A model generated the notes under the pieces. It was given only the letters and a program-made list of their open reading frames with translations, was not told where the DNA came from and searched no databases. Positions 1-64,000 of a DNA stretch of 64,000 nucleotides are shown here, piece after piece. The stretch's first letter is position 1. The number at the start of each line of letters is the position of its first letter. Both the position numbers and the translations under genes were made by a program. Source of the DNA: Terriglobia bacterium (GTDB lineage Bacteria > Acidobacteriota > Terriglobia > Terriglobales > Acidobacteriaceae); assembly GCA_020073525.1 (NCBI GenBank), contig JAIQFA010000002.1:1-64000 (forward strand). The letters run 5' to 3'.

Positions 1-2
1 AA

Positions 3-470
3 CAAGTGGTAAACCACATCGACGAGCGTGAGCTAGCCGATGTGATTTACGAATTCGGTGAGGAAAGGAGGTCGCGGAGAATCGCCAGAGCCATTGTCCG
101 GTCGCGGCCGATACGCACGACGACGCAACTTGTCGAGGTGGTATCAGCCGCGGCCCGGTCAATGAAACATGAGCGGATTCATCCGGCGACCCGAACCTTT
201 CAGGCTCTCCGAATCTTCGTAAACCATGAACTGGACGATCTGAAAGCACTGCTGGAGGCGGCGCCCCGAGTGCTGAAGCCGGGCGGAAGGCTGGTGGTGA
301 TCAGCTTCCACTCGCTCGAAGACAGGATCGTCAAGGATGCGCTTCGTGAAGGCGCAAAGCGAGACTGGTACCGGCTGCTGACGAAAAAGCCGATGACCGC
401 CAGCGAAGAAGAGATTGATCGCAACCCGCGGTCGCGCAGCGCAAAGATGCGCGCCGCCGAAAGAATTTAG
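3..470 (+). CDS. rsmH: 16S rRNA m4C1402 methyltransferase RsmH, 3' part (5' end outside window)
   Basis: C-terminal half of the SAM-dependent methyltransferase that N4-methylates C1402 of 16S rRNA. The frame is open to the window edge and the second codon read gives V-V-N-H, matching the internal VN...EL segment of RsmH, so this is a truncated gene and the GTG at 6 is not a start. Visible family features are GEER followed by RR.AR.IV, the L..VV..A segment, [16 protein letters not shown]....[21 protein letters not shown], and a C-terminal [12 protein letters not shown]. It is the usual first methyltransferase of dcw clusters (after mraZ), and it lies upstream of ftsL here. Identity is secure from the motif order. 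Confidence 0.95.
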
Positions 471-626
471 GCGAGTTGGCTCGGAGAAACTGCCGGGCGC
501 CCGGTGCGGTGATAGTAAGGCGTGCCGGGTAAAGAATTTAGAAACACTCTGTGGTGGTGTTTTTCCGGAGAGGCCAAGAAAAATAAAACAAGGCCGCGTC
601 CGGGAAGAAAAACTGGAACATTTGCA

Positions 627-797
627 ATGACATTTACCGGCACCTTGATTGAAGGTCTGATGGCAACGGTCGAGCGCGCAGAACAGCGGGCGCAAACGGA
701 TGAACCTATCTTCGCCGAACAAATGGTGGTCGAACCCTGGTTCGCTTCCGTTCAGGAAAACGCAGATTACGATTCCAAATTTTTGGGAGTGGCATAA
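627..797 (+). CDS. Small hypothetical protein between rsmH and ftsL (56 aa)
   Basis: I do not recognise this protein. The frame could start further upstream (522), but that N-terminal part is Lys/Arg-rich and reads through a non-conserved-looking gap, so I prefer the ATG at 627. The product is a short acidic soluble peptide with no membrane segment and no cysteines. Its stop is 3 nt before the ftsL ATG, which is operon-like spacing and the best argument that it is translated. The 471-626 gap upstream holds a weak hairpin (542-562, six pairs, followed by T-rich sequence) and a duplicated AAAGAATTTAG at 460-470 and 531-541. Confidence 0.5.
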   Translation: MTFTGTLIEGLMATVERAEQRAQTDEPIFAEQMVVEPWFASVQENADYDSKFLGVA

Positions 798-800
798 ATC

Positions 801-1259
801 ATGAGCGCCGTGGCAACGCAAAGCGCAATTCCTTCGATCCGGCGCAAGTCCTGCTGGCTGGGGACCCCGGAAATCTATTTCCGTAAGACCATTGATAACT
901 CGCGCCTAGTGAAGGTGGAAGACCCGCGCCGCGCGCGCGAGATGAAGTTCTTCGGACTGGCGCTGTGCTGCCTCTTCCTGTTGGTCATGGGATATGCACT
1001 GCAGCATTTCCGCGCCATTGAATACGGATACAAGATCGAGACGCTGCGGTCACAGCGCGAGGATCTGACGAACATGAACCGCGCCCTGCGCCTGGAAGAG
1101 GCGTCGTTGCGCGATCCGGAACGCATTGATGTGATGGCGCGCAAGTTGGGCCTGCAATCGCCGCAACCCGGGCAGGTCATTCGCATGGATGCCACCACCG
1201 ATACTGCTACGCCGGTCATGGCCAGCGTGACCCCGGTTTCCGTTGTGTCCGCGCGGTAA
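801..1259 (+). CDS. ftsL: Cell division protein FtsL-like
   Basis: Bitopic division protein expected to pair with FtsB/FtsQ and activate the FtsW-FtsI synthase. The 152-residue product has a cytoplasmic N-terminus of about 50 residues, one membrane span at about 50-68 (FFGLALCCLFLLVMGY region), then a heptad-like coiled coil at about 75-105 (R.QREDL.NMN..L..EEASLRD), and ends with an IDVMARKLGL segment, the 'A...G' pattern typical of FtsL/FtsB. FtsL is poorly conserved, so the call rests on topology plus position between rsmH and ftsI. The N-terminal tail is longer than that of E. coli FtsL. Confidence 0.85.
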   Translation: MSAVATQSAIPSIRRKSCWLGTPEIYFRKTIDNSRLVKVEDPRRAREMKFFGLALCCLFLLVMGYALQHFRAIEYGYKIETLRSQREDLTNMNRALRLEEASLRDPERIDVMARKLGLQSPQPGQVIRMDATTDTATPVMASVTPVSVVSAR

Positions 1260-1260
1260 A

Positions 1261-1356
1261 TCAGTTCTCAGTTCCCAGTTCTCAGTTCTCAGTAAGGAGC
1301 CGCAAGCTTTTCGCTGAAGAAGAACTGAGAACTGAGAACTGAGAACTGGGAACTGA
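1261..1356 (+). repeat. Heptamer palindromic array (CAGTTCT type) in the ftsL-ftsI gap
   Basis: The left arm (1261-1293) is about four tandem heptamers of the form CAGTTCT/CAGTTCC. The right arm (1320-1356) is the reverse complement, as tandem GAACTGA/GAACTGG units. A spacer of about 26 nt contains AAGCTT. RNA from it would fold into one long hairpin. The right arm ends directly at the ftsI ATG and supplies the only purine-rich stretch (GGGAACTGAA) where a ribosome binding site should be. Confidence 0.9.
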
Positions 1357-1357
1357 A

Positions 1358-3544
1358 ATGGCAGCGAGTACCTCTTCGAACGGCGGACGGTTCAGGCTCT
1401 ATGCCTTGTCTGGATTCCTGTGCTTCTGGCTCCTGGCGATCTGCATCCGTCTCGTCTATCTCCAGATTTTCTGCTACGGCGATTTCGAGCGCCGCGCGCA
1501 GCGCCAGCAACAGCGCAGTTTCGATCTTTCGGCGAAGCGCGGCATCATCTACGATCGCGCTGGGCGAGAGCTGGCGATGTCTATCCAGGTGGACTCCGCT
1601 TTCGTTGTGCCCTCGGAAGCTCCCGATCTTGCCAACACCGTCAGCCTGATTACCCGCATCACGAAAGATGATCCCCGGGTCGTACTAGCGGATTGCCGCG
1701 CCCACAAGACCTTCTGTTGGGTGGCGCGCAAGGCCGATGCGGACGTGATTGACCGTATCCGCGCCCTGAATCTGCAAGGCATCCATTTCCAGAAAGAGCC
1801 GAAACGCTTTTATCCAAAACGTGAATTGGCGGCGCAAGTCCTCGGCTATGTTGGTACCGACGATCAGGGTCTGAGCGGACTGGAACGGCAATTCAATCAG
1901 CAGTTGCAGGGCAAGCCCGGCAAGCTGATGATTTCCGTCGATGCGCGCAAGCGCTGGTTTGCCAGCGTCGAAAAAGAGCCAGAGGCTGGCAATAGCGTCG
2001 TCCTCACCATCGATCAGAACATCCAGTACATCGCGGAACGCGAACTCGAGCGCGGGATGGAAGAAACGCACGCCATTTCCGGCACGGCGATCGTGGTAAA
2101 TCCTCACACCGGCGAGATTCTGGCGCTTACCAACCGGCCCACATTCAATCCGAACATTCGCCGGGAAATCAAGAACGAGACCCTGAAAGACCACGCCGTG
2201 AGCGACATTTACGAGCCGGGCTCGACTTTCAAAATGGTGACCATCTCCGCCGGCCTGGAAGAGAAGATTACGCGCCCCGACGAAATATTCGACTGCCAGA
2301 TGGGATCGATCGTCATCAACGGCATGCGCATCCGCGACAGCAAACCGCACGGCCTGCTCTCGGTGTCCGATATCATTGCCGACTCGAGCGACGTGGGCGC
2401 GATCAAAGTCGCGCTGCGCCTGGGCGACGACCGCTTCTATAAATACATCCGGGCCTTCGGCTTTGGCCAGCAAACCGGCATCGAACTGCCCGGTGAGACG
2501 CGTGGCCTGACGAAACCAGTGGACCGCTGGTCGAAAGTATCGATCGCGGCCATTTCCATGGGCCAGGAAATCGGAATTTCGGCGGTGCAACTCGCCTCCC
2601 TGATTTCGACGATTGCCAACGATGGCGTACGTGTCCCGCCGCGAATCGTAGCGGGTACGATTGCGCCGCAGAACACCCCGCAAACGATCGCGTTCCAACC
2701 TGCGGAGGGGACGCGGGTGATTTCACCGCTGACCGCGGCCCAGATGCGGCAGATGCTGCAGGCGGTGGTGCTCCACGGCACAGGACGCAAAGCCCTTCTC
2801 GAGGGCTACAGTTCGGCGGGCAAGACCGGGACTGCTCAGAAAGTGGACCCCGCCACCGGCGCTTACTCGAAGACGAAGTACGTCGCGTCGTTTGCCGGGT
2901 TTGCTCCCATCAATGATCCGCAAATTGCCGTGGTCGTGATCCTGGACTCCGCCGTCGGCCTGCACCAGGGAGGTCAGGTTTCGGCGCCGGTCTTCCAACG
3001 CATCACGCAGCAGGTGCTCGAGTACCTACACGTCCCGCACGACGTTCAGCTTCCGCCCAGCCGGCAGGTGTTGCTGGCTCGCCGCGACGTCCCTGAGGCA
3101 AGTCTGGAGGAAAGCTCACCCGACCACTTAGGTGCGGGGCTCGATATGGCGGATGCAACGGAAACACCCGTAGTTCCACTGCCGGCCAAGCCCAACACAA
3201 TCGCCGCTCAGGTGGTTCCTGCGTCGCAAATCGCGAGAGCGCCGGATCCACATCCGCAGAACGCAACGATGGCTGCGACATCCGCGGTTCCGTCTGCTGC
3301 GCAGTCCGAGAATTCAGCCACGCAGAGACTGCCAAGCAGCGGAACGGTGGTTCTCGATGTGGAAGAAGGAGGGATCGAGGTCCCATCCTTCCTCGGCAAG
3401 AACCTGCGCGTTGCCATTGAAGCCGCCCAGGATGCAGGGCTTGACCTCGACGCTATCGGCAGTGGAGTCGCACGCGAACAGTCGCCCCAGCCCGGTGCGC
3501 GCGTCGCGACTGGATCGCGCATCACGGTGCGTTTCGGTAGATAG
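1358..3544 (+). CDS. ftsI: Division-specific transpeptidase FtsI (class B PBP) with C-terminal PASTA domain
   Basis: Septal peptidoglycan DD-transpeptidase, the partner of FtsW, acting in the periplasm. The 728 residues read as a short cytoplasmic tail, a membrane anchor at about 14-38, a PBP dimerisation region (RG.I.DR.G..LA at about 60-72), and a transpeptidase domain with the S-T-F-K nucleophile motif at Ser289 and K-T-G at 489-491. A low-complexity linker of about 100 residues follows, then one PASTA repeat from about 668 to the end. The second catalytic motif reads Ser343-Ser344-Asp345 where most FtsI have S-x-N. The start at 1358 is immediately after the repeat array. PASTA tails on this PBP are familiar from Gram-positives and also occur in Acidobacteria and other Gram-negative phyla. 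Confidence 0.95.
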   Translation: MAASTSSNGGRFRLYALSGFLCFWLLAICIRLVYLQIFCYGDFERRAQRQQQRSFDLSAKRGIIYDRAGRELAMSIQVDSAFVVPSEAPDLANTVSLITRITKDDPRVVLADCRAHKTFCWVARKADADVIDRIRALNLQGIHFQKEPKRFYPKRELAAQVLGYVGTDDQGLSGLERQFNQQLQGKPGKLMISVDARKRWFASVEKEPEAGNSVVLTIDQNIQYIAERELERGMEETHAISGTAIVVNPHTGEILALTNRPTFNPNIRREIKNETLKDHAVSDIYEPGSTFKMVTISAGLEEKITRPDEIFDCQMGSIVINGMRIRDSKPHGLLSVSDIIADSSDVGAIKVALRLGDDRFYKYIRAFGFGQQTGIELPGETRGLTKPVDRWSKVSIAAISMGQEIGISAVQLASLISTIANDGVRVPPRIVAGTIAPQNTPQTIAFQPAEGTRVISPLTAAQMRQMLQAVVLHGTGRKALLEGYSSAGKTGTAQKVDPATGAYSKTKYVASFAGFAPINDPQIAVVVILDSAVGLHQGGQVSAPVFQRITQQVLEYLHVPHDVQLPPSRQVLLARRDVPEASLEESSPDHLGAGLDMADATETPVVPLPAKPNTIAAQVVPASQIARAPDPHPQNATMAATSAVPSAAQSENSATQRLPSSGTVVLDVEEGGIEVPSFLGKNLRVAIEAAQDAGLDLDAIGSGVAREQSPQPGARVATGSRITVRFGR

Positions 3545-3549
3545 GGTTT

Positions 3550-3613
3550 CCTCTGTGCACCCCTGTGTCCTCTGTGGTTTAAGATTTTTTTCAACCACAG
3601 AGGTTCACAGGGG
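3550..3613 (+). repeat. CCTCTGTG/CACAGAGG palindromic element in the ftsI-murE gap
   Basis: The left arm (3550-3580) repeats CTCTGTG/CCCTGTG-like units. The right arm (3594-3613) is the inverted counterpart (AACCACAGAGG...CACAGGGG). The loop is T-rich (TTTTTTT at 3586-3592). It belongs to the 'ACCACAGAGGACACAGAGG' family that also occurs at 7767, 9405, 15437, 38138, 58924 and 61887. The T run could let the left hairpin act as a weak terminator. Confidence 0.85.
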
Positions 3614-3618
3614 AATCA

Positions 3619-3647
3619 AAGACCTGGCGAGGCCGTCTATTTATAAT
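3619..3647 (+). promoter_or_regulatory. Candidate leaderless promoter of murE
   Basis: A perfect TATAAT lies at 3642-3647, only 7 nt before the murE ATG at 3655. Seventeen bases upstream is AAGACC (3619-3624), a weak -35 sharing GAC with the consensus. If it is active, transcription would start at or within a base or two of the ATG. No Shine-Dalgarno is visible in front of murE, which fits a leaderless start. Sequence match only. Confidence 0.4.
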
Positions 3648-3654
3648 CAACCCA

Positions 3655-5184
3655 ATGACATTCCAACAACTCCTGCAGGGTGCCGAGGTCCTCTCCCAGA
3701 GCGGAAATCCGGCGGTTGCAGGTGTGGAATACGATTCCCGGCGGGTGCGCCCTGGAACTCTATTTGTTGCCATGAAGGGCGAGACCAGCGACGGCAATCG
3801 GTTCATTGATCAAGCCATCGCTGCCGGAGCGGTCGCCATCGCTACCGACTCCGCGACCGAAACGCCGCGACCGAACGTTGCCTGGGCGCAAGTCGTGCAC
3901 GGTCGGCGTGCGCTCGCTCGCCTGAGCGCGAATTTCTACAAACGCCCAGCTGAGCGAATTGCGACTACCGGGATCACGGGGACGAACGGAAAAAGCACAA
4001 CCGCCTTCCTTATCGAATCCATCTTCCAGGCGGCCGAACGCAAGACGGCGTTGGTTGGAACCATCGAATATCACGTTGCCGGAAAGATTCTCCCAGCACC
4101 ACACACCACACCAGAATCGCTGGAACTGAACCGGCTTTTGTCGGAGGGCCTTGGCCAGGGAGTGACCGAAGCCGTGATGGAAGTGTCGTCGCATGCGCTC
4201 GAGCAGCAGCGTGTTTTCGGAATCCCTTTCGATGTGGCCGTATTCACGAATCTCACGCGCGACCATCTCGATTACCATGGCACGATGGAAGAGTATTTCC
4301 GCGCCAAACAAGTGCTTTTCGAAGGCTGCGGCACGGACCCGCCGCGCGCCGCCGTCCTCAACCTCGACGATGAACACGGTGTCGAACTTTTGAAGCTCTC
4401 CAAGAAAAAGGGCTCCGTTGCGCTCTCCTACGGGCTGACGTCTGGCGACTTCCATGCTGAGTCCGTCGAAGTCACGCCGCGGGGAACGCGGTTTCAAATG
4501 ACGACGCCCTCGGGAAAGATTGCCATGTGGTCTCCGCTGATCGGAAATGTGAATGTCTACAACGTGCTTGCGGCTTCCGCTGCCGGGTATGCCCGTGATT
4601 GTTCCGCGGAGGCGATTACGAAAGGAATTTTCGATCTCACCAGCGTTCCCGGCCGCTTCGAACGTGTGGACTGCGGCCAGCCCTTCACGGTGGTTGTGGA
4701 CTATGCGCACACCGACGACGCGCTTCGCAACCTCACTGCGCTGGCTCGCGACTTCGTGGCTCGCGCCGGGCTCAAAGGCAAGGTCATCACGCTTTTCGGC
4801 TGCGGCGGCGACCGCGATCGCACCAAACGTCCGCTGATGGGCGAAGCTGCGGGCAGGGGCAGCGACTTCGTCGTACTCACCTCCGACAACCCACGCTCGG
4901 AAGATCCGCTGGCGATCATGAATGATGCACTCGTGGGATTGCAGAAGTCCGGCGCAAAGTATTCCATGGAGCCCGACCGCCACAAGGCCATCGCTCTTGC
5001 TTTCCAACAGGCGACTCCCGGCGACATCGTGCTGCTCGCTGGCAAGGGGCACGAGAAGGTGCAGACCACTAGGGAGGGAACAATTCCGTTCGACGACGTG
5101 GAGGTTGCGCGCGAAAATCTGAAGGTTCTCGGCTACGACTGCAAAAGCGCCGCGAAAGCTGGCACGGCGGGGAAGACTGCATGA
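3655..5184 (+). CDS. murE: UDP-MurNAc-L-Ala-D-Glu:meso-diaminopimelate ligase MurE
   Basis: Cytoplasmic Mur ligase adding the third stem-peptide residue, using ATP. The 509 aa match the family's usual length. The N-terminal domain holds V.YDSR.V.PG.LFVA. The ATP-binding motif G-T-N-G-K-S-T has Lys113. The central domain has TTPE, MEVSSHAL and TNL..DHLDYHG. The C-terminal domain carries D411-N-P-R414, the signature of meso-DAP-specific rather than Lys-specific MurE. Its stop overlaps the murF start by 4 nt (ATGA), so the two are translationally coupled. MurE is preceded by a repeat element and a possible leaderless promoter. Confidence 0.97.
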   Translation: MTFQQLLQGAEVLSQSGNPAVAGVEYDSRRVRPGTLFVAMKGETSDGNRFIDQAIAAGAVAIATDSATETPRPNVAWAQVVHGRRALARLSANFYKRPAERIATTGITGTNGKSTTAFLIESIFQAAERKTALVGTIEYHVAGKILPAPHTTPESLELNRLLSEGLGQGVTEAVMEVSSHALEQQRVFGIPFDVAVFTNLTRDHLDYHGTMEEYFRAKQVLFEGCGTDPPRAAVLNLDDEHGVELLKLSKKKGSVALSYGLTSGDFHAESVEVTPRGTRFQMTTPSGKIAMWSPLIGNVNVYNVLAASAAGYARDCSAEAITKGIFDLTSVPGRFERVDCGQPFTVVVDYAHTDDALRNLTALARDFVARAGLKGKVITLFGCGGDRDRTKRPLMGEAAGRGSDFVVLTSDNPRSEDPLAIMNDALVGLQKSGAKYSMEPDRHKAIALAFQQATPGDIVLLAGKGHEKVQTTREGTIPFDDVEVARENLKVLGYDCKSAAKAGTAGKTA

Positions 5185-6578
5185 AACTTCCCCTCTCCCG
5201 CATCGGCGAATTCGTGTCTGCGGCCGGGCAATACGACGGCCGCGCGATGGCTCAGGCATATTCCATCGATTCCCGCACCGTGCAACCGGAAGAGCTCTTC
5301 CTTGCGGTCAAAGGCGAGCGTCTCGACGGCCACGACTTCGTCGAGCAGGCACTAAGCAGGGGCGCGATTGCTGCCGTGGTTGAGAAGAAGGAACTGGCGC
5401 GCTATTCCAACTCTGCCGGCTTGCTCGCCGTCGACGACACGCTCGTCGCGCTCCAGACGCTGGCGACGGCGGTCCGAAAAATCTGGGGTAAGATCGCTAT
5501 CGGCGTCACCGGTTCGATGGGCAAGACCACTACCAAGGAAGCGATGGCCCATCTGCTCGCGATCAAGTATCGCGTGCATCGCACCAAGGGAAATTTCAAC
5601 AATCATTTCGGTCTGCCCCTCGGACTGCTGACGCTCGAGCCGGAATACGATGTCGCGGTGGTCGAGATGGGGATGTCCCACTCCGGTGAGATCGCGGCAC
5701 TGGCGCGCATCGCCCTACCGAACCAGGCCGTGGTCACGAATGTCGCTCCTGTGCATCTGGAGAGTTTCGACTCTATCGCCGGAATCGCGCGCGCGAAATA
5801 CGAGCTGATCGAAGCTCTTCCGCATGGCGGCACTGCGGTCTTGAATGCCGATGATGAATATGTGTGCCAGTTCGGGCGCGACTTTAGGGGCAAGGTCGTC
5901 ACGTTCGGCTTCAAATCCTCGGCAGATGTACGGGCGGAGAACGTCGAAGTGCTCGGAGCGGAAGGCACGCGCTTCGATCTCGTCTGTCACGAAGTGCGCC
6001 AACCGGTGCACAGTCCCCTGCTCGGCAAGCACAACGTGTACAACGTGCTCGCTGCGGCTGCCATAGCGCTGGAGCACGGCATTACGCCGTCAGAGATCGC
6101 CGCAGCCCTACCCTCCCTCCAGCCCGCCGACAAACGCGGACAGGTCGTCCAACTGGGTAACATCACGGTGCTGTACGATTGCTACAATTCAAGTCCGAAG
6201 GCGCTTATGGCTGCCGTGGATACGCTGGCTGCCATGCCCGCCCGGCGCCGGATTGTTGTCGCCGGCGAAATGCTGGAACTTGGCACGACCGGCGAGCAAC
6301 TGCACCGCGAGTGCGGGCGTTACATCGCTGCAAGGAAACTTGACTTCCTGCTCGGTGTGCGCGGCTTAGCGAAGCCGATGGTGGAAGCGGCGACCGAGAC
6401 GGGCATGAAAGCGGAATTTGTCGCCACGCCAGAAGAAGCCGGCGAGTGGCTGGCCAGCGAAGCCCGTGATGGAGATGTAGTCCTGCTAAAGGCGTCGCGA
6501 GGCGTGAAACTGGAAAAGGCGCTGGAGACGTGGAAACAGAAAAGCGGCACACCCAACGCCCCAGGCGCCGGGATCTAG
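5181..6578 (+). CDS. murF: UDP-MurNAc-tripeptide:D-Ala-D-Ala ligase MurF
   Basis: Cytoplasmic ligase that completes the UDP-MurNAc pentapeptide. The 465 aa show an N-terminal SIDSRTV.PEELFLAVKGERLDGH.F, the P-loop G-S-M-G-K-T-T-T-K-E with Lys115, then NFNNHFGLPL and VVEMGMSH.GEI..L, which are typical of MurF, and LYDCYNSSP.S-like sequence (here YDCYNSSPKA) at the start of the C-terminal domain. The ATG lies inside the murE stop (ATGA overlap). The gene ends 3 nt before a heptamer repeat that fills the gap to mraY. Confidence 0.97.
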   Translation: MKLPLSRIGEFVSAAGQYDGRAMAQAYSIDSRTVQPEELFLAVKGERLDGHDFVEQALSRGAIAAVVEKKELARYSNSAGLLAVDDTLVALQTLATAVRKIWGKIAIGVTGSMGKTTTKEAMAHLLAIKYRVHRTKGNFNNHFGLPLGLLTLEPEYDVAVVEMGMSHSGEIAALARIALPNQAVVTNVAPVHLESFDSIAGIARAKYELIEALPHGGTAVLNADDEYVCQFGRDFRGKVVTFGFKSSADVRAENVEVLGAEGTRFDLVCHEVRQPVHSPLLGKHNVYNVLAAAAIALEHGITPSEIAAALPSLQPADKRGQVVQLGNITVLYDCYNSSPKALMAAVDTLAAMPARRRIVVAGEMLELGTTGEQLHRECGRYIAARKLDFLLGVRGLAKPMVEAATETGMKAEFVATPEEAGEWLASEARDGDVVLLKASRGVKLEKALETWKQKSGTPNAPGAGI

Positions 6579-6581
6579 AAA

Positions 6582-6612
6582 CTGAGAGCTGACAGCTGAG
6601 AGCTGACAGCTG
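6582..6612 (+). repeat. Heptamer array CTGAGAG/CTGACAG in the murF-mraY gap
   Basis: Four exact heptamers alternate CTGAGAG, CTGACAG, CTGAGAG, CTGACAG, followed by CTG (6610-6612). CAGCTG is itself palindromic, so the array can form alternative small hairpins. It lies between the murF stop and the mraY Shine-Dalgarno (GGAGG at 6618-6622). Confidence 0.9.
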
Positions 6613-6626
6613 TTGTCGGAGGCGGA

Positions 6627-7757
6627 TTGCTCTACTGGCTGCTCTACCTGAAGCTCTTTCATTACTTTCCGCCATTCCGCATTTTCCGTTACCTGACATT
6701 TCGCACGGCCTTCGCCAGCCTCACCGCTCTTTTCACGGGCCTGATTGTTGGTCCAATCGTGATTCGCCGGTTGCGCGATTTTCAGATCGGGCAGTACATC
6801 CGCGAAGAAGGTCCGCAGGCGCACCAGAAAAAAGCGGGCACTCCGACTATGGGTGGCTTGTTGATCGCCATCGCCATCCTGGTGCCGACACTGCTCTGGG
6901 CGGACCTGAGCAACCCGTTTGTCTGGATCGCGGTGTTCTCCACGCTGGCCTTCGGTGCGATCGGTTTTACCGATGACTACCTCAAGGTCGTTCATCGCCG
7001 CAATCTCGGCCTGACCGCGCGCGCCAAGCTGGGCTATCAGATTGCTGCCAGCATCCTGATTGCGATCGCATTGATCGTTTTGCAGCACCGAGGAGAGTAC
7101 TCCACCAAGTTGTTGGTCCCCTTCTTCAAGCAGTTCCACCCGGACCTGGTGATTGAACGATTGGCTCATTCGCAACTCTGGCCGCTGGCGTTTCTGCCGT
7201 TCGTGGCCTTCGTGGTGATTGTGATTGTGGGCTCAAGCAACGCCGTGAACCTGACCGATGGTCTCGACGGCCTCGCCATCGGCTGTACGGTGATCGCAGC
7301 CGGAGCGCTCGCGGTTCTCACCTATCTCAGCGGCCACGCGACGTTTGCGACCTACCTGGAATTGCAGCGCATGCCGCAGATCGGCGAGCTCACCATTTTT
7401 TGCGGAGCCATGGTCGGTTCCGCCATCGGATTTCTCTGGTACAACGCCCATCCGGCGGAAGTATTCATGGGCGATGTCGGTTCGCTGGCGCTGGGCGGCG
7501 CAATCGGCACCGTCGCCGTTATGATCAAACAGGAACTGTTACTGCCGTTTATAGGAGGGATCTTCGTCATCGAAGCGCTCTCGGTAATTCTGCAGGTGGG
7601 TTCTTACAAGCTGCGCAAGAAACGCATTTTCAAGATGGCGCCGATTCATCATCACTTCGAACTGTTGGGCTGGTCGGAATCGAAAGTTATTGTGCGTTTC
7701 TGGATCGCGTCGCTCGTATTTGCGCTGTTTGCGCTGACAACACTGAAACTTAGATGA
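6627..7757 (+). CDS. mraY: Phospho-MurNAc-pentapeptide translocase MraY
   Basis: Integral membrane enzyme that makes lipid I from UDP-MurNAc-pentapeptide and undecaprenyl phosphate. The 376 aa carry about ten hydrophobic segments. Conserved motifs are GP.VI..L....[21 protein letters not shown] near the N-terminus, FTDDYLKV (the Asp pair of the active site), the [12 protein letters not shown] loop, [12 protein letters not shown] and the C-terminal PIHHHFEL. The start is TTG at 6627, chosen because GGAGG at 6618-6622 sits 4 nt upstream and the protein then begins [10 protein letters not shown] like other MraY. No upstream ATG gives a better fit. Confidence 0.96.
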
Positions 7758-7766
7758 GAGAGATGC

Positions 7767-7880
7767 ACCACAGAGAACACGGAAAATGGCTTTTGGCTTT
7801 TAGCTCTTAGCGTTTGGCTAAAGGCGAAGAGCCAAAAGCACAGTTCAGGTCTTCTCCGTGTCTCCGTGCCTCTGTGGTGA
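7767..7880 (+). repeat. Nested palindromic repeat element in the mraY-murD gap
   Basis: Outer arms are of the ACCACAGAG type: ACCACAGAGAACACGG at 7767-7782, with the reverse-complement-like CCGTGTCTCCGTGCCTCTGTGGT at 7856-7878. Inside them is a second, unrelated heptamer palindrome built from TTTTGGC/TTTTAGC/TCTTAGC units (7790-7819) and GAAGAGCCAAAAGC (7825-7838). The inner family is also seen at 50278-50330. The outer right arm ends in GTGGTGAA directly before the murD ATG at 7882. Confidence 0.88.
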
Positions 7881-7881
7881 A

Positions 7882-9255
7882 ATGAATTTGATGGATCTGA
7901 AGAACAAACGCGCGCTGGTTGTGGGTCTCGGGAAATCGGGCGTGGCCTCCGCGCTCTTTCTGAAGTCGCGCGGCGCCCGCGTCACGGTGTCGGATTCCAA
8001 ACCCGAAGCTGAGCTTCGTGACGAAATCCTGCTCCTGCTGGAGCATGGGATCACGGTCGAAACCGGCGGCCACGGCGACCGCACCTTTCGCGAGCAGGAT
8101 CTAATTGTGGTAAGCCCGGGGGTGCCGGTCGATGCGCCGCAACTGGTGCAGGCGCGCAACCTGGGAGAGTCGGTCATCGGAGAAATCGAACTCGCAGCAC
8201 GATTTCTGACCGGTCCGATCGTAGCCATTACGGGAGCCAACGGCAAAACCACCACTACATCTCTGGCTGGCGAAATTATTGCTGCAGGAAATTTCCCGAC
8301 GATGGTCGGCGGCAACATCGGCACGCCGGCCATCAGTTTTGTGGGCCAGGCCGGGCCCGCGACCTGGATTGTGCTTGAGGTGTCGAGCTTTCAACTGGAA
8401 ACGATCGTTGAATTTCGTCCTCGGATCGCGGTGATTCTGAACATCACGCCCGACCACCTCGATCGCCACAAGACGTTCGCCAACTACGTCAACGCCAAGG
8501 CGCGAGTTTTCGAGAACCAGCGACCGGAAGATTTCACCATCCTCAACGCCGATGACCCCACCACCGCTGAACTGTCAGGCCGTACTCGCTCGCAGTTGTA
8601 CTGGTTCAGCCGCAAGAAAGAGGTCGAAAAGGGAGCCTTCGTCCGCGGCACGTATCTCTATTTCCGGGATGGCCACGGCGAACGCGAAATCATGCCGCTG
8701 GCCGAAATGCCGCTGAAAGGCGCGCACAACCTGGAAAATGTACTGGCAGGCGTTTCCATCGGCGTCCTCGTCGGCTGTCAGCCTGAGCAGATTCGTCAGG
8801 CAGTCCGGAATTTCAAAGCCGTCGAGCACCGCCTGGAGTTCGTCGCCAAGGTCGCGGGTGTGGACTACTACAACGACTCCAAGGCCACGAACGTCGATGC
8901 CACCATCAAGGCGCTGGAATCTTTCCCGTCGAACATTCACCTGATTCTCGGCGGCAAGGACAAGGGGAGCGACTACACCGTGCTCCACGAGTTACTGCGG
9001 CAACGGGTGAAGCGCGTGTACACCATCGGGGCCGCTGCCGCCAAGATCGAATCGCAGATTCAGGGTGTGGCCGAAGTTGATCACGCGGAAACTTTGGAAA
9101 ACGCTGTCCGGCGCGCCAGCGAATCCGCGGCGCTGGGCGACGTGATTCTTCTGGCTCCGGCCTGCGCGAGCTTTGATCAGTTCCGGAGCTATGAACACCG
9201 CGGCCGAGTGTTCAAAGAGATCGTGCATTCCCTGGCAATGGCTCGATCCACTTAG
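7882..9255 (+). CDS. murD: UDP-MurNAc-L-Ala:D-Glu ligase MurD
   Basis: Cytoplasmic ligase that adds D-Glu to UDP-MurNAc-L-Ala. From the ATG at 7882 it is 457 aa. Visible features are the N-terminal Rossmann-like K.ALVVGLGKSG, VSPGVP, the ATP-binding I-T-G-A-N-G-K-T-T-T-T with Lys122, VLEVSSFQLE, NITPDHLDRH, and C-terminal YNDSKATN and LLAPACASFDQF. The frame is open back to a GTG at 7858, but those residues are repeat-derived, so 7882 (or ATG 7891) is preferred. The only SD-like sequence, GGTGAA, is the end of the repeat element. Confidence 0.96.
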   Translation: MNLMDLKNKRALVVGLGKSGVASALFLKSRGARVTVSDSKPEAELRDEILLLLEHGITVETGGHGDRTFREQDLIVVSPGVPVDAPQLVQARNLGESVIGEIELAARFLTGPIVAITGANGKTTTTSLAGEIIAAGNFPTMVGGNIGTPAISFVGQAGPATWIVLEVSSFQLETIVEFRPRIAVILNITPDHLDRHKTFANYVNAKARVFENQRPEDFTILNADDPTTAELSGRTRSQLYWFSRKKEVEKGAFVRGTYLYFRDGHGEREIMPLAEMPLKGAHNLENVLAGVSIGVLVGCQPEQIRQAVRNFKAVEHRLEFVAKVAGVDYYNDSKATNVDATIKALESFPSNIHLILGGKDKGSDYTVLHELLRQRVKRVYTIGAAAAKIESQIQGVAEVDHAETLENAVRRASESAALGDVILLAPACASFDQFRSYEHRGRVFKEIVHSLAMARST

Positions 9256-9262
9256 CGACAAC

Positions 9263-9330
9263 GCAGCCCCTAAAGGGGCGTCTGATTTGCAGAACTTTCG
9301 GTATCGCTGAAGCGATACCCTGATACGAAA
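9263..9330 (+). repeat. REP-like double palindrome (copy 1)
   Basis: Two hairpins occur in fixed order: GCCCC-TAAA-GGGGC (9266-9279), then GGTATCGCT-GA-AGCGATACC (9300-9319), followed by CTGATACGAA. A second copy, in the same orientation and with both palindromes and the tail conserved, lies at 36760-36830. The segment between the palindromes is not conserved. It is located just after murD. Confidence 0.9.
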
Positions 9331-9404
9331 CCCCAACCCTGATATGGATCCTACTTTTGGAACCAAGTCAGTTATCCCCTGCCCAAAATCCACAAGCGAA
9401 ACTC

Positions 9405-9436
9405 CTCCGTGACTCCGTGTCTCCGTGGTGAAATGA
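9405..9436 (+). repeat. Half element CTCCGTGA/CTCCGTGT/CTCCGTGG ending in GTGAAATGA, before ftsW
   Basis: Three tandem octamers with the core CTCCGTG are followed by GTGAAATGA. This equals the right arm of the element before murD (7856-7886), including the terminal GTGGTGAAATGA. No left arm is present. It ends 7 nt before the ftsW ATG. Confidence 0.85.
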
Positions 9437-9442
9437 GTTGTT

Positions 9443-10534
9443 ATGGCCAAGCGGGTCAGTGTCGATCGCTGGATGTTTACCGTGACCATGATCCTGGTAT
9501 TTGTCGGGCTGGTCATGATCTTCAGCGCCTCTGCCGTGATGGCCAAGGAGCGCTTTGGGTCGGCCTACGAATTCCTGCTGAAGCAACTGGTTTGGGCGGT
9601 CGCGGGACTTGTCGTGATGGTGGTGGCCATGAAGGTGGATTACAAACGGCTGCAGCATCCCGCGTTGGTCTTCTCGCTTCTGGGCTTTACGACACTTTTG
9701 CTGATCGCTGTTTTCTTTCTTGATCGCGCCCACGGCACGCACCGCTGGTTTCACATTGGTCCGATTTCGTTGCAGCCTTCGGAACTGGCCAAGCCCGCGC
9801 TGATCCTGTTTCTGGCGTGGTTTCTCCAAAACAAAACCAAGGCCATGGACGACTGGCGCAATACGCTGATTCCCGCCGTGGCGCCCACGGCAGCGTTTAT
9901 TGGACTGATCGTTTTTCAGCCCGACCTCGGTACCGCCATCGCCTGCGCGGGCATCACCGCTTGCGTCCTGTTCGTCGCCGGCATTCGCCTGCGCTATTTC
10001 GGATACGCCTTGGCAGCCTCGCTCCTGCCGCTCTATCTCCTTATCGCTCGTGTGTCGTACCGGAAAGATCGCATCCTGGCTTTCCTGAACCCCTATGCAG
10101 ATCCGAAGGGGTTTGGGTTCCACATCATTCAGTCGCTGATTGCGGTTTCGACTGGCGGTGTGACCGGGCTCGGCCTGATGGAAGGGAAGCAGAAATTGTT
10201 TTATCTTCCCGAGGCACACACGGATTTTATTTTCGCCGTCACCGCGGAGGAGTTGGGCTTGGTCGGGGCGCTCACCGTCATCATCCTGTTTGCAATCTTT
10301 CTCTGGCGCGGAACGCGCGCGGCGCTGCGGACGCAAGATAATTTTGGACGCTTCCTTGCGGTGGGAATCACCAGCATGATCGTCTTGCAGGCTTTCATCA
10401 ACATCAGCGTGGTGCTGGGGCTGATGCCGACTAAGGGAATCCCACTGCCGTTCGTTTCCTATGGCGGATCGTCGTTGTTCGTGACTTTGATGTGCGTCGG
10501 CGTGCTGCTGAATATCACGAAGCAGGCGGAGTAG
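9443..10534 (+). CDS. ftsW: Septal peptidoglycan glycosyltransferase FtsW (SEDS family)
   Basis: Polytopic SEDS-family lipid II polymerase working with FtsI at the septum. The 363 aa show about ten membrane spans. Motifs include FSAS at the end of span 1, a GTHRWF.IGP.S.QPSELAK loop, QPDLGTA, then R..AFLNPYADP.G.GFH..QSLIAV.TGG..G.GL..GKQKL.YLPEAHTDFIFAV.AEELGL, and a last NI.VVLGLMPTKGIPLPFVSYGGSS. FtsW rather than RodA is favoured by the dcw position and the TKGIPLPF.SYGGSS ending. It is the last gene of the cluster in this window. No murG, murC, ftsQ, ftsA or ftsZ follows. Confidence 0.95.
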   Translation: MAKRVSVDRWMFTVTMILVFVGLVMIFSASAVMAKERFGSAYEFLLKQLVWAVAGLVVMVVAMKVDYKRLQHPALVFSLLGFTTLLLIAVFFLDRAHGTHRWFHIGPISLQPSELAKPALILFLAWFLQNKTKAMDDWRNTLIPAVAPTAAFIGLIVFQPDLGTAIACAGITACVLFVAGIRLRYFGYALAASLLPLYLLIARVSYRKDRILAFLNPYADPKGFGFHIIQSLIAVSTGGVTGLGLMEGKQKLFYLPEAHTDFIFAVTAEELGLVGALTVIILFAIFLWRGTRAALRTQDNFGRFLAVGITSMIVLQAFINISVVLGLMPTKGIPLPFVSYGGSSLFVTLMCVGVLLNITKQAE

Positions 10535-11032
10535 GCGCTGCCCACACACGATTATTTGCGGTACCCCCCTACCCCCCCTTTTTTCTCACACTATTAAAAT
10601 CATAGAGTTAGCGAATGGTCCCTGCTAAATAACTCAGGCGTAAGGACTTATTTGCACATAATACAAGAATAAGGACTTAGTTGCGAAATGCCTCGTTTTG
10701 GCGCCGGATCGGGAGCGGATGACGACCGCTCAGGTGTCATCATTAGGTTGTCAAGGAGCGCTGACAATGGCTTCTGTGCGGCATCGAAGTCCGTCTCTGG
10801 AGACGGACACACTTCTGACTTGGCCAATCAGATCTTCATTCTCGGGCATGGCGAGTGGGATGTCTGTGAGGGTGGTCACTGGCTGGATGTGATGAAAAAT
10901 CGGTGGCCGATAAAGAATTCGCCGCATGCAGTCGCACCCGCCGACAATTCTCAATTAGCGCTAACGCCTGATTTCGTAAACTAGGGGTGTAAACTGTGTC
11001 ACGTAGGCAAGTGGGCCGACTGGGAATAGGCC
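10535..11032. other. 498-nt non-coding stretch after ftsW, start of accessory region
   Basis: This begins with a C-rich/T-rich segment (10561-10586) and is distinctly AT-richer than the dcw cluster at 10590-10690. It contains a 15-bp direct repeat (annotated separately). From 10690 to 10984 two overlapping short frames are open on the + strand and one on the minus strand, but none has a ribosome binding site, recognisable motif or convincing composition. An 11-bp sequence AACGCCTGATT at 10963-10973 recurs at 11424-11434 on the far side of the next gene. I see no convincing gene here. Confidence 0.5.
10641..10684 (+). repeat. 15-bp direct repeat TAAGGACTTAkTTGC, 29-bp period
   Basis: TAAGGACTTATTTGC at 10641-10655 and TAAGGACTTAGTTGC at 10670-10684 differ in one base and are 29 bp apart, nearly three helical turns. 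The spacing and AT-rich context would suit a protein-binding site, or the pair may be the end of a mobile or repeated element. Confidence 0.7.
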
Positions 11033-11344
11033 ATGAACATTGATTCGTCTAAGCTACTAGCGATTGAAACCTTCTCGGTTTGCAGCGTCTCGCCCCATAT
11101 TATCTGGCTCGCACTGTATGGGGCTTCCCGGCGGTGGCCTATCGACCCACGCCCGGTATTGAAGTGGCTAAGAATCCTGCGTTGGGTAGGTTGGGGTATA
11201 GCAATTCCCCTTGGCCTGTTAGCCCTAGCCCGCAATCACTTTCCCATCTACGGGCTCGCAATGTCCACGTTCTCGACTGGGCTCTCATTCCCGGAGAGTT
11301 GGCTGAAGCGCCGATTTGCTTCTGACCTGTTTAAACCGCTCTAG
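11033..11344 (+). CDS. Hypothetical small membrane protein (103 aa)
   Basis: Unrecognised. The product has one or two hydrophobic stretches (about 18-30 around HIIWLALYG, and about 45-65 around WVGWGIAIPLGLLALA), a basic segment between them and a polar C-terminus, so probably a two-span inner-membrane protein. The ATG at 11033 has GGGAATAGGCC upstream, a weak SD. Codon use is less GC-biased than in the neighbours. It is flanked by the 11-bp direct repeat AACGCCTGATT. It could be a spurious ORF, since the only support is length, membrane pattern and context. Confidence 0.4.
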   Translation: MNIDSSKLLAIETFSVCSVSPHIIWLALYGASRRWPIDPRPVLKWLRILRWVGWGIAIPLGLLALARNHFPIYGLAMSTFSTGLSFPESWLKRRFASDLFKPL

Positions 11345-11522
11345 CGATTCGTGGCCAAGCAAGATTGAATAGCCACTTAGCGAAAAATCCCGAGTTCACT
11401 AACGGACCGGGGTCCTTAGTGTAAACGCCTGATTACAGAAGTTACGAAATCCCGCGCGGATAGCTCGCTCAGTAGGTGAACGGTAACAATCGTACAATGC
11501 ACGATGGAGGACCCATTCGAGA

Positions 11523-12182
11523 ATGGATCAAGCATCGGCGGGCGAGCAGTCGAGAGTGGGGAAAAGCATATTGGGCTGGTTCATTGCTATCGGTTCCCTT
11601 GTGCTTCTGTATGTCGTCCTTAGTTGGTTCGATAACACCACTGAGCTGAGCCCCGACCACGATCACGTTCTGCAAGCATGCTTCGCGATAGCAGGTCTGA
11701 GTGGATTGGCCTCAGGTATTGTAGGAATCCGCAAATCGAAGGGAATAACCGTCTGGCGACGTGCCCCGCTCGCGTTAGGCCTTTCGCTGCTTGGATTTCT
11801 CTCCGTCTTCTTGGCGAGCAGCCGCACTGCAAGTATCGTCGAAGGGTTGATCGACTTCCCGCCCGGCAAGACGAGAAGCTACACGACACTGCTTTTAATC
11901 TCGCGAGCTTATCAGACACATGGAAAAGGGCGAAGTTGGAATGTTCAGACGACACCAATTTGGTCCAACCTCGACATCACCGAGGACGATTACGAATTCA
12001 TGCTGACACATCGGCGAGCTGGAGATAATACACGCGATCCCGATGAAATCTCGAGCAACGGCTATTTCTGTGCTCACGTAACGATCCAGCAATCAGGAAA
12101 CGCCCTGCGCGTCTTGCATGCCGGAAGCCACAAGCTACCTAAGGGCTCAGTGGTCATTTGCCCATCAAGCACTGGCAGGTAA
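11523..12182 (+). CDS. Hypothetical membrane protein with C-terminal soluble domain (219 aa)
   Basis: Unrecognised. A polar N-terminal tail of about 15 residues is followed by a span at about 18-35 (GWFIAIGSLVLLYVVLS), a second at about 50-68 (CFAIAGLSGLASGIVGI) and a third at about 80-97 (APLALGLSLLGFLSVFLA). The remaining 120 residues are soluble, with two cysteines near the C-terminus, and should face the periplasm or cytoplasm depending on topology. ATG at 11523. No operon partner on the same strand lies nearby, and ada converges from the other side. Composition is less GC-rich than that of the dcw genes, consistent with acquired DNA. Confidence 0.6.
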   Translation: MDQASAGEQSRVGKSILGWFIAIGSLVLLYVVLSWFDNTTELSPDHDHVLQACFAIAGLSGLASGIVGIRKSKGITVWRRAPLALGLSLLGFLSVFLASSRTASIVEGLIDFPPGKTRSYTTLLLISRAYQTHGKGRSWNVQTTPIWSNLDITEDDYEFMLTHRRAGDNTRDPDEISSNGYFCAHVTIQQSGNALRVLHAGSHKLPKGSVVICPSSTGR

Positions 12183-12270
12183 CGAGCACTCGGAATCCTT
12201 TGGTGAGATTTCCTCCCAGTTGCTCGATTACCCTCAACTGGTGGAAAATCCCCATTACACTAACAACGCT

Positions 12271-13359
12271 CTAAACGCCCGCTTCTTTCTCCATGGCCAG
12301 CAACTGCTCTTTGCGCTCAATGCCCCAGCGGTAGCCGCCTAGTTCGCCGTCTTCTCGGACTACTCGATGACAGGGGATGGCTACAGCTACCGGGTTGGTG
12401 GCGCAGGCTCGGGCTACGGCGCGGGTCGCTGTTGGCATACCGATCTTCTTGGCTACGGTGCTGTAGGAGCGCGTTTCTCCTCGGGGAATTCGTTGCAGAG
12501 TTTCCCAGACTTTCCGTTGAAATGCGGTCGCCCTGATGTCGAGCGGAAGGGAGGGATGCGCCTCGCGTCCCTGCATCAAGCGGGTTAGGTTCACTCGCCA
12601 TTCGGCCATGGCAGCGTCATCGCGGCGGCGGGTGGCGAAGGGGAACTCGCGCATCAGGCCTTGCTGGAGCTGTTCGTCGTTGTCGGCGAATTGGATCGAG
12701 CAGATGCCTTTGTCGGTCGCGGCAATCAGCATCCGTCCTAGAGGCGAGCCGGCGATGGTGTAGCGGACTACGGCGGCCACAGCGCCGCGGCGGTATTTCT
12801 CCGGGGTCATGCCGAGTTGCGTGGCCGTGCGCTCGTAGAGGCGGCTGCTGGAGCCGTATCCTGCGGCATAGAGCGCAGTGGTGACGTTGTGGCCTGCTTG
12901 CAGGTTCTGTTTCACCTGCCGCAGGCGGCAGGCGTCGATGTAGGCCTTCGGCGACACGCCCAGCACCGACTTGCACGTTCGCTGTAAGTGGAAAGGGCTG
13001 AGCCGGAATTCCTTGGCCAGCAGGCCGAGCGTCAGGCGGTCTTCGATGTGTTGCTCGATGTAGCGGCAGATTGCCCGCACCAGTGCGGACTGCGGGTTTC
13101 CGTCCACCGCCTTCGGACGGCAACGCAGGCAGGCGCGATAACCGGACTGCTCGGCTTCGAGCGCGTGCTCGTAAAAGCTCACGTTCTCGCGCCGCGGGCG
13201 TTTTGCCGGGCACGACGGACGGCAGAATATGCCGGTGCTCGACACGCCGAAGACGAACGTGCCGTCGAGCGAGCTATCGCGATCGACGACAGCTTGCCAG
13301 CGCCGGTCGTTTATCTGTCCTGTTGTCTGTTCCGCGGTTCGTTGCCGATTTGACTTCAT
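12271..13359 (-). CDS. ada: Bifunctional Ada: AraC-type activator and O6-alkylguanine-DNA alkyltransferase
   Basis: Adaptive-response protein that removes methyl groups from phosphotriesters and O6-methylguanine and activates repair genes. From the ATG at 13359 it is 362 aa in three parts. The Ada zinc domain has F-C-R-P-S-C (Cys46, Cys50) and C-L-R-C (Cys77, Cys80), all four ligands including the Cys38 equivalent. An AraC HTH follows at about 95-185 (LA..F.LSPFHLQR..K..LGVSPK.Y). The alkyltransferase domain has I-P-C-H-R-V with acceptor Cys330. An ATG 33 nt upstream (13392) is in frame. I prefer 13359 because GAAGAAG precedes it and family homology starts later. No alkA lies beside it. Confidence 0.95.
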   Translation of the reverse strand: MKSNRQRTAEQTTGQINDRRWQAVVDRDSSLDGTFVFGVSSTGIFCRPSCPAKRPRRENVSFYEHALEAEQSGYRACLRCRPKAVDGNPQSALVRAICRYIEQHIEDRLTLGLLAKEFRLSPFHLQRTCKSVLGVSPKAYIDACRLRQVKQNLQAGHNVTTALYAAGYGSSSRLYERTATQLGMTPEKYRRGAVAAVVRYTIAGSPLGRMLIAATDKGICSIQFADNDEQLQQGLMREFPFATRRRDDAAMAEWRVNLTRLMQGREAHPSLPLDIRATAFQRKVWETLQRIPRGETRSYSTVAKKIGMPTATRAVARACATNPVAVAIPCHRVVREDGELGGYRWGIERKEQLLAMEKEAGV

Positions 13360-13718
13360 GGCTTCTTCTGAAAGTATCGCATTGGGGGCCATGCAGGTAA
13401 CATAGGGGAGTCGCGCCGCGCGGACTATCCGAATGTTGCGGTCAAACGATTTTCGAGGTGGAGTCGCGGTATTGGCTGATGAGGATGCGGAAAAAGTCGT
13501 GGCGTACGCGGCAGCGGACCTCGGCGGCTAAAGCCTTCGAAACTGATCGCCTAGATCGCAGCGGTAAACCGCTGCGCCACCCAAAACCAAGCGGAAGATC
13601 CGTTTCTTCAGCAATTTGGCAAGGCGCGGCAGGCTTCACTGCCGGAGCCTGCTGAATCGTGTACTATAGCGGGCTCCCTGCGACAGAAGTGAAATCCAAG
13701 AACTTGAAAGGACCCTCT
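13360..13718. other. Non-coding gap between ada and a secreted orphan, with TAAA-loop palindromes
   Basis: No convincing gene is present. It should hold the promoters of ada (minus strand) and of the gene at 13719. At 13557-13576 lies a perfect palindrome, CGCAGCGG-TAAA-CCGCTGCG, and just upstream is GGCGGCTAAAGCC (13522-13534). Both share the TAAA loop with the GCCCC-TAAA-GGGGC element at 9266 and 36763, suggesting a common REP-like class. A -10-like TACTATAG occurs at 13664-13671, before the secreted orphan. Confidence 0.55.
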
Positions 13719-14207
13719 ATGAACTGCAATCGCAAGATGATGTGGCTGGTTGTCCTGGCGGCGCTCGTGGCACAAGCCGGCGCGCAAGTTCTCACCGCCG
13801 ATCAGGTGAAAAAAATTGCTCCCAGCTCGTATTTCTTTGCGGGCCAGAGCGCTTCCGTGCAGGTGCGGAATACGGCTGGCTTGAAGAATGCCGCCGGCAA
13901 GGTGGTGCTGGCGGGTCTGGTGGACACATCCGGATACTCCACCGCAATTGCGGAAAAATATCAGGGCTTCCTTATTACCGAAACCAAACTCAGCTTTGAC
14001 GGGGCCACGCTCGATCCGGGGCAGTATGGATTCGGTTTCAAGGATGGCAAGTTCATCGTGATGAACGTGGCATCCGCGGACGTGTTCTCGACCGCCACCC
14101 AGAACGACGATCAGGTCAAACACCCCGTTCCCCTCAAATTTGAAAAAGATGGCGCTGGCTATCGACTGTATGCCGGGCGGAAGTATGTAGTCGTGAAAGC
14201 GGATTAG
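13719..14207 (+). CDS. Secreted hypothetical protein (163 aa)
   Basis: Family not recognised. The ATG at 13719 is preceded by AAAGGA (13707-13712), a good SD. The frame is open further upstream, but the extension has no signal-like sequence. The N-terminus MNCNRKMM-WLVVLAALVAQAGA-Q is a clear signal peptide, probably cleaved after AGA. The mature part of about 140 residues is rich in beta-type alternation (V.LAGLVDTSG, GYGFGFKDGKFIV) with no cysteines. Isolated gene, with a repeat element directly downstream. Confidence 0.75.
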   Translation: MNCNRKMMWLVVLAALVAQAGAQVLTADQVKKIAPSSYFFAGQSASVQVRNTAGLKNAAGKVVLAGLVDTSGYSTAIAEKYQGFLITETKLSFDGATLDPGQYGFGFKDGKFIVMNVASADVFSTATQNDDQVKHPVPLKFEKDGAGYRLYAGRKYVVVKAD

Positions 14208-14231
14208 TGTTAGCGAGCTGTCGAAGGCCTT

Positions 14232-14301
14232 AACCACCAAGGACACGAAGGAAGCCCTCAGGGATATCCACCTTCGTGTGACTTCATGTCCTTGGTGGTT
14301 G
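14232..14301 (+). repeat. ACCACCAAGGACACGAAGG palindromic element
   Basis: The left arm ACCACCAAGGACACGAAGG (14233-14251) and right arm CCTTCGTG...CATGTCCTTGGTGGT (14271-14300) are near-perfect inverted copies separated by about 20 nt. A second element of the same subfamily lies at 35801-35872. It resembles the ACCACAGAG subfamily in organisation but has a different unit sequence. Confidence 0.9.
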
Positions 14302-14396
14302 ATGAATTTGGGACACGAATGTGGCGTCCGCGTAATGGACAAGGGCCGCTTCCCCCAATAGAATCTGGAGTTGCCTTTACCTGCTGGCAAACTCCT

Positions 14397-15428
14397 ATGA
14401 AACTTGTGACCTTCGAAAATGTTGCGCGCCAATCCCGCATCGGCGCGCTGGTCAATGACCATCAGATTGTTGATCTGCATACTGCCTGCGCGCTCTACCT
14501 GCGCGACGTCGAGAGCGAGGCCATTTTCTACCGGCTGGCCGATGCCCTGGTCCCGCCTGACATGCGTGCGCTCTTCCGCGGCGGAGATACGAGTCTTGAG
14601 GCTGCGCGCAAGGCTCTCGACTATGTTGTCCACGTGGGCGCGAGCGTTACCGGTCCTCGCGGCGAGACGGTCATCTACTCGCTTGGCGACATTCAGCTCA
14701 AGGCGCCTATCGTTCCGAAGAAGTTTTTTCACACCGCGGGGAACTTTCGCGAGCACCATGAGGAAGCGACCAAAGCAGGTTTTTCTCATCCGGTCATGCC
14801 GTGGATCGTCTTCTTTCAGAACACCGACGCGATCATCGGGCCCGACGAACCGGTGATTTATCCCGAACACCTGACCCAGGAACTGGATTACGAACTGGAA
14901 CTGGCGGTCGTGCTGAAGAAGGGCGGCAAGCACTTTACTCCGGAAGAGGCGTCGAGCTATATCGGCGGCTACGTAATCTTCAACGACATTACGGCGCGCG
15001 ACATTCAGCGGCGTGAAATGAAGTCGGGCGTGTTCAGCTTCTGCAAGGGAATCGACACGTTCTGCCCGCTCGGGCCTTGGATCGTGACCGCCGACGAGAT
15101 TCCCGACGCGCATAATCTCGCAATGGAACTGCGCGTGAATGGCGAGTCGCGGCAGCGCTCGCATTCGAGCAAAATGTCGGTCAAGATTCCGGAGATCCTC
15201 TCGCACTACTCGCCGATGGGATACAGCGCGGGCGATGTCGTCTCGACGGGAACCGTGTCGGGCGTGGCGGCATTTTCGGGAGATCCGAAGGCGTGGTACC
15301 TGAAGCCGGGGGACGTGATGGAGTGCGAGATCGAGAAAATTGGCGTGCTGCGGAATCCCGTGATCTCTTGGGAGAAGGCGTACGGACAGAAACCGGCGGC
15401 GCTGGCGACGCAGGAAGTAGTGAAGTAA
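14397..15428 (+). CDS. Fumarylacetoacetate hydrolase (FAH) family protein
   Basis: Probable metal-dependent hydrolase, isomerase or decarboxylase acting on a 2,4-diketo or 2-hydroxy-dienoate acid. The 343 aa begin MKLVTFE, the usual FAH-family start. The in-frame region upstream (from 14286) is repeat-derived, so ATG 14397 is preferred. Catalytic-domain features are K.FHTAGNFREHHEEA, a long E.T.ELDYE.ELA-like segment (Q-E-L-D-Y-E-L-E-L-A) with the metal-binding acidic residues, GY..FNDITARD.Q, and a C-terminal GDVVSTGTVSGVA...YL.PGD..E.EIE.IG. It stands upstream of a homocitrate/isopropylmalate synthase-like gene, suggesting one catabolic or biosynthetic pathway. The exact substrate cannot be read from sequence. 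Confidence 0.9.
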   Translation: MKLVTFENVARQSRIGALVNDHQIVDLHTACALYLRDVESEAIFYRLADALVPPDMRALFRGGDTSLEAARKALDYVVHVGASVTGPRGETVIYSLGDIQLKAPIVPKKFFHTAGNFREHHEEATKAGFSHPVMPWIVFFQNTDAIIGPDEPVIYPEHLTQELDYELELAVVLKKGGKHFTPEEASSYIGGYVIFNDITARDIQRREMKSGVFSFCKGIDTFCPLGPWIVTADEIPDAHNLAMELRVNGESRQRSHSSKMSVKIPEILSHYSPMGYSAGDVVSTGTVSGVAAFSGDPKAWYLKPGDVMECEIEKIGVLRNPVISWEKAYGQKPAALATQEVVK

Positions 15429-15436
15429 ATCTTTTC

Positions 15437-15498
15437 ACCACAGAAGAGACAGAGTCACAGAGAAGAACCAAGAATTGATCTTCTCTGTGTCTCTGTGG
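15437..15498 (+). repeat. ACCACAGAAGAGACAGAG palindromic element between the FAH and synthase genes
   Basis: The left arm ACCACAGAAGAGACAGAG...CACAGAGAAGA (15437-15466) and right arm TCTTCTCTGTGTCTCTGTGG (15479-15498) are inverted, with units of about 8 bp. It occupies almost the whole gap between the two genes and ends 19 nt before the ATG at 15518. Confidence 0.88.
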
Positions 15499-15517
15499 CG
15501 GGTTTTGGGTCTAACAG

Positions 15518-16726
15518 ATGATGACTACCAATTCTAAAGTTTGGGTTAGCGAACTGAATGCGCGTCCGGAAGTACGGGGCGCGTTCCCGAAAAACACCGT
15601 CCGCTTTTATGACACGACGCTGCGTGATGGAGAGCAGACGGTTGGAGTTGTGCTCTCGCCGCAGCAGAAGCTCGACATTGCTCGCAAGCTGGATGAGCTG
15701 GGTGTGAGCCGTATTGAGGCTGGGTTCCCACGCGTCTCGGTGGAAGACGCCGAAGCTATTCAGCTCATGCAGAAGGCGGGCATCAAGGCGGAACTCTGGG
15801 GATTTTCGCGTGCGGTCAAGGCCGATGTCGAAGAACTGGTGCGGCTGAACCTTCGCTATTCGGTAATCGAAGCGCCTACCAGCGCCATCAAGTTGAAGGC
15901 GTATGGCATCTCGCGGGAGGAGGTGCTGCGCCGGATTCGCGATGCGGTCTCGGCGGCGAGTGAGGCGGGCATTACGGTGGCATTTTTCGCGGTCGATGGA
16001 ACGCGCACCGAGTTGGAGTTTCTGAAAACCGTGTACCTGTCGGCGCTCGATGCAGGCGCGAAAGAGCTGGTCGTCGTCGATACGATCGGGGCCTGCGGAC
16101 CCGAGGCGGCAGAATATCTGACGCGGCAAGTGTGCCAGTGGGCCGGCAAGGACGTGCCCGTGCATTTCCACGGGCACAACGACTTTGGCATGGCGACGGC
16201 CTGCGCGGTGGCGGCCGTTCGGGGGGGAGCGACCTGGATCCAGGGCACGATTAACGGCATGGGCGAACGCGCGGGCAATGCCGATATCGCCGAAATTGCA
16301 CTCGCATTGCGCTGTCTCTACGACGTGCCGGTGGTCCTGAACCTCGAAAAGGTGCGCGAGGTTTCCGAAGTAGTGCGGCGGGCCGCGGGGTACACGCTCG
16401 AGGCGTGGAAGCCGTTGGTCGGCGAAAACCTGTTCATGCGCGAAAGCGGCGCGGTGGCGAGCCAGTTTCATCTTCCCGAGGCGATCGAACCCTACTCGTC
16501 GGAAATCGTGCAAGCGGAGCGACGGATCGTTCTCGGCAAGAAAAGCGGGCTCGACAGCATTGACCTGAAATGCCAGGAGCTTGGGGTCACGATCACGGCC
16601 GAGCAGCGCGGTCCCATTCTGGCTGCGGTCAAGCAGGCTGCGGTGAAGCGGGCTGCGGGCGGCCAATCCGGCCTGGTCGGCAATGGCGAGTTTCGGGAGA
16701 TTCTGGCGGCTCTGCACATCCTGTGA
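15518..16726 (+). CDS. Homocitrate/2-isopropylmalate synthase family protein
   Basis: DRE-TIM metallolyase condensing acetyl-CoA (or a related acyl-CoA) with a 2-oxo acid. The 402 aa start the barrel with RFYDTTLRDGEQTVGV (D-T-T-L-R-D catalytic/metal motif), continue with IEAGFPR, and have HFHGHNDFGMATA (the H-x-H metal ligands), then NGMGERAGNADI (G-x-G-x-R-x-G-N). It is about 380-400 aa, lacks the C-terminal LeuA regulatory domain and so resembles NifV/homocitrate synthase or an uncharacterised paralogue more than leucine-pathway LeuA. Pairing with an FAH-family hydrolase is not a leucine-operon arrangement. Function beyond the reaction class is open. Confidence 0.85.
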   Translation: MMTTNSKVWVSELNARPEVRGAFPKNTVRFYDTTLRDGEQTVGVVLSPQQKLDIARKLDELGVSRIEAGFPRVSVEDAEAIQLMQKAGIKAELWGFSRAVKADVEELVRLNLRYSVIEAPTSAIKLKAYGISREEVLRRIRDAVSAASEAGITVAFFAVDGTRTELEFLKTVYLSALDAGAKELVVVDTIGACGPEAAEYLTRQVCQWAGKDVPVHFHGHNDFGMATACAVAAVRGGATWIQGTINGMGERAGNADIAEIALALRCLYDVPVVLNLEKVREVSEVVRRAAGYTLEAWKPLVGENLFMRESGAVASQFHLPEAIEPYSSEIVQAERRIVLGKKSGLDSIDLKCQELGVTITAEQRGPILAAVKQAAVKRAAGGQSGLVGNGEFREILAALHIL

Positions 16727-16985
16727 AGGCCGCGCGGCTGAATCGATCATGCCCGGTCAAAAGCCTTGGCTGGCGTGGGTTTCGAGGCGTTTTCAACTTA
16801 CCGTGGTAACGCTGGTTTCGTTACCCATTAAGTGCAGAGGCTTGCACCCCCGGGCCTAGCCCGATCCCGTTTCTACTCGCTAACCCCATTTGCCACAGGT
16901 ACTTACCTTCTCCCCATCGTATGGTTTCACGGGTGCACTATTCCCAGGTGAAGCCCGGTGCACATAGGGCGAGTTTGGGGGCCAC

Positions 16986-17405
16986 TTGACCGTCATTTAT
17001 AGTGCTGAGTCCGTAGCTCTTCGAAAAACGTCGCGGCCGACCGCCATCCTGCCGCTACTGGTGATTCTGTTCATCGTCTCCTACGGCATTCTGACCATGC
17101 TGGTTTTCGAGCAAGGCCAGACCATCGAATCGCAACGCAGTTTAATTCGCGAGATGTTGAAGGACAGCACACAACTGGCTGCGCTTAAAGGCAAGCTGGC
17201 GCGCGACGACGGGAAGCGAGTGCAGGAAAAGGCGTCCGTGCCGGCGCAACCGAACAGCGCTGATTCTCGCAACTCCGCGGCAGGCGCAAAAGGATCAGAA
17301 AAAGAAACAAAGCGACCCGGTAAATCGGCCCGCTCCATGAAGCAAGTCCCGGGGAAACCGGCTGCGGATTTAGAGGATGTGCGGCGCTCGACCCGAGTGA
17401 TCTAA
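16986..17405 (+). CDS. Hypothetical membrane-anchored protein with basic tail (139 aa)
   Basis: Unrecognised. The start is TTG at 16986 with GGGGG (16977-16981) upstream as a possible SD. A cytoplasmic N-terminus of about 20 residues is followed by one membrane span at about 21-40 (AILPLLVILFIVSYGILTML), then a predicted coiled coil at about 45-72 (EQGQTIESQRSLIREMLKDS) and a Lys/Arg/Ser-rich low-complexity C-terminus. The gap before it (16727-16985) shows only a 7-bp direct repeat GGTGCAC at 16932 and 16957. Confidence 0.55.
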   Translation: MTVIYSAESVALRKTSRPTAILPLLVILFIVSYGILTMLVFEQGQTIESQRSLIREMLKDSTQLAALKGKLARDDGKRVQEKASVPAQPNSADSRNSAAGAKGSEKETKRPGKSARSMKQVPGKPAADLEDVRRSTRVI

Positions 17406-17530
17406 CAATCGTACGAGCGCGAGTAGTACCGGTTGGTGAAGCGCATTGACTTTCGAGATTTGATTTCAAAGAAGAAACGGTTCTGTGAAATCCGGCCCTC
17501 TGTGGGGGGCCGTGCAAGCGAGACCCAATC

Positions 17531-17779
17531 ATGAAGGCCCTGGCCCTAGCTTTAGTCTTGTCACTTCCCGTCCCCAAGTTCGCACCCCCCGTACCGTCCT
17601 CCCCCACTCCGAGCCAGCAACCGGCAAAGAGAAAGGGAGGGCGCTGGTACTTCGCTGCCACCGGACACGCCGTGTATTGTTATGGACCGGTGATGACCAT
17701 GCCGCAGGCGCAAGGCGGGCTGCTAAAAGTTGCAACTTTTTGCCGTGGCGATCGAACCATGGTTCCGCTCAAAGACTAA
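17531..17779 (+). CDS. Small secreted hypothetical protein (82 aa)
   Basis: Unrecognised. The ATG at 17531 opens with MKALALALVLSLPV, a short signal-peptide-like hydrophobic segment followed by a Pro-rich linker (PPVPSSPTPSQQP) and a compact C-terminal part with two cysteines and aromatic residues (WYFAATGHAVYCYGP). An overlapping frame from 17485 to 17805 lacks these features. Support is limited to the signal-like N-terminus and Cys pair. Confidence 0.45.
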   Translation: MKALALALVLSLPVPKFAPPVPSSPTPSQQPAKRKGGRWYFAATGHAVYCYGPVMTMPQAQGGLLKVATFCRGDRTMVPLKD

Positions 17780-17801
17780 CCAAACTACTTCCGCAAATCG
17801 C

Positions 17802-17830
17802 TTGACATGCTGAGGCAACTAAACCAGAAT
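17802..17830 (+). promoter_or_regulatory. Candidate sigma70-type promoter upstream of the HEIGEW protein gene
   Basis: TTGACA (17802-17807), 17-bp spacer, CAGAAT (17825-17830). The predicted transcript would start near 17837 and run through the hairpin at 17880-17896 before the ATG at 17930. Consensus match only. Confidence 0.45.
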
Positions 17831-17879
17831 GCTCGACAAAGCTGATCGTGTGACAGCGCCCCGCATGTCCCCCCGTTTT

Positions 17880-17901
17880 CCCTGTCGGTAACAGGGTTTT
17901 T
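17880..17901 (+). terminator. Intrinsic-terminator-like hairpin in the 5' region of the HEIGEW protein gene
   Basis: CCCTGT (17880-17885), loop CGGTA, ACAGGG (17891-17896), then TTTTT (17897-17901). It either ends transcription from the upstream small gene or lies in the leader of the next gene as an attenuator. The candidate promoter at 17802 makes the second reading possible. Confidence 0.5.
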
Positions 17902-17929
17902 CAAAATCATTCCAGGAGCAAGACCGAGT

Positions 17930-19030
17930 ATGAATAAGCGTTTCGTTCTCAGCGTAATTGCTGTGTCCCTTATGCTGGCATGCGCCAGCTTCGCCCAGGA
18001 CGCCAAATATCCGACCCTTACCGACGCCAAGCCAATGTTTAAGGCTGGACCAAACCATATGGACCTGGCCCCGCGGGCTCCAGTCGCTCAGCTGACTCAG
18101 TGGAACGGCAGCTTCAAGGATCTCACCGGCAAGACGATTAACTTCACCATGGTTGGCACCGACCCTTCGAAAACGAATACCAGCTCGACCATCCCCGTGT
18201 ACATCATTCCCGTCAGGCTGAAATACGGCACCCAGAACGGAAACCACATCTTCGATCCGAAGAACACCGTGCTCAGCAACGGCAAGACGGTGATCAACAA
18301 CATCATTGCTTCTCCGATTTTCGACCCAGGAGTCGACTTCACGCAGGGCGGTACCGACCTCGGCACCACGCAGTACATCGATGCCTTCCAGCGCGGCAAT
18401 TTCTGGTCGACCGTGGCCAGCAACAGCAGCTATCACGTTCTGCTGGGCAAGCCGAAGGTATTGGCCCAGAAGACCATTACGGTCCCACCCTCGCTTGGCA
18501 GCGTGATCAACAACCCGTTCGGCAGCGGCATCGTTGGCACCTATGACATCAACGCCTTCGACGCGCATCTGCAAACCTGGATGGCGGCGATCAAGAAGAT
18601 TAACCCCGGCGTTCTGCCGATTTTCATCACCTATGACGCATATCTGACTTCGGGGGGATGCTGCATCGGCGGCTATCACAACGCCAATGGTGCCCAGCCT
18701 GGTGGCCAGACCTATTCGCACGCCACCTACGTGGACAGCCCGGGCGCGTTCTCACAGGACGTTTCCGCTCTGTCGCATGAAATCGGCGAGTGGATGGACG
18801 ATCCATTTGTCGACAACCGCGTCAACTGCCGCGACAACAGCATCATGGAAGACGGCGATCCGCTGGAAGGCGAATCGAACTATGGTGGTTATCCGTACAC
18901 CCTCAATGGCTTCACCTACAACCTGCAATCGCTGGTGTTCATTCCCTATTTTGGAGCGCCGGCGAGCACCTCAGTCCACAGCTGGCTTTCGTTCCAGAAC
19001 GACGAAAAGAAAGTCTGCCCCGGCCAGTAA
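17930..19030 (+). CDS. Secreted protein with HEIGEW metal-site-like motif (366 aa)
   Basis: Exported protein of unknown function. Signal peptide at 1-22 (KRFVLSVIAVSLMLACASFA-Q). The mature part begins with a Pro/Val-rich segment and has repeated YGTQNG/FDPKNT/GGTDLGTTQY-type stretches resembling a beta-rich exported domain. At 283-288 lies H-E-I-G-E-W, followed by MDDPF.DN, where a metzincin or M-family protease would have HExxH. The His, Glu and downstream acidic residues could bind zinc, but the second His is missing. Two vicinal Cys (GGCCIGG, about 244) and two further Cys may form disulfides. A strong terminator follows, so it is monocistronic. Confidence 0.85.
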   Translation: MNKRFVLSVIAVSLMLACASFAQDAKYPTLTDAKPMFKAGPNHMDLAPRAPVAQLTQWNGSFKDLTGKTINFTMVGTDPSKTNTSSTIPVYIIPVRLKYGTQNGNHIFDPKNTVLSNGKTVINNIIASPIFDPGVDFTQGGTDLGTTQYIDAFQRGNFWSTVASNSSYHVLLGKPKVLAQKTITVPPSLGSVINNPFGSGIVGTYDINAFDAHLQTWMAAIKKINPGVLPIFITYDAYLTSGGCCIGGYHNANGAQPGGQTYSHATYVDSPGAFSQDVSALSHEIGEWMDDPFVDNRVNCRDNSIMEDGDPLEGESNYGGYPYTLNGFTYNLQSLVFIPYFGAPASTSVHSWLSFQNDEKKVCPGQ

Positions 19031-19055
19031 CGCGGAGCCAATCAATGTTGTTCAG

Positions 19056-19089
19056 GAGCCCGTCCTCTCGAGGAACGGGCTCTTTTTTT
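19056..19089 (+). terminator. Rho-independent terminator
   Basis: GAGCCCGT (19056-19063) pairs with ACGGGCTC (19075-19082), with a short inner CCTC/GAGG stem and a run of seven T (19083-19089). It ends the transcript of the gene at 17930. The following 150 nt up to the convergent ABC permease show nothing else. Confidence 0.9.
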
Positions 19090-19237
19090 GACGGAAGAAG
19101 GCCCTTGATTTTTCGCTCGCGGAGTAACATCAGACCACGCAAGCAGCCCGAAGAGACATGGCCTGCTTGAGATGGCTAGAACCTATCTCATAAATGCTTT
19201 TTCGGCAGTTGGCTCCCATGAGCAGTGAGCATGCGAC

Positions 19238-20161
19238 TCAGATCGGTCCTTGATAGCGGCGGAGCCGGACCGCTGCGGCGAGGAATGCCGCAGCGATTGC
19301 CAAGCCGATCCACAGACCCGGGCTGATCAGGAAATGACCCGGAGTGAGATGTGTCATCGGATCGAGAACGCTACCCGGCGCGACCGTGACGCTTTCCGGA
19401 CCGCCACTGACGCGGTACCCCAGCAGGGCGGTGAAATGCGAGGTGTGGAAGGCAATCTTCTCGACGATACCGATCGCGAGCAGCGGTAATGCGGCCCATA
19501 GAAATGCCGCGCGCCGCGCCCAGGCTGAGACCAGGAGCAGCCAGCCGAAGATTGGCGCATACCAGAGCGCATGGACGGTTACAAGATGGTAGAGCAGCAG
19601 CAGCCACATCTGGAGCAACGGCAAATGCGTCCACAGAGTTGAGACGCCCCCGCCACTCACCAGCAGGACTAGGGTGCTCAACAGCAGCATGATCCACTGC
19701 GTGGCAACGGTGATCGCGAAAGTAAGCAGCGGGAGAACCACGAGCGGGATGCTTGCCTTCGAAAGCACTGCCGTGAGATCGGAAACCGGCAGCGATTTCC
19801 AGAACAGGATGCTGCGATCGCGACGTTCGCCGTGCAGCGCGTCGAGGCAGTAGAACACCCCGACGATAAAAGTGGTCAGCATGATCAGAAGCGCAGCGAA
19901 GCTGTACGGCTCGGCGAGCTTGGCAGACTGCTGCACCGGATCAAGCCTCAGCGCCTTCTCCCAGATACCCGCAACCGTGCTGAGCAAGAAGCCGACCAGA
20001 ATGACGGCGGCGACCGCCAACGGCGCGATATAGATCGAACGGCTCTCCCACAATTCGCGCCGCACTGACCAGTACATGCGCCGAGTCGCCGAGATGACCG
20101 CGGGCGCGATTGCCTGCGATTCGAGAGAGGACTCGGATATGGCGTTCGCTTGAGGATTCAT
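19238..20161 (-). CDS. ABC-2 type transporter permease
   Basis: Membrane subunit of an ABC transporter. The 307 aa have about six hydrophobic segments: about 47-65 (IAPLAVAAVILVGFLLS), 90-110 (FAALLIMLTTFIVGVFYC), 135-180, 190-215, 220-245 and 275-295. LHGERRDRSILFWKSLPVSD between spans 2 and 3 is the conserved cytoplasmic loop of ABC-2/YtrC-type permeases. Its start overlaps the stop of the ATPase gene by 4 nt (ATGA), so it is the last gene of the GntR-ATPase-permease operon. The substrate is unknown. Confidence 0.88.
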   Translation of the reverse strand: MNPQANAISESSLESQAIAPAVISATRRMYWSVRRELWESRSIYIAPLAVAAVILVGFLLSTVAGIWEKALRLDPVQQSAKLAEPYSFAALLIMLTTFIVGVFYCLDALHGERRDRSILFWKSLPVSDLTAVLSKASIPLVVLPLLTFAITVATQWIMLLLSTLVLLVSGGGVSTLWTHLPLLQMWLLLLYHLVTVHALWYAPIFGWLLLVSAWARRAAFLWAALPLLAIGIVEKIAFHTSHFTALLGYRVSGGPESVTVAPGSVLDPMTHLTPGHFLISPGLWIGLAIAAAFLAAAVRLRRYQGPI

Positions 20162-21033
20162 CTAGCCGCTCCTTGTGCCTGGCCGGCCTGATTGCCGATC
20201 ACGGCAACGAACAAGTCGGCGATGCTGGGTGTGCGCACGTCGCCAAGCGCGGCGAGTTGGTGACGATCAACAGCATCGAACAGCAGGATGCTGCGACCGA
20301 GCACTTGGCGCTCGTGAATCGGCTTGAGCGCCCGGGCTGCTGTGACCTGCTCGGGATTCACCATCACTTCCAGATAACGCGACTCGAATTCTTCCATGCT
20401 GCAATTGAGTACGATTCGACCGCGGTTGATGAACATGAGATCGGTCAGGACGTGCTGGACCTCTTCCACCTGATGCGTCGTCACCACGATGGTGCGGCTG
20501 CGGTCGTAGTAGTCGTTCAGCAGCGAATCGTAGAACTGCTTGCGATATAGGATGTCGAGGCCAAGCGTCGGTTCGTCCAGCACCAGCAATTTCGCATCAA
20601 TGGCCATGACCAGAGCGAGGTGCAACTGGGCGACCATGCCTTTGGACAATTGCCTGACTTTGCTGGTGTGGCGAATGGTGGTCTTGACGAGAAAACCTTC
20701 CGCCTTCGCGCGATCGAATCGCGGATGGATGCCGGCGACGTAGTCGAGGGCCTGAGAAACCCTGATCCACCGCGGCAGTACGGCGACATCGGCAATGAAG
20801 CAGACATCGCGCATGAGTTGATCGCGCTCGGTCCAGGGATCGCGTCCGAGCACCTTCAGTTCTCCCTGATACGGGGTGAGGCCGAGAATCGCGTTGAGCG
20901 CAGTGGTCTTGCCCGCGCCATTGGGACCGATCAGTCCGAGGATGCGGCCCTCTTCGATGCGCAAATCGATGCCGTCCACCGCGACGGTTGTGCCGAAGGC
21001 CTTGCGGAGGCCGCGTGCTTCGATGACTGTCAT
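20158..21033 (-). CDS. ABC transporter ATP-binding protein (YtrB-like)
   Basis: Nucleotide-binding subunit, 291 aa from the ATG at 21033. Walker A is G-P-N-G-A-G-K-T-T, a degenerate signature QLSKGMVAQLHLA replaces LSGGQ, and Walker B is KLLVLDEPTLGLD. The H-loop is in VVTTHQVEEV. After the core (about 1-215) an extra 75 residues resemble the C-terminal extension of YtrB/CcmA-type ATPases. The upstream in-frame extension (to 21147) overlaps gntR and is not used. It overlaps gntR by 4 nt and the permease by 4 nt. Confidence 0.93.
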   Translation of the reverse strand: MTVIEARGLRKAFGTTVAVDGIDLRIEEGRILGLIGPNGAGKTTALNAILGLTPYQGELKVLGRDPWTERDQLMRDVCFIADVAVLPRWIRVSQALDYVAGIHPRFDRAKAEGFLVKTTIRHTSKVRQLSKGMVAQLHLALVMAIDAKLLVLDEPTLGLDILYRKQFYDSLLNDYYDRSRTIVVTTHQVEEVQHVLTDLMFINRGRIVLNCSMEEFESRYLEVMVNPEQVTAARALKPIHERQVLGRSILLFDAVDRHQLAALGDVRTPSIADLFVAVIGNQAGQAQGAAR

Positions 21034-21431
21034 GGCTTCTTCTTCGTCTCCTCTGCAGCGTTCGATTTCCCTCGGGTTGCAGCAGCATCCAGCAGTTCTT
21101 CCGGAGTCAGGCCCAGACGCTGAATGGTTGCGTGAACTCTGGGCCATTCTTCCGCAAGAAATTTCTGGCGTTCGCCCTGCAGCAGCAGATTGCGCGCTCC
21201 CGCATTGATGAACATGCCGCGACCTCGCCTACTCTCGACCAGTTGCTCGTCCACCAGCTGTTGATAGCCCTTCAGAACCGTCAGCGGATTAACCCGATAT
21301 TCGGCCGCAACATTGCGCACCGAGGGCAGCGGATCGCCTTCCTTGAGTACGCCGTCGAGTATCATGGCGACGACGCGGTCGCGGAGCTGGCGGTAAATCG
21401 GCTGACTGTCGTTCCACTCATGGTCCATCAT
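21030..21431 (-). CDS. GntR-family transcriptional regulator, YtrA subfamily
   Basis: Repressor-type protein of 133 aa with an N-terminal winged HTH (QPIYRQLRDRVVAMILDG.L.EGDPLPSVR..A.EYRVNPLTVLKGYQQL...G.V-like; the last segment reads ESRRGRGMFIN) and a short C-terminal dimerisation helix region (about 75-133), the layout of YtrA regulators that control an adjacent ABC operon. The frame is open to 21896, but homology starts at the Met pair at 21431/21428. Start 21431 has GGAAAA upstream. Its gene order with ATPase and permease matches ytrABC-like operons. A candidate operator lies at 22156-22173. Confidence 0.92.
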   Translation of the reverse strand: MMDHEWNDSQPIYRQLRDRVVAMILDGVLKEGDPLPSVRNVAAEYRVNPLTVLKGYQQLVDEQLVESRRGRGMFINAGARNLLLQGERQKFLAEEWPRVHATIQRLGLTPEELLDAAATRGKSNAAEETKKKP

Positions 21432-21478
21432 GTTTTCCAATAAGCCCTTACGAGACCTTACCAGAGATACCGCGCGCC

Positions 21479-22042
21479 TTAGTTCGTCCTGTGCAGGTCG
21501 AAGTGCGCGTGGATCGGCTTGTCGTTCATCATGAACGTCCAATCCTCGGTGTGATGGTTGGCGTCGATGATGGTGAACACCGAATGGTGCATGTGCTGGT
21601 CCGTGCTCCCACTGATGTCCTTGAGCTCGAACTCGACCATCTTGCCGTCGGGCGACATCTTGCCGGTCATACGCGGCCGGTTCCCGGCATCGCAATAGTG
21701 AACCAACGTGAGCTGGTCTCCGTCCACGTAAAGCATGGTGACCGGATGGTCGTACTTTGTCGCATCCAACGGCGTTCCTGCTTCCTGCAACTCGTGCACG
21801 AGGGCGTGTCCCCGCGAGGTTACACGCAGTGAGACGTGGAGCGGCTTGCCGTCCGACATCTGCGGCATCTCGGGGACGGTGACGGGGCCTTCCCACTCTC
21901 CCGCCAGGCTTTTCATGGTTGCGAAGGACTTCTGCGCCTCGGACGGCACAGGAGCCACGGACTTTTGCGCGTCGGACTGGGCGAAAGCCACGGTGGAGAG
22001 CGATAGCAGGACACCTAACAGCACAAAACGAAGGGATTTCAT
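21479..22042 (-). CDS. Secreted lipocalin/DUF1579-like protein (187 aa)
   Basis: Signal peptide at 1-21 (LRFVLLGVLLSLSTVAFA-Q). The mature protein contains LAGEWEGPV, repeated G.....V and D-G-D/P-D-G-K strand-turn patterns (YVDGDQLTLVHYCDAGNRPRM, SPDGKMVEFEL), and HTEDWTFMMND, which suggests a small beta-barrel such as DUF1579 or a fatty-acid-binding-like fold. Exact family is uncertain. It is 47 nt upstream of gntR on the same strand and probably shares its promoter. The upstream AT-rich palindrome suggests control by the GntR protein. Confidence 0.75.
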   Translation of the reverse strand: MKSLRFVLLGVLLSLSTVAFAQSDAQKSVAPVPSEAQKSFATMKSLAGEWEGPVTVPEMPQMSDGKPLHVSLRVTSRGHALVHELQEAGTPLDATKYDHPVTMLYVDGDQLTLVHYCDAGNRPRMTGKMSPDGKMVEFELKDISGSTDQHMHHSVFTIIDANHHTEDWTFMMNDKPIHAHFDLHRTN

Positions 22043-22152
22043 GTTTTATTCTCCTTTGAGAAGTTCATTCTTCCTTGCTCTTGGGTCAGGGTTTATTCCT
22101 GTCGTACTGAGATCGATCAGCGCTCACGACCCTACTTGTCATATACTGTCAT

Positions 22153-22182
22153 AGATAACTATAACACTAGTTAACATGTCAA
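22153..22182 (-). promoter_or_regulatory. Candidate promoter with operator palindrome for the DUF1579-like/gntR/ABC operon
   Basis: An 18-bp perfect inverted repeat TAACTA-N6-TAGTTA (22156-22173) sits in an AT-rich patch. On the minus strand TTGACA (22182-22177) is followed at 18 bp by TTATCT (22158-22153), a poor -10, so the palindrome would fill the spacer, the classic repressor position. It lies about 110 nt before the secreted-protein ATG at 22042. Confidence 0.45.
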
Positions 22183-22539
22183 GCTGTTTCTGCAATTCGA
22201 AGCGGTCGGGGCAGCCCGTAGGATTCGGATCAAAGATGCGGACGCGTCCAAGGGGAAAGAAAGAAGGTGCAGGCTCGGGCTACCCGCGCTCGGGAAAAGC
22301 AGGCAGTTTCCTGAGATCGAGACTTGCTATTATTTGAAGCGGGATGGTCCGCGCGGTGCCGCCGTCCCTTGTGTTGAGAGCGAAACGGAATCAGATGGTT
22401 GGGCGACGAGAATCTGGGTTGTCAGCCGCTCCCAAGTTGAGCAACCGACACCAGAACTGACACCAGCTATAAGGGAGAATTGAAAATTCTTCCGGCAATG
22501 GGATGTAAGTGCTTTACAGTGTCGTCTTTACAGAAAAGA
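22183..22539. other. Non-coding gap upstream of tRNA-Arg
   Basis: No convincing gene is seen. It includes a possible -35 TTGAAA at 22480-22485 without a good -10, and a 7-bp direct repeat TTTACAG at 22513-22519 and 22527-22533 just before the tRNA. The segment 22451-22468 has two near-copies of GACACCAGA/TGACACCAG. Confidence 0.5.
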
Positions 22540-22616
22540 GGGCCCGTAGCTCAAGCGGATAGAGCATCGGATTTCTAATCCGAGGGTTGCAGGTTCGATT
22601 CCTGCCGGGCCCACCA
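22540..22616 (+). tRNA. tRNA-Arg (anticodon UCU)
   Basis: Complete cloverleaf: acceptor GGGCCCG/CGGGCCC, D-arm with AGCTCAAGCGGATAGAGC, anticodon stem TCGGA/TCCGA with loop TTTCTAA (anticodon TCT, reads AGA), and a T-arm with GGTTCGATTCC. Discriminator A, and the 3' CCA (22614-22616) is encoded. No mobile element is seen at its 3' end. Confidence 0.97.
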
Positions 22617-22764
22617 GTTCTCGACGAAGTTGCGTGTAGTACATGCATCTCCTGAGTCCGTCATGAGCGAAGTTTACGATCCAGACGGCGAGTTGGAAAA
22701 TTGCGAGCGCCCATGTCCTGCGGCGATTCACCCTGCTCTTTCGTGAGTTCGCCAGGGACTGCCG

Positions 22765-22780
22765 CGTGACAAGGGTCACC
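22765..22780. promoter_or_regulatory. CRP/FNR-type palindrome upstream of the PPDK-N protein gene
   Basis: CGTGA-CAAGGG-TCACC contains the core GTGA-N6-TCAC, 34 nt before the ATG at 22815. It is one of four such sites in the window (also 26888, 33766, 35505), three of which share GG before TCAC. Confidence 0.5.
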
Positions 22781-22814
22781 GCCGCAGGGGCCAGCACGGG
22801 CTAGGATATCCCCC

Positions 22815-25800
22815 ATGAGCATGCGCCGCACGGCCGAGCCCGCCGTCCTTCTGGATGCCGAAGAACGCTTTGAGGGCTTCGATCGTCTGATGCCCTTCAA
22901 AGTGCTCAACATTCTCCTGGTCTCGAGTCTCTACGATTCTTTCATTCTCCGCGAAGACGGCCGCCTCAACGAACTCCTGATTGACGAATCACTCGAACTG
23001 AACCTGCGGCAGATTCCGAGGATCACGCACGTCTCCAGCTGCGGCGAAGCTCTTCACCTGGCAAGTTCCAATCCGCAATTCAACCTGATCGTCACCAACC
23101 TTGCGGTCGGCGACATGGATGCGGCGCAGTTGGCACACGAAGTCCGCCGCGCCGGGTTGGATGTGCCTGTCGTGGTTCTGGCCTACGACTACCGCGAGAT
23201 CAAGAATTTTGTTGCCCGCAATCCGGTCACCGACATCGATCGCGTCTTCCTGTGGCAGGGCAGTGCCCGCATCCTGATTGCGATGGTCAAGTACATCGAA
23301 GACAAACGAAACGTGCAGCACGACACACGGGCGCTCGGAGTGCCGGTGCTGCTGGTGGTGGAAGACAACATCCGCTACTACTCGTCGTTCCTGCCCGTGA
23401 TCTACACCGAGCTGATCAAGCAATCGCGGCGCGTGATCCAGGAAGGCATCAACGTGGCGCATAAGCTGGCGCGCATGCAGGCGCGGCCGAGAATTCTGCT
23501 GAGTTCAAACTTCGAAGACGCGGCCAGCCTGGTGCAGGAGTATCGCGATTGTCTGTTTGGCCTGGTATCGGACGTCGAATTTCCGCGGGATGGCAAGCTG
23601 AGTCCGGAGGCAGGTTTTGATCTCGCGCGTATGGTGAAGAGCCTGGTCCCGGACGTGCCGGTAGTGCTGCAAACCAGTCGCACCGAGTTCCGCCCGCGAG
23701 CGCACGCTGCGGGCTATTCGTTTCTGCGCAAGCGTTCGCCTACGCTGCTGAACGACTTGCGCCAGATCTTGACCGAGGAATTCGGCTTTGGCGACTTCGT
23801 GTTTCGCTTGCCGGATGCGAGTGAAGTCGGCCGGGCGAAGGACCTGAACGAACTGGAAGAGCAACTGCAAACGGTTCCGGCCGAAAGCCTGATGTATCAC
23901 GCGCAGAGCAACCACTTCTCGCACTGGCTGATGGCCCGGACCGAGTTTGCGCTGGCGGCGAAGCTGAGGCCGCGGCGCGTCTCCGACTTCTCGGGTCCAG
24001 AACATTTGCGCCGCGATCTGATTGAGTCGATCCACGAGTATCGACGCGAACAGAGCGAGATACTGATCGGCGACTTCCGGGCCGATACCTTCAAGCCCTC
24101 GGAATCAAGTTTTCTGCGGATCGGATCGGGTTCGCTGGGCGGGAAAGCTCGCGGCCTCGCCTTCGTGCGCCACCTTCTGCGCAAAAGCCGCATGAGCCGC
24201 CGTTTTCCCGGAGTGCGCATTTCAGTTCCTCCCGCAGTCGTTCTGGCGACGGACGTGTTCGATCAGTTCGTAGTCGAGAACAACCTTTTGGACTTCGCTT
24301 TGCATTGCGAAGATGATGCTGAAATTCAGCGGGAGTTCCTGGCTATACCCCTGTCCGCTTCCCTCACCGAAGACCTGAAGTCGTTTCTGGCCGAAGTGCA
24401 CCACCCGTTGGCGGTGCGCTCGTCGAGCTTGCTGGAGGATTCGCAATACCAGCCTTTCACCGGTGTGTATGAAACGTTCATGCTGGGCAACCAACAAGCG
24501 AATCCAGCAGACCGCCTGGCGGCGCTGAGCGAGGCAATCCGGCGCGTCTACGCGTCCACTTTCAGCCAACACGCGAAGGCTTACGTGCGGGCCACTCCCT
24601 ACCGCCTGGAAGAGGAAAAAATGGCGGTGATTCTCCAGCGGGTTGTGGGTACGCCCCACAGGCAGCGTTTTTATCCGGATTTTTCGGGTGTGGTGCGCTC
24701 GCGCAATTATTATCCTGTGCCGCCCATGACCTTCGAGGATGGCATCGCGGCCGTCGCTCTGGGCCTGGGGCGGGCGGTGGTTGATGGAGGGAAGTGTTTG
24801 ACCTTCTGCCCGCGTTACCCGCAAAACCTGGTGCAGTTCTCCTCGGTCGAAGACATACTCTCGAATTCGCAGTCGGAATTCTGGGGCTTGGAGTTGGATG
24901 GCACAGCGGAAGGCCGTCCGGGTCATTGGCACGAGAAGCGGTTCGGCCTGGATGCTGCTGAGAGCGACGGTACTCTGTGGGCGCTGGCCTCGACTTACTC
25001 CCGAGATAATCATGCGGTCTACGATGGCGTGAGCCGGCCGGGCGCACGCATCGTGACCTTTGCCCCCATGCTCAAGCACGGCACTTTTCCGCTGGCTGAG
25101 ATTCTCGATGACCTGGTTCGAGCCGGGGAAGAGGCGCTGGGCAATCCCGTGGAAATCGAATTCGCCGTGCGTTTGCCCCAGCAGGCAGGCACATTGACCG
25201 GAGAGGCGGCAGAGTTTGGTTTCCTGCAGATCCGTCCACTGACGCTGGCGCGCGACACGGAGGATTTAACTCTCGACGACGTGCGACCGGAGCGGTTGAT
25301 CTGCCTGAGCAGTAAGGTTCTAGGCAACGGCCGGGTCGAGGGCCTTCACGATGTGGTGGTAGTCGATTCGCAGCGCTTCGAGCGCGGTCGAAGCCAGGAA
25401 GTGGCAACGGCGGTCGCCCGCTTCAATCGCCTGCTCAATGAGAATCACCGGCCCTATCTGCTGATCGGGGTTGGACGCTGGGGATCGACCGAACCCTGGC
25501 TCGGCATTCCGGTCGAGTGGGATGAGATCTCGGGCGCGCGCGTGATTGTGGAGGCTGGATTCCGCGATTTTCGCGTGACCCCGTCACAGGGTAGCCACTT
25601 TTTCCAGAATCTCACTGCCTTTCAGATCGGGTACTTCACCGTGAATCCAGACGCCGGCGAAGGATCCGTCGACTGGCAGTGGTTGACGGAACAACCCGCC
25701 GTGGAAGAAGAAGGCTGCGTGCGTCACCTGCAGTTTGCGGATCCAATCCGCGTGATTATGAACAGCCGGACCAGCCAAGGTGTCATCTTCAAGCCGGAAG

Positions 25801-25820
25801 CTGAAGTTTCGCGACCGTAG
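22815..25820 (+). CDS. Receiver-like/PEP-pyruvate-binding (PPDK N-domain) fusion protein, 1001 aa
   Basis: Unusual multidomain protein. Residues about 30-160 and 170-335 look like two receiver-type (CheY-like) domains: LNILLVSSLYDSF, FNLIVTNLAVGDMDAAQLAHEVR, VPVVVLAYD, then PVLLVVEDN and VPVVLQTS. From about 440 comes an ATP-grasp PEP/pyruvate-binding domain as in pyruvate phosphate dikinase and PEP synthase: GSGSLGGKARGLAFV, then LAVRSSSLLEDSQYQPFTGVYETF. The phosphohistidine swivel domain with its His motif and the C-terminal PEP TIM-barrel are absent. The last 130 residues carry YLLIGVGRWGSTEPWLGIPV and SQGSHFFQNL. It could phosphorylate a separate carrier or be a regulatory kinase. Standalone gene, with the stop inside a palindromic repeat. 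Confidence 0.85.
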   Translation: MSMRRTAEPAVLLDAEERFEGFDRLMPFKVLNILLVSSLYDSFILREDGRLNELLIDESLELNLRQIPRITHVSSCGEALHLASSNPQFNLIVTNLAVGDMDAAQLAHEVRRAGLDVPVVVLAYDYREIKNFVARNPVTDIDRVFLWQGSARILIAMVKYIEDKRNVQHDTRALGVPVLLVVEDNIRYYSSFLPVIYTELIKQSRRVIQEGINVAHKLARMQARPRILLSSNFEDAASLVQEYRDCLFGLVSDVEFPRDGKLSPEAGFDLARMVKSLVPDVPVVLQTSRTEFRPRAHAAGYSFLRKRSPTLLNDLRQILTEEFGFGDFVFRLPDASEVGRAKDLNELEEQLQTVPAESLMYHAQSNHFSHWLMARTEFALAAKLRPRRVSDFSGPEHLRRDLIESIHEYRREQSEILIGDFRADTFKPSESSFLRIGSGSLGGKARGLAFVRHLLRKSRMSRRFPGVRISVPPAVVLATDVFDQFVVENNLLDFALHCEDDAEIQREFLAIPLSASLTEDLKSFLAEVHHPLAVRSSSLLEDSQYQPFTGVYETFMLGNQQANPADRLAALSEAIRRVYASTFSQHAKAYVRATPYRLEEEKMAVILQRVVGTPHRQRFYPDFSGVVRSRNYYPVPPMTFEDGIAAVALGLGRAVVDGGKCLTFCPRYPQNLVQFSSVEDILSNSQSEFWGLELDGTAEGRPGHWHEKRFGLDAAESDGTLWALASTYSRDNHAVYDGVSRPGARIVTFAPMLKHGTFPLAEILDDLVRAGEEALGNPVEIEFAVRLPQQAGTLTGEAAEFGFLQIRPLTLARDTEDLTLDDVRPERLICLSSKVLGNGRVEGLHDVVVVDSQRFERGRSQEVATAVARFNRLLNENHRPYLLIGVGRWGSTEPWLGIPVEWDEISGARVIVEAGFRDFRVTPSQGSHFFQNLTAFQIGYFTVNPDAGEGSVDWQWLTEQPAVEEEGCVRHLQFADPIRVIMNSRTSQGVIFKPEAEVSRP

Positions 25821-25905
25821 CGCCACCGTGCTCGGCGGCTGTCCGGCGGACCGCGCCGAGGGGCGAGACGCCCTCGGAACAGCCGGCAAGATGCCAGCGC
25901 TACGG
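25815..25905 (+). repeat. Multi-hairpin palindromic element with CCGTAGCGC closing stem
   Basis: The closing stem CCGTAGCGC (25815-25823) pairs with GCGCTACGG (25897-25905). Inside are CGGCTGT/ACAGCCG (25836-25842, 25879-25885) and CCGAGGG/CCCTCGG (25856-25862, 25871-25877). The PPDK-N gene's TAG stop (25818-25820) lies inside the first arm. The right half CCGGCAAGATG...GCGCTACG recurs at 45412-45434. Confidence 0.85.
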
Positions 25906-26138
25906 CCAGATTTCTCCTTGACTCGGCAGGGGAACCGGGGGAGAATTTGTCCTGAGTAGTGCGCCTTTTTCCGCGAGCAATTCTCGTTCGCGAAACAAGA
26001 GCCCGAGAAGCGCTTCCCCAGAGGCGTAGGGCCAAAGTTATCCGATTACAACCCAGGCATGCGAACGGCTGGATTCGGCTGGCAATGTTCCCATTGACGC
26101 GGGGCGTCGTGGGATTCACTACAGACGGGGAGGCGCGT

Positions 26139-26858
26139 ATGGCAACGGAAAAAGGCAACATTCAACAGAAGATTTGTTTAGGTCTTTCAGCGGCGACGGG
26201 CGGACTACTGGCAGTTTTGGCTGACATCATGCAAAAGCAGGATGCCTCGGCTGTAGAACAATTGAAGTCCGCGTTGGGAACGGTCTTGCAGGTCCGGACC
26301 TATCCGTGGTTTGTGGGGCTGCTGCTGATCGTGCTTTCTGTGGCGCTCAGTTTCATTTTCAGTGCAGATTCCAACAAGAAGTCCTTTTATGTGGGCGCCA
26401 GCATTCTGGCGATCATGATGACGTCGGTGCCGTACGACGCGAAACCGGGCCTCAATACGGGCTCAGTCCTGCACCCAACCCCTGACGCGGTCGGAGCGAC
26501 AAACGAACTGGGTTGGTGGGGCCGATTCCTGATTCCTTCCCGGGTTTTCGCACAGAACGCGGCACCTTCGAGCCAGGGCTCGCCGGTCACAGTCCAGCTC
26601 GAGACCACGGACAAGAAGCCGGTCAGCATGGCCACATTTACGCTTGTTGATCCCAGCAATGGCCAAGTGGTGGCTCGATCGCGCGTTCAGGGCAGCAAGT
26701 TTACGTTCTATGTGACCAACCCGCAGTATCTGCTTCGGGTCCAGGTGGACGGCTACGCGATCGCGGAACATTCTCTCAATCCACCACCGCCGTCGCTCAC
26801 CATCTCGCTGACTCCGTCTAGTGTTCCGCTGTCGATTCAGCGGCTCTTCCGGAAGTAG
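26139..26858 (+). CDS. Hypothetical membrane protein with periplasmic beta domain (239 aa)
   Basis: Unrecognised. The start at ATG 26139 is preceded by GGGGAGG (26127-26133), a strong SD. The in-frame sequence back to 25959 is rejected. There are two or three hydrophobic segments: weak at about 12-28, clear at about 57-74 (WFVGLLLIVLSVALSFIF) and about 82-98. Then comes a linker and a C-terminal beta-sandwich-like part of about 85 residues (VTVQLETTDKKPVSMATFTLVDPSNGQVVARS...) resembling carboxypeptidase-regulatory-type modules. No operon partner. The gap 25821-26138 before it holds the multi-hairpin repeat and no other recognisable feature. Confidence 0.65.
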   Translation: MATEKGNIQQKICLGLSAATGGLLAVLADIMQKQDASAVEQLKSALGTVLQVRTYPWFVGLLLIVLSVALSFIFSADSNKKSFYVGASILAIMMTSVPYDAKPGLNTGSVLHPTPDAVGATNELGWWGRFLIPSRVFAQNAAPSSQGSPVTVQLETTDKKPVSMATFTLVDPSNGQVVARSRVQGSKFTFYVTNPQYLLRVQVDGYAIAEHSLNPPPPSLTISLTPSSVPLSIQRLFRK

Positions 26859-26887
26859 TGTTTCGGAACCCTGGATTCACGACGGCG

Positions 26888-26903
26888 TGTGATTCGGGTC
26901 ACA
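26888..26903. promoter_or_regulatory. CRP/FNR-type palindrome upstream of the CPVCG protein gene
   Basis: TGTGA-TTCGGG-TCACA, a perfect match to the CRP consensus half sites with a 6-bp spacer, 65 nt before the ATG at 26969. Confidence 0.55.
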
Positions 26904-26968
26904 GCCGATGCTGGATGCCTGCGCCCACAATCAAGGTGAATCGCTAGCATCCTTGCCAGGGGGACGGA

Positions 26969-27223
26969 ATGTCGAATGACGTGTTGGTGAAATGTCCAGT
27001 GTGCGGTGTTTTTACCCGGATCGAAAAGCCGGAACTGCTGGCGGCGTTGAACGATCCCAAAATCTGTCAACAGATTGAAAATTACGTTGCCGGACTGTTG
27101 CCGTCTCCGCCGGCCGAACTTGCCAGCGTCGCCACGAGCCGGGCGGAGGTTCGGAACTTCGATAAGGACGTGCACAGCTGGAACCCGGCCGTGCCCATGT
27201 GGCAGCGGAGTCCGAAGGAATAA
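26969..27223 (+). CDS. Small C-P-V-C-G protein (84 aa)
   Basis: Unrecognised small cytoplasmic protein. ATG at 26969 with AGGGGGACGGA upstream (SD). Residues 9-13 form C-P-V-C-G, half of a zinc ribbon. A further single Cys occurs near 34, too distant and unpaired for a full ribbon, so dimeric metal binding or a redox role is possible. The C-terminus is Trp/Pro-rich (HSWNPAVPMWQRSP). A perfect CRP-like palindrome upstream suggests a regulated gene. Confidence 0.6.
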   Translation: MSNDVLVKCPVCGVFTRIEKPELLAALNDPKICQQIENYVAGLLPSPPAELASVATSRAEVRNFDKDVHSWNPAVPMWQRSPKE

Positions 27224-27247
27224 GGCCGCTCGACGGAATGCTCTCCC

Positions 27248-27312
27248 GTAGAGACGCGGCTCGCCGCGTCTCCCAAGGCGTCCAAAGGAGACGGGGCAAG
27301 CCCCGTCTCTAC
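27248..27312 (+). repeat. Three-stem palindromic element (GTAGAGACGCGG type)
   Basis: The closing stem GTAGAG (27248-27253) pairs with CTCTAC (27307-27312). It encloses AGACGCGGC/GCCGCGTCT (27252-27260, 27263-27271) and GAGACGGGG/CCCCGTCTC (27288-27296, 27301-27309). Arms of the outer and inner stems can exchange. Located between the CPVCG gene and the rocD stop. Confidence 0.88.
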
Positions 27313-27346
27313 ACCAAGATCCGAAAGTTCTACCACAATCGGGCGC

Positions 27347-28567
27347 TCAGTGTTTCTGAATCACTTTTGCGATTCGCTCGAAGGCCCAATCAATTTCATG
27401 GCGGGTGATGACGAGCGGCGGCGCGATGCGAATCACCCGGTCGTGCGTTTCCTTGCAGAGAATTCCTTCTTCCTTGAGCGCTTCGCAGTAGGGACGCGCT
27501 GGGCTGTGGAGTTCGATGGCGATCCACAGGCCTTGACCGCGCACCTCTTTCAGGTCGGAGCTGCGCAGGGTTTGCAGCAAGGTCAGGAAATAGGCGCCTA
27601 GTTCGGCGGAACGTTCCACCATTTTTTCTTCAACCAGGACGCGCAGCGCGGTTCGGGCGATGGCGCAGCCCATGGGATTGCCGCCGAAGGTGCTACCGTG
27701 GTCGCCGGGCTTGTACACTCCGAGAATTTCTCTTGACGCCAGGATCGCCGAGACCGGATAGAATCCACCGGCTAGCGCCTTGCCTACGATCAACACATCG
27801 GGCGTGATTCCTTCGTGCATATAAGCGAAGAGCTTGCCGGTTCGTCCCAGGCCGGACTGAATCTCGTCCGTCATCAGCAACACGCGATTCTTATGGCAGA
27901 TTTCAGCCGCTTCCTTCAGGAAACCGGCTGGCGGAATGACAATTCCGGCCTCGCCCTGAATGGGCTCGACCAGAAAGGCGCAGGTGTTGGGAGTGATGGC
28001 TTCGCGGAGGGCGCGCGCGTCGCCGAAGGGTATGACTTTGAACCCCGGAGTGAACGGGCCGAAGCCGTCGCGATATTGTTCGTCGGTCGAGAAGCCGACG
28101 ATGGTGACGGTGCGGCCATGAAAATTATTGGCGCAGACGATGATCTCGGCTTTGTCCTGCGGAATGCCCTTGACCTTGTAGCCCCACTTGCGCGCCGTCT
28201 TGATCGCGGTTTCGACGGCCTCGGCACCTGAGTTCATGGGGAGCGCCATGTCGAAGCCGGTCAGGTCGTGGAGTTCCTTGTAGAGCAGCGGCAGTTGCTC
28301 GTTGCGGAAGGCGCGCGAGGTGAGCGTGACTTTCCGCGCTTGCTCGTTGAGCGTTTGCAGAATCTTGGGATGACAGTGTCCCTGATTCACCGCGGAATAC
28401 GCGGCCAGGCAATCGAGGTAACGTTTGCCCTCGACGTCATATACCCACACGCCTTCGGCGCGCTCGATTACGACGTCGAGCGGATGATAGTTGTGAGCTC
28501 CATACTGGTTTTCGAGTTCTACGAAGTAATCGGTGCGCATAGTTTTTTCTATTAGTTCGGTGGTCAT
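27347..28567 (-). CDS. rocD: Ornithine aminotransferase
   Basis: PLP enzyme converting ornithine and 2-oxoglutarate to glutamate-5-semialdehyde and glutamate. The 406 aa carry [41 protein letters not shown], typical of the ornithine/acetylornithine group, plus [36 protein letters not shown], and [17 protein letters not shown] with the PLP lysine. YGAHNYHP at the N-terminus favours RocD over ArgD. ATG 28567 has AAAGGA upstream. It is last in a minus-strand operon with pyrB-like, arcC and argF genes, consistent with ornithine disposal. Confidence 0.93.
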
Positions 28568-28601
28568 AAGGTCCTTTCACTGAATCGCCAGCCGCCGCAA
28601 T

Positions 28602-29144
28602 TCATTTTGTTACTTCGATTCTGATTTTGTTGGAGGCAATTGTGCCCCGCTCCCGCGACCACAGCGGCAGATTGGGGAGTCGAAGGTTTTTCCGAAGGTA
28701 TTGTTCTGGTAGGGAACTGGTGTACTCCACGAAAATATCGTACGTCCCCGGCGTATTGACGAAGTGTGTTGCATCTTCACTCACGCGGTTTCCAAAGAAC
28801 TCGCCGCCTTCAAGCACTATGAAGTCATCTTCCCGTGGCATTGGCGGGACCTCGTCGGCCAAGAATGTAGTGAACACTTCTTTGCCATTGCTATCAAACA
28901 CTCGTACATCCATTCGCCCCACACCCCATCCCACATGGCGCCACACAAGCAGGGATTCGCCGCCGAGGTTTTCAACCTGGATTTGAAGTTGGAACTTCTC
29001 CTTGATGCCGTACGACAATTTCGCACTTCGGACCGACACTGACAGTGTTGGCTTGACGGGTTGTTCTTGCCCCTCAGCCAGCTTCAGCGCCGGACTGACA
29101 GCGGCACCCAATACGAGAGCGCACGATATGATGGTCTTTAGCAT
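28602..29144 (-). CDS. Secreted hypothetical protein in the carbamoyltransferase operon (180 aa)
   Basis: Signal peptide at about 1-25 (KTIISCALVLGAAVSPALKLAEG). The mature protein is beta-rich: LSVSVRSAKLSYGIKEKFQLQIQVENLGGESLLVWRHVG looks like an immunoglobulin-like strand pattern, followed by FVNTPGTYDIFVEYTS and a C-terminal basic tail. Family not recognised. It lies between the pyrB-like gene (40 nt) and rocD (34 nt) in the same direction. A secreted protein inside a cytoplasmic catabolic operon is odd and may be an insertion or a substrate-binding helper. Confidence 0.7.
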   Translation of the reverse strand: MLKTIISCALVLGAAVSPALKLAEGQEQPVKPTLSVSVRSAKLSYGIKEKFQLQIQVENLGGESLLVWRHVGWGVGRMDVRVFDSNGKEVFTTFLADEVPPMPREDDFIVLEGGEFFGNRVSEDATHFVNTPGTYDIFVEYTSSLPEQYLRKNLRLPNLPLWSRERGTIASNKIRIEVTK

Positions 29145-29184
29145 TGCTTGACTTTATGCCAAGTTCTAGCGTTTCGTCCTGCCC

Positions 29185-30201
29185 CTACCACCAAGCACTC
29201 CCCGCCGCCGGTTCCTTGTCCAACAGCATGGTCAGCAGCGCCATCCGCACGTAGAGGCCGTTCATGGCCTGGCGGAAATACATGGCTCTGGGATCGGCAT
29301 CGACTGATTTATCCAACTCGACCGTGCGAGGCAGCGGATGAAGGATCAGTGCATCCGGCTTCATGCGCTGCACTACTTTCGAATCGATGGCGTAACGCCG
29401 TAACCCATCCAGGTCCTTGAATCGCTCAGGATGGATCCGCGTCTGGTAAACCACATCCACTTCGCCAATCACGCGGTCAATGTCGGACTCCAGTTCGTAG
29501 CGGACGCCATGCTCATCGAGATATTCCAGGATGTCCGGCTTCATCTGCAGTTGCGGCGGGCTGACGAAGAACATCTTTACCCGATCGAACTTGGCCAGCA
29601 GATACGCCAGCGACCGCGCCGTACGTCCTTTATCTAACTCGCCGATGATGGCCACGCTGAGGCCATTCAACGGACGCTGCCTGTAGATAGTGTACAGGTC
29701 GAGCAAAGCCTGGGTCGGATGCTGGCCGCCGTTGCCATCGCCGGCATTGATCACGGGCACCAGCGAGACTTCCGCGGCGCGACGGGCGCCGTCTTCGGCG
29801 GTGTGGCGAATGACAATCACATCCGAATAGCCGCTGATGATGCGGATGGAATCCTCGACCTGCTCACCTTCGATCTCCGACGAAAACACGCCCGCGTTCT
29901 CCGTGGACAAGACCCGGCCGCCCAGTCGATGCATGGCGGCCTCGAATGAGAGTCGAGTGCGGGTCGACGGCGCATAAAAAAGCGTGGTGAGGATGCGGTT
30001 CTGGTAATCGAGAGTGCCGCCGCGCGCCACTACGTGCTCCATGCCTCGCGACCGCGAGAATAATTCCATGAGCAGAGGCACCGTGAATTGCTGCGACTCC
30101 AGCACATGTTTCAACGGCATGCCGCCGATCAGCACGGATTCCGCGTCAGGAGGCTGAATCGTGTTGAGCGGCTGGAGGGGAGTGATCGTCGATTTTGGCA
30201 T
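29185..30201 (-). CDS. Aspartate-carbamoyltransferase-like transcarbamylase with altered amino-acid site
   Basis: 338 aa from the ATG at 30201, which overlaps the arcC stop (TAATG). The carbamoyl-phosphate site is intact: S-T-R-T-R in FYAPSTRTRLSFEAA, H-P-T-Q in the middle, and HPLPR near the C-terminus, followed by D.DPRAMYFRQAMNGLYVRMALL, strongly PyrB-like. However, the 80s-loop lysine that should contact aspartate is replaced (EIEGE where K-G-E is expected), and the TR-x-Q motif reads T-R-I-H-P-E-R-F, losing the Gln. So it may carbamoylate, or decarbamoylate, something other than aspartate, as proposed for YgeW-type enzymes. The operon context (arcC, argF) supports a catabolic role. No pyrC or pyrI is nearby. 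Confidence 0.85.
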   Translation of the reverse strand: MPKSTITPLQPLNTIQPPDAESVLIGGMPLKHVLESQQFTVPLLMELFSRSRGMEHVVARGGTLDYQNRILTTLFYAPSTRTRLSFEAAMHRLGGRVLSTENAGVFSSEIEGEQVEDSIRIISGYSDVIVIRHTAEDGARRAAEVSLVPVINAGDGNGGQHPTQALLDLYTIYRQRPLNGLSVAIIGELDKGRTARSLAYLLAKFDRVKMFFVSPPQLQMKPDILEYLDEHGVRYELESDIDRVIGEVDVVYQTRIHPERFKDLDGLRRYAIDSKVVQRMKPDALILHPLPRTVELDKSVDADPRAMYFRQAMNGLYVRMALLTMLLDKEPAAGSAWW

Positions 30202-31226
30202 TAGCGTCCTCGCACCGGAAGTTCGAGTGTTTTGTTTTCCAAATCTTTGTTCTTGAGATCGGTGTTGCGCCCGCTTTTCGCGCGGTCGCGATCGGTAAAC
30301 ATGTGTGTGCCGGCCGATCCGGCAACCGCCTGGCACAGATTCTCGCAGGAAGTAATGATGGCTTCCTTGCCTCCGCTGTGCAGAAAGCGCAATACGGATT
30401 CGATTTTGGGGCCCATGTTTCCGGGTGGGAAATGGCCAGCTCTTACATACTCGTCCAACTCATCCGCGCTGACATTACGCAGTGGGCGTTGCGTCGGTTT
30501 CTTGTAGTCGAGGTACACGTAGTCAGTATCGGTGGAAATGACAAAGAGGTCGACGTTGAGGCACGAAGCCAGCAACGCGGAGATGCGATCCTTGTCGATG
30601 ACCGCCTCGACTCCCTGCAATTTCCCGTTCCTCCAGACGACAGGAACTCCACCGCCTCCGCAGGCGATGACCAGCACGCCGTGCCCAATCAGATTTCGGA
30701 TGACCTCCAGTTCAACGATGCCGACCGGCTCAGGCGACGGAACGACACGGCGATAACCGCGAGCCGCATCCTCCACAATCTCCCATCCGAAAAGGCGCTT
30801 GCGTTCCTCGGCGTCGGCACGCGAATAGAAAGGACCAATCGGTTTGCTGGGGTGCTTCATCGAGGGATCGTCTGGCAATACCAGGCATTGGGTCACAATC
30901 GTCGCCACCGGCACATGCAGATCGGCCTGTTGCAGTTCGCTTTGCAGCGACTGCTGGAGAAGATATCCGATCTCGCCCTGGGTGGAGGCGCCACAAACGT
31001 CGAGCGGGAGTCCGGGCACCTGGCTTGCTCCCCGTTCCGAGCGTAGAAGGGCAGCTCCAACTTGCGGGCCGTTGCCGTGCGTCAGCACTATGTGGTAACC
31101 GGCACGGATCAGGCCGATGATCTGGGCGGCGGTGCGCTGGGCGTTGGCCAGTTGCTCGGCGATGGTTCCCTTTTCTCCCGCGCGAATCAGGGAGTTTCCG
31201 CCGACGGCAAGGAGCATGGTCTTCAT
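30201..31226 (-). CDS. arcC: Carbamate kinase
   Basis: Converts carbamoyl phosphate and ADP to ATP, CO2 and NH3. 341 aa from the ATG at 31226; an in-frame TTG at 31238 is possible. Amino-acid-kinase fold: L-A-V-G-G-N-S-L-I near the start, THGNGPQVG, PL-D-V-C-G-A-S-TQGEIGY, VPSPEP..I.E, VLVIACGGGG(V)PV, AVIDKD..SALLA and TDVDYVY-like (T-D-T-D-Y-V-Y-L-D). The C-terminus has FPPGNMGPKIE and GTHMFTD, followed by a 25-residue polar tail not usual for ArcC. It is third in the operon, and its stop overlaps the pyrB-like start. Confidence 0.95.
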   Translation of the reverse strand: MKTMLLAVGGNSLIRAGEKGTIAEQLANAQRTAAQIIGLIRAGYHIVLTHGNGPQVGAALLRSERGASQVPGLPLDVCGASTQGEIGYLLQQSLQSELQQADLHVPVATIVTQCLVLPDDPSMKHPSKPIGPFYSRADAEERKRLFGWEIVEDAARGYRRVVPSPEPVGIVELEVIRNLIGHGVLVIACGGGGVPVVWRNGKLQGVEAVIDKDRISALLASCLNVDLFVISTDTDYVYLDYKKPTQRPLRNVSADELDEYVRAGHFPPGNMGPKIESVLRFLHSGGKEAIITSCENLCQAVAGSAGTHMFTDRDRAKSGRNTDLKNKDLENKTLELPVRGR

Positions 31227-31238
31227 AAGCGTTTTCAA

Positions 31239-31293
31239 GTGGAGAGCCGGGCGTCCCCGCCCGGCTGGACGGGCGAGGCGCCCGTCTCTCCAC
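31239..31293 (+). repeat. Three-stem palindromic element between argF and arcC
   Basis: The closing stem GTGGAG/CTCCAC (31239-31244, 31288-31293) encloses AGCCGGGCG-TCCC-CGCCCGGCT (31245-31266) and GACGGGCG-AGG-CGCCCGTC (31268-31286). It has the same three-stem plan as the element at 27248 but a different sequence. Positioned inside the operon, it could tune expression of arcC and downstream genes. Confidence 0.88.
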
Positions 31294-31302
31294 AGGCTCT
31301 AA

Positions 31303-32292
31303 CTATATGTGCGCCAACTCCTGCAACTCGACCAGGCCTGGCAATTTGACGAACTCGCCTTTCATCAATTCCAGCATGATCGCTTTTTGCGCGTGCAGGC
31401 GGTTCTCGGCCTGCTGAAATACCAGCGACCGGGGCGAGTCGATCACATCGTTGGTGACCTCGTCGCCGCGGTGTGCGGGCAGGCAATGCAGGAAGATGGC
31501 ATCGTGCTTGGCGCGACGGAACAGCGTCGCATCAACCTGGTACGGGAGAAAGATGTGCTTGCGTTTCTCCGTTTCCGATTCTTGTCCCATGCTGGCCCAG
31601 ACATCGGTGTAGATCACATCGGCGCCCGCGGCCGCCTCGTCGGGATCATTCGTTGTCGTGCAAGTGCCGCCCGTCTCGGCGCCGCGTTCGCGGGCCCAGG
31701 CTACCGACTCCGCATCGAGTTCGTATCCCGGAGGCGTAGCCAGCCAGACATGCGCGCCGACCTGGGCTCCGGCAAACATGAGGGAGCGGGCGACGTTATT
31801 GCCATCGCCTATATATACGATCTTCAAGCCGTCCAGATTGCCTTTCGTTTCCCAGATGGTGAGGTAATCGGCCATCGCCTGGCAGGGATGACTGTAGTCG
31901 GAGAGCCCATTGATGACCGGGATACTGGCGTATTGCGCCATCTGTTTCACCACTTCATGGGAGAAGGTGCGGATCATGACGCCCTGCACCATGCGTTCCA
32001 GGTTCTTCGCCACATCGTATACGGACTCGCGTTTGCCCAGATTGATCTCGGCCGGAGAGAGGTAGAGCGAGAAGCCGCCCAGTTGCTGGATACCGACATC
32101 AAAAGTTACCCGGGTGCGTAGGGAAGGTTTCTCGAAGATCATGGCCAGAGTCTGACGACGCAGTGTTCCGCCGTAAACGGCCGGGTGAGCTTTGACTTGA
32201 CGGCCTAGCGTGAGCAGATACTGGATGTCAGACGGCGAGAAATCTCGAACGGAGAGAAAATCTTTGGCGTCGATATTGCCGTGGCCATTCAT
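31303..32292 (-). CDS. argF: Ornithine carbamoyltransferase
   Basis: Interconverts ornithine + carbamoyl phosphate and citrulline + phosphate. 329 aa with F-E-K-P-S-L-R-T-R-V-T-F-D (carbamoyl phosphate), H-P-C-Q-A-M-A-D, D-V-W-A-S-M-G (the ornithine-binding SMG loop) and F-L-H-C-L-P-A-H-R-G. All are canonical, unlike the neighbouring PyrB-like protein. The start overlaps the stop of the GTPase gene (ATGA). Next to arcC and rocD a catabolic direction is likely, but no arginine deiminase gene is in the window, so the source of citrulline or of another carbamoyl donor is unknown. Confidence 0.96.
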   Translation of the reverse strand: MNGHGNIDAKDFLSVRDFSPSDIQYLLTLGRQVKAHPAVYGGTLRRQTLAMIFEKPSLRTRVTFDVGIQQLGGFSLYLSPAEINLGKRESVYDVAKNLERMVQGVMIRTFSHEVVKQMAQYASIPVINGLSDYSHPCQAMADYLTIWETKGNLDGLKIVYIGDGNNVARSLMFAGAQVGAHVWLATPPGYELDAESVAWARERGAETGGTCTTTNDPDEAAAGADVIYTDVWASMGQESETEKRKHIFLPYQVDATLFRRAKHDAIFLHCLPAHRGDEVTNDVIDSPRSLVFQQAENRLHAQKAIMLELMKGEFVKLPGLVELQELAHI

Positions 32293-33632
32293 TTTCTGGC
32301 TCCCGCGAGGGCTGGCTCGTGCTCGCCCACGAACTTGGCAAGCATTTCGGTCAGGCCGGGCTTGGTGAGTTCTTCAACTTCATAGGTCACGCGGAGGTTG
32401 GGCCGATCGATTTTGATCACGCGCGCGAGGTCAATGGGAGTGGCGATCAGCACGAGATCGCACGGAGTGCGGCGGATGGTTTCTTCCAGTTCGTGCCGCT
32501 GGATGGCGCTGTAGCCCATCGCGGGCAAGAGGTTCGTCAAGTGCCGGTAGCGATCGTAGGTGCCGCGGATGGAGCCGACGGCATAAGGCCGGGAGTCCAC
32601 CAATTCGGCCGCGCCACATTGCCGCGCTGCGACCACACCGGCGCCGTAGGGCATCTCTCCGTGAGTGAGTGTTGGGCCGTCCTCCACTACCAGAACGCGC
32701 TGTCCCTTCACCAGATACGGTTCGGGAACGGAGACGCGGCAGGCCATCTCAAAAACGACGGCCTTGGGGTTGTGGAGTTTTATGTTTTGGCGAACCGTCT
32801 CCACGTCACGCTGCTCAGCGGTGTCCACCTTGTTGATCACGATCACATCCGCGCGCCGCAGATTGACTTCACCGGGGAAGTACGACAGTTCATGTCCCGG
32901 ACGGTGCGGGTCTACGACGACGATTTCCAGGTCGGAGACGTAGAAAGAAGTGTCGTTGTTGCCGCCGTCCCACAAAATGACATCCGCTTCCTTCTCGGCC
33001 TGGCGGAGAATCTTTTCGTAGTCGACTCCCGCATACACGATGGTTCCCTGGCTGATGTGCGGTTCATACTCTTCGCGTTCCTCGATCGTGCATTGGTGAA
33101 GATCGAGATCCTCGATGGCGGCGAAGCGTTGAACAGCCTGCGCCACTAGATTTCCGTAGGGCATGGGGTGGCGAACCACCACGGTCCTGCGACCCTGCCG
33201 GCGCAACTCTCCCGCGACCAGGCGCGAGACGGGGCTCTTGCCGCATCCCGTTCGCACCGCGCACACCGAAATGATGGGGACTTTCGACTTCAGTTGCGTG
33301 TGCTCGGTTCCAAGAAGCCAGAAATCGACGTCTGCGGCCACCGCACGCGATGCCAGATGCATGAGGTTCTGGTGGGAAACATCGCTGTAGGAAAACACCA
33401 CCGCGTCAATCTCGTGTTCGGCGACCAAGGTCTCCAGATCCTTCTCTTCGAAGATGGGAATGCCTTCCGGATACAGTCGTCCGGCAAGCTCCGGCGGATA
33501 ACGGCGGCCGGCAATGTCGGGAATCTGCGTGGCGGTGAAGGCGACTACTTGATAGTCGGGATTATTGCGGAATAAGACGTTAAAGTTGTGGAAGTCCCGG
33601 CCTGCCGCGCCAAGAATCAAGACTTTCTTCAT
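32289..33632 (-). CDS. COG2403-type P-loop GTPase, 'cyclic 2,3-diphosphoglycerate synthetase'-like
   Basis: First gene of the operon, 447 aa from the ATG at 33632 with GGAGG 8 nt upstream. The N-terminal Rossmann-like part KVLILGAAGRDFHNFN.LFR is followed by a second domain with the P-loop R-T-G-C-G-K-S (about 130), D-G-G-N-N-D in a Walker-B-like position, and INKVDTA, a G4-like guanine-specificity motif (N-K-x-D). Family members are commonly annotated as cPGS after the methanogen enzyme, but 2,3-diphosphoglycerate cyclisation is unlikely here. Its function with carbamoyltransferases is not established. It could be a metallochaperone or activator of an operon enzyme. Confidence 0.85.
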   Translation of the reverse strand: MKKVLILGAAGRDFHNFNVLFRNNPDYQVVAFTATQIPDIAGRRYPPELAGRLYPEGIPIFEEKDLETLVAEHEIDAVVFSYSDVSHQNLMHLASRAVAADVDFWLLGTEHTQLKSKVPIISVCAVRTGCGKSPVSRLVAGELRRQGRRTVVVRHPMPYGNLVAQAVQRFAAIEDLDLHQCTIEEREEYEPHISQGTIVYAGVDYEKILRQAEKEADVILWDGGNNDTSFYVSDLEIVVVDPHRPGHELSYFPGEVNLRRADVIVINKVDTAEQRDVETVRQNIKLHNPKAVVFEMACRVSVPEPYLVKGQRVLVVEDGPTLTHGEMPYGAGVVAARQCGAAELVDSRPYAVGSIRGTYDRYRHLTNLLPAMGYSAIQRHELEETIRRTPCDLVLIATPIDLARVIKIDRPNLRVTYEVEELTKPGLTEMLAKFVGEHEPALAGARK

Positions 33633-33765
33633 AGGTATCCTCCAGCGGAGATCATCAACTGAATATCTTCCCGCTTGGTGACAGTGGTGGCTGTACCGTT
33701 CATCACTTCCGAGAGTGACATTTGGCGCAAAATGGCGCCCGGAAGGCATTTTTGGCACGACCTTA

Positions 33766-33781
33766 GGTGACGTAGGTCACA
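33766..33781. promoter_or_regulatory. CRP/FNR-type palindrome in the divergent region of the carbamoyltransferase operon
   Basis: GGTGA-CGTAGG-TCACA lies between the operon start (33632, minus strand) and the + strand genes at 33858/34126, so it could control either direction. Confidence 0.5.
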
Positions 33782-33857
33782 GCACTGCCCGACCCCAAGA
33801 CTCAGAATGAAGATTGGCCTCGGGCACAATGAGTTCCGAGTCTCGGGAATACTCGCC

Positions 33858-34076
33858 ATGATGGATCTAGAGGAAAAACACGAAACCGGCGCCAGCCTGA
33901 TGGTTGTTGGGCTAGGCATGTGGCTGATGGATCTACTCGTTGTCACCTTTCTGCCGTCTGGCATTGTCTATGGGCACCGTGCGACGTTCCTCGGCATCAT
34001 CGGCGCGATAGGCGTACTGGGCCTGATTCTGTTGATCGCCGGCTATAAGGTTCGAGGCAAGTCCGGCGACGACTAG
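33858..34076 (+). CDS. Hypothetical two-span membrane protein (72 aa)
   Basis: Unrecognised. An acidic start (MMDLEEKHETG) precedes span 1 at about 13-33 (SLMVVGLGMWLMDLLVVTFLP) and span 2 at about 43-62 (FLGIIGAIGVLGLILLIAGY), with a basic C-terminus. An in-frame ATG at 33807 would add 17 residues; the start is uncertain because neither site has a strong SD. It lies 49 nt upstream of the lysine-dehydrogenase-like gene, in the same direction. Confidence 0.6.
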   Translation: MMDLEEKHETGASLMVVGLGMWLMDLLVVTFLPSGIVYGHRATFLGIIGAIGVLGLILLIAGYKVRGKSGDD

Positions 34077-34125
34077 CCGAGCTGCGAGAGTCGGTTCTAA
34101 ATTCCTAACACGATGGAAGGAAACT

Positions 34126-35322
34126 ATGGCTTATTCATACTTGGTTCTGGGAGCCGGGCGGCAAGGTATCGCCGCGGCATATGATCTGGCGCGTTTTGGT
34201 GGGGCCTCGCGAATTACTCTGGCCGACTTCGATCGAGAACAGGCGCAGGCTGGGGCGCACCGAGTCAACGAGCTTGTACACAACCCAATCGCCACTGCGA
34301 TCGGATTGGATGTTCGCGATGAAAACGCTACTCGCCGCGCGCTGAAAGGTCACGACGTCGCGCTCAGCGCGGTACCGTACTTCTACAATCTCGCCCTGAC
34401 CCGGGCAGCAATTGAAACAGGAGTGTCGTTCTGCGACATGGGGGGCAACACCGATATCGTGCGCAAACAGCATGCGCTCGATCCCGAGGCGCGCCGAGCC
34501 GGAGTGAGCGTAATCCCGGACTGCGGCATGGGACCTGGCATGGGCAACACGCTCGCAGTCTATGCCATGGAACTGGTGGGCGATCCGGAGGAAGTGTATC
34601 TCTACGACGGCGGGCTGCCGCAGAAGCCGCAACCACCCTGGAACTACGCGCTCACGTTCAACATCGAGGGTCTGACCAACGAGTACTACGGAGGAATGAC
34701 CATTCTCCGGGATGGCAAGCTGTTCCACGCGCCCTGCTTCACGGAATTCGAGATGATGGATGTGCCGCCGATCGGCAAGTTGGAGACTTTCCTGATTGCA
34801 GGGGGCGCTTCGACCGCGCCTTGGACCTTCCAGGGCAAGCTGCGCACCTACGAACTCAAAGTATTGCGGTATCCGGGCACCTTCGCACAGTTGAAGGCGT
34901 TTTCCGACCTCGGTTTGTTCGACCTCAAACCGGTTCCGGTAAACGGAAAGGCCGTGGTTCCGCGCGAGCTCTTCCACGCTTTGTTTGAGCCGCAAGTGCG
35001 AGTGGACGACGTGAGGGATGTCTGCATCATTCGGGCGCATGCCAAAGGGAAGAAAAACGGGCAGCCCAGCGAGGCGGTCGTGGAGATCATCGACTACTAC
35101 GATGAAGCTACCGGATTTACCGCGATGCAGCGCATGACGGGCTGGCACGCTTCCATCGTGGCCGCGATGATGGCGAGGCAGGATGTTCCTACCGGGTCGT
35201 TGCCCTTGGAACTGGCCGTGCCGGGCAGGGCATTTGTGAGTGAAGCGAAAAGGCGGGGATTCAAGATCACGGAACGAACTGGGGCCGAAGCAGTCGAACC
35301 CGCCCTCGCTCGAATTGGTTAA
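34126..35322 (+). CDS. Saccharopine dehydrogenase family protein, lysine 6-dehydrogenase-like
   Basis: NAD(P)-dependent dehydrogenase, 398 aa, ATG with AAGGAAA upstream. N-terminal Rossmann motif LGAGRQG..AAYDLARFG, TLADFD, then VALSAVPYFYNLALTRAAIETGVSFCDMGG, D-CGMGPGMGNTLAVYAM and YDGGLPQKPQPPWNY, followed by a catalytic domain with FSLEGL-like sequence (here FNIEGLTNEYYG). This order matches bacterial L-lysine 6-dehydrogenase, which deaminates lysine to aminoadipate semialdehyde, but ornithine or another diamino acid cannot be excluded. It is divergent from the argF/arcC/rocD operon. A joint role in basic amino-acid catabolism is an inference. Confidence 0.85.
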   Translation: MAYSYLVLGAGRQGIAAAYDLARFGGASRITLADFDREQAQAGAHRVNELVHNPIATAIGLDVRDENATRRALKGHDVALSAVPYFYNLALTRAAIETGVSFCDMGGNTDIVRKQHALDPEARRAGVSVIPDCGMGPGMGNTLAVYAMELVGDPEEVYLYDGGLPQKPQPPWNYALTFNIEGLTNEYYGGMTILRDGKLFHAPCFTEFEMMDVPPIGKLETFLIAGGASTAPWTFQGKLRTYELKVLRYPGTFAQLKAFSDLGLFDLKPVPVNGKAVVPRELFHALFEPQVRVDDVRDVCIIRAHAKGKKNGQPSEAVVEIIDYYDEATGFTAMQRMTGWHASIVAAMMARQDVPTGSLPLELAVPGRAFVSEAKRRGFKITERTGAEAVEPALARIG

Positions 35323-35376
35323 CCATATCGCAGGATTTACTTCAGGATTCCTGGAACACTGCGGGAGATACAGAAA

Positions 35377-35440
35377 GGCCCGGCCGTTCGCCGTCTAGCG
35401 GCGGCTGAGCGAGTGTCCTCACTCTTGTTAGGGCCGGGCC
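35377..35440 (+). ncRNA. Three-way-junction structure (terminator-like or structured RNA)
   Basis: The closing stem GGCCCGGCC (35377-35385) pairs with GGCCGGGCC (35432-35440), 9 bp. Inside are two hairpins: CGCCG-TCTAG-CGGCG (35389-35403) and GAGTG-TCCT-CACTC (35411-35424). It lies 55 nt after the stop of the lysine-dehydrogenase-like gene and lacks a T run, so it may be a transcript-end stabiliser, a repeat copy or a small RNA. Plan resembles the elements at 27248 and 31239. Confidence 0.45.
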
Positions 35441-35504
35441 CAATTTGCGGTATTCAGTTTTAGTCCTCCTGACTCATTACTAGACCCATGAGACCCCGGT
35501 TGTC

Positions 35505-35520
35505 GGTGACATTGATCACA
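35505..35520. promoter_or_regulatory. CRP/FNR-type palindrome upstream of a 48-aa ORF
   Basis: GGTGA-CATTGA-TCACA, with centre about 46 nt before the ATG at 35559. No larger gene starts downstream on either strand, so if functional it marks a small transcript. Confidence 0.45.
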
Positions 35521-35558
35521 GTTTCAGGGTCAATTGAACGTCCATTCCGACTATTCCC

Positions 35559-35705
35559 ATGCGCACAAACCGTCTCGACCGGCGAGGCGGTAATGCATTA
35601 AACCCCTTATCCGTGGCCGACTTACGGGCGGTGCCCGATGGTGGTATCGAACTCCCCCATTCGTGCCATTCCCATGGTGGAGGAGAAATCGTAGAGTGTT
35701 CATGA
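35559..35705 (+). CDS. Candidate 48-aa Cys/His/Gly-rich peptide
   Basis: An uninterrupted ATG ORF. The first half is basic, then comes L-S-V-A-D-L-R-A-V-P-D-G-G (19-31), similar in spacing to double-glycine leader peptides except for Asp at the -2 position. The remaining 17 residues are rich in His, Cys, Ser and Gly (H-S-C-H-S-H-G-G-G, ending E-C-S). No strong SD precedes it, and no peptide-modifying enzyme or peptidase-containing transporter is nearby. A CRP-like site is placed suitably upstream. It may be a chance ORF. Confidence 0.25.
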   Translation: MRTNRLDRRGGNALNPLSVADLRAVPDGGIELPHSCHSHGGGEIVECS

Positions 35706-35800
35706 GCAGACTTCGGGGGAGGGCTGTTCGACGAGCGTCCGATGACTCTAACCGAGTCCGGGCGCTTTCGTTTTTCACAGAATATCCAGTTACAAGGGCT

Positions 35801-35872
35801 TTAACCACTAAAGGGCACGAAGGAAGCTCTTGAGCAGAAAAGCCTTCGTGATACTTCGTGTCCTTGGTGGTT
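35801..35872 (+). repeat. ACCACTAAAGGGCACGAAGG palindromic element
   Basis: The left arm AACCACTAAAGGGCACGAAGG (35803-35823) and right arm CCTTCGTGATACTTCGTGTCCTTGGTGGTT (35843-35872) are imperfect inverted copies. Same subfamily as 14232-14301. Ends 18 nt before the SDR stop codon. Confidence 0.88.
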
Positions 35873-35889
35873 CCTAGCCTTTCTCCGTG

Positions 35890-36747
35890 CTATTGGGAAG
35901 CGCTCTTCTTCGGATTCGGTTTCATCATCTCCCACTCCTTGTCCGTCAACTCCCGCCCCAGCGCCGTGAACTCGCCTGCCCCTTGCAGCCACTCGCCTCC
36001 ATCCATGGTAACGACCTCGCCATTGATATACGCGGAACCATCGCTGACCAGGAATGCCGCCAGATTGGCGAATTCCTCGGTCGTTCCAAACCGTCCCAGC
36101 GGGTTGCGTTTCTTTGCCGCCACTTCCAGTTCCGGACGCGGCAGGAGGCGGGAGAACGCGCCCTCGGTCGGAATCGGCCCGGGCGCGATGGCGTTCATGC
36201 GAATTCCTCGATCGCCCCACTCGACGGCCAGGCTCCGCGTAAGCGCCTGCAACCCGGCTTTCGCCACCGCCGATGGCACTACGTACGCTGAGCCCGTGGT
36301 CGTATAGGTGGTGGTGATGTTCAGGACCACGCCTCCACGCCCCGCCGCCAGCCACCGCCGCCCGCAGGCCATCGTGGTGTGCAGCGAGCCCATCAGGACG
36401 ATCCCGATCACCGACTGGAACGCTCCCAGCGAGAGTTCTTCGGTGCGCGCCAGAAAATTTCCGGCCGCGTTGTTCATGAGCACATCAAGGGGACCCTCGG
36501 CCCAGATGATCCCGATGAGTTCCTCGACGGCGGCAGGGTCGCGTACGTCGCAGGGACGGGAGTGAATTTTGCCGCCGGTGCGCTCACGCAACTCCTGCTC
36601 GGCGGCGGCCAAGACGTCGTGCCGCCGCCCGCAGATATAAACTTCCGCGCTCAACTCCAGAAACTTTTGCGCTGCAGCCTTGCCCAACCCAGAGCCGCCG
36701 CCGGTGATGAGAATGCGTTTGCCGTTAAGAAGGTCCTTCTGGAACAT
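35890..36747 (-). CDS. Short-chain dehydrogenase, 2,4-dienoyl-CoA reductase-like
   Basis: NAD(P)H-dependent SDR, 285 aa, ATG at 36747 after GGAGGG. Cofactor motif T-G-G-G-S-G-L-G (about 15-22), N-N-A-A-G at about 92-96, and N-I-T-T-T with the catalytic Ser/Thr strand. The usual Y-x-x-x-K is replaced by S-A-V-A-K: the lysine is kept but tyrosine is Ser. Loss of that Tyr is characteristic of 2,4-dienoyl-CoA reductases of the SDR type, so a role in unsaturated fatty-acid beta-oxidation is likely. GG-W near the C-terminus (TMDGGEWLQG) also fits. Single gene, with REP-like sequence upstream. Confidence 0.85.
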   Translation of the reverse strand: MFQKDLLNGKRILITGGGSGLGKAAAQKFLELSAEVYICGRRHDVLAAAEQELRERTGGKIHSRPCDVRDPAAVEELIGIIWAEGPLDVLMNNAAGNFLARTEELSLGAFQSVIGIVLMGSLHTTMACGRRWLAAGRGGVVLNITTTYTTTGSAYVVPSAVAKAGLQALTRSLAVEWGDRGIRMNAIAPGPIPTEGAFSRLLPRPELEVAAKKRNPLGRFGTTEEFANLAAFLVSDGSAYINGEVVTMDGGEWLQGAGEFTALGRELTDKEWEMMKPNPKKSASQ

Positions 36748-36759
36748 TGTTCGCCCTCC

Positions 36760-36830
36760 GCAGCCCCTAAAGGGGCGTCTACGTTCGAGAGTTTTCCGGT
36801 ATCGCTAAAGCGATACCCTGATACGAATCA
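36760..36830 (+). repeat. REP-like double palindrome (copy 2)
   Basis: GCCCC-TAAA-GGGGC (36763-36776) and GGTATCGCT-AA-AGCGATACC (36798-36817), then CTGATACGAA, are identical in plan and nearly in sequence to 9263-9330. Lies between the SDR gene start and the queG 3' end. Confidence 0.9.
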
Positions 36831-36860
36831 AAATCTCGCCATTCTAGAAAATGCTCTATC

Positions 36861-36911
36861 CAGTTACTGAATACTCGTTTACTGGTTACTGGGTACTGGC
36901 GACTGGATACT
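36861..36911 (+). repeat. Heptamer array (GGTTACT/GGGTACT/GGATACT) overlapping the 3' end of queG
   Basis: Six or seven 7-bp units ending in ACT (one is 8 bp): GAATACT, CGTTTACT, GGTTACT, GGGTACT, GGCGACT, GGATACT. The queG stop codon (36879-36881) and its last ten codons lie in the array. Confidence 0.88.
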
Positions 36912-37994
36912 TTGTTCGAGTATCGCCACTGCCCAACGCGCGTGCTCGGCGACTACCGGGTCTGAATCCTCGCACAGTCTTTTTAGCGTCGGCACAAATT
37001 TCCGGTCGCCGCTGTTTCCCATGGCAATCACCGCATTCCGCCGCAGGCCGGACAGCTTGGCGCGCCGGACAGGAGACCCGCGAAAAACCGCCCGAAACTC
37101 TTCCGGTTGCATTTCGGCCAGCCAGTCGAGCGCCGGATTGACCAGTCCTTCCCGCGCCTCGAACTCCGTTGCGGAAGTCGCGGGCGACTTGCGGTTCCAC
37201 GGGCAAACATCCTGACAGATGTCGCATCCGAAGACGTGACGTCCCATGCCCGGGCGCAGTTCATGCGGAATCTCGCCGCGCTTCTCGATGGTCAGATAGG
37301 AAATACACAGCCGCGCATCCAAGTCGCCGGGAGCAACAATTGCCTGCGTGGGGCAGGCAGTGATGCAGCGCGTGCAGGTGCCGCAACGGTCGGGGGAAGG
37401 CAGGCCGGGCGTGAGTTCAAGCGAAGTTAGGATGACGCCCAGAAAAAGCCACGATCCCAGCTGCTGATTGATGATGCAGGTGTTTTTGCCGATCCACCCG
37501 ATGCCGGCGTATTTGGCGTACACGCGCTCGATCAGCGGACCAGTGTCGACATAGGAACGGAGTTGCAAGTTGCCAGTACCCGGTACCCTGTACCCAGTTG
37601 TGTCAACCAGTCCCTGCAATTCACCTTCAACCTGTCGCAGGCGGCGCAGGACCGCGTCGTGGTAATCCTCATGGGACCAGGCGTAGCGCGAAATCCAGCC
37701 TCGGTTCTCATGTTCCTTCTGCACCTGAGTCGAGTAGGGATGCGCAGTGTTGTAGTTGATGGCGCAGACGATCACGCTGCGCGCCCAGGGTGCGACCCGA
37801 GCCAGCGCTGCGCGCTTGAGTTCGCCAGCTTCATCGCGCGCTTCCATGTACTTCATTTCGCCGTGCTTTCCATCCGCGATCCAGTCGGGAAAGATGTGCA
37901 ACTCGGCGAAGTCGCGGACCGGCACTATGCCGCAGAGATCGAAGCCCGCGTTGCGCGCGCACTCCTTGATGCGGGTTGGAAGGTCGGAAAACAC
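36879..37994 (-). CDS. queG: Epoxyqueuosine reductase QueG with repeat-encoded segments
   Basis: Cobalamin- and iron-sulfur-dependent enzyme of the last step of queuosine tRNA modification. 371 aa, GTG start. Conserved A..LGFD-type start (ARNAGFDLCGI), W...G.HGEM.YM, the D-x-G-P-L-I-E-R...KYAGIGWIGKN core, two [4Fe-4S] motifs C-x2-C-x2-C-x3-C-P (C-G-T-C-T-R-C-I-T-A-C-P and C-D-I-C-Q-D-V-C-P-W), and C-terminal HEAT-like sequence. A heptamer array encodes an extra loop (TTGYRVPGTG) before the D-T-G-P core, and the last ten residues (SIQSPVPSNQ) are array-derived. Otherwise it looks intact. Confidence 0.95.
   Translation of the reverse strand: MFSDLPTRIKECARNAGFDLCGIVPVRDFAELHIFPDWIADGKHGEMKYMEARDEAGELKRAALARVAPWARSVIVCAINYNTAHPYSTQVQKEHENRGWISRYAWSHEDYHDAVLRRLRQVEGELQGLVDTTGYRVPGTGNLQLRSYVDTGPLIERVYAKYAGIGWIGKNTCIINQQLGSWLFLGVILTSLELTPGLPSPDRCGTCTRCITACPTQAIVAPGDLDARLCISYLTIEKRGEIPHELRPGMGRHVFGCDICQDVCPWNRKSPATSATEFEAREGLVNPALDWLAEMQPEEFRAVFRGSPVRRAKLSGLRRNAVIAMGNSGDRKFVPTLKRLCEDSDPVVAEHARWAVAILEQSIQSPVPSNQ
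37574..37594 (+). repeat. Three heptamers inserted in frame in queG
   Basis: CAGTACC, CGGTACC, CTGTACC: exactly 21 bp, seven codons, so the reading frame is kept. The same GGTAC-type unit as in the array at the 3' end of the gene. Confidence 0.85.
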
Positions 37995-38137
37995 GTGGGA
38001 GTGGCTCGCGGCAGTACGGCCGATGGGCTGGACTGACGTCTTCCAGAAAAGGCTACCACTATCGCAACACTACGGTGTTTTCACGAAAAGGTCAGTCCGA
38101 TATGCCCGCAGAGGTGGCGCTAACTGGGAAGGCGCAA

Positions 38138-38158
38138 ACCACAGAGGACACAGAGGAG
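38138..38158 (+). repeat. Half element ACCACAGAGGACACAGAGG
   Basis: A single arm of the ACCACAGAG family, directly before the stop (38161-38163, minus strand) of the broken diguanylate cyclase gene. Confidence 0.85.
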
Positions 38159-38160
38159 CC

Positions 38161-39114
38161 CTAGCTTTTGCGGGCGCGCCCCGCCGCGGCCTTCTTGGCG
38201 GCAGCGGTGGAGTGCTCGACCCGGTTGCGGCCGTTCTCCTTGGCTCGGTAAAGCCCGGAGTCGGCCTGATTCAGCAATCCTTCGACTTCGTTTTTTTTTG
38301 TCAACATTGGAGACGGCGACTCCCATACTCATGGTGACGATTGTCTGCGCGCCGGAATACACCACGGGTGTACTGGCAATGTATTCGCGCAACTCATTCG
38401 CGCGCTGCATCGCGTTGGCCAAATCACAGTTCGGGAGAATCAAAAGAAATTCTTCTCCGCCATAGCGGCCAACGCCGTCGTAGACGCGGAGTTGCGCACG
38501 CAGTCGCCGGCCAATTTCCCGGAGCGCCTCATCGCCAAAAAGATGGCCGAGGGTGTCGTTTACGTTCTTCAAATGATCGATGTCGCCAAGAATCACAGCA
38601 CCGGCCTGCGCTCCCGGCGCGCTCGTTCCAATTCTCGCATGAGCATGCCGACAATCTCTCCGCGGTTCACCAATCCGGTAAGGCTGTCGTGGGTGGCGGC
38701 GTGGCGCATGGACTCCCGCGCGGAAACCAATGCCTCCTGCAAGTCGAGAATCCGCTTACCGACCAGCAGGCGCGCCTTTAATTCCATTTCATCGAAGGGC
38801 TTGACGAGATAGTCGTCCGCTCCGGCTTGCATGGCCTCGAGCATGTTCTGGCGGCCTTCTTTGCTGGTCAGCAGGATGGCGTAGACGTAAGCGCCGGACG
38901 ATCCGGCTCTGCGGATGCGCCGGCAAAGCTCAACGCCGTCAAGATCGGGCAGCACCCAATCGAGCAGAGCGAGCTTGGGAGAATCCGGCTGCTGCAGGAT
39001 CTGCCAGCCTTCCGAGCCGGTCTCCGCCAGGGTGACGCCAAAACCCCAACTCCGCAAATGATCGCCGATTAATTTGCGGTAGATAGCCGAGTCATCGACC
39101 ACCAGGGCCTGCAT
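38161..39114 (-). pseudogene. Response-regulator diguanylate cyclase (REC-GGDEF), disrupted by two frameshifts
   Basis: The REC domain (MQALVVDDSAIYRK, phosphoacceptor in ALLDWVLPDLDG, KPFDEMELKAR) and the start of GGDEF (ATHDSLTGLVNRG) are in one frame from the ATG at 39114 to a TGA at 38593. The GGDEF domain continues in another frame from a GTG at 38596 (ILGDIDHLKNVNDTLGH, Y-G-G-E-E-F active site, AVSNVDKK), overlapping by 4 nt. A second shift lies at a run of nine A (minus strand; about 38291-38299). With one A fewer the frame continues as NEVEGLLNQAD.GLYRAKENGRNRV, the normal GGDEF end, to TAG at 38161-38163. The result is either a decayed gene or assembly error at a homopolymer. Confidence 0.8.
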
Positions 39115-39346
39115 GAATGTTGAGCCTCCAACCTCCGTTGCTCCAAACAACGATCGGCCGCCCATCCCCACCCCATGGCAGATCAGTGCCTAGTCACCTG
39201 AACCCACCATCACAAGACGAAGGGGTCGCTTAAGGATGCGAGCAATTGGCTGGCCCGTGTATCCAGAGGTATCTTTTTGAAGAATCGGCAGACGAGGCAG
39301 ATGCTTCAATTTTAGTTTGGTGCCGCACCTATCTGGTCGCTGACAG

Positions 39347-39376
39347 TTGACCGGGGCTCCGCCTGCGGCCTAACAT
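39347..39376 (+). promoter_or_regulatory. Candidate sigma70-type promoter of the Ser/Thr kinase gene
   Basis: TTGACC (39347-39352), 18-bp spacer, TAACAT (39371-39376), 28 nt before the ATG at 39405. The rest of the 39115-39404 gap shows no gene. Confidence 0.45.
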
Positions 39377-39404
39377 AACCGCCGACGGCACTGAGGCCCT
39401 CGGA

Positions 39405-41825
39405 ATGATCGGCCAGACAGTCTCCCACTATCACATCATTGGAAAGCTCGGTGGTGGTGGCATGGGCGTGGTGTACGAGGCGGAAGACACGCGTCTGGCC
39501 CGTCACGTTGCCCTCAAGTTCATTCCCGCGGAGATGGTCCACGACAAAAAGTCGCTCGACCGCTTCGTGCGCGAAGCCCGCGCCGCTTCCCAATTGAACC
39601 ACCCCGGCATCTGCACTATCCACGATATCGACGACAACGAAGGGCATCCCTTCATTGTTATGGAGAAGCTGGACGGGATCAGCCTGAAGGAGCGGATCCG
39701 GGGGAAGCCGATGGAAGTCGATGAGATCCTCGACATCGGTATTCAGGTGGCCGATGCTTTGGCAGCTTCGCACGCCAAGGGGATCATTCATCGCGACATC
39801 AAGCCAGCCAATATTTTTGTGGGACAGACGGGTCAGACAAAAATCCTCGATTTCGGATTGGCCAAGTCAGCGCGCGACCCGAACTCGAGCGAGGCGGCTC
39901 TGGAAGATTCGCTGACTGCCGTGGGCGTGATCCCGGGAACGGCGGTTTACATGTCTCCCGAGCAGGCGCGCGGCGAAGAACTGGATCCGCGGAGCGATCT
40001 TTTTTCCCTCGGCGTTGTGCTCTACGAGATGTCCACCGGCAAGAAACCTTTTGCCACCGGCAATGTGATCACCACGCTGGATGCCGTCCTGAACCAGAAG
40101 CCGCTCTCGCCGCTTAGTCTCAACCCGAAGCTTCCTGTGGATCTGGAAGGCATTATCGGCCGGGCCATGGAGAAAGACCGGGGACACCGCTACCCAAACG
40201 CGCTGGCGATGAAGGGCGATCTCCAGTCGCTGAAAAAGGAAACGGAGCCCGGGCTAACCAGAAGCGGGCTCCGGCGGCCGGTTCTTCCGTATCGGCTGGC
40301 CTCGACCACGTTCCGGGCAACGAGCAAATTTTCAACGTATCTTCTGCTGGGAGTGAGCGCGCTGCTGCTTACGGTTTTGATTGCGGTCGGAGCATGGTGG
40401 TTCAAACAGCGTCAGATGGCGGGCAGCGGTGCGCCGAAGAACACCATTGCGGTACTGCCGTTGCAGAACATGAATGGCGACATCAGCGTGGAGTTTCTGC
40501 GCTTCGCGCTGGCCGATGAAATTGCCAACACGCTCACCTATACCCGCACGCTGGATGTTCGTCCCTCTGCGATGGCGCGCAAGTTTGTGGGCAATGACGT
40601 CGATCCGCAAAAAGCTGGCAGGGAATTACACGTTGCCAACATTCTTACCGGGCACTTTCTGAAGCAAGGCGATCGTCTTCTGATTACGCTCGAAGCGATC
40701 CAGGTGGAGGGTAACAAGCTCTTGTGGCAGACCAACGTGACCGCGCCCGCTCAGGACCTGATCGCACTGCAGGCGCAGATGGCGGCCCAGATGCGTCAAG
40801 GGTTGCTGCCGGCGCTCGGCGCGGCTGGCGGCTTCCTCGATACCGGCACGCGCCCGAAAAGCCCCGAGGCCTACGATCTCTACCTGCACAGCCTCGCGTT
40901 GCCCCACGATGCCGCGCCGAATAAGGATGCTATCGCTGTTCTCGAGCACGTGGTCGAAGTGGACCCAACCTACGCACCCGCATGGGAGCAGCTCGGTTTG
41001 CGTTGCTACTATGACGCGGACTATTCCGATGGCGGCGAGCCGATGTTCCAGCGGTCCAACAAAGCCCTCGAAAGTGCTGTCGCACTTGATCCAAACCGCG
41101 TCGTTGCCGCAGGACAGTTGATCAACAACAGCGTTGAGCGCGGCGAACTCGGCAAGGCATACGTTTCGGCGCAGGCGCTCGTCAAACGGCGGCCAGAGAG
41201 CGCGCAAGCACATTTTACGATGGGCTATGTCTATCGGTATGCGGGCATGCTGGCGCAATCCGCGGATGAATGCAACACAGCGCTGGCGCTCGACCCTGGT
41301 AACTATAGCTTTCGCTCTTGTGCCTGGGCATTCATGGAGTTGGGTAAGACGGAACGCGCGGCTGATTTTATCCGTCTGGACGCTGGTTCGGAATGGGCCG
41401 CATACATTACGCCATCTCTCTTTCTGCGCGAAGGGAGAGTTTCCGAAGCTCGCGAGGCGGTAAAGCACATGCCAATTACACCGCGCTATCATCGCGATCT
41501 ATTGGAGGCTTGTCTGGAGTTGCGACCAGCCGCCGATCTCGATCGGATGGCACAGGAAGCGGAAACGAGCTTGCCCACCGAGCCCGATCCGGAGACGTGG
41601 TATTACCAGGGAGCGCTTTTCGCCTATTGTGGCAAGAAACAAGCCGCACTCCATTTATTACAGAGTGCGGTCGAACAGAATTATTGCGCGCATGAGAATC
41701 TTCTTTCCGATCCATTGCTCACAAAACTCCGCACAGATACAGCGTTTGACAAAGTGTTAACCTCCGCGGGCCTCTGCCAGGAGGCGGTGCGGGCGGCGGG
41801 CAGCGCGCAGGTGCAGAGCAATTAG
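39405..41825 (+). CDS. Membrane-anchored Ser/Thr protein kinase with TolB-N-like and TPR domains
   Basis: Hanks-type kinase, 806 aa. The kinase domain at about 8-270 has G-G-G-G-M-G-V-V, Lys38 in [12 protein letters not shown] (129-136), D-F-G (149-151) and S-P-E-Q-A-R-G, all intact and so probably active. A membrane span follows at about 310-332 ([21 protein letters not shown]). The periplasmic part begins with a TolB-N/adenylate-cyclase-associated fold ([14 protein letters not shown]...[20 protein letters not shown]) and has about six TPR-like units from about 490 on. A typical acidobacterial sensor kinase with unknown target. Confidence 0.93.
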
Positions 41826-41934
41826 AGCAATTAGTGTTCGAAGCATCAGCATGTAAGCTGGTACAATCCCGCTTGTCTAATGTTTTCTCTTCCGCAATTC
41901 CTTCTCGCGGACAAATCTCCAAAGAGGATCTCTC

Positions 41935-44900
41935 ATGATTTCTATCCGAAGGTTTTTCGCGTTCGTGGTCGTCGGTTGTGTCGTCTGCTGCGCTTGCCTG
42001 ACAGCGGCGCAGGAACAGCAAGAAGGTCGCTTACTTCGATTCCCTGACATCTATAAAGACAAAATTGCATTCATGTATGGTGGCGATCTCTGGCTGGCGT
42101 CAAGCTCGGGAGGTACGGCTCGTCGCATTACTTCGCATCCAGGGCGCGAGCTATTTCCAAAATTTTCACCTGATGGAAAGTGGCTGGCATTCACGGGCCA
42201 GTACGATGGCAATTTTAACGTCTACGTGATGCCGTCCGACGGTGGCCAACCGAAACAATTGACCTTCTACCAGGGACAGGCGCAGCCGCTCAGCGACCGC
42301 ATGGGCATACTGAACCAGGTGATTGGGTGGTCACCAGATGGGAAGAGCATCATTTTCCTCTCGCGTCGCGACGCTTCCAACGGTTGGATCAAACGTCCCT
42401 ACACGGTGAGCATCGACGGTGGACTGCCGCAGCCCATGTTCATGGATGAGGGCGGCCTGCTTTCGTTCTCTGCGGACGGGACAAAGATCGCCTACAACCG
42501 GATCTTCCGCAATTTTCGCCAGTGGAAACGCTACACGGGAGGCATGGCGCAGGACATCACCATCTATGACCTCAAGAACAATGTCGTCGATCAAGTCATT
42601 CCGCACACGGAGTACACCGACACCTTTCCGATGTGGCACGGAAACACGATCTATTTCACTTCCGATCGCGGGTCCGCGCACCGGCTCAATCTTTATGTCT
42701 ATGACCAGGGCAGCAAGCAAGTCGAGCAACTTACCAAGTTCGACGAATTCGATGTTATGTGGCCGAGCCTGGGGCCCGATGCAATTATTTTTGAGAATGG
42801 CGGCTACCTCTACACATTTGATCTGCAGACCCGGCAGCCGAAGAAACTTACCATCTATGTGAACGGCGACCGCGACCTGGCGATGAAGCACTGGGTGAGC
42901 GCGAGTCACCATATCACCGACTTCGACATCGCGCCGGATGGCAAGCGCGCAGTCATCGCGGCGCGCGGCGAAGTATTCACCGTTCCCGCGAAGGATGGAA
43001 GCATCCGCAACCTGACGCACTCTCCTGGCGTTCGCGAACAAAAAGTGGCATGGTCACCGAATGGGCAATGGATCGCCTACGTCTCCGACCGCACCGGTGA
43101 AGATGAGATCTACATTGCTTTGCAAGATGGGCTGGCTGCCGAGGAGCAGATCACCAGCGGACACAAGGGTTTCATGTTCCAGCCGGCCTGGTCCCCAGAC
43201 AGCTCGAAAATCGCTTGGGCCGACAAGGACCTGAAACTCTGGTATGTAGACATCAAGGAGAAGAAGCCGGTCGAGGTGGATCGCGGTAAGTACTTCGAGA
43301 TTAATAATTACAACTGGTCCCCGGATAGTAAGTGGCTCGCATACGACAAGAATTTAGATACCGGCTTTGCGGTTGTCTACTTATACGGATTAGCAGACCA
43401 CAAGATTACCGCCGTGACTTCCACTCTCAATAATAGTTATGCGGCCGTGTTTGATCCCGACAAACGATATTTATACTTCCTGTCCGACCGCGACTACAAC
43501 GAAGTTCTGGGCAACTATGATTTCGAGTTCGCGAACCCTAAAACGACGCGTGTTTACGTGGTCACTTTAACTGCGGACGAGCCTTCGCCCTTCCCGGCGT
43601 TGAGCGATGAGGTAAAGGTCAAGACCGAAGAGCCGGCGGCGACCGCTCCGGTACCCGACAATAAAAAGGGCGCGAAACAACTCCCCACCAAAAAGGAAGA
43701 CAAGCCCGCCAGCGAAGAGAAAGCGGCGCAAACCGAAACCAAGGAGCCGCCGAAAGTCTTCAAGATTGATCTGGAAGGAATCCAGAACCGGATCGTCGCC
43801 TTGGCTGTTCCACCTGCGGTGATTCGCGCCTTCGACGCATCCAAAGATTCGATCTACTACTCGACCGTGGCCGTTCAGGGATTGTCAGGCCCTCTTCCCG
43901 GAGAAACTCCGGCGATCCATGCCTACGATTTAAAGGAACGCAAAGACAAAGTGCTGTTGGAGGGCGCCGCTCGCTTCGCACTTTCCCACGATGGTTCGAA
44001 GCTGTTTTACCGGGCCGAGGGGGATGGGCCGGTTGGAATCATCGATGCCAAGCCGTCCGACACGCCCCACAAGGTTGGAGATGGCGCGCTCAAACTGGAC
44101 GGCATGCGAGCTGAGGTAGACCCTCCTCAGGAATGGAAACAAATTTTCAACGAGGTCTGGCGTCAGGAGCGCGACTACTTCTTTGAAGCCTCGATGAACG
44201 GAGTCGATTGGCAGAAGACGAAGGACCAGTATGCGCAATTGCTCCCCTATGTGGCCGATCGCTATTCATTGACGTACATTCTGGGCGACATGATCGGGGA
44301 ATTGTCGAATTCGCACACTTACGTGGGCGGCGGTGATTTTCCGGATTTGCACCCCGTGAACGTCGGACTGCTGGGCGCGGAATACGAGGCGGATGCTGCC
44401 AATGGCTTGTATCGGATCAAGAAAATCTTTACCGGCGAAAATTGGGACGCGCACACTCGGTCTCCCTTGACCGAGCCGGGTGTCAATGTCAAGGAGGGCG
44501 ATTACCTGGTCGCAATCAACGGCCACGCGCTGCGCGATCCTCAGACGCCCGACGAATTGCTGGTGAATACGGCCAATGAGGTGGTCACGCTCACCGTCAA
44601 TTCCAAGCCATCGGCGGACGGCGCTCGCAAAGTCGTGGTGAAGCCGATCGGCGATGAGTACAGCTTGCGCGAGCTGAACATGATTGAGACCAACCGCAAG
44701 AAAGTCGACGCAGCCAGCGGCGGACGCATCGGCTATGTCTATCTGCCCAATATGGGCGATGACGGGCTCAACCAGTTCGTCAAGCAGTATTTCCCGCAGA
44801 TTCGCAAGGAAGGCATCATCTTCGATGTTCGCTACAACGGCGGCGGTTTCGTGGACCAGCTCATTTTTGCGCGCTTGCGGCGCATGCTGGTTGCCATGAA

Positions 44901-45342
44901 TTCGGCTCGCAATTTCGAGTCGAACACAACCCCGGCCAACGTCTTCTACGGATACATGGCTTGCGTGACCAATCACTACGCTGCGTCCGACGGAGACTTC
45001 TTCAGCTACTTCTTCAAGCAGTACAAGCTGGGTCCACTCATCGGCGAACGGACCTGGGGCGGAGTGCGCGGCATCCGCGGCAATATCCCGTTGATGGATG
45101 GCGGCTACATCACGCGTCCGGAATTCTCTCTGTCGAGCCTCGACAGCAAATGGCTGATCGAGAACCGCGGCGTGCAGCCCGACGTGGTGGTGGACAATCC
45201 ACCGGACCTGGTCTTGAAGGGGCAGGATCCACAGTTGGAGAAAGCAGTTGAGATGCTGATGGAGCAGATCAAGGCCAATCCCAAGAAACTGCCGGCGCGG
45301 CCGCCGGATTTGCCAACCTACCCGGATGGGCCGGGTTTGTAG
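41935..45342 (+). CDS. Secreted tricorn-like protease (S41 family)
   Basis: 1135 aa with signal peptide (about 1-25, FFAFVVVGCVVCCACLTAA). Two beta-propeller regions of WD40-like/PD40 repeats (FSPDGKWLAFTGQYDG, WSPDGKSIIFLSRRD, WSPNGQWIAYVSDRTGEDEI) extend to about 560. A charged Lys/Glu/Pro linker, a core (C1) domain, PDZ (GDYLVAINGHALRDP) and the S41 catalytic region follow. YNGGGFVDQL and A-S-D-G-D-F-F-S-Y carry the serine nucleophile expected of tricorn, and G-V-Q-P-D closes it. Full-length tricorn organisation. It probably degrades peptides in the periplasm. Monocistronic. Confidence 0.93.
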   Translation: MISIRRFFAFVVVGCVVCCACLTAAQEQQEGRLLRFPDIYKDKIAFMYGGDLWLASSSGGTARRITSHPGRELFPKFSPDGKWLAFTGQYDGNFNVYVMPSDGGQPKQLTFYQGQAQPLSDRMGILNQVIGWSPDGKSIIFLSRRDASNGWIKRPYTVSIDGGLPQPMFMDEGGLLSFSADGTKIAYNRIFRNFRQWKRYTGGMAQDITIYDLKNNVVDQVIPHTEYTDTFPMWHGNTIYFTSDRGSAHRLNLYVYDQGSKQVEQLTKFDEFDVMWPSLGPDAIIFENGGYLYTFDLQTRQPKKLTIYVNGDRDLAMKHWVSASHHITDFDIAPDGKRAVIAARGEVFTVPAKDGSIRNLTHSPGVREQKVAWSPNGQWIAYVSDRTGEDEIYIALQDGLAAEEQITSGHKGFMFQPAWSPDSSKIAWADKDLKLWYVDIKEKKPVEVDRGKYFEINNYNWSPDSKWLAYDKNLDTGFAVVYLYGLADHKITAVTSTLNNSYAAVFDPDKRYLYFLSDRDYNEVLGNYDFEFANPKTTRVYVVTLTADEPSPFPALSDEVKVKTEEPAATAPVPDNKKGAKQLPTKKEDKPASEEKAAQTETKEPPKVFKIDLEGIQNRIVALAVPPAVIRAFDASKDSIYYSTVAVQGLSGPLPGETPAIHAYDLKERKDKVLLEGAARFALSHDGSKLFYRAEGDGPVGIIDAKPSDTPHKVGDGALKLDGMRAEVDPPQEWKQIFNEVWRQERDYFFEASMNGVDWQKTKDQYAQLLPYVADRYSLTYILGDMIGELSNSHTYVGGGDFPDLHPVNVGLLGAEYEADAANGLYRIKKIFTGENWDAHTRSPLTEPGVNVKEGDYLVAINGHALRDPQTPDELLVNTANEVVTLTVNSKPSADGARKVVVKPIGDEYSLRELNMIETNRKKVDAASGGRIGYVYLPNMGDDGLNQFVKQYFPQIRKEGIIFDVRYNGGGFVDQLIFARLRRMLVAMNSARNFESNTTPANVFYGYMACVTNHYAASDGDFFSYFFKQYKLGPLIGERTWGGVRGIRGNIPLMDGGYITRPEFSLSSLDSKWLIENRGVQPDVVVDNPPDLVLKGQDPQLEKAVEMLMEQIKANPKKLPARPPDLPTYPDGPGL

Positions 45343-45393
45343 GCACAGAGCTCGTGTGGGGACGAGCGACCTGCCCGTCCTTGCATTTAAGAT

Positions 45394-45434
45394 TGTAGCG
45401 TCGAGTGCAGCGCCGGCAAGATGTCGGCGCTACG
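45394..45434 (+). repeat. Palindrome related to the GTAGCGC element
   Basis: GTAGCG...GCGCCG-GCAAGATGT-CGGCGC-TAC, with the right half CCGGCAAGATGTCGGCGCTACG nearly identical to 25884-25904. Convergent gap between the tricorn-like gene and the exonuclease gene. Confidence 0.8.
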
Positions 45435-45446
45435 CGTAATCGCGGC

Positions 45447-46118
45447 TTAGGGTGTGCAAATTTTCAGCAACTCGCCCAGCGTGCACACGCCCCGCGATTC
45501 GAGCTGGTAAATCAGCTTCTGCCAGAGGCGAGCGGTGACGAACGCGTCATCGAGTGCGTGGTGGGCCTCGCGGAACTCGATATCATAGATCTTCGCCAGC
45601 GAGGCCAGATCCACGTTTTCCAGGCGGTGGAATAGGTCCTCTGAGTAGCGTCCCTTGCGCAGCAGCCAGCGATGAACTTGGGCCGTACACACAGCAGGGT
45701 TGTCAAGCGAGTGTTCCGTCGCCCGCAGTTCTTTGCGCAGAAGATCCACGTCGATTTTGATGAAGTGCCCGACCAGTACCGCCCCCGCCATGTAATCCCG
45801 GAGTTCCGCCAGAACCTCACGCGGCGGCACTCCCTGTTCGATGTCGCTCTGCCGCAGCTTGTGCACGAGAACGGTACTTGGGGGAACCTCCACGCCGGGG
45901 TTTAGCACGCGATAAAACTGCTCGCCCATGCGAATGCTGGCGCCCTCCATCGTGACCGCGCCCACGGAAAGCAGGCGGTTCGCACGCCGGTCGAGCGAGG
46001 TGAATTCCGTGTCGAGGACGACGTAGCGGGCCGAATGGATGGGAGTGTCGGGCGGGTACAGGTTTTGCGCAGGTTGCCTTTCGCGACACTTGAGCCAGCG
46101 GAGCATCTTCAGGGGCAT
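45447..46118 (-). CDS. DnaQ-like DEDDh 3'-5' exonuclease
   Basis: 223 aa from the ATG at 46118, 2 nt after the stop of the upstream gene. DEDDh motifs: Y-V-V-L-D-T-E-F-T at the start (D-x-E), V-G-H-F-I-K-I-D-V in the middle (the second acidic motif), and H-H-A-L-D-D-A at the end (H-x4-D). It is closer to the DNA polymerase III epsilon-like exonucleases that pair with DUF294 proteins than to replicative DnaQ. Tight coupling to a cNMP/CBS/nucleotidyltransferase gene is a recurring arrangement in bacteria. The substrate is not known. Confidence 0.9.
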   Translation of the reverse strand: MPLKMLRWLKCRERQPAQNLYPPDTPIHSARYVVLDTEFTSLDRRANRLLSVGAVTMEGASIRMGEQFYRVLNPGVEVPPSTVLVHKLRQSDIEQGVPPREVLAELRDYMAGAVLVGHFIKIDVDLLRKELRATEHSLDNPAVCTAQVHRWLLRKGRYSEDLFHRLENVDLASLAKIYDIEFREAHHALDDAFVTARLWQKLIYQLESRGVCTLGELLKICTP

Positions 46119-46120
46119 CT

Positions 46121-48070
46121 CTAGGACGACCCCAGTTGCGCCCACACGGCGCTGCGGAAACGGTCAGAGATCGCGGACTGCGCGCGCGTGATCGTGCGAA
46201 ACGCTTCTTTGAGCAGGCTTCTCTGGAGTTGGGTCAGACTGCCGGGGTTGACATAGTTGCTCAGGGGGTGGGCCGCGTGCGCCTGCGCGAGTTGATGTTC
46301 CAGGCGGAGAAGCGTAAGCAACTCGAAGGACTCCAGCAGATCGCGGCGAAGCACATCGTCGAGATAGGTGAGCGCGTGTGCCGCCGAAAGGCGGTCTACG
46401 GTATTCGTGGCCGCGATTCCTCCGTCGATGGCCAGCAGACGTGCCGCATTCACGATGGGACAAGTGCCGAACGTTTTGATATCGAGTTCCTGCTTGTGCT
46501 CGCCCGACTGCTCGACCACGAAGGTGCGGAAAAATCCGAGGGGAGGTTTGCGATCAATGGTGATGTAAGCGAGAACTGACTTGAAGAAGGAGGCGTCGTG
46601 CAGTGCTTCGCGAACGAAAGCCGCCAGAGCATCGAACAGCGAAGCATCGCCGCCGACCGGGCGCATATCGAAAAAGATAAGTGCATCCTCCACCGAATGA
46701 AGATCAGCCTCGGTGATCCACGTCCGAAAGTAGTTTTTCCATAAAGAAAGCGGCTGCCGCCAGCGCGGGTTACTGGCCATGTAGTCGCCCGTGCAAGGCG
46801 GATAGCCACAACTGGCAAGGGCATCCCGGACGTATCGCGAGAAGCGCGCGAAATATTCCTGCGCCGTGCCCGCATTGCGGTCGTCGGGATCGGCATCCTC
46901 AAAGATAAGGGCATTATCCTGATCGGTCTTGAAGGTCTGCTCGCGGCGTCCTTCACTCCCCAGCACCACCCAGCAATAGGGAAGCGGTGGCGGGCCCAAT
47001 TCGGCTTCGGCGAATTCCAGAATTTTCGCCATCAGGCGGTCATTGATTTCGGAAACTACCCGCGTGATGTGGCTCACCCTTGCGCCTTCCCGCAGCAGCA
47101 GGGGGAGCATCTCCATGATCTTTTTCTGGGCGGCAGCGAGACCCTCGACAGAGGTCTGCTGCTCGATATGACGCGATACGGTGAGCGGCGACTTGCCCTG
47201 CAGCAATATGAGGTCATGGCTGGAGAGGACGGACTTGGGCAATCCCTCTTCGATGACCAGCACGTGATGGATGTCTTTGGAGATCATGGCCAGCAGGGCC
47301 TGAAACAAGCGCGCCGTGCTCTCGACAGAAGCTACGGGTGCGCTCATGATGCTGGCAACGGGAAGATCAAGAGACAATGCGTTGGCCACGACGCGCTGCG
47401 TAAAATCGCGATCCGTTACGATTCCGATAGCGCGGCCGTCTGGTCCGACGACCGCGAGACAGGTCGCATGCGAAGTTGAAACCAACTGTGCGGCCTCCCG
47501 GATCGAAGTTTCGCCGATGCAGACGACAGCCGGAGCGCTGACGACATCTTTGACCGCGAGCGAATAGAGCAGGCGCTCGGTGTTGCCCATCAGATTCGTC
47601 TGGTCCTTGAGTTCCTTCAGACTGCGGTCGAGGTAGCGCGTGATCGACGCCCGAACCAGGTACTCCGAAAATTCAGGGTAACGGGAGCCGAGTTCCTGAA
47701 TCACCGTGGCCGGGATGCTATAGCAGAGCGCGTCTTCGACCGCGGTCACGTCGAGCCGGGCGATGTCCCGACCCATGAGTGAAAGCAGTCCGAAGATTTC
47801 ACCCTCGCTGCGCACATCGAAAACGAGTTCCTTGCCCACTTTGGTGCGCAACGCGAGCTGCACGGCGCCCTTATTTACGATGTACAGCACCTCGGATGCA
47901 CGATGGCCGGCGCTTATGATCGTGTCGTCTTTCGGGAAATATTCCAGCTTCATGCTGGACACGAGGCGGGAGAGTTCGCTCAGAGGCAGGAACTGAAAGG
48001 GCGGGACAGTCTTCAGGAATTCAATCACGGTCTCACTGACTACCGACGGAGAAGAAGAGCGGCTCGACAA
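46121..48070 (-). CDS. cNMP-binding / CBS / DUF294 nucleotidyltransferase-like protein
   Basis: 649 aa, TTG start at 48070 with AGGTGA just upstream. The N-terminal cyclic-nucleotide-binding domain (about 20-140: FLKTVPPFQFLPLSELSRL, GEIFGLLSLMG), a CBS pair at about 175-295 (AAQLVSTSHATCLAVVGPDGRAIGIVTDRDF...), and a DUF294 nucleotidyltransferase domain with G-S-E-G-R-R-E-Q-T and T-D-Q-D-N-A-L at about 370-385 are followed by a C-terminal substrate-binding-like domain. The G-S-x-G-R-x-E...D-x-D motif is GlnD/MJ-type, so it may nucleotidylate a protein partner in response to cNMP or adenylates. Confidence 0.92.
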   Translation of the reverse strand: MSSRSSSPSVVSETVIEFLKTVPPFQFLPLSELSRLVSSMKLEYFPKDDTIISAGHRASEVLYIVNKGAVQLALRTKVGKELVFDVRSEGEIFGLLSLMGRDIARLDVTAVEDALCYSIPATVIQELGSRYPEFSEYLVRASITRYLDRSLKELKDQTNLMGNTERLLYSLAVKDVVSAPAVVCIGETSIREAAQLVSTSHATCLAVVGPDGRAIGIVTDRDFTQRVVANALSLDLPVASIMSAPVASVESTARLFQALLAMISKDIHHVLVIEEGLPKSVLSSHDLILLQGKSPLTVSRHIEQQTSVEGLAAAQKKIMEMLPLLLREGARVSHITRVVSEINDRLMAKILEFAEAELGPPPLPYCWVVLGSEGRREQTFKTDQDNALIFEDADPDDRNAGTAQEYFARFSRYVRDALASCGYPPCTGDYMASNPRWRQPLSLWKNYFRTWITEADLHSVEDALIFFDMRPVGGDASLFDALAAFVREALHDASFFKSVLAYITIDRKPPLGFFRTFVVEQSGEHKQELDIKTFGTCPIVNAARLLAIDGGIAATNTVDRLSAAHALTYLDDVLRRDLLESFELLTLLRLEHQLAQAHAAHPLSNYVNPGSLTQLQRSLLKEAFRTITRAQSAISDRFRSAVWAQLGSS

Positions 48071-48218
48071 AGCTCACCTGTGGGGGCCGATTTTAGCAAA
48101 GCTGGGGATGGGAGGCTGTGATGGCGGGCACTGAACAGGAAAAGCAAGGGCCTGTTTGAAGCTGGTTGCGAAGGAACCGGCCCTAGGGAAGGTGATTCCG
48201 AAAGCCTGACTTTTCCGC

Positions 48219-48248
48219 TTGCCAACCGGTCGGTCGGTCGGATAGTAT
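48219..48248 (+). promoter_or_regulatory. Candidate promoter of ilvBN with a tetranucleotide repeat in its spacer
   Basis: TTGCCA (48219-48224) and TAGTAT (48243-48248), spacer 18 bp. The spacer is mostly the short repeat (CGGT)n, ACC-GGTC-GGTC-GGTC-GG (48225-48241). The segment 48071-48218 upstream (start of the divergent cNMP gene leader) has only a GGGCC...GGCCC hairpin at about 48151-48183. Confidence 0.55.
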
Positions 48249-48272
48249 CACTGTCAACTCTGGGGTGCAAAC

Positions 48273-48362
48273 GTGACGAACAAACGGACTCTCGGCCGAG
48301 TTAGTCTTAAGATTCCCGAAGTACGAGTGTGCCGGTCCATCGCGGCGCGGGGGAAAGAGTGA
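48273..48362 (+). CDS. Candidate ilvB leader peptide (29 aa)
   Basis: GTG ORF beginning 18 nt after the likely transcription start, with GGGGTG as SD at spacing of about 6. The peptide begins MTNKRTLGRVSLKI and contains seven Leu/Val/Ile in 29 residues (TLGRVSLKIPEVRV core), moderately enriched rather than a run. Its stop is 34 nt before the terminator hairpin at 48397. Whether it is translated is inferred from position. Confidence 0.4.
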   Translation: MTNKRTLGRVSLKIPEVRVCRSIAARGKE

Positions 48363-48396
48363 GCTGAGAAATTAGAAATCGTAAGTGCTCCCGAAT

Positions 48397-48439
48397 CCCA
48401 CCCGCCAGAGACGCTGGTTAGGTGGGTTTTGTTTTTTTT
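48397..48439 (+). terminator. Terminator/attenuator between the leader ORF and ilvB
   Basis: CCCACC (48397-48402) pairs with GGTGGG (48421-48426), with an inner CCAG/CTGG stem (48405-48408, 48414-48417), then T4-G-T8 (48427-48439). No + strand gene precedes it, so termination here can only affect ilvBN, which points to transcription attenuation. Confidence 0.7.
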
Positions 48440-48496
48440 AGAGGAGTAATCTGAGATACGAATCGCACTCGCTTTAGGGACGGGCAGGGAGGTCGC

Positions 48497-50272
48497 ATGA
48501 CGGATCAGAAAAGCACGCCGCCGACAAACAATACCAAGGACGAGAAAAAGACCGAGAAGAAGACCATGACCGGGGCCAGCATTCTCTGGGAATGTCTGGA
48601 GCGGGAAGGCGTGAGGGTGGTCTTCGGCTATCCCGGTGGCGCCATTCTACCCGCCTATGATGCGCTGAAGCACAGCAAGATTCATCACGTTCTGGTGCGC
48701 CACGAACAGGGCGCAACCCACATGGCCGACGGCTACGCCCGCGCCAGTGGCGAGGTGGGGGTTGCGGTTGCGACCTCTGGGCCGGGTGCAACCAATATGG
48801 TCACCGGAATCGCCACCGCCATGCTCGACTCCATCCCCATCGTCTGCATCACCGGCCAGGTTGGCAGCAAACTGATCGGCTCAGATGCGTTTCAGGAAAC
48901 CGATATCACCGGCGTTACCCTTCCCATCACCAAGCACAACTACCTGGTCACGCACGCCAGCGAAGTGGCGCGGACGGTCCGTGAGGCTTTCTACGTGGCT
49001 CGGTCGGGACGTCCCGGTCCGGTGCTGATCGATATCACCAAAGACGCGCAGCAGAGCACGTGCGAGTTCGATTGGGAAGCGGCCAAGCCGCAACTGCCGG
49101 GCTATCGCCCCGATCTTTCGCCCGCTCCGAAGGAGTATGCGCAGGCGCTGGAGTTGATCCACAATTCGAAGCGGCCCGTGATCCTCGCCGGGCACGGCAT
49201 TATCGTTTCCGGAGCCATGCGCGAAGTGCGCGATTTTGCTGAGCGTGCGGGCATCCCAGTCGCGCTCACGCTGCTCGGCCTAGGCGCCTTTCCCGCATCC
49301 CACCCGCTTAATCTCGGCATGATGGGTATGCACGGAGAAGCCTGGGTCAATCACACGATTCAGGAAGCCGACCTGCTGCTCGCCTTCGGCATGCGGTTCG
49401 ACGACCGCGTTACCGGCAATCTGAAGAATTACGCGCCCAATGCCAAGAAGATCCACATTGAAATCGACCCCGCCGAGATCAACAAGAACGTCAAGGTCGA
49501 TGTACCGCTGGTCGGCGATCTGCGGGAAGTCCTGCTGGAGCTGATGCCGAAGGTCGAATCCATCGACCGCAGCGAGTGGCTGGATTCCATCGACCGGCTG
49601 AAGGGCGACTCCGCCGTCCGCGACATCCAGAACCTGCCGGACAGCGGCCATCTTTACGCCGCGCACGTCATCAACGATTTGTGGCACCAGACCCGTAACG
49701 GCAACACGATTGTCGTAACCGACGTCGGACAGCACCAGATGTGGGAGGCGCAGTACTACAAGCATGAGCATCCGCGCTCGCTGATTACTTCCGGCGGATT
49801 GGGCACCATGGGATTCGCTCTGCCCGCCGCCATCGGCGCCAAAGTTGCTCGCCCTGACGCCGAGGTTTGGGTGATCGTCGGCGATGGCGGGTTCCAAATG
49901 ACCATGTGTGAATTGGCGACGATTGTGCAGGAAAATCTGAAGATCCATATCGCCATCATCAACAATGGCTTTCTCGGAATGGTGCGGCAGTGGCAGGAAT
50001 TTTTCTACGACCGCAACTATGCCGCGACGCCCTTGCTCAATCCCGACTTCGCCAAGCTGGCCGAGGCTTACGGCATCCGCAGCGCGACCGTCTCGGAGCG
50101 TTCGCAGGTCGTGCCCACGGTAGAGTCTGCACGCCAGCATGAGGGGCCGATGCTGATCAATTTCAAGGTGGAGCAGGAAGATACGGTTTATCCGATGGTC
50201 GCGGCCGGCGCTGCGCTGCATGACATGATCCGGCGGCCGAGTCCGATTGTCGAAACGGCGGAAGACGAATAA
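48497..50272 (+). CDS. ilvB: Acetolactate synthase large (catalytic) subunit
   Basis: Thiamine-diphosphate enzyme of valine, isoleucine and leucine synthesis, condensing pyruvate with pyruvate or 2-oxobutyrate. 591 aa with AGGGAGG SD. G-Y-P-G-G-A-I-L-P, catalytic Glu70 in VRHEQGATHMADGYARA, TSGPGATN, the FAD-binding mid-region GMRFDDRVTGN, and the C-terminal TPP motif G-D-G-G-F-Q-M...N-N. A polar 22-residue N-terminal extension precedes the family start. The gene is followed by ilvN, and both are under an apparent attenuator. No ilvC follows in the window. Confidence 0.97.
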   Translation: MTDQKSTPPTNNTKDEKKTEKKTMTGASILWECLEREGVRVVFGYPGGAILPAYDALKHSKIHHVLVRHEQGATHMADGYARASGEVGVAVATSGPGATNMVTGIATAMLDSIPIVCITGQVGSKLIGSDAFQETDITGVTLPITKHNYLVTHASEVARTVREAFYVARSGRPGPVLIDITKDAQQSTCEFDWEAAKPQLPGYRPDLSPAPKEYAQALELIHNSKRPVILAGHGIIVSGAMREVRDFAERAGIPVALTLLGLGAFPASHPLNLGMMGMHGEAWVNHTIQEADLLLAFGMRFDDRVTGNLKNYAPNAKKIHIEIDPAEINKNVKVDVPLVGDLREVLLELMPKVESIDRSEWLDSIDRLKGDSAVRDIQNLPDSGHLYAAHVINDLWHQTRNGNTIVVTDVGQHQMWEAQYYKHEHPRSLITSGGLGTMGFALPAAIGAKVARPDAEVWVIVGDGGFQMTMCELATIVQENLKIHIAIINNGFLGMVRQWQEFFYDRNYAATPLLNPDFAKLAEAYGIRSATVSERSQVVPTVESARQHEGPMLINFKVEQEDTVYPMVAAGAALHDMIRRPSPIVETAEDE

Positions 50273-50277
50273 ATGCA

Positions 50278-50330
50278 GCTACTAGCTGCTGGCTACTAGC
50301 TAAAAGCCAAAAGCCAAGAGCCAAGAGCTA
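50278..50330 (+). repeat. Heptamer array in the ilvB-ilvN gap
   Basis: Eight consecutive 7-bp units: GCTACTA, GCTGCTG, GCTACTA, GCTAAAA, GCCAAAA, GCCAAGA, GCCAAGA, GCTA (last partial). Two halves form a palindrome (CTAGCT core at 50282). Units like GCCAAAA also occur inverted in the mraY-murD element (7790-7838). Confidence 0.92.
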
Positions 50331-50346
50331 AATACGGTCAAACAAT

Positions 50347-50898
50347 ATGCTCAATACATTCATGGTGTACGTCGAAAACAAACCGGGTGTTCTCACCCGC
50401 GTGGCCTCGCTGTTTCGCCGCCGCGCCTTCAATATTGATTCGCTCACGGTGGGGCGCACCGAGAAGCCTGAAGTCTCGCGCATGACCATCACCGTCGATG
50501 CCGACCACGACCAGGCTCGCCGCATCGAGGCGAACCTATACAAACTGGTGAACGTGCTGCTGGTCGAGAACATCACTAACGAACCGGCCATCGTCCGCGA
50601 CCTGGCCATGATAAGGGTGGCGGCCAAGCACGAAGAGCGTTCCCATGTACTGGAGCTCGCCAACGTGTTCAGGGCGCGTGTAGTCGATGTCGCTCCCGAA
50701 TCGTTGACCATCGAAATCACCGGCGCCGAAGACAAGATCGACGGACTACTGGAACTATTACGTCCCTACGGGATAGTGGAGATGGTGCGCACAGGTATCG
50801 TCGCCATGCGGCGTGGCAGCAAGTCAACTGGCGTCGCCGCTACCACCGAAAATACGGTGCTCGACGCAGCCAACGACGGAGTCTCTTACTCCGTATAG
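50347..50898 (+). CDS. ilvN: Acetolactate synthase small (regulatory) subunit
   Basis: 183 aa. The N-terminal ACT domain (F-M-V-Y-V-E-N-K-P-G-V-L-T-R-V-A-S-L-F-R-R-R, N-I-D-S-L-T-V-G) binds valine for feedback control, and the second half (D-V-A-P-E-S-L-T-I-E-I-T-G) is the C-terminal ACT-like domain. Follows ilvB after the heptamer array. The symbol could equally be ilvH. Confidence 0.95.
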   Translation: MLNTFMVYVENKPGVLTRVASLFRRRAFNIDSLTVGRTEKPEVSRMTITVDADHDQARRIEANLYKLVNVLLVENITNEPAIVRDLAMIRVAAKHEERSHVLELANVFRARVVDVAPESLTIEITGAEDKIDGLLELLRPYGIVEMVRTGIVAMRRGSKSTGVAATTENTVLDAANDGVSYSV

Positions 50899-50919
50899 CA
50901 GTCGTGAAGTCCTGAGGGC

Positions 50920-50950
50920 AAAAAAAACGCCCTGAGCGTTGAAGCTCAGG
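50920..50950 (-). terminator. Terminator of the sigma/anti-sigma/MBL operon (minus strand)
   Basis: On the minus strand CCTGAGC (50950-50944), loop, GCTCAGG (50937-50931), then GCG and eight T (50927-50920). It lies 134 nt after the MBL stop codon and 21 nt past the ilvN stop on the other strand, so it may work in both directions. Confidence 0.7.
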
Positions 50951-51084
50951 ACGTCTCTGGCAGCCCTCCCCCAGAACTGCCAAACCACGTGCTCATCCTA
51001 TGTCCCCTTGGCCAGACTGTAAATGTCACTTCCGTAATGAAGGTTTGGCAATTCAGTACCGCGGGGTCATGCGCGGAGGTAACG

Positions 51085-52035
51085 TTACTTCGAGGAAGGT
51101 GGTTTGACTGCCAGCAACAGGGAAAATCCTTCAAACGTGTATTCTTGGTGGCCCTCGACCAGCTGGCCCTTGGCCTTGCCGCTCTGCACCTGCTGCACGG
51201 CATCCGCGAGGCGCCGCAAGTAGGAAGGCTCGGCAAGCGGCACGTTGTGCGCGGGCAGAAGCAGTTGGATCTGTGGCGCTAGCGCAGCCAGCCTGGCCAC
51301 GGATTGCGCATAAGCGGCGAAGTCGGTCTCCGGAGTGAAAAGATAAATCGGTCCGGGATAGAAGGTGTCTCCGGTAAACAGCAGTCCGTTCTTGTGATCG
51401 AGAAGCGCCAGGGAATCCGGTGTGTGTCCAGGGCTGTAAATCACTTCAAGTTCCCGCCCGCCGAGATCGACCCGCTCACCGTCCTGCAAAGCATGGGTGC
51501 TTTTCCAGCGACGGATTGAATACGATTCTGGCTTCGTTCCCGGCGGCAACGGTCCGCAGAGACGCTCGGGGGCAAGCGCATCGCGCGAGTATACGTTGGG
51601 TTGGCCGCGCATATTCTGCTGCGTGTAGGGCAGATCGCGATTCCAGATTTCTTGAAATTCGGCGTTGCCACCAACGTGATCGAAGTGCGTGTGCGAGTTG
51701 ATCACGGTCACCGGGAGGGACGTGAGTCTGGCGACGGTTGTACTGATCCTTCCTACTCCCAGGCCGGTGTCAAAAAGAACGGCGCGCTTTTCACCCAGGA
51801 TCAGATACGAGATGACTTCTTCAAACTGCTTCGGTTCGTAGATCGCGAACACGCCCGGCCGAATGCGGTAGATTTCGAACCAGGGTTCATCGCTCAGAAC
51901 GCGCTCTAGCTTGCCGTACTCCGGCCGGGGCAGTTGCCGGCACCACTCTGGCCGAAGCGGTTCTGCGGGCTGCCCCACGGCAATGGCAGCCGACAGAATC
52001 GAGGCACAGCAGAATGCCCCAAGCCGCCGGATCAC
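51085..52035 (-). CDS. Secreted metallo-beta-lactamase-fold hydrolase
   Basis: 316 aa with signal peptide (1-21). Zinc motif H-T-H-F-D-H (115-120), then Y-S-P-G-H-T-P-D-S near 215, G-D-T-F-Y-P-G, and P-A-H-N near the C-terminus, all metal ligands of the superfamily. Not a clear class B beta-lactamase; it resembles the broader hydrolase family (glyoxalase II-like/lactonase). Its start overlaps the anti-sigma gene stop (ATGA), so it is cotranscribed with the sigma and anti-sigma genes and may be a target function of that system. Confidence 0.9.
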   Translation of the reverse strand: MIRRLGAFCCASILSAAIAVGQPAEPLRPEWCRQLPRPEYGKLERVLSDEPWFEIYRIRPGVFAIYEPKQFEEVISYLILGEKRAVLFDTGLGVGRISTTVARLTSLPVTVINSHTHFDHVGGNAEFQEIWNRDLPYTQQNMRGQPNVYSRDALAPERLCGPLPPGTKPESYSIRRWKSTHALQDGERVDLGGRELEVIYSPGHTPDSLALLDHKNGLLFTGDTFYPGPIYLFTPETDFAAYAQSVARLAALAPQIQLLLPAHNVPLAEPSYLRRLADAVQQVQSGKAKGQLVEGHQEYTFEGFSLLLAVKPPSSK

Positions 52036-53291
52036 TTCTTCTCCCAGGTCTTTCCGCCGTCCGCGGTAGTCCAGGTTTCGTTGTTACTGGTCGAAACCAC
52101 AACCTCAGCCGGCCCGTGTACGTCAATGTGGGCGATGTCCGCGCTCAGGGGCTGGCTTTTGATGGAAGGTTGCACCTGTGCCCAAGTCAGGCCGCCGTTG
52201 GCCGAGTGAAAGAGCATGCCCGCCTGTCCCCCCGTCCATACATTCTCATCGTGGCTGGCGTAGCACAGCAACGGATGATCCGCGCGCAAGGCGTTTTGCC
52301 AACTCTGACCGCTGTCGATTGACCGTTGCAGGATACCCCCGGTGATCGTCCACGTGACGTTGTGCGCCAAAGCCTCTTTCGCTGATTCCAGCTTCAGCGC
52401 ACTGGAGCCGTTCATGGCCAGTGACCGGGCCATTCTGGGGGCAGCCGCGGCCTGAGTTTTCTGCTGCTGATCAAGATCGCGGCCTTGGAGCGCCGGTTTT
52501 GCCTTTTCGATTGCCGGCGCCTCATTCCGCGCCATCAGTTTGCCTTCGGCGGAAGGAGCTGCCTCTATTGCGATGGCGTCTCCGGAAACCTCGACCGCCT
52601 CTGTTGTCGTTCGACTGGCGGACGTATCGTCATCGAACGCGCGGGCGCCGGCTGGCGGCGCTGCCGACGGCCTATTCGCCAGGACGGAATCCTTCTTGTT
52701 GTCGGCGAGCAGTATTCCGGATCCGGTTTGCACGGGTTCCGCCGCACCTTGACCGGCCTTGAGTTTCTTGGACAAAGACGAATTGGGCTTGGATTTTGCG
52801 ACATCAGTTCGGGCCAAGGTAGCGAGTTGGTCCATTGGTTGCGTGGTTTGCGGGATGGGACCTGCCGGCACAGTAGCAGCCGCCGGCGGGTTTGCCGGTA
52901 ACAGCGTGGCGACGTTCGGCTTGTCTAAACGCAACAGAAGTACGGACGCGGCCAAAGCCACACCCGCTGCCAACGCAGCCCAGCGCAGAGTCGGCCAGGC
53001 AAATACAGCCAGCCGGTTCCTTCCCGGCTCTTTTGCATTGGTCCGAACCACCTCAGCCCCGGCCGCACCAGACGCGGCCACAGTCACCTCCGGCAGCGCC
53101 AGGGCTACCACTTCGCGGCAATCTTCGCAGACCGCAAGGTGCCCAAGCACGCAGTCCTGCTCGGCCCCGGATAGGGCCTGCTCTGCGAACGCCGTCAGCA
53201 GATCCGCATCCGGGTGCGCTGTCCCGAACGCAGCTTGGTCCGGCAACCCAGCCCGCAGGCGCTCCTGCACGATTTTGGGTACTTCCGTCAT
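52032..53291 (-). CDS. Anti-sigma factor with zinc-finger domain, membrane span and Ycf48/BNR-like tail
   Basis: 419 aa. The cytoplasmic N-terminus has the zf-HC2 motif H-x3-C-x2-C (H-L-A-V-C-E-D-C at about 50-57). A membrane span at about 103-122 (LRWAALAAGVALAASVLLL) is followed by a periplasmic Ala/Ser/Thr-rich linker of about 180 residues. The C-terminal 90 residues have BNR/Ycf48-like turns: ILQRSIDSGQSWQ, MLFHSANGGLTWA, TWTTADGGKTWE. The N-terminal module should hold the adjacent sigma factor, and the tail could sense periplasmic ligands or damage. Ends overlapping the MBL gene. Confidence 0.9.
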   Translation of the reverse strand: MTEVPKIVQERLRAGLPDQAAFGTAHPDADLLTAFAEQALSGAEQDCVLGHLAVCEDCREVVALALPEVTVAASGAAGAEVVRTNAKEPGRNRLAVFAWPTLRWAALAAGVALAASVLLLRLDKPNVATLLPANPPAAATVPAGPIPQTTQPMDQLATLARTDVAKSKPNSSLSKKLKAGQGAAEPVQTGSGILLADNKKDSVLANRPSAAPPAGARAFDDDTSASRTTTEAVEVSGDAIAIEAAPSAEGKLMARNEAPAIEKAKPALQGRDLDQQQKTQAAAAPRMARSLAMNGSSALKLESAKEALAHNVTWTITGGILQRSIDSGQSWQNALRADHPLLCYASHDENVWTGGQAGMLFHSANGGLTWAQVQPSIKSQPLSADIAHIDVHGPAEVVVSTSNNETWTTADGGKTWEKK

Positions 53292-53315
53292 GTCCGTACT
53301 CTACTAACCTTACGT

Positions 53316-54281
53316 TCAGTCGTTCCTTCCCTCGCCGGCGTCCTGGGCGGGGACCTTTCCTCCAGGGAACGCTTTCAGCTGGGAATCTTGCGTCAGCCGG
53401 GAACGCAAATTCAGCCGCAGGTCGCGCACGTCGGTTTCCAGCGCCTCCGTTGCCTGGGCATGGCTCATGCCCTGCATTCGCAACCCCGCCAGAATGCGCT
53501 TCCGGAGCCCGGTGGAGAGGCGATCCAGCCGCCGGCTCACGCTGGATTCGTGGAGCCCCAGGGTGCGGGCAATCTCGGCCAGCGTCTGCCCATCCAGATA
53601 ATAAGACGCCAGCGTAAACCGGTCCTCGGACGAAAGCTCGGCTATCGCCTCATCAGTGGCCGCTTCCAGGCGCGGGTCTACAACGCTCGCCGGCTCGGGA
53701 ACCGCCGCCGCAAACTGCACCCCCTCCTCCGTTTGCTCTTCGAGACTGACCGTGCGCTTCTGCTTGCGATAGCGATTGATGAACTCCTGCGCCATCACCG
53801 TGCGCAACCAGCCCTCGAGCGAACCACGGCCGGTGTAGAACACGAGCTTTGAACGGCGCACGCCGTCGCGCGCGTTCACGCCATACAGATCCGCAAACAG
53901 CGAATCGGCCAACTCCGCGGCATGGGCGCCGTCGCGCGTAATGTGGAGCGCCATGCTGTGCAGCTTCTGGCGGTAGCGGCTGATGAAGTCCTGCCACGCT
54001 CGTTCATTTCCCGCCGCGCACGCGCGCGCCAGCGCCAGTTCTTCCAAACGCAACACGGCGCAGAAGTCAGCTTTCTGTTCCGCGGACGCGTGGGCGGAAT
54101 TGCGAAGAAGATACTTGCTCAGAATTTCATCGAGGATTGCCGCGAACTGTTCCGCCCTCACGCCATAGGCGGCTGCGCCGCTGCGCTCGTAAAAAGCAGC
54201 GGCCACATCTGCTCCCGGGCCGTCGGATTGGGCGGGTCTTGGCATTGCCCAGTAGGTTGCGGAAAAATTTGTGTTTCGCAT
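53316..54281 (-). CDS. RNA polymerase sigma factor (ECF-like, sigma70 family)
   Basis: 321 aa from the ATG at 54281; ATG 54356 in frame upstream is possible. Region 2 (DFISRYRQKLHSMALHIT...GSLEGWLRTVMAQEFINRYRKQKR) and region 4 (LSSEDRFTLASYYLDGQTLAEIARTLGLHESSVSRRLDRLS) are recognisable. They are separated by about 60 residues. The C-terminal tail of about 70 residues after region 4 is longer than in most ECF sigma factors. Followed within 24 nt by its anti-sigma gene. Control is probably autoregulatory. Confidence 0.9.
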   Translation of the reverse strand: MRNTNFSATYWAMPRPAQSDGPGADVAAAFYERSGAAAYGVRAEQFAAILDEILSKYLLRNSAHASAEQKADFCAVLRLEELALARACAAGNERAWQDFISRYRQKLHSMALHITRDGAHAAELADSLFADLYGVNARDGVRRSKLVFYTGRGSLEGWLRTVMAQEFINRYRKQKRTVSLEEQTEEGVQFAAAVPEPASVVDPRLEAATDEAIAELSSEDRFTLASYYLDGQTLAEIARTLGLHESSVSRRLDRLSTGLRKRILAGLRMQGMSHAQATEALETDVRDLRLNLRSRLTQDSQLKAFPGGKVPAQDAGEGRND

Positions 54282-54451
54282 CGAGGCATCTCTTCGGCGA
54301 TGCCACATATGCTTCGAAATAGGATGCCCCTTTAGCGGCCGGGCATCCTTCCACATGATGCTAGCAATTTTTTAGACGCAAGAACCAATAAATTGTCCGT
54401 TCTTGGATCAGCGAGCAGAGAAAGACACTCCTGGAAGACTCGCGGTTGCAC

Positions 54452-54530
54452 CCCCGGCACGCTCTATCTTGGCGTGCCGGGGAGGGCAGAGGGTCGCACG
54501 TACGCCGGAGCACCAGTGTGTTTGCTGGTG
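54452..54530 (+). promoter_or_regulatory. Two hairpins in the leader of the ARPP-1-like gene
   Basis: Hairpin 1 has an 11-bp perfect stem CCCCGGCACGC/GCGTGCCGGGG (54452-54462, 54472-54482), loop TCTATCTTG. Hairpin 2 is CACCAG/CTGGTG (54511-54516, 54525-54530), loop TGTGTTTG. They precede the ATG at 54566 by 36 nt or more. No T run follows, so they would act on RNA stability or translation rather than as terminators. Confidence 0.45.
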
Positions 54531-54565
54531 TCTCTACTAGTGCCGTTACGAGGGGGAGGCCCAAC

Positions 54566-55681
54566 ATGCGCCTAGTCGTCGTGGTTGCTGGAATAGCTCT
54601 GTTATTTGCTTCGGTGATGGTGGTTCCAAGTCTGCTGCAAGCGGGCGAAGTCACACCATCATCGGGTTATTCGCTACTGAGCCCGATTCGCAGCGGAAAT
54701 CTGAGCGTCTTTCCCGTGGTGGCCAGTAAGTCGTATGAGACGGTGGAGTTTCTTACCCTCGATGAAGGCCTGCGCAGCGGTGACGTGGTCGTGACGGAAG
54801 CTGGCCAGGCGCGCGGGCTCATTCGTCGCCGTCCTAGAGAAGGAACAATCCATCCCGTCCGCGATGCGCAAGTCAACCAGCTCGTATTGATCAATAATTC
54901 AAAGCGGCCGCTGCTGCTCCTCGCCGGCGAGATTGTGACTGGCGGGAAGCAAGACCGCGTCATCGGCAAAGATCGCATCGTGCCCGCGGAAAGCGATCCG
55001 ATTGACTTGAGCGTGTTCTGCGTCGAGCCGGGACGTTGGGTGGCGGCGAACGGCAAGTCCGATTTCGGCTATGCAGCGGGCAGTACTTCCGGTCTTCTCG
55101 CCTCTCCCGTAGTGCGGAGCAAGGCAATGGGTGCGAAAGATCAGCAACAGGTATGGGACAGCGTCCGGAGTTCGCAGCGCGCCATGGCGGAGACGGTAGA
55201 GGTCACCGGCGCCGCCGCTGCTGCCGAAGTGAACTCGACGACGTCGTACGCGCGCGTTATGGACAATAAGGAAGTTCAAAAACAGGTGGATGCCGTCGCC
55301 GAACCGGTGCAGCGCAATTACGAAAGCGTGATCCGCCAACTACGCGACAAGAATGCGGTGGGAGTCGTGGTCGCGGTGAACGGAGAGATTGTTTGGGCCG
55401 ATCTTTTCGCGAACACTCAGTTGCTGCAAAAGTACTGGCCGAAGCTCGTGCGCTCTTATGCCACCGAGGCTGTGGTGACCCGCGCCAAAGGCGGTGAGGC
55501 CAGCCTCAAAGATGCGCAGAAGTTTCTCGACAATCTGCAGGGCCGCCACGAAACGGCCGATACCGAGCCCGGCGTCTATCGCCAGACGGAAATCACGGGC
55601 GACGGCTTCAAGGTATTCGAGTTAACGTCGTTGCTGCCGAAGACAGGCTTCCCAGTGCACGTGGCGAAGATGACCGACTAG
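54566..55681 (+). CDS. Secreted ARPP-1 (DUF6569)-like protein
   Basis: 371 aa from the ATG at 54566, preceded by GGGGGAGG. The extension to 54446 is not used. Signal peptide at about 1-26 (LVVVVAGIALLFASVMVVPSLLQAG). The segment LLLLAGEIVTGGKQDRVIGKDRIVPA-E and VFCVEPGRW matches the ARPP-1 domain, described bioinformatically as associated with ADP-ribosyl glycohydrolase and rhodanese-phosphatase systems. The C-terminal half has a coiled-coil-like Gln-rich part. Biochemical role not established. Standalone gene, terminator-like hairpin downstream. Confidence 0.8.
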   Translation: MRLVVVVAGIALLFASVMVVPSLLQAGEVTPSSGYSLLSPIRSGNLSVFPVVASKSYETVEFLTLDEGLRSGDVVVTEAGQARGLIRRRPREGTIHPVRDAQVNQLVLINNSKRPLLLLAGEIVTGGKQDRVIGKDRIVPAESDPIDLSVFCVEPGRWVAANGKSDFGYAAGSTSGLLASPVVRSKAMGAKDQQQVWDSVRSSQRAMAETVEVTGAAAAAEVNSTTSYARVMDNKEVQKQVDAVAEPVQRNYESVIRQLRDKNAVGVVVAVNGEIVWADLFANTQLLQKYWPKLVRSYATEAVVTRAKGGEASLKDAQKFLDNLQGRHETADTEPGVYRQTEITGDGFKVFELTSLLPKTGFPVHVAKMTD

Positions 55682-55757
55682 CACGCCATTTGAAGGGGCC
55701 AGGTCTGTACCTCCGGGGTGGCGTCCCTTGCGGGACTCGCGTTCCAATTGTCGCCTA

Positions 55758-55785
55758 CCCGGCACTCATGTGCCGGGCTTTCCTA
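55758..55785 (+). terminator. Terminator-like hairpin after the ARPP-1-like gene
   Basis: CCCGGCAC (55758-55765), loop TCAT, GTGCCGGG (55770-55777), then CTTTCCTATT. T run imperfect. Confidence 0.55.
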
Positions 55786-55828
55786 TTCCTCCGCTCCGCG
55801 GCTGGAGCGCGCACGCGCCGAGCCTGGC

Positions 55829-56254
55829 TCATTTCCGAGCCAAGCCCTTCAGCACCACGTCGCTCGCGTCGTACGCGAGATTCAGCGCGGGCAACTCCTC
55901 GCGCGTATACCAGCGCACATCCGCCGCATCGCTCCCGGCCTTGAGATCACCGCCCACGGGACGGCACAAGAAATCAAGCAGCACATAGTGATACCGCACC
56001 CGTCCCTCGTCGCCGTGGATCACACGTTCATACACGCCCAGCATTTCAATGGTCTCGACCACCAATCCCGTTTCTTCGTGGGCTTCACGGACTACCGCTT
56101 CGCGCAGAGTTTCCCCACATTCGAGGACGCCGCCCGGCAGCGACCACTCGCCGAGCAAGGGCGGTGTTCCTCGCAGGATCAGCAAGACGCGATTCTCCTG
56201 GACGATGACCGCGCCCACGCCTACCAGCGGATTGTCAGGATATTCGCGGCCCAT
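55829..56254 (-). CDS. Nudix hydrolase
   Basis: 141 aa. The Nudix box is complete: G-G-V-L-E-C-G-E-T-L, then R-E-A-V-V-R-E-A-H-E-E-T-G-L (about 41-64), preceded by GVGAVIVQENRVLLILRG. It cleaves a nucleoside-diphosphate derivative; the substrate cannot be told. Followed by a 14-nt gap and the NTF2-fold gene in the same strand region, with no overlap. Confidence 0.92.
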   Translation of the reverse strand: MGREYPDNPLVGVGAVIVQENRVLLILRGTPPLLGEWSLPGGVLECGETLREAVVREAHEETGLVVETIEMLGVYERVIHGDEGRVRYHYVLLDFLCRPVGGDLKAGSDAADVRWYTREELPALNLAYDASDVVLKGLARK

Positions 56255-56267
56255 CTAAACCTTGAGA

Positions 56268-56597
56268 TCACTTGCCGTGCAACATGTATATGATTTGTGC
56301 ATCATTCTTTGAAATCCGGACCTCGGCTACGCCCCCATCACAGGACGTCGTAGTTCCTCCCTTACCATCTGGACAGCGAAGGGTACCAGTGACCGTCCAT
56401 ATGCCATTCTTCAGCGATGCGGTGAAGGGCCGTTCCGCTTCGATCTGTCTCTCACCATAAACGGGGATCAGCACGGCCTCCGCGATCCTCACAGCAGTCC
56501 TTGAGTCAGGTACGTACCCCGACGTCGGCTTGTATCCCTGACCCACCAACTCGGAAGCGAGCAGAACAGTGCAAGCTAGGATTACACGGGTTTTCAT
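56268..56597 (-). CDS. Exported NTF2-fold immunity-protein-like protein (109 aa)
   Basis: 109 aa, GGAGGT SD. The N-terminus has a signal-like segment (about 1-18: ILACTVLLASELVGQG). The rest follows the Imm-NTF2 pattern: T-A-V-R-I-A-E-A-V-L-I-P-V-Y-G-E...A-E-R-P-F-T-A-S-L-K-N-G-I-W-T-V-T-G, then G-G-V-A-E-V-R-I-S-K-N-D-A and a terminal H-G-K. Family members are immunity proteins of polymorphic toxin loci, but no toxin is adjacent here, so it may be an orphan or domesticated. Two cysteines flank a Gly/Thr loop. Confidence 0.75.
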   Translation of the reverse strand: MKTRVILACTVLLASELVGQGYKPTSGYVPDSRTAVRIAEAVLIPVYGERQIEAERPFTASLKNGIWTVTGTLRCPDGKGGTTTSCDGGVAEVRISKNDAQIIYMLHGK

Positions 56598-56666
56598 CTT
56601 CTACCTCCACTGATATGACGATTCGCCGCGTTCGAACCTGCTCGACAATATGCGGAACCGGGCCAA

Positions 56667-58076
56667 CTATTTCGCGCCCACTTGATACTGCTCGATTTTG
56701 CCGTTGGGCATGATCCGTTCCCAGACTTCGACTGTCTTTTGGGCAAAGTGTACCTCGAACAGGCGGAACGTCATGCCTCCGCGCTCCTGCTTGAAGGTCT
56801 GGGTAAATTCGGTTGGCGATCCCAGCGGTCCAAGACTGCCGGCGAAATCCTTGAGAGCCTGTTCGGTGAAGTAACTATTGCAATTGTCGGTAAACAAGGC
56901 GCGATTGATCTTCCCTTGCTGCAGCGCGGAGAAGATTTCGCGGGCCTGCTCCTCTTGCTTTCCTGCATCGGCTTCACGGAAAAGCAAAGCAGCGATGTTG
57001 CGGGCAATGTCGCCCGAGGCTTCGACCGAATCCTCATTGACCAGGACAACCACGGCCATGCGCTCGTCTGGAAAAACCATGTTGTGCGCGGTAAAGCCGG
57101 AGACTTCGCCGCCATGCTCGATGGCGCGCTGTCCGGATTCCTGCCGCACCGATACGCCCAGGCCATAGCGAGTGCCGAGCCCGTTCTTGAGCAAAACTTC
57201 CTTTTCCATCTGCGAATAAGAAGCCGGTTGGAGCACACTCTGATTGATCACGCTGACATCCCATTTCGCCAGATCCTCGGCGGGCATAGCTAGTTCGCCC
57301 GCGGCAAACAGCCAGCCCCTGCCCTCCTTCGGAGCCAGTCGCGGCGGGCCAAGCGCATAACGCAGATATCCGGTCGCATCAGTTTCTGTGAGTCGGTTCT
57401 GATCGATGTTGATGACGCTCTTCATCCCCAGCGGCGCGAAAATGTGCTCGCTCAGAAACTGCAGCAGAGGCTCGCCGCTGGCCTTCTCCACGATCAGTCC
57501 GGCGATCACAAAATTAGTGTTGCTGTATTGCCACTCAGTTCCCGGATCAAAATCGAGCGGCTTGCGCGCCCATTGATCGAGAATCTTGTCAGCCGTGATC
57601 GGTTGCAGCATGAAGGGAGGAACGTAGTCTTGCGGCCAGTAGTCCTGATAACCGGACGTATGTGACAGCAATTCGCGAATCGTAACCTCGTTGCCACGGG
57701 TCAGATTGGGCACGAATCGCGACACGGGATCGTCCAGTGAAAGCTTCCCCTGCTCGGCGAGCAGTTGCACCGCAGCCGCCGTGAATTGCTTGCTGATGGA
57801 ACCGATGCTGTAGCGCATCGAAGGCACGGCGGGCGTGTGCGGATCAATTCTTCCGTCGCCATAGGCTTGGAGATAGGTGATTGCTCCACCTTGCACAATC
57901 GCGATTGAGGCGCTCGGAATGCCGGTGTCAGTCAGCGACTTTCCGACGGTCGCATCCACTTTCTCCCGGAGGGCGGCGGAGATGGGCGCTGGACTCTGGG
58001 CTCGTAGCAGCAAAGCGGCAAGCAAGACGAGAACAAGGGCTACGCGCGGATTGACAGATCGCGGGACACGATTCAT
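56667..58076 (-). CDS. Serine beta-lactamase-like hydrolase (class C/esterase family)
   Basis: 469 aa with signal peptide (about 1-28). The beta-lactamase domain has S-I-S-K (Ser93, Lys96) in YSIGSISKQFTAAA, W-Q-Y-S-N-T-N-F with the Y-S-N motif, and H-G-G-E-V-S-G-F as the third motif (about 325). It is followed by a C-terminal region of about 120 residues (FREADAGKQEEQ...) unlike AmpC, suggesting an esterase or peptidase role. GAGGAG SD precedes the ATG. Divergent from ligD. Confidence 0.9.
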   Translation of the reverse strand: MNRVPRSVNPRVALVLVLLAALLLRAQSPAPISAALREKVDATVGKSLTDTGIPSASIAIVQGGAITYLQAYGDGRIDPHTPAVPSMRYSIGSISKQFTAAAVQLLAEQGKLSLDDPVSRFVPNLTRGNEVTIRELLSHTSGYQDYWPQDYVPPFMLQPITADKILDQWARKPLDFDPGTEWQYSNTNFVIAGLIVEKASGEPLLQFLSEHIFAPLGMKSVINIDQNRLTETDATGYLRYALGPPRLAPKEGRGWLFAAGELAMPAEDLAKWDVSVINQSVLQPASYSQMEKEVLLKNGLGTRYGLGVSVRQESGQRAIEHGGEVSGFTAHNMVFPDERMAVVVLVNEDSVEASGDIARNIAALLFREADAGKQEEQAREIFSALQQGKINRALFTDNCNSYFTEQALKDFAGSLGPLGSPTEFTQTFKQERGGMTFRLFEVHFAQKTVEVWERIMPNGKIEQYQVGAK

Positions 58077-58216
58077 ACATACTCCTCAGAACCGGAACAG
58101 TATACGTCTAGGCATTTGCCTTAGGCAGGCAACCGCTTTCGCGAACCGGCAGTCTTAGACTGACGAACGATGGCCCGAGGCATCGTGAATCGCAAGCCGG
58201 AATTACAATAGCGACC

Positions 58217-60019
58217 ATGTCGCTCGACGAATACAAACGCAAACGGCGCTTCGAAGAGACGCCCGAGCCTCCGCCCAAATTCGAAAAACAGTCGCAGCAT
58301 CGCTTTGTCGTGCAGCGTCATGACGCCTCGCGTCTGCACTACGATTTCCGCCTGGAGATGGAAGGCGTGCTCAAGTCGTGGGCTGTGCCCAAGGGCCCGT
58401 CGCTCGATCCGGCCGATAAGCGTCTGGCCATGCAGGTCGAGGATCATCCCGTCTCGTACTACGATTTTGAAGGCACCATCCCCGAAGGCAACTACGGTGG
58501 TGGCACGGTGATGGTGTGGGACGCAGGTACTTGGGAACCGCTGTTGCCGGTGCCCGTCAACGGCGAGTATGTTCCGGGCACGGAAAAAGAAGCACACGCC
58601 ATGCTGGCGAAAGGCGACCTGAAGTTTCGCCTGAAAGGGAAGCGACTGCAGGGCGACTTTGCCCTCGTGCATATCAAGGCGCGCCGATCGGGAAGCAAGG
58701 GAAACGAATGGCTGCTGATCAAGAAGAAAGACGATCATGTCATCGCGCGATTCGACATCGACGCCTACGAGACCTCCATCCTCACCAAACGCACCATGGC
58801 GCAGATCGCTGGTGATAAAGGCTCTGCGGAATGGAAGAGCAGTCGCCCGGCATCGCGCGGAAAGGTGAAGGCCGCATGGCTGGCCGATGCCATCGCACGC
58901 GTCGACTCCAAGCGAAAATCAATCACCACAGAGGGCACGGGGGACACAAAGGAAAGCAGGAACAAGAAGAAAACTCAGAAGTCCTCTGTGCCCCCCGTGT
59001 CCTCAGTGGTAAAAGGTTTGCCTGGCACGGACAACAGACCCATGCCCAGCGTGATCCATCCGATGCTCGCGATCACGACGAACAAGGCTTTCGACAATCC
59101 CGACTGGGTGTTCGAAATTAAATGGGATGGCTACCGCGCGGTCGCTTTCATCGAAGACGGTCGCGTCCGCCTGGTGTCACGCAACCAGAATGACCTGACC
59201 CCGCAATTTCCAGAACTCGGCACGCTCCCGAAATTCATCACAGGCGAGCGCGCCATTCTCGACGGAGAAATCGTCGCGCTCGATGAAGAGGGCCGCCCTT
59301 CCTTCAGCCTGATGCAGCAGCGCACTGGGTTTCAGCCGGGCAAGCGCCGCCTGCCGGGGCGCCAAGGTGTGCCCGTCGTCTATTACGCGTTCGATCTGCT
59401 CTACCTCGATGGCCTCGATCTACGCCAAGTTCCGCTGGAACGACGCAAGCAGTTGCTCAAGGACCACGTCGAAGCCGGAGGGGTGATTCACTATTCAGAC
59501 CACTATCCGGAGAAGGGTCTCGACCTTTTCCAGGCAGCCAAGCAGCGCGGACTGGAAGGCATTGTTGCCAAGAGACGCGATAGCACATACCAGGAAAAGC
59601 GCTCGAGTGATTGGCAGAAGATCAAGATCACCCAGCGTCAGGAGTGTGTGATCGGCGGCTATACGGATCCCGAGGGCAGCCGTGAATATTTTGGCGCCCT
59701 TGTCCTCGGCCTGTATGACCAGAAGAAACGCCTCATTCACGTCGGCCAGGCCGGCACGGGTTTCGACCGCAACATGCTGAAAGAGCTTTTCACTCGTCTT
59801 GAGCCGCTGAAGACTAAAGAGAACCCGTTTTACGGCGAGATCGGAGGATTGCGAAAAGTTCAGTTCGTGCGTCCCGAAATAGTCGCCGAGATCAAGTTCT
59901 CCGAGTGGACTCACGAGACCGCGGAAGGTGGTATGAAACTGCGAGCGCCCGTATTCATGGGGCTACGCTTCGACAAATCTCCCGATGAATGCAGTCTGGA
60001 AGAAGCAATTCCGAAATAG
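58217..60019 (+). CDS. ligD: LigD-type bifunctional protein: 3'-phosphoesterase plus ATP-dependent DNA ligase
   Basis: 600 aa, two domains of the bacterial NHEJ enzyme and no primase-polymerase domain. The PE domain at about 26-200 has HDASRLHYDFRLE (His41, Asp43 metal ligands) and Asp76-His77-Pro. The ligase domain from about 270 has K-W-D-G-Y-R with adenylated Lys302, DGEIVALDEEGRPSF and W-Q-K-I-K near 530, with a C-terminal OB-like part. The linker (residues about 236-267) is encoded by a repeat element. No ku gene is visible in the window. Confidence 0.95.
   Translation: MSLDEYKRKRRFEETPEPPPKFEKQSQHRFVVQRHDASRLHYDFRLEMEGVLKSWAVPKGPSLDPADKRLAMQVEDHPVSYYDFEGTIPEGNYGGGTVMVWDAGTWEPLLPVPVNGEYVPGTEKEAHAMLAKGDLKFRLKGKRLQGDFALVHIKARRSGSKGNEWLLIKKKDDHVIARFDIDAYETSILTKRTMAQIAGDKGSAEWKSSRPASRGKVKAAWLADAIARVDSKRKSITTEGTGDTKESRNKKKTQKSSVPPVSSVVKGLPGTDNRPMPSVIHPMLAITTNKAFDNPDWVFEIKWDGYRAVAFIEDGRVRLVSRNQNDLTPQFPELGTLPKFITGERAILDGEIVALDEEGRPSFSLMQQRTGFQPGKRRLPGRQGVPVVYYAFDLLYLDGLDLRQVPLERRKQLLKDHVEAGGVIHYSDHYPEKGLDLFQAAKQRGLEGIVAKRRDSTYQEKRSSDWQKIKITQRQECVIGGYTDPEGSREYFGALVLGLYDQKKRLIHVGQAGTGFDRNMLKELFTRLEPLKTKENPFYGEIGGLRKVQFVRPEIVAEIKFSEWTHETAEGGMKLRAPVFMGLRFDKSPDECSLEEAIPK
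58924..59010 (+). repeat. ACCACAGAG-family palindromic element inside ligD
   Basis: The left arm ACCACAGAGGGCACGGGGG (58924-58942) and right arm TCCTCTGTGCCCCCCGTGT...CAGTGGT (58982-59010) are near-perfect inverted copies, about 40 nt apart. It is translated as the ITTEGTGDTKESRN...SSVPPVSSVVK linker. Confidence 0.9.
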
Positions 60020-60064
60020 CGCGGTGCAGCGCAAATTTGCAGTCTTCTGCAATCTATTGTTGTG

Positions 60065-60142
60065 TTGTCATCCTGAGCGAAGCGAAGGACCTGCTGTCTT
60101 GCTGCGAAGAAAACAGGTCCTTCGCTTCGCTCAGGATGACAA
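60065..60142 (+). repeat. 29-bp perfect inverted repeat ('CHPERSEG/ILSEAKDL' family) between convergent genes
   Basis: The arms at 60065-60093 and 60114-60142 are exact reverse complements, loop 20 nt. Each arm begins TTGTCATCCTGAGCGAAGCG. Translated in some frames the element gives HPERSEG or VILSEAKDL, which I recall as a frequent artefact in predicted proteins of several phyla. Between ligD and the DUF2207 gene it can act as a bidirectional transcript-end hairpin. Confidence 0.95.
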
Positions 60143-60154
60143 AGTGTAATGAAA

Positions 60155-61951
60155 CTAGAACGCGCTGCCCCCGCCACCGCCGAAGCCTCCACCCGAGAAG
60201 CCCCCGCCTGAGAACCCGCCGCCGCTGCTGAATCCCGATCCGCTGGAACTGGATCTGGGAGCCGACGTGAAGACCTGGTGCATGTCCGATGCCATGCTGT
60301 GCATGGAACTGGAAAAGAAGAGCGGACTGAAGCCGGTGTAGCCGTTCGGCGAGACATACCAACTCGGCGGATCTTTTATGATTCCGTCGAACGCCTGCGC
60401 CCAGTGGTGCTCGACGCCCAGCGCCATGGCGTAGGGAAGAAACTTCTCGAATGTGTCGGGCGGCATACGCTTGATGCGGTCGGCGTCGACGCGATTCATG
60501 AATTCCTGGAAACCGAGGACGGCGACATGGGTGCGGGCACCGGACACAGTTTTTGCCGTCATCTGGCGCGCAAACAGCCACCAGATCAGCGCGGACACGA
60601 GAGCGCTCCCAACCAGCAGCGGAACGGAATAGAACAAATTCATCCAGCCGAGCACTTGCACGCCGACCACAATCAGCGCGATGACAACCGCAGCGACAAT
60701 GCTGTAGCCGTTGGCCGATTCGGGATCGAGCGTGTAGATGCCTTTTTTCTTCAGCGCCGACATGATGTCCTGACGCACAACGGGAATCACGGTGTAGAAG
60801 CGGTTCTTCAGGTCGGAAAGGCGCGTCCCGGTTCCGCTCAGAAAAATGTTTTCCAGCATGACGCGCTCGTGTGGCGTCAGGTCGCCGCCCCACTGCTCGG
60901 CGGGCTTTAATAGTGTGAACAGGTAATCCTTGTGGTGGAAGACCAGAAACGTGTCGACCTTTTCTTCGATCCTGATGTAGCCGCGCACAGCCAGGTCGAC
61001 AATGGTGCTGGTGATGTCGCGCGGGTGGATGGTGTCGTCCATCAAAGTTCCGGTCTCGGCGGGAGACATGCCTTTGGGCGGCTCGTACTGCGGAGCCACT
61101 GAGACGCCGGGATCGGGGTCGCGTCCCGCAAAATGCCACAGGCCAAACATCACGGCCAGGGTAAAGAACGGCAGGAAGACCACGGGATTGCTGCCCAGGA
61201 ACCAGCCGAACTTCGTGAGCGCGGAGGGAGCTTTGAGCGCCCCCTGGGGAATATATATGTCGATGGTGAGGCCACCACGCATGGGGAGCGGCCCCGTGGT
61301 TTCGGAAAGGACGTCGGCGCCTCTGACTTCGGCGGTTGCTTCGCTTTGCTTGGAACCGTAGGCGCCGGTGAAGGCCTGGGCGCGTAGTCCTCCGGCGGCA
61401 TTGTCGGGCAGGGTCACGAAGGCTGAGGCATGGTCGATGGGAACCGGCCAATCGTTGCCCGTCACGTTCCAGTAAAACTCGTCATATCCATTAAAAAAGC
61501 GGACACCGTTGCGGACGGAGTAATCGATGTTGACGACACGCGTCGCGTCAGCCGCGCCAGGAATGTAGATTTTGAGGTCGCGGTACGCGCCGGACTTGCT
61601 GGAGTCATACTTCAGCTTGGTCCCATTTTCGTCGGTGACGCTCATGACATCGAGAAAGAGCGTGTAATTGGTTCCCTGCGCTCCGGGATACTCGACGGGA
61701 ATGGTGCGGTGAATGCCGTGCCACTCGCCGACGAAAACCAGAGTTATCTTCTCACTGACCAGGGCGGTGCCATTGGCGGCGATGGAGATGGTGTCTTTGA
61801 AATCGGCAACGCGCCAATTGCGTCCCTGGGCGGCCGCGGAACTCACGCTCAGCAGGAGCCCGAGCATCAGCGCGCAAGAAACCTTTACCACAGGGGACAC
61901 AGAGGAACACAGAGAAACAGTGCGCGAAGTACGAAGTGCCCTGGACAACAT
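60155..61951 (-). CDS. DUF2207 domain membrane protein
   Basis: 598 aa. ATG at 61951, 9 nt after the M61 gene stop, with AGGT in the gap; a later GTG at about 61891 is possible because residues about 11-22 are repeat-derived. Signal segment at about 26-42, a beta-rich extracytoplasmic DUF2207 domain (RVADFKDTISIAANGTALVSEKITLVFVGEWHGIHRTIPV), a span at about 240-262, a cytoplasmic part, two spans at about 435-475, and a Gly/Ser-rich C-terminus (S-G-G-G-F repeats). Follows lemA and an M61 peptidase gene, a LemA-linked arrangement. Function unknown. Confidence 0.88.
   Translation of the reverse strand: MLSRALRTSRTVSLCSSVSPVVKVSCALMLGLLLSVSSAAAQGRNWRVADFKDTISIAANGTALVSEKITLVFVGEWHGIHRTIPVEYPGAQGTNYTLFLDVMSVTDENGTKLKYDSSKSGAYRDLKIYIPGAADATRVVNIDYSVRNGVRFFNGYDEFYWNVTGNDWPVPIDHASAFVTLPDNAAGGLRAQAFTGAYGSKQSEATAEVRGADVLSETTGPLPMRGGLTIDIYIPQGALKAPSALTKFGWFLGSNPVVFLPFFTLAVMFGLWHFAGRDPDPGVSVAPQYEPPKGMSPAETGTLMDDTIHPRDITSTIVDLAVRGYIRIEEKVDTFLVFHHKDYLFTLLKPAEQWGGDLTPHERVMLENIFLSGTGTRLSDLKNRFYTVIPVVRQDIMSALKKKGIYTLDPESANGYSIVAAVVIALIVVGVQVLGWMNLFYSVPLLVGSALVSALIWWLFARQMTAKTVSGARTHVAVLGFQEFMNRVDADRIKRMPPDTFEKFLPYAMALGVEHHWAQAFDGIIKDPPSWYVSPNGYTGFSPLFFSSSMHSMASDMHQVFTSAPRSSSSGSGFSSGGGFSGGGFSGGGFGGGGGSAF
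61887..61917 (+). repeat. ACCACAG half element in the DUF2207 gene 5' region
   Basis: ACCACAGGGGACACAGAGG-AACACAGAGAAAC at the start of the gene. It codes for VSLCSSVSPVV on the minus strand. Confidence 0.85.
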
Positions 61952-61960
61952 GTTTTAGAC

Positions 61961-63862
61961 CTACTTTGCCTTAATGATGTCGCTCAACACATCCGGCTTC
62001 GATTCGTCTCGTACCAGGTGTGGATATCTTTCTCCCCCGTGGTAGTCGAGCTTATAGGTGTGGAAGTAGTCGGAGTTCTCAACCAGTAATTCAAGCGGGG
62101 CCGAGCTGGTCTTGCCTTCTTTCAATGCGTCGCGCAGAGATTCGATTGAGAACCTCCGGCCATTCACCGCAATGACTTTCATTCCCGGTCCGATCCCGGC
62201 CTTAGCAGCGACCATGCCTTCGATCGTGTCACGAATGACGCCGTCCTTGTGGAGCAGCAGCCCAATTGAGTAGGCGGCATTGATGCCGTCGCGCTCTTCC
62301 TCAGCCCTTTGGAGGTCCGAACGCCTCTCGTCGTAGATTAGAGTCCAACCGCTGGATTCGATGCCCAGCAAAGGAGCGCCCGGGCCATGATTCGTGAGCC
62401 GTTCCACCCAAAACCCGCGCCAGTCGTAGGGAACGACCTGGTTCAGGGTGTTAACCACATCCTCAAAGGTATAAGTCCTAAGCTGGGGAGGCCCGCTCTC
62501 GCCGCCGTGGAACAGATGACAAAAATTATCCAGCGACTTAGCGCCGTGGGTCTGCTGGCGAATGACCATGTCCGCCCATAGCCAGTTCAGAACGTCTTCG
62601 TCGTAGTAGTCCACGCTTCGCCGCCAGGATTCCCACTGCGAGGGTGCGCCTACCATCGCCGGCAAACCATCCGCTGTGTCCTGCAGATTGCGCCAAGTGC
62701 GACCGGGAGTGTGATCGAGCCGGGCCGCCATGCGCGCCAGATTATCCCGGAACTGTTCCGGCGTTCGGATCCCGCTGCGCGCGGCGAGAAGATCTCCCAG
62801 GTATGAAGTCAACCCTTCATAGACCCATAACAGGTCGTCCTGCATAGGGTGCTCGTAATCCGCAGTAGCCAGATCCGCAGGACGGCGGTACTTCCCGTTC
62901 CAGGAGTGAACGTACTCATGGGACAAGAGACCCGACGCCAACAGCCGCGGTCCAGGATCCACCAAAGCCCGCTCATCGTTGCGGCTGTCATTCGATTCAT
63001 GATGCTCTAGGCCGCCATGCGCAACGTGATCGCTCAGACTGTAGAGGAAGTGATAGTCGCGAAAGTGTTGCGCGCCCAAAAGTTTTTTGGCCTGGTCCGG
63101 GAGGTTCCTGTAATGATCGAGCACGTCCTGCGGAGCTTCGAGTGCGGCGGCGCTGTCGGCAGCAATGTCCATTTGCTGCGTGGGATTCTCACTTAAGGGA
63201 ACAACTCGAAAGTACTCGCCCACGATTACCGGCGAATCGACGAGCGTCGTCAGCGAAACGGGCTGAAACTTGATTTCCTGATCATTTTGCGATGCGACTG
63301 GCAAGGGGGTTCCGAACTTCCACCCGGCAGGCAAACGCAGACGGGCTTCATACGTCAACTCGTCGCTCGTCCAGCCCGCAGGATAGAGCAGCACGGTGTT
63401 CCAGTTGACGACCGCCATCTTGTCGGTCGCCGAAGTGCCGCCTGTGTGGGATCCCCAGCTGCCGCCTCCAGGAAAAACAAAATCCAGCGCGGCTTCCAGG
63501 CTGGACACGCCAGCGGGAATCTCCACATGGAAGGTCCACCCGTCGAGCAGATCGCGCCGCCACCTCAGAGTTTGGCCATTGGCAGTGAAGGTGAGGCCGG
63601 TAAGGTTCTGGATGGGGCCGTTCGGCCCATGCTCGCCCGGAATCCACTTTGGGTAATAAAGGGTCAACGTTCCCGGAGTCGAAGGGATGGTGAGCCGCGC
63701 GTGGAAAATCTTTCGTGGCGCTTCCGTGGCATCCAGCGACACGGTGATTCGGGGCGTAGCGGTTTTAGCGGCCGAGTTCTTCTGCGCTTTTTGTGCCACC
63801 GCGGGCAACACGCAGTTCGAGAGCAACAGACAACAACCAATCGCAATGCGGACAAGTCTCAT
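61961..63862 (-). CDS. M61 family peptidase (glycyl aminopeptidase-like) with PDZ domain
   Basis: 633 aa, signal peptide at about 1-23. The N-terminal beta domain (PRITVSLDATEAPRKIFHARLTIP, YYPKWIPGEHGP) is followed by the catalytic zinc motif L-S-H-E-Y-V-H-S-W-N-G-K (H-E-x-x-H), then D-D-L-L-W-V-Y-E-G-L-T-S-Y with the third ligand Glu. A PDZ domain lies near 550-610 (GMVAAKAGIGPGMKVIAVNGRRF). Acts in the periplasm. Between lemA and the DUF2207 gene with short gaps (24 and 9 nt). Confidence 0.93.
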   Translation of the reverse strand: MRLVRIAIGCCLLLSNCVLPAVAQKAQKNSAAKTATPRITVSLDATEAPRKIFHARLTIPSTPGTLTLYYPKWIPGEHGPNGPIQNLTGLTFTANGQTLRWRRDLLDGWTFHVEIPAGVSSLEAALDFVFPGGGSWGSHTGGTSATDKMAVVNWNTVLLYPAGWTSDELTYEARLRLPAGWKFGTPLPVASQNDQEIKFQPVSLTTLVDSPVIVGEYFRVVPLSENPTQQMDIAADSAAALEAPQDVLDHYRNLPDQAKKLLGAQHFRDYHFLYSLSDHVAHGGLEHHESNDSRNDERALVDPGPRLLASGLLSHEYVHSWNGKYRRPADLATADYEHPMQDDLLWVYEGLTSYLGDLLAARSGIRTPEQFRDNLARMAARLDHTPGRTWRNLQDTADGLPAMVGAPSQWESWRRSVDYYDEDVLNWLWADMVIRQQTHGAKSLDNFCHLFHGGESGPPQLRTYTFEDVVNTLNQVVPYDWRGFWVERLTNHGPGAPLLGIESSGWTLIYDERRSDLQRAEEERDGINAAYSIGLLLHKDGVIRDTIEGMVAAKAGIGPGMKVIAVNGRRFSIESLRDALKEGKTSSAPLELLVENSDYFHTYKLDYHGGERYPHLVRDESKPDVLSDIIKAK

Positions 63863-63886
63863 CGAGACCTTCTCTCAGGCAGGCTA

Positions 63887-64000
63887 TTAGAACTTTACTG
63901 CTACTGGTTCGCGATCGGCGGCAGCGGTTTCGAAGAACTGCTTTTGCTGGAAGTTGAACATCCCGGCCAGGATGTTGGTCGGGAACGATTGAATCTTGGT
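63887..64000 (-). CDS. lemA: LemA family protein, C-terminal part (5' end outside window)
   Basis: 38 residues are visible, TKIQSFPTNILAGMFNFQQK...F-F-E, ending in A-V-K-F before TAA. This is the conserved LemA C-terminus (Q.FP.N..AGMF.F....FFE). First in a minus-strand group with the M61 and DUF2207 genes. Confidence 0.85.
   Translation of the reverse strand, partial: TKIQSFPTNILAGMFNFQQKQFFETAAADREPVAVKF

Follow-up and report, generated by a model that had tools for sequence, protein, structure and literature searches.

The 64-kb window (the whole stretch of DNA analysed here) carries a gene for a protein of 1001 amino acids (aa), P0001, in which two receiver domains (REC1 and REC2) precede an ATP-grasp domain and a swivel-like C-terminal domain, and the family to which this protein belongs is genetically linked to glutamate dehydrogenase (GDH), an association that is well supported. 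Because its gene often adjoins that for GDH, the protein is likely to control GDH, an enzyme at the core of nitrogen metabolism that also links it with carbon metabolism. That it does so as a receiver-gated dikinase, a phosphotransferase acting from ATP to histidine, has in our estimation about an even chance of being correct. If it is, a signal-controlled dikinase encoded beside GDH would represent a form of ammonium assimilation control that we have not found described before, extending over Bacteroidota, Acidobacteriota, and many uncultured phyla, and phosphohistidine chemistry of the PEP-synthase type would reach from metabolites to protein targets. Published titles and abstract openings yielded no description of a GDH-linked dikinase, and literature searches for a receiver domain joined to PPDK_N or PEP synthase gave no papers.

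Architecture and conservation of the 1001-aa protein

The open reading frame is the one proposed by the sequence-only reading (Table 1) and is under purifying selection, with dN/dS values of 0.065–0.113 in four pairwise comparisons. Its description as an orphan does not extend to the family, since homologous loci occur across numerous phyla of bacteria and in some of archaea, and 73 of the 80 retrieved fit a near-full-length alignment; of the other seven, frame breaks excluded five and length the remaining two (four further members, with contigs ending inside the domain, were excluded from the C-terminal profile, A3). The predicted full-length structure has a pLDDT of 88.2.

Table 1. Features of the 1001-aa gene and its product in the window.
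Feature	Position	Strand	Evidence
REC-REC-ATP-grasp-swivel-like protein, 1001 aa (P0001)	22815..25820	+	ORF, same-architecture homologues, dN/dS
REC1, residues 28-168, degenerate receiver fold	22896..23318	+	structure, VIA, conservation
REC2, residues 176-329, intact receiver	23340..23801	+	VIA, conservation in 74 sequences
Asp253 codon, predicted REC2 phosphoacceptor	23571..23573	+	invariant 74/74
Helical linker, residues 330-425, partly matching DUF5752	23802..24089	+	Pfam, predicted helices, invariant His362
PPDK_N ATP-grasp domain, residues 432-815	24108..25259	+	Pfam, VIA, conservation
C-terminal swivel-like domain, residues 826-993	25290..25793	+	separate model, VIA; no Pfam family
His928 codon, candidate phosphohistidine at helix N-terminus	25596..25598	+	73/73, predicted secondary structure

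Both of the receiver-like domains proposed earlier adopt the receiver fold in the predicted structure (residues ~30–163 and 176–329), with VIA Z scores of about 14 each and of up to 16.7 for the second; at the level of sequence, the Pfam Response_reg model matches the first receiver only, below its cut-off (20.6 bits versus 30.2). The conserved phosphoacceptor aspartate expected of such domains is found in REC2, where the phosphorylation site is complete (E183 74/74, D184 70/74, D253 74/74, S/T287 74/74, K306 74/74), but not in REC1, where the position is occupied by Asn95 and, across the 74 sequences, by Met in 35, Thr in 23, and Asn in 7. Tandem receivers are shared with the PleD-type response regulators, which are represented among the Foldseek matches (2wb4, 1w25). 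One of the PleD receivers is degenerate. Unlike in PleD-type regulators, it is the second receiver that is intact in the 1001-aa protein, and the output is a dikinase core rather than the GGDEF domain of PleD. The helical linker that follows matches DUF5752 at 25.1 bits versus a cut-off of 23 (Pfam), a domain for which a literature search turned up no papers; its His362 (74/74) and H928 of the C-terminal domain (73/73), both invariant, are the only histidines conserved in at least 90% of the family.

The PPDK_N domain recognized earlier is borne out by a match above the Pfam cut-off (residues 440–817, E 1.2e-35, 123.8 bits versus 27) and by VIA Z scores of up to 26.9 against rifampin phosphotransferase. 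Its catalytic residues K444, R535, E780, E782, and Q805 are present in all 74 sequences and R807 in 72 of the 74. The absence of the TIM barrel was likewise correctly noted, there being no Pfam match to a PEP/pyruvate TIM barrel in a chain that stops about 185 residues past the ATP-grasp domain. Since the REC2 site is complete and the ATP-grasp residues are conserved, the phosphoacceptor of REC1 is the only one lacking among the features on which the sequence-only reading depended, namely the receiver folds, their phosphorylation sites, and the ATP-grasp residues.

A CRP-like site reported 34 nt upstream of the gene is indeed present (22765–22780, two mismatches), yet the window holds 16 such sites versus 20.3 expected; with a frequency at or below chance, CRP regulation of the gene is rejected. 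The sole site found in a sigma-70 promoter scan of 22000–26100 does not lie upstream of the gene.

The C-terminal domain and its invariant histidine

When modelled alone, the C-terminal domain is predicted to fold as a swivelling domain (pLDDT 89.9). Of the first 14 rows of its VIA list, 12 belong to phosphohistidine domains from either rifampin phosphotransferase or PPDK, among them the PPDK carrier domain on its own (2fm4), with Z scores of 5.7–7.4, the highest of which is within the range that the tool calls ambiguous; pyruvate kinases make up the remaining two, and the row after these 14 has a Z score of 5.6. H928 is placed where the histidine of a swivel would sit, as judged from the order of strands and helices rather than from a printed superposition. 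The ATP-grasp and C-terminal domains of the full-length model (421–994) align jointly with rifampin phosphotransferase 5hv3 (380 residues, rmsd 5.0) and with PPDK 1dik (351 residues, rmsd 4.4). The top row of the full-length VIA list, 5hv1, and also 5fbs stop at chain residue 734, before the His domain of rifampin phosphotransferase, and the two-domain match is therefore not backed by every VIA row.

Sequence comparison gave a different picture. A Pfam scan found the PF00391 swivel in none of 70 family members, an hhalign comparison of the C-terminal profile with a profile of PEP utilisers, compiled from relatives' PF00391 loci, returned no similarity in any mode tried (~0.1% probability), and no match in a PDB profile search reached significance (best E 0.11). 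Of the classical swivel motif (GGxT[SC]H; T/SxxGGxxxH), only G[ST]H is left; in ordinary swivel segments used for comparison, a motif scan found swivel motifs in 15 of 26 loci. Because no sequence method detects a swivel, the domain is best described as swivel-like, a candidate at the level of fold that bears an invariant histidine. Plain Foldseek gave no match at E <= 1e-3, the best being LD-carboxypeptidase (6e-3), which we take to have the same general swivelling fold (SCOP). An LD-carboxypeptidase-like C-terminus is not preferred, since it would be of that same general fold and ranks below the phosphohistidine domains in VIA (Z 5.5 versus 7.4). The phosphohistidine part had been thought missing, and another protein had been expected to supply it; in view of the structural matches the first claim is not confirmed, albeit with no Pfam swivel, and the second is left unsupported, as a candidate swivel fold with H928 lies in the same chain.

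Among the best conserved parts of the C-terminal domain is a loop (residues 885–902, GRWGS..DPWLGIP..W) that, on inspection, does not occur in the ordinary swivel segments used for comparison. This loop, together with a glycine-rich strand, might bind a metabolite such as glutamate or 2-oxoglutarate that is phosphorylated, making the protein a small-molecule kinase or ligase of glutamate metabolism, and PEP synthase, PPDK, and rifampin phosphotransferase all phosphorylate small molecules. These enzymes use a separate substrate domain, however, which is missing here, and input modules of the receiver and GAF-like kinds speak for signalling, making this explanation very improbable.

Linkage to glutamate dehydrogenase

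In a sample of Acidobacteriota, the distance to a GDH gene is 2 kb or less for 34 of 46 genes of the family, 32 of which have GDH upstream on the same strand; among 88 matches to PF00391 from these genomes, taken as a control, none is so placed, and chance gene neighbourhood is rejected on this ground as the source of the linkage. The 46-gene count is separate from a 75-locus sample of the family and leaves out the window's own gene, shorter family pieces (e.g., a 735-aa frame at G052:C166:6666-8831, and G104), and paralogue rows. GDH is found within 6 kb in 42 of the 75 loci, at 400 nt or less in 38 by hand count, and 8 of 10 neighbours scanned passed an NADP-specific GDH model. In the window's genus, GDH is nearby in one of 19 regions, at about 3.7 kb; the GDHs of the window's genome are located on other contigs. 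The earlier statement that there is no partner gene thus holds within the window, where tblastn detected no GDH, and fails for the family. The partner now predicted is GDH and not the swivel-domain protein that had been suggested as an object of search.

Paralogues of the 1001-aa protein have the ATP-grasp and C-terminal core in common with it and carry other input modules, those of the family and its paralogues together being receivers, GAF-like, or none. Counting rows only from genomes with a full-length gene, a 592-aa paralogue that has this core and no receivers lies within 2 kb of GDH in three of five cases (the sixth genome, G104, being outside the GDH search), and a second type, assigned by match range and score rather than domain by domain, does so in 12 of 22. 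Such adjacency shows participation in a shared process, not phosphorylation of GDH.

A proposed receiver-gated phosphotransferase and its relatives

In the reading that we prefer, the ATP-grasp domain would bind ATP and phosphorylate His928 on the swivel-like domain, on the model of PEP synthase, PPDK, and rifampin phosphotransferase (ATP -> AMP + Pi + His~P). This reaction would be gated by REC2, which would receive phosphate on Asp253 from a histidine kinase or a small phosphodonor, and REC1, being degenerate, would act as a partner or in dimerisation. As the chain has no substrate-binding third domain, we propose that the phospho-swivel acts on some other protein, the likeliest being the NADP-type GDH encoded alongside, and would in this way switch ammonium assimilation; we infer that His928 is phosphorylated, in which direction regulation runs, and that GDH is the acceptor or target. 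Histidine phosphorylation of Escherichia coli NADP-GDH was reportedly described by Lin and Reeves in the 1990s. A phosphotransfer regulator with receiver input, as first suggested from the sequence, is still the most economical reading, given the REC2 and ATP-grasp sites.

The GDH linkage, the lack of a third, substrate-binding domain, and the degenerate swivel motif would suit a non-catalytic, ATP-sensing regulator that binds ATP or AMP together with a receiver signal and controls GDH allosterically, with no phosphotransfer. This is unlikely, as the invariance of the active-site Lys, Arg, Glu, and Gln (and near invariance of the last Arg) in 74 divergent sequences exceeds the apparent need of ATP sensing, and H928 is itself invariant. 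Phosphate might also flow in the opposite direction, with the ATP-grasp core replacing a histidine kinase and charging His928, from which phosphate would pass, perhaps via His362, to Asp253, the phospho-receiver being the output that acts on GDH. Such an internal reverse phosphorelay accords with the two invariant histidines, the complete REC2 site, and the 25 largest neighbour clusters, among which no histidine kinase cluster occurs in more than four of the 75 loci, a scarcity that also tells against the reading preferred above. The receiver-less paralogue near GDH nevertheless indicates that a receiver in cis is not essential to the core, and we know of no transfer from His~P of a PEPS-type swivel to Asp; we consider this relay decidedly unlikely. 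More broadly, and tentatively, with the balance somewhat against it, the family may constitute a novel class of protein kinases under signal control, found in many bacterial and archaeal phyla, in which an ATP-grasp/cryptic phosphohistidine-swivel core with no metabolite domain and with interchangeable inputs passes phosphate to GDH or to its own receiver.

A survey of two-component systems in archaea records the same domain combination from three Heimdallarchaeota; its passages on the combination give neither C-terminal fold nor function, and its main text does not mention GDH. Like PEP synthase and PPDK, the 1001-aa protein has PPDK_N with catalytic residues of the same kind and, immediately behind it, a domain that is here swivel-like; it differs from them in its N-terminal receivers, in a swivel not recognisable by sequence, in its lack of a PEP/pyruvate TIM barrel, and in its linkage to GDH. 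The best structural match is rifampin phosphotransferase (VIA Z 26–27), with which the logic of ATP-grasp and His swivel is common; K444 corresponds to its Lys22 and R535 probably to its Arg117, going by motif order rather than a printed alignment (PMC4844700). Rifampin phosphotransferase differs in having a rifampin-binding domain between ATP-grasp and a canonical swivel containing His825, and in having no receivers. In the two-component phenolic dikinases HpeHI/CreHI/PpsAB, the ATP-grasp protein (HpeI) phosphorylates a His of the swivel and the other parts are variable; the second polypeptide carries both swivel and substrate domain, the substrates are phenols, and there are no receivers (PMC12167813). 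The 1001-aa protein, by contrast with HpeHI/PpsAB, is a single polypeptide with no phenol-binding third domain. HpeI is among its VIA matches (Z 19.7) and provides a precedent for an ATP-grasp domain with variable remaining parts.

Family distribution and linkage to glutamate dehydrogenase

At least 577 stretches encoding relatives of the window protein P0001 were found when GTDB genomes were scanned with an eight-sequence alignment. The best 80 of these, kept for analysis, come almost throughout from metagenome-assembled genomes and, by the taxon names in record titles, include bacteria (Acidobacteria, Ignavibacteria/Chlorobi/Bacteroidetes, KSB1, Planctomycetota, Calditrichaceae, Gemmatimonadales, Zixibacteria, Eisenbacteria, Elusimicrobia, Delongbacteria, Desulfobacterales, Myxococcota, and Bdellovibrionales) and archaea (Euryarchaeota, Thermoplasmatota, and the Asgard group). 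The frame is open in 75 of the 80, and 73 of these (>930 aa; 38–89% identical to P0001) were aligned with the window protein to give alignment A2. Purifying selection acts on the gene, with pairwise dN/dS of 0.087, 0.101, 0.113, and 0.065 against four homologues, two of the four dS values being above 1.5 and so near saturation.

Linkage of this family to glutamate dehydrogenase (GDH) is very probable, and much surer than the chemistry. When 521 neighboring ORFs from 75 loci were clustered, GDH was dominant (42 loci), followed by a PPDK_N paralogue (14 loci) and clusters present at 10 and 8; by hand count, GDH lies within 400 nt of the gene in 38 of the 75 loci, many of the remainder being cut by contig ends. 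Of ten neighboring dehydrogenases scanned (nine loci), eight exceed the cut-off of NCBIfam's NADP-specific GDH model; the remaining two (a second GDH on the opposite flank) hit models of glutamate dehydrogenase, with scores under the cut-offs. A separate sample comprised 149 Acidobacteriota genomes, 63 of them with a match of any type. Here, a PF00208 match lies within 2 kb of 34/46 full-length genes (45 genomes, 28 genera), upstream and on the same strand in 32 of the 34, although these counts are not fully independent since a single genus contributes nine of the 45 genomes. Among the other 12 genes, seven have GDH on other contigs only, two are in genomes with no GDH match (completeness 75 and 81), two have GDH at 4.2–4.3 kb, and one at 0.98 Mb. 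As a control, PF00391 matches in the same genomes (ordinary dikinases such as PEP synthase and PPDK) lie within 2 kb of GDH in 0/88 cases and within 10 kb in 1/88.

Two paralogue types share the core of P0001 (see table); the GAF-like/nucleotidyltransferase type is one intact chain in genome G015 and two pieces in the window's own genome. K444, R535, E782, Q805, R807, and H928 are invariant across all three types in the eight-sequence alignment. In the Acidobacteriota sample, GDH lies within 2 kb of 3/5 genes of the 592-aa type (a sixth, from a genome outside the GDH search, was left out) and 12/22 of the GAF-like type. The input module varies while the core and, often, the GDH partner are constant, and it is mainly for this reason that GDH is proposed as the target.

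Features of the P0001 gene, its product, and related loci
Feature	Position	Strand	Basis or remark
P0001 ORF, 1001 aa	22815-25820	+	ORF call
Response_reg, sub-threshold	residues 47-123		Pfam
REC1 / REC2	residues about 30-163 / 176-329		VIA, Z about 14; REC2 up to 16.7
OrfY (PDB 4cso), weak match	positions 331-405		A2 profile, E 0.0057; about the same region as DUF5752
DUF5752, marginal	residues 339-415		Pfam, 25.1 bits vs cut-off 23
His362 codon	23898-23900
PPDK_N	residues 440-817		Pfam, E 1.2e-35, above cut-off
C-terminal domain as modelled	residues 812-996
tRNA-Arg (anticodon TCT)	22540-22616	+	directly upstream of P0001 gene
ORF, 299 aa	25959-26858
CRP-type palindrome	26888-26903		perfect
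Nitrogen metabolism cluster	27347-32292	-
592-aa paralogue	contig C151		no receivers; ATP-grasp + C-terminal core
GAF-like paralogue	contig C151		weak GAF-like start, same core, downstream nucleotidyltransferase domain
PPDK_N paralogues	L038:7433-12387 (C151)		between Glu/Leu/Phe/Val dehydrogenase gene and metallophosphoesterase

Receivers and ATP-grasp domain

The full-length AlphaFold2 model of P0001 (74 sequences) has a mean pLDDT of 88.2 and a pTM of 0.82. The site of REC2, the second receiver, is kept (acidic pair E183 74/74 and D184 70/74; phosphoacceptor D253, S/T287, and K306 each 74/74), whereas the phosphoacceptor position of REC1 is Asn95 in P0001 and Met (35), Thr (23), or Asn (7) among the 74 sequences. 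One receiver is therefore intact and one degenerate, so that the conserved Asp sought by the sequence-only reading is present in the second receiver and absent from the first. PleD, which Foldseek matches, likewise combines an intact and a degenerate receiver, in the opposite order. His362, the second invariant His of the family, lies next to REC2 in the DUF5752-like helical linker. It is the only highly conserved His besides H928. An alternative to phosphate transfer to, or contact with, GDH is an internal relay to Asp253, possibly via H362.

The ATP-grasp residues, whose loss would have told against the sequence-only reading, are present: K444, R535, E780, E782, and Q805 are each conserved in 74/74 sequences and R807 in 72/74. 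The model aligns by VIA to rifampin phosphotransferase 5hv1 (Z 26.9, 2.6 Å, 282 residues), PEP synthase 2ols (Z 26.1, 2.8 Å, 292 residues), and PPDK 1dik (Z 18.8, 4.4 Å, 351 residues). In rifampin phosphotransferase, Lys22, Arg117, and Thr136 matter for the first phosphotransfer and Glu297 is dispensable, according to excerpts of PMC4844700; K444 and R535 are equated with Lys22 and Arg117 by motif order rather than residue alignment. A non-catalytic, ATP-dependent allosteric regulator is an alternative to a dikinase.

C-terminal domain and proposed chemistry

Among 70 family members scanned with Pfam, none matches PF00391, the phosphohistidine (swivel) domain of dikinases, after the ATP-grasp, and no Pfam family was found for this region, its weak matches being to 11 families, in one or two members each, with names that look unrelated. 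Modelled alone (70 sequences), the domain has a pLDDT of 89.9. Plain Foldseek returned nothing at E ≤ 1e-3; VIA, applied to the 1000 best Foldseek chains, puts phosphohistidine domains at the head of the list, with 5hv1 residues 756–867 (Z 7.4, 3.1 Å, 112 residues), 5jvj PPDK 373–510 (Z 7.3, 3.9 Å, 123 residues), 5fbu (Z 7.3, 3.4 Å, 113 residues), and, as a PPDK carrier domain on its own, 2fm4 (Z 6.1, 4.2 Å, 118 residues), a Z of 7–8 falling in the range that VIA terms ambiguous. Rows 1–14 contain 12 phosphohistidine domains and two pyruvate kinases, and row 15 (Z 5.6) turns to other proteins. In the full-length model, ATP-grasp and C-terminal domain co-align on 5hv3 (380 residues, 5.0 Å) and 1dik (351 residues, 4.4 Å), both over 421–994, which are the first and last aligned residues only; the top row, 5hv1, stops before that enzyme's His domain. 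The element order is hairpin, helix, strand, loop, strand, His at helix start, helix, strand, the usual order in a swivel domain, and His928 is invariant (73/73) at the helix start in alignment and predicted structures. This order and the two-domain co-alignment favor a swivel. Neither hhalign nor a PDB profile search detected sequence similarity to swivel domains, and the motif T/SxxGGxxxH, described in excerpts of PMC12167813, is reduced to G[ST]H; the domain is therefore termed swivel-like, a predicted likeness set apart from PF00391.

Residues 885–902 form a strongly conserved loop, GxGRWGS..DPWLGIP..W, with a GxGxxG-type glycine-rich pattern after a strand that occurs in none of the ordinary swivel segments inspected. 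A small-molecule kinase using this GRWGS..LGIP loop is a further alternative.

Beyond the established domain composition, conserved sites, selection, and GDH linkage, analogy with dikinases suggests that ATP would yield pyrophospho-His and then phospho-His at H928. Phosphate transfer to GDH, or contact with it, may follow, as suggested by gene linkage and the lack of a substrate domain. A receiver-gated dikinase controlling GDH is given roughly an even chance. Of the components, dikinases and receivers are already known, as is, by name, the REC-PPDK combination; no description of the GDH linkage or swivel-like C-terminus was found in the literature searched, judged mostly from listings. The function of the family is testable and possibly important.

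The window locus

The lack of a partner gene noted from sequence holds for the window, where the gene stands alone with no GDH anywhere in the 64 kb, but not for the family, given the linkage described above. GDH-family genes of this genome lie on contigs C27, C145, and C151. A P0001-type gene is present in 20/24 genomes of the genus, this one counted (contig fragments account for several, and an in-frame stop interrupts two of the matches). GDH is near in one of 19 genus regions, the window among them and several cut by contig ends: in genome G009 it lies in the same orientation, about 3.7 kb upstream. At L046, an 82% identical locus from another record, it is 158 nt upstream. The detached state looks derived, and the tRNA-Arg possibly marks the site of detachment from GDH.

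The CRP-like site previously proposed upstream of the gene can be set aside, such sites occurring at or below chance level; those with up to two mismatches show no enrichment across the window. The perfect palindrome, TGTGATTCGGGTCACA, lies just after the 299-aa ORF. The arginine/ornithine-type nitrogen metabolism cluster encodes ornithine aminotransferase, an aspartate-carbamoyltransferase-like protein, carbamate kinase, and ornithine carbamoyltransferase; an ORF of 180 aa is interposed.
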